A stretch of 64,000 nucleotides of DNA from Gonapodya sp. JEL0774 (Eukaryota > Monoblepharomycota > Monoblepharidomycetes > Monoblepharidales > Gonapodyaceae). A program made the position numbers and the translations under genes. Below, piece by piece: positions 1-64,000 of this stretch. Below the pieces are notes generated by a model. It was not told where the DNA came from and made no database searches. It saw only the letters and a program-made list of their open reading frames with translations. Numbering within the stretch: position 1 is the stretch's first letter; every line of letters begins with the position of its first letter. Location: positions 1 to 64,000 of the forward strand of contig JADIIX010000087.1 of the NCBI GenBank assembly GCA_027604505.1, given 5' to 3'.

Positions 1-655
1 GGGGAGGTAGTACCAAGTCAAGAGGGCAGGAGACAGACACAGAAGCAGGGAGACAATAGTTCAACTCTTGATAGAGAGTTGATATATCCATTTGATCCAG
101 ATAATCGAAAAATCGGAGCGAGAGAGCAGCATAAAGTGAGCTACAAACACAAAGACTGCTTGGGGGCCCGGAGGAGGAAGACCGGGAGGGCATCTGCGCG
201 AAGTGACATGATTCAAAAACGAGGGATCACAGCGGGGGTCGTTCTTGGGGACAATTTCGAAGCAGAGAATGTAAGAGAGTGTATTTGACTGTGGGTCATA
301 TCTATCGAGGTCATGCCCCTTGCACCAGGTCATGACCTCAGTACTCCGTGGGTTATAGACAGTCCCAGTCATTCCGTCGAGGCACTTGGAGAAAATCGAA
401 CTGATTCATCAAACAAGAAAAACAAACGTGTTTTATTTGGTATAAATTGGTCAGTGATACGTTATGTTGGAAACTAATTACTTCCTTGCGACCCAGGAAA
501 TTGTCCGCTTCGAATTGGACGTTTAAAATGGTGTTGAGTATACATACCTGTAGGGTGAAGGAAGTCTTGCAACTGGATGGTTGAAGGATACGAATGCACC
601 AAGACGACAAAGCCCACTCTCCGATACTGTTTCAGAGTCGACGGAACTTTCAAAT
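1..655 (-). CDS. possible exons of an unidentified gene at the left edge (partial)
   Basis: Two stretches read well together across a candidate intron. The first runs down to 548 and ends at a good donor (CAG/GTATGT); the second starts at 400 after GATGAATCAG and stays open toward about 160 or beyond. The joined reading has ordinary coding character, with segments such as FVSFNHPVARLPSP and TWCKGHDLDRYDPQSNTLSY and several cysteines. I recognise no family. No ATG lies upstream in the frame of the first stretch, which abuts the stop codon of the THP3-like gene at 650. Either a first exon lies inside that gene's 3' end or translation starts at the ATG at 372. The other end would lie beyond the window. 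It could also be 3' untranslated sequence that happens to be open. Confidence 0.3.
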
Positions 656-3269
656 TTGTCCCCGGATGTCAATCTTCTTGGTTATTTGATTCAGGCGTGC
701 CACCAGAATAGGAAGCGCGACCTTAACATCAACAAGCAGGTTCCTGGGGAGTTCGTTCTGGGGCTGCGGCTCGTCGACATCCATTTGATCCCCACGTGAA
801 GCTGACAACGATGCAAAACTAAGGCCATTTGTTGATGAAAGCTCAAGCTGCCCAAGAAACTCCACGAGATCGAGAATATCGAGGGAGTGATCGGATTTTC
901 GAAAGCCCAGCTCTTCAGCGGCAAATTCAAGGGAGAAGTTCATCTTGTAAGCCGAACACATAACTTTGAGTGCCCGAAGACGTTCACGCATGACAAAGTG
1001 ATCCATAATGTGTGCGCTGAGGATTGGTGGGACCTCGTGGTATAGAACAAACAACGTGTGGTAGTCCCCCTCCGCGACGGCTTTCCTAACTGAGAGTGCA
1101 TGTTTAATGTTGACGTCGGCTTTTTGCTCTGGGCTAAGCTCCTTTAGCAAGGTGTTGATATCTAAGCAGAGACAAAAAGATGAAATATATCATGGCCGGA
1201 CAGGAACCAAACCCTTGGACTTACCTCTTCGATTCAGTGTATGAAGCTGATAAAGCAATCGATAAGCGATAAACTCGTTGGTGCGAGCGCTATTCCCAAC
1301 TTCTCGATAAAGATGTTTCAATTGTGTCTGACACTGATTGAATTCACCCAAATCGGCCTGCAGAAACGTCTTTAGCTGAGACTCCACAGGACGTTTATGA
1401 TTGCAGTTCCCACCTTGACTAATGCTATGCGAGCGTGCTCTTCATAAACCTGAATCGTGAACTTGTTCTTGATGCGCTGAACGGTGAGATCTTGGCGAAT
1501 GCTTTTAAATTGATCACAAATGTAAGTATAGTCCGGGTTGCTTTCCCACTTCTTCAACAATTGTTTGAGAGATTTCTCCAGAATGTGGAGGGGTCGGACC
1601 GTGGAAGGGTCGGGTGCCTATGCGAAATATCACTTGAGCGAATCAGACACACGTGAAGCCAGAAACCACGACGCACCGAAGTAAGGCGTAGGTAGGGTTT
1701 GTCCAGTCTTTCAGATGTGCCAACAATGGTGTACTTATCCCAGTCAATAACATTCGGGTCAGGTGTCGACTCGTCAGTATCCGGAACGTCCAAAGTCGAT
1801 GCAATGCTACGGCGAACAGTAGATGCCTTTTTATTCTTCTTGAGAGCTTGGAACAATGGCTGGTGGACCTCCTTCGGTGCAAACCGGTTGGCACGATTCT
1901 CGCGCCTCCGCTGTTCATCGTCGTCGTCAACTCCAGTGAACAGGTCCCAAGATCTCCCGGTTTCCTTATCAGCTTCGCTTGTGGGCAGTTCGTCCAGAAG
2001 TCGCTTCCTCTTGCCGTTTAACTTGGGTGAAGAATCTTGCGGAGGAGTCTCAGAACGTGATTCCATTGCATCCAGCTGCACTTTGGGAGCAGAGAGCTTT
2101 GTTGCAACCTTGGTTAGCCCAAATTTGACATCTTTCTTCTCTGGTGGTGGGTTGCACATTCTGCGTTTCACAAGGATCCAGACCAATGAACTGGTGGCGA
2201 TTCATCAAGCCAAACTTCAACTCACGGAGGTAATTCTTTGTTGTCCCAATCGATGTTCCATAGGGTACTGGAATTAGCAGCAGTACCTACGACTTCTCCC
2301 AGCCATTTCTCGGCGGCAGGACGGGTGGTTGGATTGCAAGAAGTGAAAACACGCTGCACATATCGCCTATAAACATACGGGACACCCAAATGAGAGAACA
2401 ATTTTGTATGAATCCGCAGGATATACAAACTTGAGTGATTCAGGCCACCCTTGAGTCTGCTTGGTCTTGGAAGAGTCACCTGTCGGAGTAGAGTTGTTAG
2501 TGTCTTTCTGAGCCATATTAGCACCTGTAGAGGAAGGAGCTGAGGTTGTAGGATGAGCGTGTGGTGAGTTCGAGGCCGCACTCGATCCAGAACTTAAAAA
2601 TCGGGATGGAACAGCAGTGTACGCTGGCATGGTAAGGAAAGAAAGTGCAACAGAATGCTCTCAGGCGCAAGGCAAGTCGCTTTGTACCCACCTGGAGCGG
2701 ATTCGTAAGTGACTCGATTGTACGATCCACCAGGAGGTGGTGGCACGTATGATACCCCCGAAGATCCCTTGTGTGCCGCAGGTTTGTGCCAAGGAGATTG
2801 AGGAGGTGATGCGGTTGCTGCAGCGGCCACCATTTGAGCCTGGGTCGTGGCCGAGGATGGGTATGTGGCCGGAATGGACGCGTATTGATTATAACTTGAT
2901 GACCGGCAGACCAATTAGCTAGTCGGAAACAGGAATGAAGTGATTCCACTCACGCAGCCATTTGGTAGTAAGCAGCATAGTACGGGTCAGAGTAAGTCGG
3001 AGTTTGGGTTGTCGTTGTTGCTGCGACACCCGGAGCAAGTGGCTCTGAAGCACCGGTAGAAGTAGCAGCAGTTGGATAGTACGAATACGCCTGCGATGGG
3101 TAGGCGTAGGTTGCTTGTTGGGGATACGGCCTGGTAACATTGGAAGACGAAGGCGAAGTTGGACGGTCGAAGGGCGGAACATAATCGATTCTCTGCTCCC
3201 TCACCAAGCTGCCTGCTGGTATTGTGGGTATTGCTGCATTGCAGCTGCAGCTTGTTGAGATGAAGTCAT
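650..3269 (-). CDS. SAC3/GANP/THP3 domain protein (THP3/LENG8-like)
   Basis: This family links transcription to mRNA processing and export in the nucleus; yeast Thp3 works with Csn12 and LENG8 is the animal relative. Translation starts at the ATG at 3269 with [19 protein letters not shown], opening a disordered N-terminus rich in Gln, Tyr, Pro, Ser and Thr, spread over several exons. A short conserved block follows, with WPESLK in one exon and [10 protein letters not shown] plus [10 protein letters not shown] in the next, as in LENG8. Then come a basic, acidic linker and the helical SAC3 module. Landmarks in the module are [50 protein letters not shown] and [17 protein letters not shown], which is the signature of the family. 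The protein ends at a stop at 650. About six introns are needed. The family call is firm; membership of a particular complex is inferred. Confidence 0.88.
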
Positions 3270-3581
3270 GAAAGAAGTGTGTTTCAATTCTGATATTCGC
3301 TGCAGTGCTATGCAGCTGTGCCACACTCCCCCGACAAATGTAAACGTCAAATGCTCATGTATTTATTCTACCAAATGGAGCGCATCAATAGACTTCGAAT
3401 TTTCCAAAGGGTTACTGCACCCAAAGCAATTCTTGAGATAAATGCCGATATCAGCGAAATCCGTAAAGCGACAGCGTACGAAAGACTTGATGAGGATTTC
3501 CTGTTCGACAATTAAGTAAAGTGGAAGTTGATGGCCAAGCTACAAACAGGACATCACCCAGAGCCCATCACGCAGGTCCAC
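3270..3581. other. intergenic spacer, THP3-like upstream region
   Basis: About 310 bases between two genes that both read on the minus strand. It should hold the promoter of the THP3-like gene and the 3' end of the Nudix gene's transcript. The plus-strand open frame inside it (about 65 codons) shows no family resemblance and I do not call it. No repeat or RNA gene was seen. Confidence 0.5.
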
Positions 3582-5332
3582 TCACCCTGTTGCCTCTCCG
3601 AGCTGGGCACCCTCTATGCTCTCGTCTTTCGCGAGAGGTATGACATCACCGGAATCTTCACCGTCTTCTCGCCTTGAGCCGAGCATTGGCTTTCGTCGAT
3701 GGACTTCATCTGACTCGTGGTGCAGCACTTTCATGAAAGTGTTTACGTCCCATGCCTCAAACGTAGGCTTGGCATGATAGTGCAGAGGATAACGTGGAAC
3801 GATCTCCGAAGGAAACGTCAAATCGAGCAAGTCTGAAGTCATCCACAAGGTGAGACCCCACAGAACTGGAGGAGAGTCCTCACAGGCGAAGTCGTCGGTG
3901 GTCATAACATTATTGCTGCCAACGCTCCTTTGGCCCTTCGGAGACGCTTCAGAAGGGTGTACGGACGGAGGTTTCACGGAATCATTTGATCCTTGCCCTT
4001 GCTTTGCGGATCCTGTGATGTCAAACCAACCTGATGCGGTGACCTTTCCCCGACTTTCCTCGTCCGGAGATGATTCCACTATAGATGAATGCATTGATTT
4101 CAGGAGTCGGTCTTCGTCACCATCAGCTACGTCGAAATACTCTTCATCTTGGATCTGCGAATCTGTCAGACCGAGTCTACGGGAAGATCCAGAAAGTGCA
4201 AGTTCGCTGAGGTGACCATCCAGGTCCTCGTGCGTATCCTTTAAACCTTCCAAGAGGATGCCACCAAACGAAATCTTTCCGAGGAGGAATCCCGTAAATA
4301 TTCTGGTGCAAAACACAAAGAGTTTTCCTACAGGTCCCCCATTCTTCTCGAGGCCCTTAAAGAGACCGTTGTCGAGAATCATGGATGAAACTTCGTAAGT
4401 AATCGGTCTCCAGTGGGGTGATTTGGAGGGATCGGGTAGGCGGAGTATATCTCGTAAATGGTGTAGGGGGACCCAGAATGACTCCGCGATTTCGCTCTTT
4501 TGAAGACGCATTTCGGGGGTCTCCGGAATTATCTGAATGTAGACTGGTAGATCGCTTAAGAGGGACGTTCTTTCCGCTTATGGTCTATTTAACACCCACC
4601 GAAGCAAGAAATGGTCATCCATTTTCTGCTCCCCGTGAAGGCTTTCACCTCTCTCTGGTCGATCTCTCCCACGTAGGAAAACGCCTTCGCATCGGTAAGG
4701 TCGAGTCCGATCTCCTCATAGGTCTCGCGTACTGCTGTAACCTTGTCAGTCTCTCCACCCTCCTGCCTTCCTCCTGGCCAAGCAATGTGTCCACTCCAAC
4801 GATCACGAGGATTTATGGCACGCCTTAAGGTCCACAAGTGGAGTGGTTTGTACCGGAACATCAAAGGACAGATACATGAAAGTAATCAATATGAGATTCC
4901 ATATTGTGATTCCGGGAAGATTTTACCGGCAGAACAATAGCTCTGGTGTGCCACCTTCGATCCATTCTTGCTTCAAAAACTCCGCTGACGAACTAGGAAA
5001 CGAAACCGGATGCTGCGCTGGTCGAATTTTCATTTCACGAGCAACCGATCAGCGACAGGTACGTAGGGATCCCGCATTGCGAGAGAGAGAATTCTACCAT
5101 ATGCCAAAGCCCCCTTCCTTGTGGGTGTAATTCGTATCAATGCAACGACTGATGCTCGCTTTCCGGGATCTGAGTACCGTCGAACCGGTAAAGTTGCGAG
5201 ATGGTGAGCAAGGCAGCGCAACGGTGCGATCCGGTCGATTGTCGTGTCTGCCATAAAAGTGTATTCAGATTCCGGTCCGGTGTTCCCGACCGGCGTTTGT
5301 GTGTAAATCCGTAATCTGTCTAAAATACGCAT
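3582..5332 (-). CDS. Nudix hydrolase (NUDT7/NUDT8/PCD1-like)
   Basis: Nudix enzymes cleave nucleoside diphosphates linked to another moiety. The closest forms in fungi are CoA or nucleotide pyrophosphatases, but the substrate here is unknown. The Nudix box is complete: GGRQEGGETDKVTAVRETYE followed by EIGL, fitting G-x5-E-x7-REUxEExGU. Three introns rebuild a normal domain. Exon 1 ends at GTACCT near 5070. The next exon joins ELLFCR to RAINPRDRWSGH across about 4935-4826. A third junction joins MTISCF to VYIQIIPETPEMRLQ, ahead of KSEIAESFWVPL. The C-terminal half is long, with an acidic, serine-rich insert before a conserved tail (LWGLTLWMTSDLLDLTFPSE). The chosen ATG lies only 17 bases after the stop of the upstream GH1 gene; a second in-frame ATG at 5254 (MADTTIDR) would leave 95 bases and may be the true start. 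Confidence 0.88.
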
Positions 5333-5349
5333 TTCGCATCTCTATCTAT

Positions 5350-7563
5350 TCAATTCAAATGAGATTTCCCGTTCTCAGCAGTGTGTCCTTTGCCGTTCCT
5401 TTCAAAACTGAGGTGCTTAGTATGCCCATTCGCTGCACCGTTCGCCTTCGTTTGATCAACCGCCGGCTGGCGGTACTTGCCATCCTTCCACAACTGAATT
5501 ACTTTCATGAAGTACTTGCATGAGTCCCTCATCGTTCTCTCCTGAGTTTCAAAATTCGTCTCAAAGAGTCCGAAACGCGATTCGTATCCTTCTGCCCATT
5601 CGAAGTTGTCTAGGTTAAAATTGTAATGCAAGTGTTGGAAGGGCAAAATTCCGGTTACTGGATCGACAAACGACTGCACCAACCCATAAGTGTCCAATGA
5701 AAATATCCTCGTACGTCAACCCCCTCCGAAATAGCCTTGCTCATCGCATACAGATATCTTCGGAAAAACAGATGTCGTCTGGTATCATTAGCATCAGCAA
5801 TGCCATTTTCCGTCACAATAACCGGCTTATTTAAAGTAGCCATCTCCTTGAGTGCGTGGTAAAATCCCTCTGGATACACGGAGTAATGCATATCAGTCAT
5901 AAGTCCATCTTTGTTGATGAGGGAAATGATGCCATCTTGGTGCCACTCCCATGGATGGCCGAAACCGGATACGTTGTGGCTGTAGTAATTTAGTCCTATA
6001 AAGTCCATTGAGTTGGGACCGTCTGCGTTGTAATAATTAGCTAGTTGTAGGAAAGGTATGTTGAAAGGAAGTACGTGTAGGTTATAATTGCCCTTTGGGG
6101 AACAACAGCAATTGCTCAGAGAAGCGGACGATACTCTCCGGCAAAAATAGATTGCAGGAGATCCACGGAAGTCATTCCCACTCACTGAGCGGAAGAACTC
6201 AAGTAAGCTCCCATTCATAAGCCACTCAGTTCGCCAGCTAGCAACGACTTCGATAGGGTTCAGCGGGTTATTGGGCTCGTACTGAAAGTAGGACTTTGCC
6301 CATCCAATCATGGTTTTATCACCGCCGGGCATGCTTTTGATGAGCTTGTAGCATTGGACGTGTGCATCGAGAATATTGGTCATAACCACACCGACTAAGT
6401 TGTGTGCGGTGCGTTTGCCTATGGTTTCGAGGGACCAAATAAGATTCGATGTCAGCGAGTGCATAAACGACGATTCGTTTTAGATATGAGCTTCACCTGG
6501 TGGATGAACCCCAAGAATCCAACCGCAGGCGGCATAACCCTCTGGCTCGTTGAAAGTGCACCAGTGCTTTACCCTGGTGCCGAATTCGGCAAAAACCACT
6601 TTGGTAAAGAAAACAAAGTCTGGGGGATACAGTTGAGGCATTATAGTCTCCGCATACGTGCGTAGCAGAGAACAGGAAGAATTCCAGGCTCACGTTGAAT
6701 ATTTTCTGCCTTCTCCCATCCACCCTTTTCTTCAAACCAAATAGGATTCGTAAAGTGAAAAAGGGTGATCATAGGTACGATTTCCTTAGCTTCCAATGCG
6801 TCCAATACATCCTTGTAGTGAGCGAGCGCTTCCCTGTCTACCACTCCTTCGCGTGGAACGATTTTACTCCATTCGATGCTGAATCGATATGAATTCAGAC
6901 CAATAGCACTCATGAGTTGAATGTCCTCAGGATATCGGGTCCAATGTTCACAGGCGACTAAAGCTGAGTCACCGTTATGTATGGCAGGGGAGCCATCAGG
7001 CTTTTTCACTGCTTCAAATTGAGCCCAATTGTTGTTGGTGCAACCTAGGGAGTTCGAGGTGAGTGGTTTGGATGCTTCCACATTCAATGAACCCGATGTT
7101 ATGATCATACCTCCCTCAACCTGGTGTGCAGCAGTAGCCACACCCTTCGCAGATATGCAAAAATTTGATTGCTGTACCATCATACGCAGAGCAAGACGCA
7201 AGACGTTACCCACCCACAAGAAGTCCGCCGGGAAGGCAAGGTTGTCAGTGTTGATCTTCTTCCTCAACCGCTTTTTAGCGTCCACGACAGCATGGTCCCA
7301 CCCCCAATACCTTGTAAAGTAGTAAGAGCAGTGAGATCAATTTGAGTATCGGACGAGTGGGTTGGTCGTTTGACTGCGAGGTGCTCACCTGTGCTTGTCA
7401 TAAAAGAATACGTAAACTCGCGCCGCCGCCCTGGAAGGATAGCGCAGTTCATCTCAGTCAGCTTGTTTGGTTTAGAACACCTCACCCCAAATCCCCACCA
7501 TAACACTATCAATGCTGGTGCAGCCGGAAGCAGATAAGTGAACGATTCCAGAAGGAAACTCAT
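5350..7563 (-). CDS. glycoside hydrolase family 1 beta-glucosidase-like protein, membrane-anchored
   Basis: GH1 enzymes hydrolyse beta-glucosides or beta-galactosides with two glutamates, and both are present. The acid/base Glu lies in TFNEPEGYAACGW near 6550 and the nucleophile in VIVTENGIADAND near 5800. Other family landmarks are FPADFLW, VATAAHQVEGG, RFSIEWSKIVP, TLFHFTNPIWFEEKGGW, MDFIGLNYYS and the C-terminal NFEWAEGYESRFGLF. The first residues, from the ATG at 7563, form a hydrophobic segment (YLLPAAPALIVLWWGF) that could be a signal anchor, so the enzyme probably sits in the secretory pathway or at the cell surface. The N-terminus before the barrel, with TGEHLAVKRPT, is an extension not typical of secreted GH1. 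Several introns interrupt the barrel. The C-terminal tail is Asn/Lys/Gly-rich. Substrate is unknown; a role in plant-material breakdown or glucosylceramide turnover is possible. Confidence 0.92.
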
Positions 7564-8030
7564 CACTAGGATGCTTCAAAGCAGCCTACATCACGTCAAA
7601 ATAATCAGGAATGAGTAGCGAGGCTTCAGAGCTGTGTTCTAGATTCTAGACCGCTTACGGTGTTATAATTGAAAACAGATGGTGTACTGGGCAAACGCAG
7701 ACTGGTCGCCGCAATGAGCGAGCTCAAGGGCAATGCCAATCAGAATCAAAGAATTAACTTACATGTAAAGCCTGTTCCGTAATATTAGGTGCTGTTCTGT
7801 GAGTCCGATGGGCAATCGTAGGGGTATATAGTCTCGAGACGGCGCAGGAACCAACGACAAGAGTTCCCCAGAAAGATTTGGATTCCACGACCAATCGCAA
7901 GACTGCTCTTGTTCAGTATATTCGCGCCTCCACCAGATGGCGATGGGGATTTGATGAGGGTCCGTGCTCACGAACTTCTAGAGTTCCTTCCCGTTTGCAT
8001 CATATATTCATTTATTTACATGTATGAAGA
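7564..8030. other. intergenic spacer upstream of the GH1 gene
   Basis: About 470 bases between the 3' end of CDC16 and the start of the GH1 gene, both on the minus strand. It should contain the GH1 promoter. The minus-strand frame at 7759-7971 has no recognisable similarity. I see no repeat, tRNA or clear control element. Confidence 0.5.
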
Positions 8031-11000
8031 TCATCCAATCTCCATGTCCTCGTCGTCCTCTTCCCGATACTCACCATTGTCCTCTTCCTCCAGAAATTCA
8101 CTGTCACCCTCTCGCCCGTACTCAAACCTCCCAAGTCCACTCCCTTGCTGCTTCCCTGTAAAATAGTTATCCCCATCCCCACTGGTTCTTGTTAACCCGA
8201 CAAAACTTTTCCCGACCATTCGGAATCCCGATTTGGATACAGCTCCCTGCATTATTTCATTTCCTCTTGCTTCCTCCCTAGGTCCTGGTGAGGTCTCGTC
8301 CATGGACGCACCACCCTCGCCCATCCAACTCTTTTCTCGAACACTCATGTCTCCACTCATGGGCCCATCACGCCCACTGATTGCTCCTGGAGATATCAAG
8401 TCCACCTGACCCTGCACTGAGACAGGAAATCCACCATTGCTTGCCTGAGGCTTCGCCAGACGCGCCTTCAAAGCGATGGGCACGAAAAAGCGATCATCCA
8501 GGTTATTTGCGGAAGGAGAATTCCGGGTTTCTTAGGACGAAGTCCGGATGAATGACAATCAACGGTTTTATAACATTGACAACTATTGCGGCTCACCGGC
8601 TTTGCCCACTTCCTCAATGGCTTTTACCAGCATATCCTGACAAAAGTCGCTCGGACCCATTGCAAGAGCCCTGTGGTAACTTTCAATGGCTGTCCCCAGT
8701 CGCCAAGCCAGGTGATCGGCAAATGCCAAGCCGATGTGGGCAGGCTGGTGGTTCGGAAAGGCAGTAAGAATATGACGAAAAGTTGTGGAAGCTTCGTCGT
8801 ATCGACTGAAGGTAGTGGCGCGGGGCATTGGGGACGCTAGTTCATCACCTCGCGACAATGTCGTTGATGCAGTCAGTATCAAACTCACCTGAGCTTGATC
8901 AATGTGTTTCCTACGTTGCACCACGTCTCCTTACACCTTGATGGACACCTCATATCAGACTCCCCCGCCCACTGCAAGGCTTCTCTGAAGCATTGGAGTG
9001 CTTTGAGGTAGCTATCTCCGCAAAGCAAAAAGATTAAGGCAAAAGCATAAGCCTTCCCGAGCCCATTCACGCATTCTTCCTAGATACTCACCTTCCCTCC
9101 CTGTAGTGGTACATGCCCTTTTCGTTGTGCACTTGCGAGTCGCTAGGACACTTCTTGGTTGCGCTGTCAAAGTATCCCTTGGCAAACACAAGATTGCCCT
9201 GCTTAAGATGCTCCATTCCAATGAACAAATCTGGTAGGTGCGACCTGCCAATTTGAACCGAGTGTTTGTATGAACCACTCAAGAGCACCCCTGACGCTTT
9301 TGAACCGACCCGCTCACAACCTTTCCTGCCTCCGCATAAGCCGCAACCGCACTATCGTGCTCTCCTTCTTCCGCAAAACCGTGACCAAAACCAATCCATG
9401 CCTCACCCCGACTGTATTCGACCTGAGTACATCTAAGGAACCATTTGCGAGCCTCTTCGAATCTTCCAGACGCTAGGTGATAGCACCCCGAGGCAAAAAG
9501 AGAAAATGAGGCATCAGGGTGATGTGTGTGAAGAAGATGCGAAAAGCGAAAGAGGGGAGTTGGGAGCCGGAGGTGAGTGAGAAGTGAGGCATGGAGGAAG
9601 AGAGCAGATGGGTTGTGTGGATCTTGCGAGAGGAGACTGTACAACCACAGCATTGGAATTACAGCAAAGGCGCACCCCGGGCGTCTTCAATTCCAGCGCA
9701 ATCACTCACCTCGCCGTCACCTCAATAGCATCACCCCACCTTCCGTCCACCATGAGCCCTTCTGCCCATGCCAATTCAACGCCACCTCTTCTTTTCACTC
9801 CAAACTCCCTTTCCAAAGCTTCAATGGTCCACCGCAGGCGAGTTAGAGAGCCGGCACCCAACCGAATCAAATACAAAAGAAGAAGCAGGCGGCGAAGTGG
9901 CAACGGGAGGTGTGAGGTTGGCAATGTGCTGAGGAATGTGTCAGCTGGCAGTACACCGAAGAGGTTTGAGAGTCAGAGTGTAACAGGAACAAGAAGAGGC
10001 GTCAAAGTTCCACACGACAGATTTCGAGTCATTTATGCATTCCATTCGGGCCAGGTACGTAAAAAGGAAGACTCACTACTTCCCCATCCTCCTCCCAGAC
10101 CCCTCATATGCCCAGCAGCTCCTTCAACTCCCTCCCAACATCGAGGATCCCCTTTGGCAGCTTCTTTATATGCCCTTATGGCAGCACCCTCATTCCTCTG
10201 CTGGCGATCAGCGAGTGCCTGGAGCGACGCCAGGATAACTTGCGGTGGAAATGGGACAGGAGGAGGCGTAAGTGAAGGGAGCTCTATAAGAGGTTATGGG
10301 AATAGCATCAGAGGGTGAGCTGAAATCCGTTCATCAGGACACAATTTTCATTGCAACATTGCCGCAACCACATCTTCAAGAGTGGTCCGTTGAATTAATT
10401 GATCTCAGGGTGGCTTCCCTGGACCGCCGACTGACAAAGGAAGGGAGAAATCTCATTGCGAAACTATCTTCGCACTTGCCGATATTCTTAATCGATGGAT
10501 TGTCATTATGCTCGCCCTCTTGCAGCGTGCCTTCTACCCACCGTTCCAATCATCTTCCAATATTGGCCCGACCCCGCCCACTATCAAAGTTTCCTCACGT
10601 ACATCGTCCATATCGATGCCGAGCACCCTCTCCTGAGAGATTGCATCACGAGACCTTTTCCTTCCAGCAACAGGCGCCGGCGGCGCAACTGTGTAATGCT
10701 CGTTGGGATGGTGGTTTGACTGAAACATGGTGAGATGCGCTGAGTGTTTGAAAATTTTGGGTTCGTTGTCGGATGAAGGAAGTGGGGAAATCGAGAGTGA
10801 AGAGTTGGTGTTAGCAAACGACTGAGCGGTAATGGAAGAGCTTGCGGCAGTCATGCGGCCGCGGCCTCGACCCGGCCCAGTGGTACTACCGAGTCGGGGA
10901 GAGCCGGCAGTTACTGAAGAGTTGATGGCTGGGGCGTCCAATACAGATGCTGAAGAGGGACGGGAGGAGGAAACAGATGCTGAGGAGTTGACAGATGCAG

Positions 11001-11778
11001 GTCCAAGCGCCTGGCCCGGAGTTCTGCGAGAAGGTTGATTTGGGACAGGGACAAGATGTGATGATTGCGACGTAGCCGTAGATGAGGTAGCTGCTGATGA
11101 AGGGGCAGTTGAGCCGGAATTGACAGGGTTTTCAGTTGATGTCGCTCCCAGTGCGCTCCCCCACCATCCTCCACCACCCTGGACAGCTGCAGCCACTGCT
11201 GGTCCAGCTGCCACGCGGGACAGTCCAACACTGCCACCTACACCGAGTGCAAAATTTGCAGCGAGTGCATCAAGCGGAGTTGAGTTTGATTGGGGGTCAT
11301 ACGGATTTCGGCCGGGTTTGTCCGGCGAGAGAACTGCTTTAACCTCGGGCCATCTCGAGAGAGCAGCAAGGCACTCCGCAGCAAGCAGACGTGCATCAAT
11401 ATCCCGTGCTTTTAGGGAAGGGGAGAGGAAAGAGAGAGCTCGCAGGTGCTGCCGAGAAGCGTGGAACGAGCGGGCAAGAGCGAGGGCGTCAGCAGGAGCG
11501 GCTGCGTTGAGCCGCGGGGAGAGAGCAAGAGAAAAGTGATTCAATTGACGAAAAGCCGAACACAAAAGGTCTTGTTGAATTCCCTGGTGTAACGCAGGAA
11601 TGGATTGCCACCGAGCAACGCACTAGGAGAAAGCCCGCTTCTTTGCCATCTCGCTTAGCAACTGCTCACCGGTGATAGAAAGTACGGCGTCGCCCCAGAA
11701 CTGTGCACTCTCTTGCAAGTGAGCATCCATAGCAGCGTCTCGCCACTGCCGAAGGTACGGCACTACCCGATCCACCAT
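8031..11778 (-). CDS. CDC16: anaphase-promoting complex subunit Cdc16/Apc6 (TPR protein)
   Basis: Apc6 is a TPR scaffold of the APC/C ubiquitin ligase that drives mitotic exit. The start at 11778 gives LRQWRDAAMDAHLQESAQFW, the conserved Apc6 N-terminus. A first intron (about 11685-11514) joins it to APADALALARSFHASRQ. TPR-type helices follow through AECLAALSRWPEVKAVL, then again after a long insert: ARKWFLRCTQVEYSRGEAWI, HDSAVAAYAEAGKVV, GMEHLKQGNLVFAKGYFDSA, VHNEKGMYHYREG, WCNVGNTLIKLR and PAHIGLAFADHLAWRLGTAI. The insert (roughly 11270-10790) is a low-complexity Ser/Ala/Gly/Pro tract. The last exon (8483-8031) encodes a non-TPR tail ending in an acidic run of Glu and Asp. The gene is divided by many short introns. 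It stands head to head with mitochondrial uS4. Confidence 0.87.
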
Positions 11779-12216
11779 CACTCATCCAGCACTGAATGGA
11801 TCGCAAAAATCGAGAGTAGTCCCACTTTGGGCTGAAAATTCTTTGGAAATACTTGTGCACAAACTGACCATTGGTGTGGCATGGTGCCATGTTGAAATGG
11901 CAACCCACCGTGCACAGATGTCTGAACAAGTAGCTATGCTTTCATTATAGTACAGACTGATCTTTCATAGCTATATTTGCTAATGTATTTTGCCAATTAG
12001 GTTGAATAGTGATGTGGGCAGAATATTCCAACATCCCTACCTCCCAAAGACCTTGGAAAAATGAGTGACGTTTACAGGGTTTCCAAATCAAAGTTTCATT
12101 GTCTCACAACTTCAAGCACAGTGTGTGACAGGTATCCGTCGTTAGAGCATCTCACTTCGTAATTTTGTATTTTGAGTGAAGAAGACCTCTTTCTCAAGCA
12201 CCAAAGAACCCTCTCC
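11779..12216. other. shared upstream region of CDC16 and mitochondrial uS4
   Basis: About 440 bases separate the divergent starts of CDC16 (-) and uS4m (+), so both promoters should lie here. The plus frame remains open from 12172 but would need a TTG start, so I place the uS4m start at the first ATG, 12217. AT-rich stretches occur around 11935-12000. No repeat or RNA gene was recognised. Confidence 0.5.
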
Positions 12217-13697
12217 ATGGGCGGCCCAAGGAGACTCGAGACGATTATCAGACGCGGACTCGTTCGAATGTCATGGGACAAAACTACCGTTTACAATCTG
12301 ATGCAGCGGACCCGCATGCCAGACAACCAGAGGAGTAACACATTCAAGCAGACCTGGATCGCAAAGAGGGAGACTAGAGGGTACCATGGAGAGGGAATTC
12401 GTGAGGGTAAATTTCTAAGAAGCCATTTTGATCCCTTGATTAAGCTGCCAGGTGCGTTGCGATGGTGCATCAATCGTGGGACTTTGATCCCACACTGTAT
12501 CACATTATCAACTGTACTTCCATCTCGATCCCCAGATATGCATTCCCACCCCGAAGCAATTAAGCGGCTACCTCCCATCGCCATGTTGTGTTTCGCAGAG
12601 CTTGAACGCAGACTTGACATCGCTGTATTCAGGTGCCATTTCGCTCAGTCGGCGGTAGCCGCGCGCGGATTGGTCGCGCACGGGCACGTGAAAGTCAATG
12701 GAAAGACGGTGAGTCAGGGAGTTATAGGCAATGCCGCCCAATCGATACATGACGAGGAACTCATAATGAAGGAAGTCACCAAACTCCAGAAGTGACGATT
12801 TTACGAGAAGTATTTTGTTTCCTGTTCTCAGTTACGGAAGCTTGGAAACAACTTTGCTGGACTCAAAATATTGTGGTCTCTGTCGTTTCCCCCACTCCGG
12901 CGCCAATCTTAAAACTGCACTGATATGTTTAGGTTCAAAGTCCGTCCCACGTCCTCAAAGACGGTGATGTTATCTCCGTGGACCCCTCCGCCGTCATTCT
13001 TCTCCGATCGCAGGAGGAGATTGACGCGGAGACCCCAGTCGGGAAAGAGGTGCAAGCGGCCGTGCCCGACGCTGAGGAAGAAGGGGCAACCACAGAGACG
13101 GATGCTGAAGGTCCGGAAGGCACCAAGGGGCAGGCAGTTGAGAACGAGCAATCGAAGTCGGAGGAGAATCCAACAACCTCCGATCCCACTTTACCGTCCA
13201 AGAAAACCCGCAAAACCTTCAAACCGCCCAACATGGCCCTCTCGCGCCGCTCCCTTCGGCGTGGCACTCCACTTGTCTTTTCTCCTCCCCCCTATCTAGC
13301 ACCGTTCCTCTTCCTTCCAGAATACCTCGAAGTCAATTACCCCACCCTCTCCGCCGTGTTTCTCCGCTCTCCTACCGTCCTGCCTGGCCGGTGCGAGCTC
13401 CCCACGCCCTGGCCAGCTGAGCACCACGCCTTAGCCTACGAGTGGTACTCACGTAAATACCGGGCAATGAAGCCCCGTCGGACCACCGAGGTGAAGGAGT
13501 TAGTTGCTGGTCAGCAAGTGAGATTGAAGAAGAAGCATGGGGAGATATGGAGGCATGGGGAGGAGAAGAGGCAGAGAGAGAGAGAGAGAGAAAGAGTAGA
13601 GGCGGAGGTCCGGGAGACAGAGAAGGCAAGGACAGAAGCAGCATATGGTGGGGGGGGTTGGGGGAAGGGCATACCAGTTCTTGTAGATGGGCGTTAA
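12217..13697 (+). CDS. NAM9: mitochondrial small-subunit ribosomal protein uS4m (Nam9 type)
   Basis: uS4m binds 15S rRNA and is an early assembly protein of the mitochondrial small subunit. The N-terminus has GLVRMSWDKTTVYNLMQR and WIAKRETRGYHGEGIREG, typical of fungal Nam9. The S4 RNA-binding domain follows: ELERRLDIAVFRCHFAQSAV, then VAHGHVKVNGKT joined by an intron (12709-12931) to VQSPSHVLKDGDVISVD. A first intron at about 12452-12536 is a multiple of three and lacks stops, so it hides inside the open frame; removing it joins LIKLP to DMHSHPEAIKRLPP. After a variable acidic linker, the fungal extension appears (FLPEYLEVNYPTLSAVFLR, LPTPWPAEHHALAYEWYS). The C-terminus is a charged helix with an Arg-Glu repeat from a GA-rich tract, then a Gly-rich end. 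Start alternatives are 12217 and 12268. Confidence 0.92.
13568..13593 (+). repeat. GA-rich microsatellite inside uS4m
   Basis: A run of alternating GA encodes the Arg-Glu repeat near the C-terminus of uS4m. Length changes in steps of six bases would keep the frame. Confidence 0.8.
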
Positions 13698-14082
13698 ACC
13701 ATGATGAGGTGCATACGCTGCAAGATGTCAAGTAGAAAGCCACGGTATGTAAATGAAAGCTGATAGAATGACAGGTGCCACCAAATCCTTCGGGGAGATT
13801 AGAGAAAGACTGTAGAGGGCGAGGAGACAAGTCAGCGGGAGCACCGTCCATCATACCCTGCAATAGTTCTCACTAATTTCAGGAAATTGGGCTCAGTGTA
13901 CTTCGTATAGTTTCGGTTTCTGGAGTATCGTGTTCGTCACGATTCACGCTCAATCAAATCATTACATGTCATCATTACAAAATCTGCTCTTGTCCCGGTA
14001 GGGCAGACCAGCGATCGCCAGATATACCGCTCACTCGCTCAGAACAATCAACAAAACGAAACGAACTATCGCTTCTCTGTTT
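13698..14082. other. convergent intergenic spacer
   Basis: About 385 bases between the stop of uS4m (+) and the stop of the EH-domain gene (-). It should contain both 3' untranslated regions and polyadenylation signals. The minus-strand open frame reaching into it from 13372 is antisense to uS4m and has no independent support. Confidence 0.5.
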
Positions 14083-16151
14083 CTAGTCCCACTTTCCACG
14101 GGCATACTCTTTTAGTGCTTCACCCATCTCATGTTCTTTCGGTATCGGCTTGCCACCAAGCCGTTCGTCGATCAAGTACATACCTAGCGCAAATTCGGAG
14201 CGCGTAAGAAGGCCGTCCCGGTCGAGATCCGAGAGATCCCTTGTGAAAGAAAGGAACTTTGTGAGAATACAGCGCGTCATCGAGAATTAAATTACATTAC
14301 TTACCAAATCCTTTTCAGTTCTTCTGGCTCCAACATACTCCTGCTCCAAACAGCGACGACATCAGGTCCCGTCATTGTGCCGCCAGAATGCATGCCGTCA
14401 AATACTTGATCATAGCGACGCCGAGCAGCTAGTGACACAGGTGGGGAGGAAGAGAACGAAGATGCATCTGGTTTGCGAGCAGGGAGCGGAGGTCGAGCTG
14501 GGGAGGACGGAGCTGGTGTAGGTGCAATGACAGTGGCCGCTGCGCGGATGGGTATTGTAGGTGCTTGGATGGTAATCTTTTCGTTTGAGCGAAGTGCAGG
14601 TGCAGCATCTGAGTCAACGGCTTGCCGTGGAGGCAGGCGGGGAGGCAGTGCAGGTGGTGTTGCGGGGACTGAAGTCGGAATCACGGACGCTGATGCAGAA
14701 GAGGGAGCGGTAACCGCACGGACATGTGGGCTTGCAGATCGTGCAGGGGGGGTCGATGAAATTGAAGGTTCAAGAGGGAACAAGGACGCAGATGGTTGCG
14801 GTGTGTCGGTTACAGTGCGGTTACGCGAAGATATGGAGGGAGGAACAGGAGGAGGAGCGCGTGTAGTGGATGTGGCGGGCCGAGCACGATCCGCGGGGGG
14901 ATCAGTGCTGACATTGCCAGGACGGCGGGTAGGAATGGTGGGAGGCTGGAGACGGAGGAAACAATCATCGCAGATAAGCTGGGTGGCTGCAGCAGCTGTA
15001 CCAGCCGATTCTCCGCTCTTATCACCCTTCCAAGAGGGTTACTTCCTTTGAAATGCAAGAAATACTTCCATCTGCGTAATCTCTGTCTGAGTGTTGTTTC
15101 ATTTCCACGCGGTTCCTATCTGCCTGGAATGAGCCTTCTTCCTCGCAATCGGTGGATCATACTAGTTCAAGATGAAAATCAATTTTTGTTCCACGTCTCG
15201 CTGGAACTTGGTAGTTGCAACATATCCGAGGACTCTCGCTGGAACTTGGTAGTCGCAACCATCCGAGGACTGATCTGACACGAGGACACACTGTCCCCTG
15301 GCTAGTTGCTTCGAAAAGAAACTCACCTCCTTCTTTACCACTTGGTCAAACTGCGCCGCAGCATTTTTAGCGCCAGTCTTTGCTTCGGCGGTCACTGCTC
15401 TTCCAACCGCATTCGCGACATTTGACTGCTCGTCCGCGGTTAACTTTTGACCCGTCGCAACTTTCCAAGCAGCCATAGGTCCTACATCCTTCGCGGTAGA
15501 TACTGCAGCACGTGCCGCAGCCGCTTCCATTGCAGGTGAGAGGGTGATTCCTTGAGATGACGCAGCCGCTCGAACTGCGGAGGCAGCCATACGGTCCGCA
15601 AAGGACTGAGGCTGGGAAGGCATTGACGCTGGCTTAGATGAAGCTTGATTTTGCGCGTTATTGGGGGATGGAGAGGATACCGAGAACGGTGTCGATCGCG
15701 AAGAGAAGGAGGGGGACACCGCAGGTGAGAGTGCTGGAGACGGAGACGAGGAAGGCGCAAGAGACAGAGGTTTCAATGGTGGAGAAGTTGTGGCGGAAGA
15801 GGCGAGAGAAGATGCGATGGGTCTCAGTGAAGAACCTGGGTTGGACGCGAGGGAAGCTGGTCCAGGGGGCAGAACCTGAACTCCTCCGCGCCGAGAGACT
15901 GATGGGGACGATGATGGCGTTGAATGTATTGATGTCGATGCTGATAACGCCGGTGATGACCCTGCAACAGTTGCTTTCACAGCTCCACCAGCGGCTTGTA
16001 CTTCCAAAGTCTTCACAGCTCCCACCACCCCAACCACCGCGCCTCCCCCGAATTCTCGGATCTTCTCTCCCTCTTCCTCAAGCTCACGATCCAGAGAGCC
16101 TGTCTTCCGTAGGCGGACACCCCAAGGGTTCGCGGACTCCGTTGTTGCCAT
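14083..16151 (-). CDS. C-terminal EH-domain protein (possibly Irs4/Tax4-like)
   Basis: EH domains bind Asn-Pro-Phe peptides and act in endocytosis, phosphoinositide signalling and cargo sorting. The domain is at the extreme C-terminus: YDQVFDGMHSGGTMTG, VVAVWSRSMLEPEELKRIW, then across an intron DLSDLDRDGLLTRSEFALGM and YLIDERLGGKPIP. The loop DLDRDGLLTRSEF is a good EF-hand calcium-binding loop. Fungal Irs4 and Tax4 also carry a lone C-terminal EH domain with the WSRS signature, so a role in PtdIns(4,5)P2 control is possible but unproven. The N-terminus starts NPWGVRLRKTGSLDRE, followed by long Ser/Pro/Ala-rich disorder and a helical block (KNAAAQFDQVVKKEVSFFSK). A later exon has QLICDDCFLRLQPPT and a Pro-rich linker. 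The intron near 15160-15290 carries a tandem duplication. Confidence 0.72.
15196..15270. repeat. 37/38-bp tandem duplication in an intron
   Basis: Two adjacent copies, 15196-15233 and 15234-15270, begin TCTCGCTGGAACTTGGTAGT and end CCGAGGAC. They differ by one substitution and a small change near CATATCC/CATCC. The pair lies where the reading frame of the EH-domain gene appears to be interrupted by an intron, so it probably does not alter the protein. Confidence 0.9.
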
Positions 16152-16539
16152 TTCGCTCGAGTGGAAGCAAGTTGTTGAGTTCCTCCCTCAATATCCAAAA
16201 TCGCCCGATTTTTTCCTTGAAGATGTGTCGACGATCGCCAGTCGAGGACCGAAACCTAATGTATCTAATTTTAAATAATGAGAATGAGGTGGCGGTACGT
16301 ATCATGCGCTTGTGGTCACCTGACCAAACTCAACACCTGCACAGAAACTATCCTCTACACCACACACTTCAGCCGCTACGAAACCATGAATGGCACCTCG
16401 ATTGCGGTGCTACATAAGATTTTGCCTCTCTGCAACCCGTACTTTGGATGCCAGAGATCATCACGCCACACTATCTCCAAATCCACTCCGAATCGAAATC
16501 TTACTGGGCCTCTGCCAATTGTGAGGCTGGTGAGGTGCC

Positions 16540-16562
16540 CCCCCCTTCTCTCTCTCTCTCTT
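16540..16562 (+). repeat. C8 / (CT)n microsatellite
   Basis: A run of C is followed by repeated CT dinucleotides (CCCCCCCCTTCTCTCTCTCT...). It is a simple-sequence tract with no coding context. Confidence 0.8.
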
Positions 16563-17259
16563 CGCCACCAGGTTATCAAGACCCCGCCCCCTCCAGACCG
16601 CCAGACTCCCTCCACTTGCCTTGACATGTAATATGGAGCTCACAGCAAGCCCTCGACAAGGCGTAGGTCGCAATGTCTGTTGCTCAAGACCGTAAGGAAT
16701 TCTTCTTTGGACATTGTACAATATTGCTGGTCCACTTCGAGCACATATGGACAGTTGCTTTCCGCCGAGTATTCGGCAGGACGTGTGAGCGAGGGCCAGC
16801 GAGAAAGCGAGTGGTATTACAGAATGCGACCGGGAACAAACTGCGTGATGAGCGGCTCACGAGTAAATCCAGGAATGGCTAGTTTCGTGCTCAACCTCGT
16901 ATGGGAACTTGGATTCAGTGATTTGGTGGATACGCGGTGACTTAAATAAAACAGGGATCAAGAAACATAAAGCAATAATGAACGGTGGTACCAGCAAATG
17001 AAACATCTCGGTAATCATGGGTTCATGACCAGCAATGTTTAGCTCATGAAGGCAGCCATTGAGGCAACTGCTTGGTCACCGTAGCGCTGGCGTTTGGTGA
17101 GATTTGAACTGGCTACGGTATCTTCGCCAAGTTATCGTCGTGCTGGTGGTGGTCGAGGGGAGTCCGAGCCAAATTTGTTCTTCTGTCAGGTTCTCCCAGT
17201 TACAACGCAACACACTGAAAAGTTCGCAAGTTCTGAAACTTTCGTTGAGGGTGAAAGGC

Positions 17260-17289
17260 GCACTTGAGATCGCACTTGATCTCAAGTGC
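17260..17289. repeat. perfect 12-bp inverted repeat, 6-base loop
   Basis: GCACTTGAGATC at 17260-17271 is followed by GCACTT and then its exact reverse complement GATCTCAAGTGC at 17278-17289. An RNA from either strand would form a 12-bp stem. It sits about 350 bases downstream of the double-Cache gene's stop, in sequence without a recognised gene. No function is known. Confidence 0.85.
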
Positions 17290-17640
17290 ATCGCTGGGCA
17301 GAATACACTAAAACTCAGTGGACTCTCACGGTGTTTGGCTCACCATGACGCGGCAGGGAGATTGTTATAATCTCCAATCTTTTCACGGAAAAAGAAAACT
17401 TTGGCGAAGATTTCGGTATTACAGTCTCGGTATCTCTCTGTCTTCATATGTTCCCATTACGTAACATGCATGCTGAGTACGACCGGGGCGGTATGAATTG
17501 GACATCATTGAATCAAGATAACTACTTTAAAAGAAACACATTGGTGTGAGAACCACGTCAGTGTGCCCAATTTTTGTATTGTTTTTGGAAGAACAGCTGG
17601 CGGAGAGAGTGTCGATGCTCAGAAATCCTTTCCCACACCA

Positions 17641-20393
17641 CTATTTTGCACTCTTCAATGTCGATGGCAAGGAAATGCCTGCATTGGTTGGCTTGAAGCC
17701 ACTGGTGCTTGTAGAACCACTAATCAGCGATTTGTTGGCTGGGAAGAGTAACAAGGAATAAATTGTTATCTTCAGCTTGCAAAGACTCCCAACGGTCGGA
17801 AGAAGAATCAATGTCCAACCTACACTGTAGAGCATCAGCAAACGTCCTGAGCATGGTCATGAAGTGGTGTTGGAGCAAGTAAACTTCAGATATCACGGAC
17901 GTCTTATCGTTCATTTGTCCATTACGGACAGCGCTGAGATCAAACTTCGTTGCTGTAAAAGGCCGCCATAGACAGGTGTAGAAAGCGTCTAATGCGACGA
18001 GAATCGACGAAAATTGCAATACCTTGTTCTATAATCTTCATGATCACGTTGAGCGGTTTCACAATGAGAAATTGTGTGAATAGAACTGAAAAAAAACTCA
18101 TAAAGACAACAACGACAACAGCTGATGCGTTTCAATTTGTAGTCAGATGCTGTGTGGGTGACCACTGTCACAACGCACCTATGATGATCACGATCTTCTG
18201 CACGTTCCAAAGTCGGTCGGCAAGCTTTCCTTGCAGCACCAGTGTATCCCCGATGTAATCGGTTGCAGGCTATTGATAGAGTGAAAGAGCTTGCTCCCTC
18301 TGTACATGAAGCTGCGCAAAATGCAACGCAGCACTTACCGCCCCACTCACTATAGTCCACTTGTAGTTAGCAAACGTATACGACGTTACCTGGAACATGA
18401 AGTCTCCCACGGAGAACTGCGCGTCAGCAAAGTCGCTGGACAGATTTCCTCCCGTGTATTGATAAATTGTTGCAGCAGAGACGTTGAGAAGGGGGTAAGC
18501 AGTGGCGTTAAAGTCCCAGATCGTATTAAGTGCGTAAGTAGTAGTACCAGGTAGCAGCCGCAGGAGTGGCTTCAGAGTATGTCGTTTGAGTCTCCATTAC
18601 CAACCACCGTGCCGATTCAATCAACTCTCACCGACTGGTCAGTACCGACTCCCGTCATTGCAAGCACCTCAGCCGAGGGCGTCATTATATAAAAGAACGA
18701 GTTTGGAGTCGCAGTGGCTTTCAGGTCATTCAAACCACTGGATAAGTCAAAGGTTCCGAAATTGATTGGACCCATTCCGATGTAGTTCTTGTTCTTGTCC
18801 CACAGCGAGAAGCCAAGTGACTGAAGAAGCCTGGGAGGGCTTCCAGCCTGAAAAAAGGGGAGGAATTTCAGTACCAGGAATTTTGGATGGGTGACGTAAG
18901 GTGCTCACTCTGGTGCTTCCAGTGTACACGGGAGAAATAAATGGTGTTCCTAGAGGGAGTCTATCATAGTACCAAGGCCTTGTCCATCCCTTGAACGTTG
19001 AAGCTCCCTAAAGTTACATAGTTTAAAACGTAACTGTTGAGCACTCCCAACTAAAACCTAGACTGGTCTCTCACAATTGATGCCTGCGTTGTGGCGCGAT
19101 CTGCTGTTGTGTTGATGAAGTATGAAGCTTGTCTTGTGCCCGTGCTACTGACAGGACAGTATCGTGCGCAGGTCTTGTTGGTGGCGTAGTAAACGAGTTG
19201 CAGTAGAGGGGCTTTCGGATCGTATGCTGGGTTGGAAGCTTAGCTCAGCACAAAAAGAGCAGCTGTGAGAGATTCTGTGCTTACTCAGGTTAAGTGCAGC
19301 TGAAGAATCATTCGACGATAGTATGGATTCAGCTTGAGGCCCCTCAAGCAATATCGACGTGCAGACTCACCGAAGTCGAAAGTGGCAGGAGTTTGCACCA
19401 CAATTCCTACGCTTTCCAACGTGGCATTGTTCCAATAGTACCAACTCTTTGTGATCGAAGAAAGGTCTGTTGAGAGCGACATAACCGTGGAAACTCAGAG
19501 TAGCACTGATATACTCACTGTCAATGTTGCGCCAATACCGTAGGTGAGATCCATCATCCAAGGTACGAGGTTGCTAATAGATGGAAATACGAACGGTTTA
19601 GCGCGTTGATCACTCACGCTTTCTAGCAGAAGACTCACTCATAATCAGTTGGGTCAACGATGCCACGGTATACGGCCGACGCAGTGGTGTTTCCCAGCAC
19701 GTAAAGCTGCAAAAGTAATTGAGATGTTGAAAAACTTCATATAAATTTCCGTGCCGCTGCACCTTTTTCAGATATGCGTCTTGCGGTGTTGCAATGTCAC
19801 GGAAAGGACGTGCGGTGAGTTCAAGAACGCTAACGGTGTCAAGTAGCCATGCAAAACGCCCACCCATTTGATTTTTGATTTTGTCGGATGCATCTCTTTG
19901 TTGCTTGTTCGCGAGAACTGTGATACTCTTCGTTCCTGAGAGATGAAAAATGTGAGGATTGGTAGGGAGTCGTGCAATACTAAGCATCAGTGGGAGAGAC
20001 TAGCTACCTTGAGCAATTGCATCTGCATTAGAGCTTTGCGAGGAGGTGTAGTTGATTACGGTTAAGACAACTGCGATTACTGCGATCCTGCGCGAGGTTC
20101 AATAACAATAAATCATGATTCAGCGAGAGTTGGGTAAAGCCATCATCCTCACTCGAATATAACCATGCATATAATGGCTGAACGAAGCTTGAACGCATAC
20201 CAAGGTACGCTGAATGAGGTCGCCCCACGAGCGCTAGCAGGCGCCAGCTTCTTGCCAGAATCATCCCCATTCTCTGAAATGTATTGGCATAGTAGTGCGT
20301 GCAAAAGTGATATGTGAATTGAAGATTAGCAGAGCGGATTTGGTGAAGCTTGTGAGGATGATCGGTGAGTTCACCTTTTGATGACTGCGACAT
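17641..20393 (-). CDS. double-Cache (dCache) membrane receptor lacking a catalytic output domain
   Basis: dCache domains sense small extracellular ligands. Splicing about twelve short introns gives a clear order. Start MSQSSK at 20393 joins ENGDDSGKKLAPASARG. A transmembrane helix follows (AIICMVIFE, then IAVIAVVLTVINY across an intron). The extracellular part begins TKSITVLANKQQRDASDKIK, continues through LYVLGNTTASAVYRGIVDP and reaches the dCache hallmark GWTRPWYYDRLPLGTPFISP-VYTG. It ends with LGFSLWDKNKNYIGMG and FMFQVTSYTFANYKWTIVSG. A second transmembrane helix is AVVVVVFMSFFSVLFTQFLI. A HAMP-like juxtamembrane stretch follows: VKPLNVIMKIIEQ joined to ATKFDLSAVRNGQM and HHFMTMLRTFADALQ. 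The protein then stops after about 30 Ser/Thr-rich residues. In related proteins this position usually leads into a kinase or cyclase; none is present before the stop at 17641. Ligand unknown. Confidence 0.82.
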
Positions 20394-21055
20394 CTCCACA
20401 GAGATTCACGACTTGGTCGAGCGATTGAGTTTGATAATGAGCGGGTTGCAAAATCAATCAGCACGATGAAAAATGACGCTTGATCGTAATGGATCAGTGA
20501 TAATGGCGAAGGCATCAGTGATGCAGAGCTCATCCAGGCAGCCGTGGTGCGCCTGATGAATGCCGAAGGCCGAAGCGGGCAACTCCGTCCCCATCTCTCC
20601 ATAAACTTCACTTATTGACGCCCCTACGATTATAACCTACTGCCTCCTCGTCCCCCCGACGAGCGACGAGAATGCCTCATCTATTGTACAAAATTTGAAA
20701 GAACTACATGTGGGGAAAGCATTAGAGTGATTTTGGGTACATACGGTGATCCAACCAAAGCCCCATAGCATCCACACCGCCCGTTCCATTTTCCTGACAT
20801 TCCTGTGGGAAGCGGTACCAGCTGGAGTGTTGAATTTATATGATAGTCTGGTCGGGGAATCCCGGTGGACTCGCTCGGGTGCTCCCGTCGGCTGATCCAC
20901 AATCACTGAGGAAGCTCGGCAGCATTACCCCCGATTTTTGAGTTTAGAGAAATGGAAAACCCCCACCAGACACAGTCATACCGGCTCACCAATCTGAACT
21001 CCTTCAAATCCCACGCCCCCAAACTCCTTGGCTTTACATAACATCCCAGCGAGAG
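20394..21055. other. divergent intergenic region
   Basis: About 660 bases between the starts of the double-Cache receptor (-) and the DsbA/kappa-GST protein (+). Both promoters should be here. Minus-strand open frames at 20637-20906 overlap one another in two frames and match nothing I know. The run CCCCCGACGAGCGACGAG near 20650 is only local composition. Confidence 0.45.
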
Positions 21056-22740
21056 ATGGCTGCCAAGTAAGTGCAACTTCCCAACCTCGAAAATGCAAAT
21101 CGAAACCGCGATCTCATCTTCTCTGCTTGTTTAGAAGGATCTCGCCTTACGTTGCTCAGTTATTCACCTCCTCCACCGTTCAAGCAGCTCGAGAAACTGT
21201 CACCGACATTCGGCGGGCGATGCTTGGTACCCCACACACAGTCAACGCATTCCTCCAAATCGATGATCCACACTCGTACCTGCTGGCTCAAGCTCTGCAA
21301 AAACTCGAAACAAGGCTTGTCGAAGGCGGGAGTGTACGGGTGAAACTCGTGGGTGCTCAGGAAGAGGGCACCACTGTGGACGGGAACATTTTGATGGAAT
21401 GGGCAACAAACGATGCCGCAACCATAGCGCCAGGTGGGCACCGTTGATGATCTTTGCATTGAACTTCAATTGATTCTTTGCAACTACAGCTCTCGGACTG
21501 AGTTTCCCCGCACATCCAACTCCTCCATTATCATCAAATGTCAAGATCGCCCAATGCCTTGCAGCTTCACTGGAACTGCTCCCGGTTGCTCTTCCCCCGT
21601 CGACCCACCTTTCGCTTATCACCCGTATTATGGACTCCCTCTGGTCTGCTTCCCTTGGTGACGCCCAGGACAGTCTGGCAAGACAGTACGGCATCCCTTC
21701 CTTGGAAGCTGTTGCTGATCTCGTTCGCCAAAACGCCCAAGAACGCAACAGGCTTGGCCACTACGGCTCAGCAATGGTGGAGTATGGAGGACAATGGTTC
21801 TGGGGCGTGGACAGGATCGAATTACTGTATGCACGCCTCCTGAACGCAGGAGCCATAAAGCGAGCAGCTGGGAGTGGAAGGGTAACACAACGAACCCCGA
21901 CCAACCCTTCGCTGTGCCTTCTCCCGACATCTCTGGTCACCTTTCAGCCTTCACTCGCCCGCCTTCCCCTTGGTCCTGACCTCAAGCATCAAATTCATCT
22001 AGGAGGGAAACCAACTTTGGAAATCTTTTGGTCCATCAGATCACCCTATTCCTACGTGCTTCTCGCGCGAAACCTGCCAAAATTCCTCCTTCAATTCAAC
22101 AACCAAACAGAATACGATGTCAAACTGCGACTTGTTCCTCCCATGGTAACACGAGGTCTGTCAATTTATGTGGTGGATCGCACACTTGATTGAGTACGTC
22201 TAACCAAACCCTTTACACAAAACACCATAAGGTGTACCGCTCTCCCCAACTAAACGTCTCCACATAACACTTGACGCGTCTTTGTGCGCTCGCCGGTCTG
22301 GTGTTCCTTTTGGGCGCATCGCTGACCCACTTGCGGACTGGCACCGTGTTGCCAGCATTGTTTACGAAGCACGAAAAATTAGCACACGGTCGGAGTGGGA
22401 GTTCGTACTGGACGTCATGCAAGGCATATGGTCACAAGGTTTGGACGCTGCTTCTGATACAGCGCTTTTGGAAGTTGCGGCGAGACATGGAATCGCAAAG
22501 GCATTAGTGGTTGATGCACTCAAGGCTGCGGAATTGCCGTCTGCATCGTGGCGGGCGGATGTAGCGTTCAACTTAAGGACATTGACTGAGTTGGGACTTT
22601 GGGGAGTACCAAGCATTTGCGTGAAGGACGGTACTGGGAAGGTGATTTCGTCCGTATGGGGCCAAGATCGGGAATGGGTGGCGTGGGAAGCACTGAGGCG
22701 TTGTGTGAGACAGGAACCCGATATTCGAGCTCAGTTGTGA
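21056..22740 (+). CDS. tandem DsbA-family (kappa-GST / 2-hydroxychromene-2-carboxylate isomerase-like) protein
   Basis: Proteins of this thioredoxin-fold family conjugate glutathione or isomerise aromatic compounds; the substrate here is unknown. Two DsbA-like domains are present. The first has AFLQIDDPHSYLLAQALQKL and ends RNRLGHYGSAMVEYGGQWFW-GVDRIELL. The second has LEIFWSIRSPYSYVLLARNL, LRLVPPMVTRGL, then across an intron RSGVPFGRIADPLADWHRVA and a C-terminal helical part ending GLWGVPSICV and WGQDREWVAWEALRR. The SPYSY motif and the cis-proline context (GVPSICV) fit the family. This two-domain layout is one I associate with bacterial proteins. The start is MAAK at 21056, split by an intron (GTAAGT) and joined to RISPYVAQLF. 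Three or four introns show it is a resident eukaryotic gene. It converges on GRS1 with a spacing of about 110 bases. Confidence 0.82.
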
Positions 22741-22851
22741 ACAGGACCACAAGCGCGCACATCTCCTCATTCGCCAAACCAGTGTCATCAGACTGACAAT
22801 TCTTTTCGTGTTTGAGTGATGTACATTTACAATACGAGACATGTCAATGAT

Positions 22852-25800
22852 TCAGCTCAGATCTTGCCCAACAAATTCCGGGTACTCTAGCAACAGCTGG
22901 AAGAAGGTGGTTCGTTCCGCAACAAGGTCAGCAACAAGGCTGCAAATGACCGGAACCTGGCGCAAACAGATTCAGAACATGGACATCAATCAGCAAAATG
23001 ACAGACTTCCCACTCACTGTGTCCCTGATTTGCTTGAGTGAGTCCCTTTCCCTCAGAGTAACAGTCCCGTCCTTGACGGTCTGGAAGTCTACGGTAATAG
23101 CGAATGGTGTGCCAAGCTCGTCAGTCCTGGCGTACCGACGACCGATGGCGGTCGAAGACGTGTCCACCTTGATGGGTAGGTTAAAGCGGCGGAGCTCGTT
23201 GCTACATTGGTCGACAAAAGGAGTAAAGAGGTCGTTGCTAGAGATTGGTGTAACGAGGCACTTATAAGGAGCGATGACAACGGGGAAGGCAAGGACCTGT
23301 GACGATGAGTACGGATGCGTTAAAGCATGATTGTTTTCTGCGACCAAGTGAGACCTCCTAATCACATTGCGTGCTTCATCTCCACCCTGGCGATTGTAGA
23401 AGGAGTGCTCCAACAATGAGTACAGAATACGGCCAATACCGAAGGAGGGTTCGATGACGTTTGGAATGAACTCTCGTACTGTTGCGTTATTGCGCATATA
23501 GCAGAGGTGTAAGGGAAAAGTGAAATTAGTAACAATTATCGTAGCAAAAATCAACGAGCTCTTGCAAGCTCTTTGGGCGAGAAGCGAAAAAAATCGTCAT
23601 AACAAGGAAATGTGCGGTACCGCCACCTTCCCGCACCTTGCAGCATAAGTGGCCTACAAGAGGCGAAATGCGAGCCGCGACCCACGATCGGCGAACTTCA
23701 TCCAATCCACCCAACCACCCGCATGACGCGAGCAGCCAGACGCAATCAAACAAAGCCACAACCGACCGCAAGATCGACAAATTGTGACGGCCACCGTTTC
23801 TCAAAAAAGATCCGCTTTTGCACACTTATGACTCAAGTCACACCAATACCCGACGATGTGTCGGGGGAGGGGCCGAGACCGGAGTCCTACACTCCTGGGA
23901 GACGAGAGACTTCTCGCTCGGCAGGGGATACAGGGTGGTAGGCAATCCTCCATGATGAGAGATCTAAGGAATGTGCGTGATGATCGTGGCACGCTGTCTG
24001 TCCCAAACCACAAAGTTGTATCTATCCGGTCCCGTTCCCCTAGGACTCCATGCATTGTGTTCGTAGCGAGAGCCAGAGGATACTCACCGTTGATTTTCTC
24101 GGTAATTTTGAAGATGTTGATGAGGTCTTTTGTGAGCTCGTACTGCTTGCCATCTGTACCGGTAATACCAACCTTGCTGAATACCAAGGGAACAATCGTT
24201 TCTGACTTAACCGCCCTTACTCACTATCAAAACCTCTCAAACCAACTCACCCGCCACCCGCCTCCATTCTCTCCTTCAATTCGGTCAACTTCACCTCATC
24301 CCACATCTTTTCCGTGTCCTTCTTTTCCTTACCACCGAGCGCCTCCGCATTATCACACCCATCATCCAACAATGAGTCCAAGTAACCCTCAACGGCCTTT
24401 GCATCCCGTTTGAACGCAGGTCCAAATTTGGGTTTGTTGCGCTCAAGGACAAGACGTTCCCGAGTAATCGGTTCGTCGAGGGCGACTTGTACTGTGAGGC
24501 GCTCGTTCGTTCGGCGGGAGTGCTGGGTCAAGTCGTAAGCAGAACGGTCTGCACAGCCCACACACTCAATCCAGCCCTGCAACAGGGATTTTCAATCCAA
24601 GGAGCAGTCAACAATACGGCAACAATACCCAAAAAGTAGCGCTATACTTACATAGGACGACAAAATTTCGGCATCCCAGCAATCCGTAGCATAATGCGCC
24701 ATCTCATTGGCCATGTGTTGGCGGAACCTGAGACGCGCCGGATCGATGCCAATGCGGTGGAGGAAGAGGCCGATGCGGGCCACAAAATAACCGAGGGTTT
24801 GGTTGTTGACGATGCCCTGCGAAGAGGTGACAAATGTTCTAATACGTCAGTACCGCGACAAGAGCATGCCTAAGGTAGTCAGACGGACGAACTTACCTTC
24901 TCCACTGCCTCGCCAATCGTCATGACCACAGGCTCGCCCCCGGTCATTTGCAAGTCGCGAGAAAAGAAAGGCAATTTCGTGTGTTTGACCGATGCGAATT
25001 TCGGATGTGACTTGTCCAACGGGTCTACAAAATGTTCGATTTCAGCCATGGTGAATTCTCTGCGGGGAGTCCCGATCAACGTAGTTCGCGTTCAGTGCAA
25101 CGTGTACGAACAGACATAAATAGCCAGCCCGGTCCCCGAATGACAATCACCTGACTCGCAACAACCCTTGTCTGGGGGCAATCTCATTTCTGAAGGATTT
25201 ACCCACGGACGCTGAAGCAAATGGTAATTGCTGGTTGTTAAATTCAAGAAGGCGCTTGAAGTTGACGAAGTGGCCTTGGGCGGTTTCGGGGCGTAGGTAG
25301 CTGGTAGCGACGGAAGCAAGCTGAGCTAACTGGTTGACAGCGACCGGAAATCCAGGGCTCACGGATGACCCTCGAGGGCAAGATGGGAGAGACCGTCGGT
25401 GAAAAACTCACCCGCGTAAAGACCCAGTGGGACCGATTTGCGTTGTAAACATCAGGTTGAACTCTTCGGGGTCAGTCACCGGGTTGCCAGTATCGGGTGC
25501 TCGAATGTCGAACTTGCGGAGAATGTCACGGAAGCCAGCTTGGTCGAAGTTGTCAAGCTTAGGCGCAATGGGCCAAGCTTCAGTTTTGAGACGGGTGGGG
25601 TGGAGAACGCCGACACAAAGGGACGACTCACCGTCTCCAAAGTCCTTTCATATTCTGCGCGTACTTCCGGGGCCAAGATCGAAAACTTTGGCTTAGTATC
25701 CTTCTCCTTTTTGGCCTTCTTGTCCGCTTTCCCATCGGCTTTTGCTTCGGGGGCCGGAGCCGAAGGTGCCTTCCTAAGTTTTTCGTCCTCCTCGAGCCGT

Positions 25801-26832
25801 TCCTTGAGCACGGCTTTGATCAAGTGATCCACGCGGAAAATACCGGGTTTGGTGGGATCGGAATCACGGACCATGTAGTCCAGGAAACGATCAACGTGGC
25901 CCGATGTTTTAAATACTTCGTGTGGGGTGAGGTTTGTGCAGTCCACTTCGAGCATGTCCTCTTCAATCACGAAATGTTGCCTCCACAAGGCTAAGATATT
26001 CGATTGGACACCCACACCTGGCGGGCCGTAATCGTACAAGCCGGCCACACCGCCGTAGATGGCGAAGGAAGGTGAGTAGAAAAAGCGTTTGAGAAGGACG
26101 GTTTCAAGAGCGGTGCGATCCAGGGAAGCAGAGGAGCGGGCGGCTCGATGGTTCGAGGCTTCGCGCGAGAGGGTTTCGAGTTTGAGGATGTTAAGGCGGT
26201 CAACTTCCTATGGAGGGTATGACGTAAATTGGAAAGTGATAATATCAAAAAACCCCAAAACAACAAAGTTGAGAAAGGTAGAACAAGAAGGCGGAGGCAA
26301 TGAATACAGGTTAGTCGACGAATTCATCTTCAAGAAGGAAGACTGAAGGTTCTTTGCAGCTGTTCTGTTTCAATAAGTCACAATCCAAACGCACCGGCCC
26401 AATCGCGCCTGGAGGGAAGTCGTGAGCCTTCAAATGACGAATTTGGTCACTGACTTTCCCAATTTGCTCCGCAAGTTGACTGTCGCTCAAATCTGCGGGG
26501 TTGAAGTCGTGCTTTTGGTGAGTGGGCATGGTTGTTGTGGTGGAGAAGAAGGCGGGCTTGGGGTTACAAGCGAAGGACAAGTCGATGCGAGATGCAGCAA
26601 GATTGATGGGCAATCGAGTTTGATGGAATTGATAAAGGTGACACCCAATGCGGGTTATTCGCATCAAGTTTTTTCCAACCGTCCCACTGGGCCGACATGG
26701 CAGGCTCAACATACGTGCAGTGCCACCAACAATATGGAAACAACGAACTCGGATTCGCCCAACTGACTGACTCAGCATCCCCCAGTTTTTAATTGATAGA
26801 GAGGCAATTCGCCTAAACGCTCGCCCGGGCAT
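22852..26832 (-). CDS. GRS1: glycyl-tRNA synthetase, probably cytosolic and mitochondrial
   Basis: This class II synthetase charges tRNA-Gly. Recognisable blocks in order: the N-terminal helix ([19 protein letters not shown]), the motif 1 region [41 protein letters not shown], a charged insertion with a Lys-rich run ([20 protein letters not shown]), [14 protein letters not shown], motif 3 sequence in [16 protein letters not shown], and the anticodon-binding domain ([38 protein letters not shown]). The last intron joins KQIRDT to [20 protein letters not shown], ending at TGA 22852-22854. The frame is open upstream of [10 protein letters not shown] (26530) to an ATG at 26832. That extension is about 100 residues, rich in Arg, Ser and hydrophobics and nearly free of acidic residues, as in a mitochondrial presequence. 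Alternative starts could therefore supply both compartments, as known for human GARS1. Confidence 0.93.
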
Positions 26833-27060
26833 GCTCGATGTGCATGTAATTCACGCTGCCAGCAATGCAGAAAATCGGGGCGAGGAGAAGGGAAAAGGAT
26901 CGGAGAAATCCACAGAAGCACTACAACGCTTAGACTGAGGGTGTTGGACATCGTGTAGAGTTTTGTTCTGCTCTGTTGGACACCGATCGAGTCCCACAAC
27001 AGGCTACACCAGGTGAAGATGACTGAGACTGACCAGCAGATAATATATTAATCAACCTGG
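26833..27060. promoter_or_regulatory. bidirectional promoter region between GRS1 and SMG1
   Basis: Only 228 bases separate the upstream ATG of GRS1 (-) and the ATG of SMG1 (+). Both promoters must lie here or overlap the GRS1 presequence. If the cytosolic GRS1 message starts between 26530 and 26832, its promoter would overlap the presequence coding region. No specific motif can be defended. Confidence 0.45.
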
Positions 27061-39563
<12,503 letters not shown>

Positions 39564-39729
39564 TCCGGGCAGTTAACTGTGAAAAAGCGGCAGAGTGCAT
39601 TCACGTCGCGCTCTATCATGAAGCGACAGTTGAGTGACTTATGTGCTCAATTACGCTTTCGAATCACGGACAAATGAGCTCAAGAATTGTAAACGCCTTC
39701 AACTTTACTGATTGATTAATTTACATGAG

Positions 39730-40535
39730 CTAACGACTACTTCCTCCCGCCTTTCGTAGTCGCTGAAGGAGAAGTCGCTCCATGTATGATAGCGAGGACG
39801 TGGACTTCGAGCTAGCTAAGCTCTTCAACTCTGTCTGCAGCACATGATTGTGTATGGGTAATAAATCCAAACACGTATCTGTCGAAATCTCTTCCCTTTG
39901 TTTCTCTTGGTTAGATTCGGAACCGCAAGTAGCTCTCCCCGCCCTCCAATCTCTGAGGGCTTCCAAGAATGATTCGTGCGACGACTCCTCATCAAAGCTC
40001 ATATGTTCATTCAATGTGGGATTTCTTTCGAGCCGCTCAGACCCTGCTGCAGCAAGTGCTGCGGAGATTTGAATTGGCGACTAAATGGGTCAGCTCGTTA
40101 ATGTGTTGACGCTGAGTTTGGTAACCACCGGGAGTTTCACCATTTGAACATTGGTTTTGTGCACACCTACTCCAAAAGAGGTGACCTTTCGTGAGACTAC
40201 CGAGACGAGGGATAATCTGAAGGAGCTCTACCTTTTGTCTCTTGGGGTCGTGACTTTGCTGATGTCGACTTCATTGACTTCAATTGGGAGGATTGAGGAG
40301 TTGGAATCTCCACCTTCAACCCATTCTTCTTCGCAAGTATCAACGATGCGTGGTTCTTTAGAATGCCGGCCGATCCACTTCTCCAAATAGATTCGGAATC
40401 GCTGTCGTAATCCATGAGCGTTATTGTCGAAGGCGAACGGGCCTCAAACGCTTCATCACACCTCAGTTTCGCTCTTTCACGAGCAACATTCTCCCTTAGC
40501 TTGCGCAAATTGTCTTCCATCCTAGCGATATCCAT
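39730..40535 (-). CDS. small uncharacterised coiled-coil protein
   Basis: The predicted protein begins at the ATG at 40535 with MDIARMEDNLRKLRENVARE and continues as an amphipathic charged helix (RAKLRCDEAFEA). It then has an acidic segment (DYDSDSESIWRSG) and a Lys/Ser-rich stretch. An intron of about 110-180 bases follows. The second exon has an Ala/Ser-rich start, the segment MSFDEESSHESFLEALRDWR, a polar linker and a basic end (YMERLLLQRLRKAGGSSR). Total length is roughly 210 residues. The motif with FxEAxxxWR recalls short segments in some ciliary or B-box proteins such as ZBBX, but I cannot assign a family. It lies between SMG1 (+, convergent, 166-base gap) and the CBS/PB1 gene (+, divergent). 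Confidence 0.6.
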
Positions 40536-40915
40536 GGCAGCTCTTGTCTCAGGTAATGTAACAATCGCTGCTGGCGAAGTGCCGCGGAAGGGTACTGCCT
40601 ACGTTGGAGCCTGACTGTGATAATGCAGTCCCACGTAGATACATAAAGGACGCCGCCCCACTATTTCAGTCAAGAAAAGTAAATCTACAGAGAGGGTCAT
40701 AGATGGGCATTGAAAGAACTCAGATATACTAATAGAGTGGGGGAGACTACCAACATCAAGATTCTATTCACAAAACCATGAGAATACCAGCGATTAATAA
40801 CTTGGAAGAAAAATATAGGAGAAAGTCCCAAAAGCTGATACATTTGTGTCTTTTTGGGTTGTTGAGCAAGGGATCATCCCGAGGCTGCACAACTTTTTGA
40901 GACGAACACATCATA
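40536..40915. other. divergent promoter region, coiled-coil gene and CBS/PB1 gene
   Basis: 380 bases between two divergent starts, AT-rich from about 40620 to 40860. It should carry both promoters. I see no tRNA, repeat or further coding exon. Confidence 0.5.
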
Positions 40916-43287
40916 ATGGAGACTCCCCGCCGCCGCGCTCGTTCGCCTGTTGGATCTGCAGTTTCTGCGGGCTCCGAGAGTCAAGCAAACGACGCTGCAA
41001 GAAGGCGATCGGCTAAAGTGAGGGATTCTCGTTTTCTGCAGCTCTAGAGAAACCCAACCCCTCACACACTGCCCACTGCCATGTCCAACAGCGCGATGAC
41101 GCGATTCGCAGGAAAGCCGAGAAAGATTTAAGTAGTCGATCCCAGAGGAGGAGAACGGACCTCTCGAGGCGAGCCGGTGCTGGTGAAATTTCGGCGACAG
41201 GTGAGTCACGGTGACGATGGCACGAACGAGCACAGCTACTCTCCAGCTCAAGATCGTTCTATTTAACCTTGTACTATGTTCTCCTTCCAAAAAAGTCAAA
41301 AACCTCAACCCCAGCGAGGCCTTCACAGTTTTAGCCAATACCAACTGTATGGATGTCGCGCAGCTCATGGCGGCAAAAAGGACGGATTGCGTACTCGTTG
41401 TCGATACTCGCACCGGGTCAGCGAGTGGTAAAGTGACGAACGGGAAGTTGCTAGGCATTTTCACGGCAAAGGACCTTACCTTCAGAGTGGCGGGAGCGGG
41501 CCTCTCGCCAGCAGCCACGCTGGTCAGTTCCGTCATGACTCCGAACCCGACTACTGTTACATCAAAGCAAGAAGCAAGCGAAGCCCTCAACATAATGACT
41601 GCAGGTCACTTCCGCCATCTACCAGTGGTAGAGGAACCAGACCATGAAGACGGTGAATCTCGCCTGACTGGGGTCCTCGACGTCACCAAGGTTATGAAAG
41701 ATGGTATGGAGAGGCTGGATCGAGCGGCGGAGCAGTCTCGGAAGCTGAAGGAGGCACTTGATGCTTTGGAGTCTGAGTGGTTCGTTTGCCCACTTTCCAC
41801 CCCCTTCAAATTTTTGCGGATATCAAACCTGTGAACTCTTATTAGGTCCATCAACGCCGTCCACATTGCCCAGTATTCTGATGTTCTCCGAGACCGCCTC
41901 ACCGCACCGACAATGATGAGCGTTATTACCGAACAATCGCACGAAACTCCCATAGTAAACATTCGCGCCAACGTGAAAGATGCCATTATGGTCATGAAGG
42001 AGACCAAGCAAACGGGAGTCTCAATAGTAGATGACGAACGCAACCTTGCCGGAATTCTCACGACCAAAGATGTGGTTCTTCGGGTGATCGCAGCAGGTCT
42101 TGAACCCGAACGCACAGCAGTAGTGCGGGTCATGACACCGAAACCAGATGCTGTGCAATCGGACCTCACCATTTTGGATGGATTGAAGAAGATGCACGGT
42201 GAGCATTAAAGGAGTTTGAATGGCTCTGGCGAGTATCGCCACACTCGCAATGGAGTAGTCTGATGGTTTTCCTACCTTCCAGCCCACAGATACCTCCATC
42301 TTCCCATCATGGACGGAAGCAAATTTGTTGGAATGGTTGATGTCCTGGAACTGACATATTTGATTATGAACCAGGTTTGTTCCCCCTACACTTTCGTGGA
42401 AGCAAACGCACGTGAATACCAATACAGCCGTTTTTGTCAATGAAAACATTTTCCATTAGATGAAGACTATTCAGACGGAGAATCAGCAGGATGGTCCACC
42501 AACTATGGCTTGGAGCAAGTTCTGGGACACGACTATGGCGCCAGAAACTTCCGATTATGGCGGGGACGACCGCATGAGCCACCACGAGTCTTTCACCATA
42601 CGTGCGGAGGACAGTGTTTCCAATGTTGGTGGGGAGAATGAGAGTACCGTCTCCTACTCACAGAGAGGGCCGGGTCTGCAGACGTACAAGTTCAAGGACG
42701 CCGCGGGCAATGTTCATCGACTTAGAGGCAGCGCTGTCTCGTATGGAGAGCTTCACAGGGCGGTCGCCATGAAGCTCTCGAAAGACGAATCCGACTTTTC
42801 TCTCTCGTACGAGGATGATGATGGTGACCGCGTTCAACTCGCTACGGACGAAGATTTGGTGCAGGCGATTCAAATTGCAAAGAAACAGGGGTGGGCTAGG
42901 ATTATGCTTTCTGTCGGCGATCCGCGGCCAGTTTCGTCAAAGGCATCATCTTATGTCGACTTCAAGAGAGCTCTTGCGCCAGCTGCATCTCCTCCATCTA
43001 CTTCTCTGACGCAAGTCTCCTCCAGCGTTCCAGTAGTTTCCGTGTCTCCACACGTTGTGCCGCGAACCCAAACTGCTGCCCCTGTCCCAGTTCAGGAACC
43101 ACAACAGTCTGAGGGGAAGAAGGCGTCGATTGTCATTAAAACTGCGGGAACTCTGTGGCCTCCCAAAGGATTGGTTATGACGGACGACGGCCACGATTTG
43201 ACTCCTATGCTGGTGGGCGTTGGTGCTGGACTCTTGGTAGGGCTGGTAGTGGTTGTGCTATTTACGAGCGGTCAGCGTCGGCGGTAG
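40916..43287 (+). CDS. CBS-domain / PB1-domain protein with C-terminal membrane anchor (Mug70-like)
   Basis: Fission yeast Mug70 and related fungal proteins share this layout; their function is not settled. CBS pairs usually sense adenine nucleotides and PB1 domains pair proteins. The start METPRRRARSPVGSAVSAG is followed by a basic coiled segment. Four CBS motifs follow: AFTVLANTNCMDVAQLMAAK with LLGIFTAKDLTFRV; SSVMTPNPTTVTSKQEASEA with HFRHLPVVEE; PIVNIRANVKDAIMVMKETK with LAGILTTKDVVLRVIAAGLE; VVRVMTPKPDAVQSDLTILD with YLHLPIMDGSKFVGMVDVLE. The PB1 domain follows (YKFKDAAGNVHRLRG to DEDLVQAIQIAKKQGWARIM). The protein ends in one transmembrane helix (MLVGVGAGLLVGLVVVVLF) and a short basic tail, as in a tail-anchored protein. 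About five introns. Confidence 0.9.
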
Positions 43288-43489
43288 TTTGCTTATAATT
43301 GAAACGCAACCGTAGACTGATATTGCTTTTACACACAATTACATAATACTGAGTTTGGTTTTCAACAGTTTGTAAAGTCGAAAAGTTTGACAAGTTGCGT
43401 GTGTCGTTCCGTGGTACTTGCTTCGGTCTAAGTTGGGTTTGTGTGTGTTCTATTGAAACACCGCAACGCAAGCACAAATTAATTGAAGG

Positions 43490-44168
43490 ATGGAAACGTT
43501 ATTGGGGATTGTTGGGAAGGACTACGTTATTCTCGCGGCGGACGCAGTGTCTGCACGGTCTATTGTCGTCATGAAGCGCGGGGAGGACAAGTCGCGGGCA
43601 CTGAACAACCACAACCTGATGATGTTCACAGGCGAGCCCGGAGACGCCGTCAATTTCGCCGAGTTCATCCAGGCAAATCTAAAGCTTTACGAGATAAGAA
43701 ATGGGATTCCTCTTAGCACGAAGGGCATCGCCGGATATACGAGGAGGGAGCTTGCGGACAGTCTCCGAAGCCGGGTATGCTTTCACAGCCATTTGTCGCA
43801 GCGTTTTTCACTTGCTTTTTCTTGTGTGACTGACATGCTTTTGTGGCCACAATCACCAATTACAACAGAATGCGTACCAAGTCAACCTATTGATTGGCGG
43901 CGTGGATCCCAAATCCCACCACCCAGAGCTCTACTGGATGGACTATCTTGGCGCCATGGTGAAAGTGAACCATGGAGCGCACGGTTACGCTGCGTACTTT
44001 TGCGGATCGGTGTTTGACCGGTACTGGAAGGCTGATATGTCTTTGGAGGAGGGATTGGATCTCCTGAGGAAGTGTCTTCATGAGCTGAAGACCAGATTGG
44101 TACTCAGCCAAGCTGTCTATCTCATCAAAGTGATCGATAAAGACGGAATTAGAGAAGTCACCGTGTAA
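43490..44168 (+). CDS. PRE1: 20S proteasome subunit beta-4 (PSMB2/Pre1)
   Basis: A non-catalytic beta subunit of the 20S core. Exon 1 encodes METLLGIVGKDYVILAADAV, then SARSIVVMKRGEDKSRALNN and MMFTGEPGDAVNFAEFIQAN, with the conserved TRRELADSLRSR at its end. The intron (about 43776-43868, GTATGC..CAACAG) is followed by NAYQVNLLIGGVDPKSHHPE, LYWMDYLGAMVKVNHGAHGY and the C-terminal YLIKVIDKDGIREVTV. The protein is about 195 residues, the usual length. There is no propeptide with a catalytic Thr, which fits beta-4. It lies 202 bases after the CBS/PB1 gene on the same strand. Confidence 0.95.
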
Positions 44169-44289
44169 TTGATTGAGACATTCACACCTCTTGCAAATAT
44201 CGTTTATTCGTTCATATGGAATGCATTCATGCCGGCTGTGGAATGCAGCAGAACTGGGTTGGATTGACGTTACTGCTTGTGTCCTCGCT

Positions 44290-45120
44290 TCCACTGTGCC
44301 CGTTTCCCCAATGCTTAGTTCCCCCGTCCTTGATTATGCCAAACTCCCCTCACCAGTACCTGCTTCATATGCCCTCCCTTCTCCCATAATTGCATCCCAT
44401 GTCCTTGCTCTTCCCGTCATGGCTTCTTCCATATTTGTTCCCTGTGTCCTTGCTCTTCCCGTGTTCGCTTCTCCCATATTTGCTACACGTGCCCGTACTT
44501 CTCCCATACTTGCTTCTTGTGCCCTCGCTTATCACATCCGCGCTTCTCCCGTACCTGCTTCCTGTGTTCTCGCTTCTAACTTACCTGCTTCCCGCGTCCT
44601 CGCCTCTCCCGTCCTCGCTTCTAACTTACCTCTTTGCCGTGTCCATGCTTACCACGTCCTCGCTTCTCCCATACCGGTTTCCCGTGTCCTCACTTCCAAC
44701 GTATCTACTTCCCGTGTCCTTGCTACTCCCGTCCTCGCTGCGCCCCTACCTGCTTCCCATGTCCTCGCTTTTCCCGTACCTGCTTCCCGTGTCCTTGCAC
44801 TTTCCGTCCTCGCTTCTCCCGAACTTCCTTCCTGTCCTCGCTTCTCCCACACCTGCTTCCCGTGTCCTTGCTTTTGTGTCCTCGCTTTCCCGTCCTTGCT
44901 GCCCTTGTTCGTGCTACTCCGGTCCTCGTTTCTGCCGTCCTACCCTCTCCCGTTTTCACTGTTCCTGTCCTCGCTTCTTTCGTCCTTGGTTACCCCGCCG
45001 TGCTTCTCCCGTCCTTGCTTCCCCTGTCTCTATTGTCGCATCTCCCAAAGTCACATCTGCCCGCTGTGCTCTCCCGTCGTTGCTTTTCCTGTCCCTCCTG
45101 TTTCCCGTCTCTCGTTCATC
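44290..45120. repeat. degenerate pyrimidine-rich minisatellite, 15-bp units in 30-bp pairs
   Basis: Between about 44.55 and 44.85 kb the plus strand is built from 15-base units of two alternating kinds, close to GTCCTCGCTTCTCCC and GTACCTGCTTCCCGT, giving a 30-base higher-order period. Decayed units extend to about 44.29 kb on the left and 45.12 kb on the right. Because 15 is a multiple of three and the units lack stops, all three plus frames and some minus frames stay open for hundreds of codons. One frame reads as repeats of VLASPVPASR. The tract starts about 120 bases after the PRE1 stop. I treat it as non-coding. Confidence 0.85.
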
Positions 45121-45786
45121 CCGTTGTACTTTTCTCCCTGCCTCCTATATCCCGCTTCTCTTCTCCTGTTTGCTCCTCCCCACTTCCTTCCAACCTCCCG
45201 TCCACAGGCCCATGCTTCCACTCTCCTCTGACGGTGACAAACAATCGGCGAACACTTACTGAGAATCTTCACTTTTCATTTTCCGAGGCATTAGACGAAG
45301 AAAGGGAAGTTCCCTCGGGGCTGACTGTTCTTTGGTTTCATTTGCGAATTGGTGCGACAAACCCGTTGGCATTTGGGAGCATAGAATTCAATTCAGATCA
45401 TCTCCAGAATGCAAAATGCCCCGGAAGTGGCGCGACGAGACGTAATATATGAAACGTGAGAGGCTCAAACTTCGCGTCCGCGAAGAACAAGTCAAGGACA
45501 AAACGAACCCACATGTACGACCCAAAAGATCAAAAAATGTCAATTTGGGGCGATGAAATGGCCCTCCGTTTCCCGAGAACGTCTGTCCTTCGTGACTTTG
45601 GATCCAGACCAACTGCAGCGACACGGACGGTGACCAACGGGAACATGGGGAAGCTCGCTGAAGAGCAAACCACATTCTATGACTCATTGACTTGGCGAGA
45701 TCAAAATTTGGCGTTGGATCGACTCAAAATGGAGTTTTAACTGTCCTTGGAAACTGAAATTCTAAGCGCCTTAACCACCAAGTTTA
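45121..45786. other. intergenic sequence, no recognised gene
   Basis: About 670 bases following the minisatellite. Short open frames on both strands (for example 45456-45740 +, with MYDPKDQKMSIWGDEMALRF) overlap in antisense and show no family features. I see no RNA gene. Confidence 0.4.
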
Positions 45787-45925
45787 CGTCTTTTGACCGC
45801 ATAATAGAATTCTGGGGTACGCCATTTGGGTGGTCCCTGCTTCGGATGCTTTGCCACACCCCAGTTGAGAATTCTGGGGTGGCTCTATGGGGTGGTCTGG
45901 GTGTGGTGTCGATTTTCATTTTGAC
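45787..45925 (+). repeat. left arm of the inverted repeat
   Basis: Carries two copies of the GAATTCTGGGG core, at about 45808 and 45870, with GGGTGGTCC and GGGGTGGTCTGG between and after them. Confidence 0.6.
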
Positions 45926-46739
45926 AGGGTCAATCAGTATTTTTGGAGCACGGGTCCTGACGGCGCAATCCCGTAATATGATATGCGCCGGAATAGCTCT
46001 ATTCTTGTGTCAATTAATCTTCTGTTTTGCGTTTAATGCTTGGAACCGAGGTGGAGTTGGGTAGGTTATCGAGGGAGTGGACTGGTTGCTCTGGTTGAAA
46101 CTCAGACACCTTGTAGTTGCCAACCCTCGTGCAACTTTTGTTCACAACAAACCCACGCCACCATTCAATAAACGGGTGGCAAATCAAAGTTACCTACGAC
46201 AAATAATCGACCAGTTTCTCATCGTCGACTTGATCCCCTTCTCACATTTACAGAACGGGGAAGTCGCCTTCAGAGTGTCTCCAAGTCTTTCTTGGGTTGT
46301 ATGCAACTACAGTTGTATCATGGTGAGCAGTGCAGAGTCGGGACAGTGTTGTCAAATTGCTGCGTGTGCGTCGATGGACTGTCTGTGTCTGGAGACTTCA
46401 GACTTCATTTGAAAGCTGAACTGAAACAGTTAGGATATGGAGGGAGTAGTCACTGTATTTGATATGTTACAGAAACATGAACCTAAAACAAACTACGAGA
46501 AACGAGCGCAAGTGAGCCGACTGTTTTCTGCTCGTTACTTGCTTGTTTTGTAATTCCCAGGGTGCAGCAATCTGTTGGTGCGTCGAAATTCAAACGTGAA
46601 CGTGATTAGATGTCGACGCCAGGCATCAAAAAACTAATACGTTAAACTGGTCCTCAACATCATGAGTACTTCATATCTACTCAAAAGACTATAATACAGC
46701 ATGTCTACTGTATTCAGCGTCATACCACATGTCACCAAA

Positions 46740-46890
46740 CTCATTTTCGAAACCACCCCAGAATTCTCAAAAACGACCCCAGAACCAACCCAAACCACCC
46801 CAGAATTCTCATTTGGGGTAGTGGCGAAACACCCCAGGAGGCACCACCCCATGTGGGGTGCCCCAGAATTCACATATGCCGTCTTTGACC
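46740..46890 (-). repeat. right arm of the inverted repeat
   Basis: On the minus strand it reads GAATTCTGGGGCACCCCACA, then GAGAATTCTGGGGTGG twice. The CACCCCATGTGGGGTG palindrome at its centre could form a small hairpin. Confidence 0.6.
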
Positions 46891-48110
46891 CACACAAACA
46901 TTATGACCCAAGTAGGTGAATGCCCGTCAGTTCCGCAGCTCACACACTTCACCGGACCCGATTCCTTTCACAGTCAAACAATGGCGTCACAAAACGCTGC
47001 GAAACGTCTGCTGTGACCTTTTCGCTACTTCTCCTCTCTTCGGCCTCTCTCGATCCCATCAAGAGTGACCGGTCGTCGATCCAGTCCACCGATATGGAAT
47101 CAATCAAAGCGCCTCCATGGGAAAGCCCCGATTGGCATGATATATCACCTAAAATCCAGGTCTGACTCTTGAGAGCCACATTTTACGGAATGAATGAGAG
47201 AGAGTTGCTCGAGCGGAAGCTGAAAAGCGTTATGTCGAAGTCGAAAAGCGTCAGGTTGAATTAGAAAATCGACTGGTGGACAGCGAAGTGGCTTTTACGA
47301 ATTTAGAATAGTTTTTGGTGAGTACTGACGTCAACCAAAGTGATGCGGATGGCTATAACATGACCAGAAACGCTCATCCAAACCAGAACACGCTCGCGTA
47401 AAGTTAATGAAAGGGTGTGGGCCCAAGTTGGAAGACTTTCAGAATCGTCCGATCGACCTTTGGATTACCATTGCCACGTCTCGCAATCATTCGCCACACT
47501 TTCGTAGCCAGCTCCTCTTGTCCCACGAACGATGGAGAAATGACCAAGCGGGGCATCGAGCCTTGGCTCATGACATTGTGAACCTCCATATACGCCTCTC
47601 GTCTGCACACCACACTTCAGTTTTCAGCACCGACCGAGCAATACTCATCTTCCCCTCTTCGCTGAGCTCACTGCGTGACAGAATAGATTTGTTATTGACG
47701 ATGCCCTTTCCTACTGCAGTTCCTTCCCATCCGGGAAGAGCGCAACCTCGCCACCCTCTTCTACAAACTTCTCGCGATCCAGGGGTGACTGTGGACGATG
47801 GGATTGACATTCACGATGACACTTGAGTGATGTTGGCGATTGTATTTCAAGCTTGTTTTGCCCAGCTAGATATGCAATTTTCCTTATATACTTGGTTTGA
47901 CCTTCAAATACACGTTCTCAGTACGTTATTTCGAACCAAGCTACGCCGAGAGAGGTTCCCCCTTCTCCAAGCGTCTATTTGTCTTTTTATTCTGGAAACA
48001 TGGACACATACATGGACCTTTTCATGGACTCTTATCAATTCAATTAAACATTCTGTACGCTTTTTTTTGTGGCAAATGGGGATCTTATCCCCATCACTAT
48101 TCGTAATGCA
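46891..48110. other. 1.2-kb region upstream of the SHLD2-like gene, with a possible coiled-coil exon
   Basis: No complete gene is recognised. One stretch at about 47190-47311 (+) reads ARAEAEKRYVEVEKRQVELE followed by NRLVDSEVAFTNLE and a stop, which looks like the end of a charged coiled coil. A TGA lies three codons before it, so it would need an upstream exon. A candidate is the frame ending DWHDISPKIQ before GTCTGACTC at 47161. It could be a small gene or a relic. Frames at 47404-47826 on the two strands overlap each other and are not called. Confidence 0.35.
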
Positions 48111-50786
48111 ATGAGAGTTCTCTTCTCGTTTCCCCCACATAATCTACGTCCCTCTCTACTTGCTGCATCTCCCACAGAGCAGGAAACAGAAAATTTTGAG
48201 AGGGACTGTCAAACATTCATAACATGGAATGAACCGTCCTACTCTGTCAACTACGATTCTGCGTTACCATCCTACTCTCCGAGTGTAATCTCCATCACGA
48301 CCTCAAAGAGTCCATCTCCAGAACCACAACGGCACCCGGTTCGGAAGAAGTCCCAGCGAAGCTCCGGGGAATGGGATGATCCACACTATACGACAGTTCA
48401 AAACCATTCCAGCCGGCGCCATCCTAAATCCATTAAGCGACGGAGATTTGAATCTTCCAGTGACAATGTGGAAAGCGTGGGCTCATTCGACAATTCGGAT
48501 TTGAATCAAAGACAGTTGCTGTTTCCAGCTCCCAGAAACGGTGCACTCGAAGACGATATCACGGAATTTTCCGCTGTTCCGGGCGCAACTAAGACGTCTA
48601 TCGACATCAGGTTGAGACACACTACACCGGATGGAAGCTCAGACGGCCAATATGCGCGCGGAGATTCCGACTCGGACGGCTTCCTTCCTCACGACAATCG
48701 CCAATTGCCTGTTTCCGGATCTGCAATGGTCCCGATGCCCCTGTCCAATCGAGTTGATCAAAGGCCAACAGCACATCCTCTTAGTTTTGCTGACTCCGTT
48801 CAACTCAGGCGATCTCCGGATCGGAGACTCGGTGGAAGCAGATTCCCATCAAACCCGCTCCAGGGTTCGAAACTTGTGGACCTTCTGGAGTTTTCCTCGC
48901 CGGCTGAATCAGACCCAGGGGTACTTTATTCCGTTGTCGGTGCTATCACTCAAGTTAACGGTGGCGTCGAGGAAATTACATTCAAGGATGGCAGGAGTTC
49001 ACCCAAGTCCTCAATTGTTGTCTGCGATGAGAACAGTCAATACGTGGAAGTGACATTCTGGGGTCACTTGGCACCTCACACCCAAAAGTTATGCGTTGGC
49101 GATATTGTTCTGCTCGAAGGTGGGTGCTGCATTCTGACGCATTGGTGGAGACCACCCACAATGATTCACTTCGCAGCCATAAAGCGGAAAGTGTACAAGG
49201 CGCGTGGCTACGGCGCAACTATCTCGCGTTCCAAAATTTGGGTCGGTTCAAGGACCATCGGACCACCCATTGGTGAGGAAAGCTCCGGAGTCGACTTGTG
49301 CGACCCACTGCTCAAACACAGATCAATCTTTTCAAGTAGACTCGCAAGACCCTGGACCATCGTATATGCGCAGTATACCAGATGTCCGAGACCGTTTGGA
49401 TCTGGTAACAGCGTGGGCACAGCAAGACCCGTTTTTGCAAATAAAACGCAACATGGCCCGAACAGAAAAACCGCAGCCTGAAACCGAGAACAAAGGTAAG
49501 TAGGGCTTCTTATGTTCCGATGCGGTGGTTATGGATTCTGTGAGGATAAATGAGTGTGATTGTTCAGATCCTCAGGTGTATGACTACAAAAATGTTTGCG
49601 ACTTCCGCGATAATATGGTTCTAAATCTGGTATGTTTACCTTTGTTTTTGCTTGTTGTTGCCCCCTTGGAACCAATAACGGAGCCCCTCTGTTATTAGCT
49701 TGCTCGGGTCATATCTATTGAAGAAACTCATTCCAAGGTTGCAATCGTGGATCTCATCGATCGTATGGGGGGACAAGTCTCCTTGAAACTGTTGGTGGTT
49801 TGATAGTAATTTTGATTCTGACCATGGCTGTGGCTGACTGATTTGTTGTTGCAGCCAGAATAAGTCCGAGAACATTCTCGCGACGTTACGCGAATCTAAC
49901 GGGGATGTTTTGTCAATTTCTGGTGTCAAAGCGAGGATAGAACCATCGACAGGTCCTTATATACTAGATTTACTTGTGATTGAATGTTTGATAACCTTCT
50001 ATTTTCATGACAGGTCGATTTTTTCTCGAACAGTCCGCCGGAACGACTGTGCAAATCGTTACAGTTGCGGACAGTGGTGCATTTATTGCACGACGCATGT
50101 CAAACAAACGCCATTTCGCGGATGTAAAGGAGCTACAGCTGTCTGGTTTCAGTGGTAGGTGGTTTTATTGTTATGGGGCGTCCAAGTTGTGAGTGATGTC
50201 CACTTCCTGTGCTGACCGATCTTGTAAACCGCCATCAGGTGTGGCCGAGCTCAGTGCTCAGATCTCTGCGCTCCGGCTCCCTGGTATACCCGAAATACGT
50301 CAGTCGGATACTGGGATTGCCCCACCTTCACTCGACGAGGTGGCTTCTCTTGTGACTCTCCGATGTTCGACTTGTGGCTCTAAACCACACTCGGACCGCA
50401 ACGGTATACACACTTGCGTGCGCTGCAATCTTGCAGATCAAAAGCTTGAGTGGAGCTGGTGCCCATTTTCTCTCGATGTTGTTTCTCGTCCGGATCTCAC
50501 CGCAGTCCTTTCGGTGGAAGTCCCTGCTGGTGGTCCCTCAGCGTCTGTGCTTGCGGGATTATCACCATCCGTGTTTCGGAGTTTTGCGAACAAATCCAAG
50601 ACTGCAGATTTGGGCGCTTGCTTGAAGGAACTTGATCGCTTCACCAATTTATGTGCTGTTCTGACAGATCTTTCTGGGGCGACCGAACCCCTGAAGTTCG
50701 TGCTGTCATGTCATACTTGGAAGGACGCCAATGAGATTCCAATACGCAGTCAATACCGTTTGATCAATTTGATACCTGATCTATAA
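48111..50786 (+). CDS. SHLD2-like protein (shieldin subunit 2 / FAM35A homologue), three OB folds with a zinc site
   Basis: In vertebrates SHLD2 is the single-strand-binding subunit of shieldin, which protects broken DNA ends from resection. The resemblance runs in the same order along the protein. The N-terminus MRVLFSFPP may correspond to the short SHLD2 N-terminal motif; disorder follows to about 48.85 kb. OB1 has VLYSVVGAITQVNGGVEEIT, VEVTFWGHLA and VGDIVLLEGG. Across an intron near 49.13-49.20 kb come AQLSRVPKFGSVQ and SIPDVRDRLDLVTAWAQQDP. OB2 has LARVISIEETHSKVAIVDLI. The last exons have GVAELSAQISALRLPG, the zinc motif CSTCG-x10-HTCVRC, PDLTAVLSVEVPAGGP and the ending SQYRLINLIPDL. 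The zinc spacing and final motif match what I recall of human SHLD2. Homology is an inference from memory, not a search; other RPA-like OB proteins are the alternative. Five to six introns. Confidence 0.7.
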
Positions 50787-50967
50787 CACTCCTTCATGAA
50801 GGGAATTAGCAATCTGGCTTCTCATATTATTCGTATTCGTTTCCAACTCAATGTAGCAATGATGTCAATTTTGATGGGAGTTGAAAGAATGGGTTGTGGT
50901 CGTAAAGTTTGAGAGAAGCGGGATATCGTGGTTCACATGGCATAAGACCGAATTCTCCACGTAGACA

Positions 50968-51801
50968 ATGTCCACTCCGGCCAAGAGGTAAACTTTCCGT
51001 TCAACTTCACTCTGGATGCGTTCTCTTTTATCTCTGCTTCGTAGACGCCTTATGCGAGACTTCAAGAAGCTCTCCACGGATCCACCGGTGAGCTCTTCCG
51101 ATCCCTAGTCCGTTTCGAGCGTAATCATCGAGCCAGAGTACGTATCCATGGTTTTTTCTGTGATTCTCATATTCTATTACAACGGGACTCGCAGGTAAGT
51201 TCGGTTCATGATACCAATCGCTCCACTTGCAACTGTCTCATTTGCTTCCATTGTCGAAGGTCGGAGTCTCAGGAGCTCCCACACAGGACAACGTGCTACT
51301 GTGGAACGCTGTTATCTTTGGTCCTGAAGGTCGGTGGCCTGTCGTGGCAAAGAGTCCATATGAGCCTCGCCTTGAATGCTCTCACTTTTAGAGACACCTT
51401 TTGAGGATGGGACCTTTAAGCTTGTCCTCCAATTCGACGAATCATACCCCACCAAGCCCCCCCATGTTCGTTTCGTGACGAAGATGTTCCACCCGAACGT
51501 ATACGCGAACGGGGACCTGTGTCTAGACATTCTGCAAAATCGCTGGTCACCCACGTATGACGTAGCCGCCATTCTGACCTCAATTCAATCACTATTACAC
51601 GATCCCAACCCGGCTAGTCCCGCAAATGCTGAAGCCGCGAGGCTCTTTGTAGAGAACAGAAAGGATTACAATAGACGTGTCCGGGAAACAGGTATGCACA
51701 CATCTTCGCTTCTGGTACCTCAGCCCGCGTTCGAGGCACTCAAAGTCTCTTGTTTGTACCCGCGTAAATCTTACAAAGTCGAGGAAAGTTGGATGAGCTA
51801 G
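50968..51801 (+). CDS. RAD6: ubiquitin-conjugating enzyme E2, Rad6/UBE2A-UBE2B type
   Basis: Rad6 ubiquitinates histone H2B and, with Rad18, PCNA in damage tolerance. The start exon MSTPAKR ends in GTAAAC and joins [14 protein letters not shown]. Next come [20 protein letters not shown], then [40 protein letters not shown] and [20 protein letters not shown] with the catalytic Cys in LCLDIL. It ends [21 protein letters not shown] joined to VEESWMS, without the acidic tail of budding yeast Rad6. Length is about 150 residues, normal for UBE2A/B. It starts 181 bases after the SHLD2-like stop on the same strand and converges on CDC3. Confidence 0.95.
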
Positions 51802-52066
51802 CCCAGAACCGGTGATACGAGGGGAGGAGGTGCTTTGTGTTACGACATTTGTTTCATGATTGTAATTGATAGCATTAAATTCATTGGAGGTCTTGGATGC
51901 GCACTGGGACTGTTGATTCAATCGTGATATAGCCAAAACGCAGAAAACTCGAAAGATTCCCATAATCCGCGGGGTCGTAACTTGTATTGTAAGCACCCCT
52001 TTTAAATACAATCAATAGCTGCCACTCTCATCACTCAATAAACGCTGGTCGCACGATCACTCACGA

Positions 52067-54235
52067 TCACTGAGGGGAAGACCTGGTTCACAAACATCGA
52101 ACCAATGCATGTCTGACATTCACTTACTTTGAAAAGACCGCTCTTCTTCTTCTTCTGTTCAGGCGACGTGGGTCTTCCTTCCGCGATAGCCTTCCGCCGT
52201 GAATCCAGTTCTGCGCGCTGTCGCTCCAGCTGTTCCTTCATTTCACGGTGCTTGGCGTACAGCTTCGGTACATATTCAATTCAGATCGTGTGACAACGTG
52301 CATCGGTGATAGAATAATTATTAGATTTGCCAAGCTGGCGGCAATCACTTTGAGAGTGTGGCTAACTCACCTCTTCCTCGGATTGTTTCAGCTTCGCCTC
52401 CTTCTCCGCCACCTTCTGTTGGAAAACGAGCTTCATCTCCTGTTCCATCTTCGCCATCTTGGCCTCGTGGGCTCTTTTCTCCTCCTCGAGTTTCACGAAG
52501 GGGCTGAATGAAATCGTTGGGGCGGGATTCATATCGGCGTAGAGTTATTTACGTGGATATGTCAATTGAATACACGACCATTCATCTCCGAATTTAACTT
52601 CTGTCGGACTCACTCTGGGTTGCCGTCAATAACTGGTCCTCCACCAGACATGATCTTCGAGGTCCTATACTGCTCGTAGAGAACCTGGTTGGTGTGCTCC
52701 TTCAGCTCTTCCATGTGAGTCCTGTAGGTTGTTTGTCACAGGGAACGGTTCGCGTGAATCAACATTTTGCGGTCACGATGAGGAACAATCACTCACCTAA
52801 TAAGCATCTGTCTGAGCTTAACGAAGTCGCAGTGGTCCTCGTTATCGACTTCAATCACACCCCACGGGTATTTACGGCCGCGGACCTTCTTGCCATTGAC
52901 ATCGTACTCCTGAGTGCTGCCCACGATGGCGAAGGGGATGCGTTCCTGTTGAATGTCTGCGTGAGCAAACCAATCACGCTGGTGTATGGAATGTCGAACT
53001 GACCAAGATTTTCTTGGTTTCGTCAATTGTTTCGGCGTCGTCACCCTCGTAAATCTGGGGCTTGTAGATGTCAATTTTGTTTGCTGCGATGTCGTCAAGA
53101 ATCTAGGCACAACGGGCAACGTTAAGAGCTTTGCCGGTTTCCCATCGTGAAATAAACATGTTGTTCATCATTTTTGAGATACCAACCCTCTGCTTGAAGA
53201 GCTTGATCTCCTCGTCCGTCAGAGTGTCGGACTTGGCAATTACGGGTATGAGGTTGACGCGCTGGTGGAGACGACGCATGAACTCGATGTCGAGAGGCTT
53301 GAGGCTGCAAGGCGTTGGCAGTTGTGAAAGAACAAGTACACGCGGTTTACATTGATTCGAATTACATAAAGGGGATTGTTCGGGCTTGGTGCCCTCCGCG
53401 CGTCTTTACAATACTCACGAGTGGCCAGTGGGCGCAATGAAGTACAAGCATGCGTGGACACGGTTGTCTACGATCCTCTTGCGGTTGACACGGTTTTCTT
53501 GCTCGAGGTAGGAGTCGAAGCGAGACTCGATGGCGGCCAGGATGGGGCGCCAAGAATCCTCATTATTGACAAAGTCACCGAACCCCGGGGTGTCGATGAC
53601 AGTGAGCTTGAGCTTAACCCCCGACTCCTCGATGTCTATAAGAGATGGGAAGGGATCAAGGATGAGTAGGTATCATCACTCGACACTGTCCTCTGTTCAC
53701 CCAATTCACAATCATTCTTTCTACAAAGTCGATGTTCTTCTCCCATTCAACAAACGGATTCAGTGCTTATGTAATGACGCACCTGCGCTGATAGCCTGAA
53801 TGTCAACTGTCTTCGGAGTCTCTACAGATGGCTCCACTTCAACCTTGGCAGGGTAGATGGACGTGTTGAAAAGAGTGTTAACGAGAGTAGACTTTCCGAG
53901 TCCAGACTCGCCTGGAAGAGCAGAGAAGAGACGCAGAGGGTTGAAAATCTTGTGTGGCGAAACATCCAGAGAGGATGTCGACAATATCTCACCGACAACC
54001 ATGAGGTTGAAGAAGAAGCCCTTCTTGATGGACTTCCTGTGAACCTGGTTAGGGAGGTTCGAAAAGCCAACGTAGCCGTTCAGCTGTTTCTTGACAACTG
54101 GTAGGAAAGTGCGTGGCGGAATGGACCAAATCCGGCATTACCAGCAGACGACCAAGGATACAAAGCCAGAAGGTCAACAGCATTGAAACTTAAGACTATG
54201 GACCGTGTGCTCCACGCACCAGGAATCTGCATCAT
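52067..54235 (-). CDS. CDC3: septin, Cdc3/AspB type
   Basis: Septins are filament-forming GTPases that act in cytokinesis and morphogenesis. The ATG at 54235 gives MMQIP joined to [18 protein letters not shown], then [20 protein letters not shown]. The P-loop is [10 protein letters not shown]3 is in a [11 protein letters not shown] segment, and G4 is [14 protein letters not shown]. The septin unique element is seen in [40 protein letters not shown] follows, then a C-terminal coiled coil ([40 protein letters not shown]) ending [10 protein letters not shown] last intron (GTAAGT after LFK) seems to put the TGA in its own exon at 52067-52069, so the 3' limit is slightly uncertain. About nine introns. 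It is divergent from translin. Confidence 0.93.
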
Positions 54236-54756
54236 CTTTGCGAGAAGTTGAAGGGGTACGACAGATGGAACAAAAGGGGACCGGGGACGAGCCGAAAAAA
54301 AGGGGTCTGGGCGAGGGGTTCGTGACAAGTTGAAAATCAGCCAAGGACGAGTGCGCGATCGTTATGAGTTCTTGATCCTCACTGAGCGGAATTGGGTGCG
54401 GAAACTCGGGCTGGTTGGGTGTGCTGGACTTCGAGTGTGGCGCTTCCACCTCACAGTTCCTTCTCAATTGCCGTTTGCAACCACCAGAATCAATGCAATG
54501 GTTTCCAAACCAGAACGAGCCCCGATTCCTCGAAGAGCAATAAAGCATTGATTCTGTGAAGATAGTTATTAGTTCAGTAGCTGATCCAGTTTGGAATTAT
54601 AGTTGAAGGTTCAACTACTTTATGAAAATGGAAATGATACATCAAAAATTCTTTTCCGTACCTATTCAAGGACATTAACTTGGACTCAGGGTGTATGCAA
54701 TTGTGTACTATATAAGTATTCGTGATATCATCGGGAGAGATGGCATAAGCGACATA
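54236..54756. other. divergent upstream region of CDC3 and translin
   Basis: About 520 bases with both promoters. The minus-strand open frame to 54548 continues upstream of the CDC3 start and is probably 5' leader. AT-rich sequence around 54550-54750 is consistent with promoter DNA. No RNA gene was seen. Confidence 0.5.
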
Positions 54757-56001
54757 ATGGACATCTTTGGCTCTGTTGCTGAGCGCCTCGAGGAGGAGAG
54801 CGACGTAAGAGAGGTGACTTTTCTCTAGTTTCCACTGGCAACGGTCTTGAACTCAGATCCTCGTTACTTGTCACAGAAAGTTAGGATGGTTGTTCGCGAT
54901 TTCGGTAAGTCCGACCGATGACGGTAAATCGGTAAATCCGAATGAAAATACTTTCATATCATTTTATCTCGTGCAAGCGATGCGATACCCTTCTGACTCT
55001 CTCTGCCCTGCGAAACACCAGACAAGGTTGTTCGATCGACAAATGCGATACTCACAGATATATACTCCGATGCATCCGATACCCGTGAGTGCTTTGTGGC
55101 TCACGCAGTGTCAAGCGGTACACTTTGACTGCTATACGCATTACTGAGCTGAGCGCTCCACATCACAGGCATTCGCCACCAGACAGAAGTTGCAGAGGCC
55201 CGCTTACCCGCTATCCGCACAGAGTTTGCGAAGATACAGAAGCTCGTACCCCCCGAATTGTTCTTTAAGTGAGTCTCATTTTTTTTTGGGGGGGGGGGGA
55301 GGGGGGACTTCAGTTTCATGACGGTTGGAACGTCCCCCCATTGTGGGACTCGTTTTACTTGGCACTAAACACAATGGGCTTCTTGTTCAGGTACAACGAT
55401 ATGTGGCGCATATCTCTGCAGCAATCTGTCTATATCACTGCCATGATCGTCTACTTGCGGCACTCCAGGCTTATCACCTTTGACGAAGTTGAAGGTTTCC
55501 TTGGTCGTGAGAATCACCCGGTTTTGGTCCATTCTGATTGTCAACATGGACATATCTGACTCTCACTGGAATGTAGTCAAAGTTCTCTTCGCCTCTCCTT
55601 CTCCACCGGCGTTCCACATCACAGGGGAAGATTTTCTGCATGCGGTAATCTCCCGTGAGCCAGGCGCTTGTTCGAACTCTACTGATCACTCATCTTACTT
55701 CCATTTGCTGACTTCTTAGTGATTTCTGACCTCTCTCGCCTGTCCATCAACTCAGTTACGTCTGGCGATTACTCTCGTCCGCGAGCTATTCTCTCTTTCA
55801 TTACGCAACTGCACTGTAAGATTTGCGTTGGGAGTGCCCCAGACAACCTAATTTAACATTCCTCTCTTTCCAGCGGGTTTCCAGATGCTCAGTTTGAAGA
55901 ATGATTCTCTTAGAAAGCGGAGCGATGCTGTGAAATATGACTTGCAGAGGTGTGAGCAAGTCGTCTACGATTTGTCTGTAAGAGGTTTGATCAAGGAGTG
56001 A
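54757..56001 (+). CDS. TSN: translin
   Basis: Translin is an octameric single-stranded RNA/DNA-binding protein; with TRAX it forms the C3PO nuclease. The start MDIFGSVAERLEEESDVRE is followed by short exons. GIRHQTEVAEARLPAIRTEF and VPPELFFKYNDMWRISLQQS match translin helices, followed by VYLRHSRLITFDEVEGFLG and FHITGEDFLHAVI. The most diagnostic block is DLSRLSINSVTSGDYSRPRA with ILSFITQLHSGFQMLSLKND-SLRKRSDAVKYDL and VVYDLSVRGLIKE at the end. One intron contains a T-run/G-run at about 55279-55307. Length is about 230 residues as expected. TRAX is not in this window. Confidence 0.93.
55279..55307 (+). repeat. T-run followed by G-run in a translin intron
   Basis: About nine T, ten or more G, one A, then six G follow the donor after LFF(K). 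It is intronic and a likely place for sequencing error. Confidence 0.8.
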
Positions 56002-56091
56002 CAAGGCAGCCTACGAATCGATAAAGAATTGTTTGCGAAAATTTCATATTTACATAACGCAATTTCAATGCACTTTGCTTCTCAGAACCCT

Positions 56092-59000
56092 TTAACTCGG
56101 CTTTGTTCGGTGAAGAACGTCCTGAATGAGCTCCCCCCACTCCTTCTGAAACCTATCCACCCCAAATCTCTGCTGTACATCTAATGAAGTATTTCGCATC
56201 TTTTGTTCAAGTTGACTGTCTCCGCGAAACGGCTTTTCTTCGAGCCACCACAGCACCTCCCGCGCCATCGCACGGGAGATACGTGCGCGCTCTAGCACCC
56301 CAGCTTTTCCTACTGTTGCGCAATCCGCGTCAATTAGCGAGCCAAGCATATGTCTAAAAGCTCCTGGAGCGTCATCACCTCCAGGCACTGCTTTTAATTT
56401 CTCGCTGTTGGTGTATATCTCCTCCACCCCACCACATCGCAATGTCACAGTGGGTACTCCGTAAGCAGCGGCTTCTATAAAAGTCAAAGGGATGCCTTCA
56501 TTACGTGAGGTTGAGAGCAATACAGAGTCACCGCGAGCAAGTATCCGTGTTACATTGTTCCGGGTTTGAGGTCCCAAAAGATCCACGAATTGATGGAAGT
56601 CCGGGGGATCAGAGCAGGTTTTGGATCCATCTATGCCTTCAGCACGACATCTTGCCCTCATGTAAAGCCTTTCCATCACCTCTCGCTCCATAGGCCCACC
56701 ACCAGCAACCACCAAACGAGGTGGCTTTGTTTTGCCGGCACCTCGAACAACCAGCGCCCCAATATCCAGCCACAGGAGCGGATCTTTCTGTTCGTCGAGG
56801 CGCCCTAAAAATAATACAAGAGGCCCCGTCCGCACAAGGTCAGACACATCTGATGGATCAGCATATCCTCCGTCAGGAGGGACGAATGGAGGACGGATGG
56901 CTCGAAGTTTTCTATCCTCTGTTATCGGATCGGCAAAGGGTCGGCCAAGCGACTGGTGCTCGACTGGCGATGGTTGACCAATATTCTGATGCCCTGCACG
57001 CACATTGTTAATGAGGTAGGATCGAAGATGCGCGCTGGCAGTCACACGCCCCTCAAGCGCCCACGAGGAGCGGCCAGATCGCCACTCCCAGTCAGACACT
57101 GAGTTGGGTGAAGGCATGTGGAGAATGTCAATTGCAGGCACACCAGGAATATCGGTACTACCGTGCCATCGCTCGGCGGCAGAGTAACCCGCTTCTGCGC
57201 GGCTCACAATAAGGAGCGACGCTTTTCTTGAGACAGCAAGGTAGTCTAATATCGCGTCTTGATGGGCGGTGTTGTTGGTCATTGTTTGAAGGTGCCATAT
57301 CTCGTTAGCAACAGTGCGGAAAACTTTCTCCCAGGGGTGATCAGCAAGATGACGTGCCACAACCAGGACGATGTGAGCAGTTGAATGCATTTTCTTGATA
57401 GCCCTGAGGGCTTCGAGATCATAGAGGTCGGCCCCTCCCATTGTCATCCATGGGAGGACATAGAGAACAACGAAACGATGTGGTTTTACTTGGTGGAAAG
57501 TTGGGTTGAAGGGGAAAATGGGATACGTTGCTGCATGTGACAGCAACGGACCTTGCGCTTTCATTGTATTACCAACAAATCGTTCCAGAATTGATTTGCG
57601 TTTCTCGCGATGGTAGCGAGAGAACAGAGGAACGTGGCGCTGCTTGGAATCGAGTGGCTGGTAGCAAGGCAGAAACATAGTTCTCCCAGTTGACTCGTTC
57701 CCGGGAGGTTTGGAAGTCCAGCGAGATTGAACAATAGTTGACAACTCTGATGAGTCGAAGTCACCGAAGAAGCTTGGATTATTCTTTCGCACTTCATCAT
57801 GAACGATCGAGTCATTGGGAGAGATTATTTTGATAGCTGCAGAATTTCCCAATGTGTGCCGCCGGTAGTGGAAAAGCGGCTCACGCAGAAGTGACCCAAT
57901 ATGACCAAATGCGGCCAAGCGCACCCAAAACTCCCAGTCCTTGCAAGAGGAGAAGCACACGTGACTAAAAGTAACTTCCGTTCTGACAAGCGGTCCTTAC
58001 CTCGAAGTACCGTATTTTCTCTCGTGAACACATTCCCCCGACTTGTAGAAAGGACGCTTTTGTAATCGCAGCCGTTGCAGTCAGATAATTTTCCTTGCGC
58101 AGCCGCTGTGCTGAATATTCTGCATATACTGTATCCTCATGATCACCGAAATGAACAACTCCCGTATAAACGAAAGAGGTTCGGTAACCAGATCGCCGAT
58201 TCTTTGGTTTTGGGAGAGAGTACGCGTCAGTGTCAGTTGTGATCCGCTGTCGAACCGTGATAGCGAGTTTTTCAAGGGCCATTTGGTCCAAATAGTCGTC
58301 AGGGTCGAGAAAGATTACATACTCGCTCTTCGAGAGGATGACTCCTGTATTACGCGTTTCAGAAAGACCCATGTTACGCCAGTGACCCACAAGCCTAACA
58401 GGCATGCAAGATGGGTCCACAGTGTCATTGTTGGAGGGAGGATACCAAAACAAACCGCCTGTCCGTTGTGGTCCCAACACCTGCCGCAGCATTGCTTCTG
58501 CTGCTGCGTCCGACCCATCGTTAATAATGATCACCTCAAAATCACTAAACGACTGAGAAGCAAGAGAGTCAAGAGTTTCGCGTAGCCAATTTTCTTCCCA
58601 AACATTGTAAAACGGAACAATGACCGAAATGGCAGGACTCCACAGTCGCTTCAAGCGTGAAAAAGTACGTAGCGGTGGAAGCCCTGGAAGTTCTTCTACG
58701 AATGTGGTGGATTCGGTAGGTCCAACAAAGAGGTGATAATTGTGGAACAGCAGGGGTACAGGGAGGTCCATCCCCCACACATGAGCAGTCGCCATTCTTA
58801 TCCACATACTTCTAAGCGCCTGTCGTGGTGTGGAATAAGGCTCATTCGACAAGTCCTCCTGCCAAAGTTCTGCGAGACAGACAGTCCATCCAACAACTGC
58901 GGCACTCTCAAGGAACAGTTGCCGAGCGTCATACACGTACGAAGGAGATGAGAGATTTAATCTTTCAAATTTGTTTGAACTCTCAAACTGGAAATCTGAC

Positions 59001-59761
59001 GCGAAGAGTGCAAATTCGTAGGCGTTCCATTGCATTGTGGGTAATTCTTCAAACGTCCCGTTTTCGTGACGCACAAGAGCACCAGGCCGCATCCAGCAAG
59101 TCTCTGTTCCAGCATCCTTTACGATACCGTCGTCAGACGATAGATCAGCCGCTATCAGTGCCTTTAGCATTGTCGCGACCGCGTCGTTTGAAACAAAGCT
59201 CTGACATCCGTCCAGGTACAAAATGGCGGTGTCCCTTGAACTATGCAAGGCGCTGGGACACGGGGCTAGCGTGTTAGAGATAAAGTAGTGCGCTTCACGG
59301 CGTCTTTGCACAAAGTTCCAGTGTGGACTTTTCGACCACATCAGGTGAACTCCCACATTGGAAGCTTCATTAAGCCACGCGCCGGTCACTGGAAGTAAAC
59401 TCTCATCCACATTGTCACTGTTGTAGGCATCAGCATCAATTAGTAGCACGATTGAAATGTTATGGCGGTCGTCTAGGAAGGTCTGCTGTTGGATGGAACC
59501 CAGCGCAACCGACGCCGAGGGTACATCAGGGCACGAGAGAGAAACAAGCACGCATTTAGGCGAGTCGGGAATGTACTGTCTGATCTCAAATCTGTGAGAA
59601 AGAAACGTTGGGGATGCTGGATATCTGATCACCCACAAGTTCGCTTGCTTTGGAATGGAATGAAATTCTTCACTCTGGAAGGGTGACTGCCATCGACGTA
59701 TTGCAGCAGCAAAAAACCCCATTGCAATGGTCGAAAAAAGTATCACGCGGGTGGTAAACAT
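56092..59761 (-). CDS. multi-modular glycosyltransferase: degenerate GT2-like + GT2 + GT4, type II membrane anchor
   Basis: The ATG at 59761 gives MFTTRVILFSTIAMGFFAAA, a likely signal anchor, so the enzyme should face the Golgi/ER lumen. Three modules follow. (1) About 59.6-58.75 kb has a GT-A-like opening (CVLVSLSCPDVPSASVALGS, then VLLIDADAYN) whose later motifs look weak. (2) A GT2 domain has ISVIVPFYNVWEENWLRETL, IIINDGSDAAAEAML and FLDPDDYLDQMALEKL with the DxD-type motif; across the only clear intron (about 58004-57960) YFE joins DWEFWVRLAAFGH. (3) A GT4 domain, GT-B fold, has PLVLFLGRLDEQKDPLLWLD, VVAGGGPMEREVMERLY and SRNEGIPLTFIEAAAYGVPT with the E-x7-E motif. About 1,200 residues with almost no introns, unlike its neighbours. 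Acceptor unknown; cell-wall or surface glycan synthesis is plausible. Confidence 0.82.
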
Positions 59762-59993
59762 CTGTTGTGGGAGATACAACGCATGGGGGGAAAGCTCTCC
59801 GCCGATGCAGAACTGCTGATCCCACCACACAACTGCTCCCACAACAATGAAACAATGTCAATATTACAATCGGACAAGACTAGCGTCTGCTACAACAGTG
59901 CTATATGAGAAAGTTCAGCTCCCAAAATTTTCGAGTGACAGCTCATATCTACGACTGGCGACGTATTTGCAGAAGGCATCCAATTACCAAACA

Positions 59994-60917
<924 letters not shown>

Positions 60918-61182
60918 GTTGACCCTTCGCGTTCTGATGGAGAACACCTTGAGCACCGCTCACCGCGCAATGTGCGATCGTTGCCACATCTACAGATTCA
61001 GGCACGTCTGGCATTGTTTACGTTCCAAGATATCGAGATTGGAGAGTTCGCCCTCTTATTGTGTGATTGTGGGTATATACGGCCTGGTGCGGTTGATCCA
61101 CTTCTGCCACACTACTGCACCGTTTCGACGTTTGTCGACTGTCTCAATCTTATCACCCAGCGGAGACTCGCATTCCACAACG
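60918..61182. promoter_or_regulatory. bidirectional promoter region, AMMECR1 / P5A-ATPase
   Basis: 265 bases between the two divergent start codons. A plus-strand open frame runs through it and through AMMECR1 exon 1, but it is antisense to that exon and matches no family. No individual element can be assigned. Confidence 0.45.
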
Positions 61183-64000
61183 ATGCCGCAGACGCTTATC
61201 AAGTCGAAAAGCATCGAAACGGCCTCTCTCCACGCTCAACTGCCTCTCATACAGCGTCTTTACGTCTGGCCATTCTTCTTCGTCTACTCCGCTTATGTCC
61301 ACGTCCTCGTTGTCAAATATGATGAATGGCTTCAATCCAGTGAAGCCGCCACTTTGGCATTCATTATTTGCTTTAGTCTGAACGTTCTGGCCGTACTAGC
61401 GTGTCAATGGAACGTCACAATTAAGGCAAACGTGGTTTGCCGAAAGGTAAGCAAGTGTACGGGATTCTAGGAGCCATCAAAAGGCGATGAAGCTCTATCT
61501 TCATCGTGAATGAAGCTGCAGTGGTTGCTCAACCTTTTTCGCTGTTAAAATTCATCCCAGGTTCATAATCCGTTCGTTGCGGACTACGTTCGTGTCATAC
61601 CCGTTGCACACCATGGTTCTGGTGCGCTTTGTGAACTCAAGAAGTCTCTTTACCGAGATCCCAAAACTGCCAAGGTCAGTTTTTACTCTGCGTTCTTGTC
61701 GCCATCCTGACCTGACATCAGAATACCTTCGTTGGTTCCCAACTCTTGGACAACACAGCTCACGTCACAGGTGTACTTCTTCTTCCAGAAAAAGAAGTAC
61801 ATTTTTGATAATGATACTAAGATGTTTGTGAAACTGTACTATCCGACCGCCGAGTCCCATACTCTCGGGGTGTTTCAAACCGCTCGAGGTTTCTCAACGG
61901 AAGAGGAGCTCAAACACATTGTAGATAAGTACGGACCAAATAAGTAAGTCCATTTTCGCACATTCTTTCCAGTGTATAGTTTGGGTATCAAGGAGGCATC
62001 CTTCTACAGGTTCGATATCCCCATTCCCACGTTCCAGGAACTATTTCAAGAGCACCTCGTCGCTCCTTTCTTCGTGTTCCAAATATTTTGCGTGGGACTT
62101 TGGTTTTTGGATGATATGTGGTACTACTCTCTGTTCACCTTGGGAATGCTATTCGTTTTCGAGTCAACAGTCGTGATGCAGGTGAGAGGAACACTAAATT
62201 CTCATATCCACGAACGCCAATCATCGCTCTACATGTGATCGCAAGCGCCTTCAAAACCTGAAGGAAATGCACTCTATGGGCATTAAACCCTACGAAATCA
62301 ACGCTTTTCGGCAAGGCCAGTGGGTCAAGGTCTCTACTGACCAACTCTTTCCCGGTGACCTCGTTTCGATTGTTCGGACTAAGGAGGATTCCGCTGTACC
62401 TTGTGATGTCCTTCTTCTTGACGGGACTGCTATTGTCAATGAAGCAATGCTCTCTGGAGAATCGACGCCTCTGCTCAAGGAGTCTGTTGCTCAATCGGAC
62501 CCCCAAGAAGTGCTTGACATTTCGTCAGTTCACAAGAACAATGTGCTTTTCGGTGGTACGAAAGTGCTTCAGGCTACGCCACCGACGGTTCGACTGGATA
62601 TCGTTCCCCCTGATCATGGATCTGTGGGATATGTGCTCCGAACTGGTTTCGGGACCTCCCAGGGGAAGCTCGTGAGAACAATTTTGTACAGTTCGGAGCG
62701 CGTCACTGCCAACAACATCGAGGCATTTGTCTTCATTATCTTCTTGCTTATTTTTGCGATTCTTGCGTCAGCATACGTGTGGGTTGAGGGGACCAAAAAC
62801 GAATTGAGGAAAAAGTCCAAAATTTTGCTCGACTGTGGTGAGTTCTCTTATGTGGTTTTTGCCAACGGTCCGCACTGTTTTACCTAGACCCGTGTGAAAT
62901 CTTCCAATCATTGGTAACGATCTTTTAGTACTCATTATCACCTCTGTGGTCCCACCGGAATTGCCCATGGAGCTCTCACTCGCCGTTAATAACTCTATCA
63001 TCGCGCTTTCTCGGGTCTACATTTTCTGCACTGAGCCGTTCCGTATTCCGTTTGCCGGACGCCTGGACGTGCTGGCTTTTGACAAGACCGGAACACTTAC
63101 CGATTCCTCCCTTGTCGTGGAAGGTGTCAGTGGACTCGACCCTGATCCGAAAACAATTCGCAAGCCGCTGGATATTCCGTCTGAAACCACCATGGTCTTA
63201 GCTGCGGCGCATGCCCTCGTGTTTGTGGATGATGCAGTGGTTGGGGACCCAATGGAACGTAGCACAGTTGCTTCTGTCGGATGGCTGGTTGGTCGGAATG
63301 ATGTGGTGACAGGCCAAAAGGGAGCCACACTCAAAGGTGGTTTAAAGATTCTCCGTCGCTTCCAGTTCGCGTCAGCACTGAAGCGGATGTCTTCGGTGGC
63401 ATCCTACGACAATGGAAGCGGAAGCTCTGTGTACTATGTTGCTGTAAAAGGCGCCCCAGAAACTCTCAGGGGAATGTACTCCAACCTTCCTGCGGGTTAT
63501 GACGCGTGCTACAAATATTGGGCGAGAAGGGGGAGCAGAGTGCTGGCACTTGGCTACAAACAAGTCCGAGGTTCCGATGTGAGATGGTATTGTTGTTGGA
63601 TGTGGGCTGCGGCGGAGAGCTAACTTCGAACTTACTGCGACCAGACCAAAGATTTGAGCAGAGAGCAGGCGGAGTGTGCATTGAAATTCGCAGGTTTTCT
63701 TATTTTCCATTGCCCACTGAAGCCGGACACTGTTGAGGCTGTGAAAGCTCTGAGCAAATCTTCGCACAGAGTACGAGTTATTTTCGTTAAACAATTGCTG
63801 TGTGTCCGAGAATTAAACGTTTTGAATCAGGTAATCATGATCACAGGCGATAATCCTCTCACTGCCAGCCATGTCGCCGCTGAAGTTGAGATCACCAAAC
63901 GGGAAGTGCTCATCCTTGAAGAAAATTCAACAGGAGGTAAGGCGACGCTTTGATTCGAATGATTGCACAATCACGACAGCTTTTGGGTAGACCTCACTTG
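61183..64000 (+). CDS. SPF1: P5A-type ATPase (SPF1/ATP13A1), 3' part beyond the window
   Basis: P5A-ATPases sit in the ER and remove misinserted or mitochondrial tail-anchored transmembrane helices. The start [20 protein letters not shown] is followed by the first membrane hairpin ([38 protein letters not shown]). Then come [39 protein letters not shown] and the [20 protein letters not shown] helices. The actuator domain has PGDLVSIVR and [16 protein letters not shown]. The membrane signature [19 protein letters not shown] is specific to P5A. The phosphorylation site is [16 protein letters not shown] and the nucleotide domain contains [12 protein letters not shown] and [12 protein letters not shown]. 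The hinge is close to [14 protein letters not shown] near 63.84 kb. The frame is open to about 63.95 kb where an intron seems to begin; the C-terminal membrane helices lie beyond the right edge. About seven short introns. Confidence 0.95.

Follow-up and report, generated by a model that had tools for sequence, protein, structure and literature searches.

A candidate fungal homologue of shieldin subunit 2 in Gonapodya sp. JEL0774

In vertebrates, shieldin subunit 2 (SHLD2), also called FAM35A or RINN2, shields the ends of broken DNA. In the portions of the literature available to us, FAM35A is described as a protein of vertebrates, or of vertebrates and a few invertebrates. Strand 1 of human SHLD2 (V7, I9, F10, W11) is sandwiched between SHLD3 and the open form of REV7, according to the available parts of PMC7181697 and PMC7923543, and P14A/P17A abolishes REV7 binding (PMC6156606, in part). 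A comparable arrangement of domains has been described for SPIDR, in which a disordered tail precedes a C-terminal trio of OB folds that includes a zinc ribbon (PMC11377751, in part). Among the matches listed from the openly licensed literature (titles and abstract starts), no report of a fungal SHLD2 was found.

Gonapodya belongs to the fungal class Monoblepharidomycetes. The assembly of Gonapodya sp. JEL0774 comprises 25.0 Mb in 381 contigs, and the window analysed here is a stretch of 64,000 nucleotides from one of these, C87. Within it, the forward strand carries a gene of eight exons (48111-49119, 49177-49272, 49340-49495, 49568-49629, 49699-49790, 49855-49952, 50014-50154 and 50239-50786). 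The first in-frame ATG lies at 48111 and the stop codon finishes at 50786; removal of seven short GT-AG introns leaves a single open frame of 733 residues. When splice sites were enumerated, four combinations remained open, differing only in intron 5, and there we picked the variant used by a deposited protein of the same organism, P0001, which is named ubiquitin-conjugating enzyme E2 2. P0001 is a chimera (window 49366-51801). It begins at residue 378, in exon 3, runs to residue 704 of the SHLD2-like protein, omitting the final 29 residues, and continues into the product of a downstream UBC gene (50968..51801, forward strand, start judged by eye; Pfam UQ_con, 167 bits on P0001), a neighbour that lies outside the SHLD2-like gene. 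The fusion is an error of public annotation, and since OB1 is missing from P0001, the likeness to SHLD2 may have been hidden. Independently of our model, P0001 is spliced identically at introns 3, 4, 5 and 7; its support is limited to these four, while introns 1 and 2 are predicted. Intron 6 is placed differently, giving STGPYILDLLSAGTT in P0001 and STGRFFLEQSAGTT in our model; the donor is weak in both and the P0001 variant falls outside the enumeration, so the position of this intron is uncertain.

One could suppose that the locus holds two genes, one made of exons 1-2 and the other of exons 3-8, and that the real protein consists of OB2 and OB3 alone, as deposited. P0001 does begin within exon 3, and its splices do not corroborate introns 1 and 2. 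Nevertheless, intron 2 has the donor GTGAGG and splicing there joins the frames, exons 1-2 contain no stop, and the product of exons 1-8 is colinear with SHLD2 when aligned; P0001, moreover, is itself wrong at its 3′ end, where it is fused to the UBC gene. We consider a division into two genes very improbable, and treat exons 1-8 as a single gene in what follows.

The domain order of the 733-residue protein, all coordinates being on the forward strand, is that of SHLD2: tail, OB1, helices, OB2 and a zinc-bearing OB3. The N-terminal tail (residues 1-254; 48111..48872) is probably disordered, judging from its composition. OB1 (about residues 268-360; 48912..49247) is divided by intron 1 and contains the GDI(I/V)LL motif of SHLD2. 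At the junction of OB1 and OB2 lie putative linker helices, VRDRLDLVTAWAQQDPFLQIK... (about residues 385-408; 49387..49458), which are helical in a low-confidence model of P0001 and are aligned by hhalign with LQDLLAYVSSKHSYL in vertebrate SHLD2. OB2 (about residues 438-521; 49618..50063) is spread over exons 4-7. The remainder of the protein (residues 548-733; 50142..50786) holds OB3, the zinc ribbon and a C-terminal DxNxxP stretch. Here, the features shared with SHLD2 are SGV..AQIS.L where OB3 begins, CxxC...DxN.I...CxxC, and a C-terminal D.N..P....(F/Y).L(L/I). The four candidate zinc-ligand cysteines, C594-x2-C597-x13-C611-x2-C614 (50364..50426), are conserved in all 27 rows of an alignment with vertebrate SHLD2, and their spacing, Cx2Cx13Cx2C, is nearer to the Cx2Cx14Cx2C of SHLD2 than to the Cx4Cx13Cx2C of RPA1. 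The differences are considerable as well. Identity to SHLD2 is about 23%, the protein is shorter than its human counterpart (733 versus 904 residues), OB2 can be aligned but without significance, and the REV7-binding motif HxFxGAP is not recognisable.

An earlier, sequence-only reading of this DNA had pointed to several of these motifs. The linker motif VRDRLDLVTAWAQQDP, the cysteine pairs CSTCG...HTCVRC and the terminal NLIPDL are all present in the spliced protein. Of the VGDIVLLEGG that it placed in OB1, VGDIVLLE stands but the GG lies inside intron 1 (49120-49176, 57 bases), which is itself open in frame and had been read through; the spliced protein continues VGDIVLLE-AIKRK. Two of the human motifs that it cited, GDIILL and CAKCG...QCFSC, are found in the SHLD2 record P0005, but this ends in DFYSDI and not in FYPDI.

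To compare the protein with SHLD2 as a family, we assembled a set of 168 SHLD2 proteins, each with a SHLD2 Pfam domain. Human SHLD2 as query returned 615 proteins at E ≤ 1, of which the best 120 of 615 were taken, and a second SHLD2 search returned 52 matches (48 new SHLD2 proteins, 3 repeats and P0001). Several bony fish are represented among the SHLD2 records returned, and 22 proteins, from placental and marsupial mammals, birds, coelacanth and bony fish, were chosen from the 168. By BLASTP, 21 of these 22 match the Gonapodya protein at E ≤ 1 and 16 at E ≤ 0.01. The best is SHLD2 of Betta splendens (P0147), at 52.4 bits in a single alignment of residues 243-729 with Betta residues 292-777, as against a maximum of 31.6 bits when residues 255-733 were shuffled 1000 times and compared with the same 22 proteins. 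Compared with orangutan SHLD2 alone, the protein aligns in two colinear pieces (30.0 and 27.7 bits). A profile of the 22 vertebrate sequences scores 22.5 bits on the core, 15.7 on OB1 and 14.1 on OB3, where the best of 3000 shuffles, about a third of which scored high enough to be reported, reached 5.6, 9.4 and 5.0 bits, respectively; on OB2 the same profile scores 0.0 bits (best shuffle 5.9). With a narrower profile, built from 93 of the 120 and purely mammalian, the core scores 10.9 bits (best of 2000 shuffles 5.7), and OB3 scores 5.4 bits, below the best of 2000 shuffles (7.3). Profile-profile alignment with hhalign, whose E-values refer to one comparison and not to a database, pairs residues 269-732 with the SHLD2 core at a probability of 96 (E 1.9e-9), OB3 alone at 92 (E 6e-7) and OB1 alone at 66 (E 5.5e-5). 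For OB2, it yields a probability of 1.7 at the wrong place, which is not a credible match.

In Pfam, the SHLD2_OB1 model (PF21669, cut-off 26 bits) gives 25.9 bits on OB1 of the 733-residue protein and REPA_OB_2 gives 26.3 bits, a tie in which both fall just under their cut-offs. When the whole genome was searched, SHLD2_OB1 found this locus only, at 26.1 bits and thus above the cut-off, with one candidate scored. Among 14 control genomes it matched one, the archaeon Methanocaldococcus jannaschii, below the cut-off, so that it is able to detect OB folds of the RPA type, if weakly. The models for SHLD2 OB2 (PF22779) and SHLD2_C (PF15793) find no match on the protein, the latter even at E 10. 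A genome search with SHLD2_C was likewise empty; it is uninformative, because none of the 14 control genomes gave a match either. The Gonapodya genome searched with Betta SHLD2 returned nothing, so that even the SHLD2-like locus was missed.

The expectation that SHLD2 would be the best match across all three OB folds was thus not borne out, OB2 having no SHLD2 similarity and OB1 being tied in Pfam with REPA_OB_2. The OB2 region nevertheless scores 19 bits with the Pfam model tRNA_anti-codon (cut-off 27; 11.7 bits on P0001), and in the P0001 structure model its strand order is E-E-E-H-E-E-E at a pLDDT of about 65-83. That model is poor overall (pLDDT 55.3, pTM 0.34), and was used for OB class alone. 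Probably, an OB fold occupies the OB2 position, as a domain that is present but too diverged to be assigned to SHLD2. As for the central claim of the sequence-only reading, that the gene is a SHLD2 homologue, the evidence agrees: OB1 and OB3 match SHLD2 separately and in the right order, and one colinear alignment joins the folded part to fish SHLD2, while RPA1 and MEIOB give noise. Nor is the match confined to the zinc fold, since OB1 matches SHLD2 on its own. We therefore favor reading the gene as a fungal homologue of shieldin subunit 2, and from these sequence comparisons we put its probability at roughly 0.72.

The main alternative on the side of descent is that this is some other lineage-specific RPA1-like OB protein, a derivative of the RPA70, MEIOB, SPIDR or RADX type, whose resemblance to SHLD2 follows because all these families share RPA70 A-B-C ancestry. 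In favor of this alternative, the OB3 structure model matches OB-C of RPA70. RPA 4gop_C heads the PDB folds matched by the P0001 model, a list used for OB class alone. Fold comparison cannot separate SHLD2 from RPA70, because the PDB offered the SHLD2 N-terminus only: a sequence search with orangutan SHLD2 retrieved 6kto, 6wwa and 7l9p, all N-terminal, plus one chance match. This also explains why no SHLD2 appears among the fold matches. The same search with the 733-residue protein at E ≤ 10 gave one low-complexity match and no OB protein. The REPA_OB_2 score of 26.3 bits on OB1 also leans toward an RPA1-like protein, though two RPA1s reach 112 and 126 bits with this model.

Sequence comparison tells against it. 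The family call was made by sequence against SHLD2, RPA1 and MEIOB, and through Pfam alone for SPIDR, RADX, HROB and SPATA22. By BLASTP, two RPA1s (human and Gonapodya) score 26.2 bits and MEIOB (hand-entered sequence) 24.3 bits, both within the range of their shuffles (up to 36.2 and 29.3 bits, respectively) and well below the 52.4 bits of SHLD2; there were one or two targets for RPA1 and MEIOB and 22 for SHLD2, a difference for which the shuffles allow. Gonapodya RPA1 scores 1.6 bits on the core of the 22-sequence SHLD2 profile, 1.8 on OB1 and 5.1 on OB2, with no match to OB3; human RPA1 scores at most 0.4 bits on any part, and in BLASTP against the 22 SHLD2 proteins it yields one row at chance level (29.6 bits). 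SHLD2_OB1 is absent from the two RPA1s and MEIOB, and the Pfam models for RPA find no match in four SHLD2 proteins scanned. On the 733-residue protein, the Pfam scan finds no Rep-A_N, Rep_fac-A_C, OB_MEIOB_N or DUF4503, where Rep_fac-A_C gives 183-201 bits on the two RPA1s and OB_MEIOB_N gives 202 bits on human MEIOB (hand-entered sequence). DUF4503, which we take to be the SPIDR domain, was found in neither the protein nor the genome, in a search in which no control genome gave a match and no SPIDR control sequence was included.

Point by point, RPA1 differs in the first half of its zinc site, which is Cx4C in RPA1, including Gonapodya's own, and Cx2C in the SHLD2-like protein; the genome's RPA1 is encoded separately, on contig C103. 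MEIOB shares part of the layout, having three OB folds, a Cx2C...Cx2C site in the third and a REPA_OB_2 match (34.4 bits), but its zinc spacing is Cx2Cx10Cx2C (hand-entered sequence) rather than Cx2Cx13Cx2C, it carries the OB_MEIOB_N domain that the fungal protein lacks, and its BLASTP score stays within shuffles. SPIDR, compared by Pfam and by its published description, shares the order of tail, three OB folds and zinc ribbon (PMC11377751, in part), which favors an RPA1-like origin; the difference is that the fungal protein has no DUF4503. Taken against the families compared, RPA1 and MEIOB, the Gonapodya protein more closely resembles SHLD2, and descent from another RPA1-like family appears unlikely. 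Elsewhere in the genome, Rep_fac-A_C also matches outside RPA1, on contig C48 at 112993-113169 (L006 / L012; 24 bits, under its cut-off), which could reflect another zinc-ribbon OB protein or chance.

If the gene is a SHLD2 homologue, how might its product act? By analogy with SHLD2 and RPA70, a protein with this layout of disordered-looking tail, OB1, helical linker, OB2 and zinc-ribbon OB3, which is colinear with its vertebrate counterpart and shows significant similarity to it in OB1 and OB3, would attach through its OB folds to the single-stranded DNA of resected break ends. The tail may tether it to a partner, for instance REV7, which a RIF1-like protein may in turn bring; both roles are suggested by the presence of these proteins in the genome. 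The outcome would be to limit further resection and to favor end joining or fill-in. REV7, which the sequence-only reading had proposed to look for, was found on contig C8, where it matches human REV7 (hand-entered query) in two pieces, at 48.1 and 37.7 bits; MAD2 scores 32.3 bits on the first piece. A RIF1-like protein is indicated by Rif1_N matches on contig C11 (40.6 bits together). A second HORMA gene, on contig C63 (L001, L002 / L013; 42.9 and 34.7 bits), is at chance level to REV7 and MAD2 by tblastn and is possibly a meiotic HORMA protein.

Of these steps, the link to a partner is the least secure, since the tail has no recognisable form of the known REV7-binding motif. By eye, residues 1-9 from the predicted start, MRVLFSFPP, look like the REV7-binding strand, and one may pair VLFSFPP with HVFLGAPP and ITWNE with LTWSQ. 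This candidate failed against a profile of 44 vertebrate SHLD2 N-termini, on which the tail, taken from the predicted start, scores -0.1 bits and 979 of 5000 shuffles score equally well or better. A regex search of the forward frames in 42001-48300 found no upstream exon with a REV7-binding motif. In the genome, searches for SHLD1, for the 53BP1 Tudor domain and for Stn1 were empty; no control genome gave a match in any of them, and for SHLD1 and 53BP1 the empty result is uninformative about absence. The SHLD3 pattern FxPWFP, the REV7-binding motif of that protein, occurs at four places genome-wide and at four in a reversed control, which is chance level and likewise uninformative; the open frames around three of the four span 8-22 codons. 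The fourth (L017, contig C163, 6661-6677) is an FEPWFP whose open frame runs to 137 codons and has no Met ahead of the motif, at a genome-wide frequency expected by chance.

These results bear on a reading that shares the homology with ours and rejects the partner step alone, namely that the protein descends from the same ancestor as SHLD2 but acts outside shieldin, for example as a single-strand DNA protein of telomeres or replication without REV7. It draws on the REV7-binding motif, SHLD1, SHLD3 and 53BP1 having gone unrecognised, in searches that were at chance level or had no positive control. Set against it are the REV7 and RIF1-like proteins of the same genome, though both have other functions too, and the co-evolution of SHLD2 and RIF1 reported for vertebrates (PMC6138439, in part). 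We regard a role outside shieldin as rather unlikely; membership of the Gonapodya protein in a working shieldin complex is unproven.

The SHLD2 homologue proposed here is a new member, in an unexpected lineage, of a family that is itself already known. Protein searches found no second fungal copy, although they reach only relatives of similar length that share short words. With a SHLD2-like protein in a zoosporic fungus, part of this shield may go back beyond the animal-fungus split. Tentatively, and at somewhat less than even odds, a shieldin-like module of SHLD2, REV7 and RIF1 was present in the animal-fungus ancestor, has persisted in Monoblepharidomycetes and, in most fungi, either disappeared or goes unrecognised, with vertebrate SHLD1 and SHLD3 being later or fast-changing additions. 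A fungal homologue would make the single-strand DNA-binding arm of shieldin older than that split and provide a non-vertebrate setting for studying REV7-dependent repair choice. It would also bear on a question raised in the available part of PMC11616998, how yeast Rev7 favors end joining without a known shieldin.

Other features of the window were noted in passing. Upstream of the gene, 44378-45021 is a pyrimidine-rich array of tandem repeats, open in three forward frames, whose periods of 15, 30, 45, 75 and 120 bases are nested, and the GC skew of 44001-46000 is -0.208. Just upstream of this array, an open reading frame at 43487-44017 looks, by eye, like a proteasome beta subunit. Downstream, two long open reading frames in overlapping frames of the reverse strand (56092-59857) resemble glycosyltransferases by eye, and 62198-63623 contains exons of a P-type ATPase, likewise judged by eye, with a visible DKTGTLT motif.
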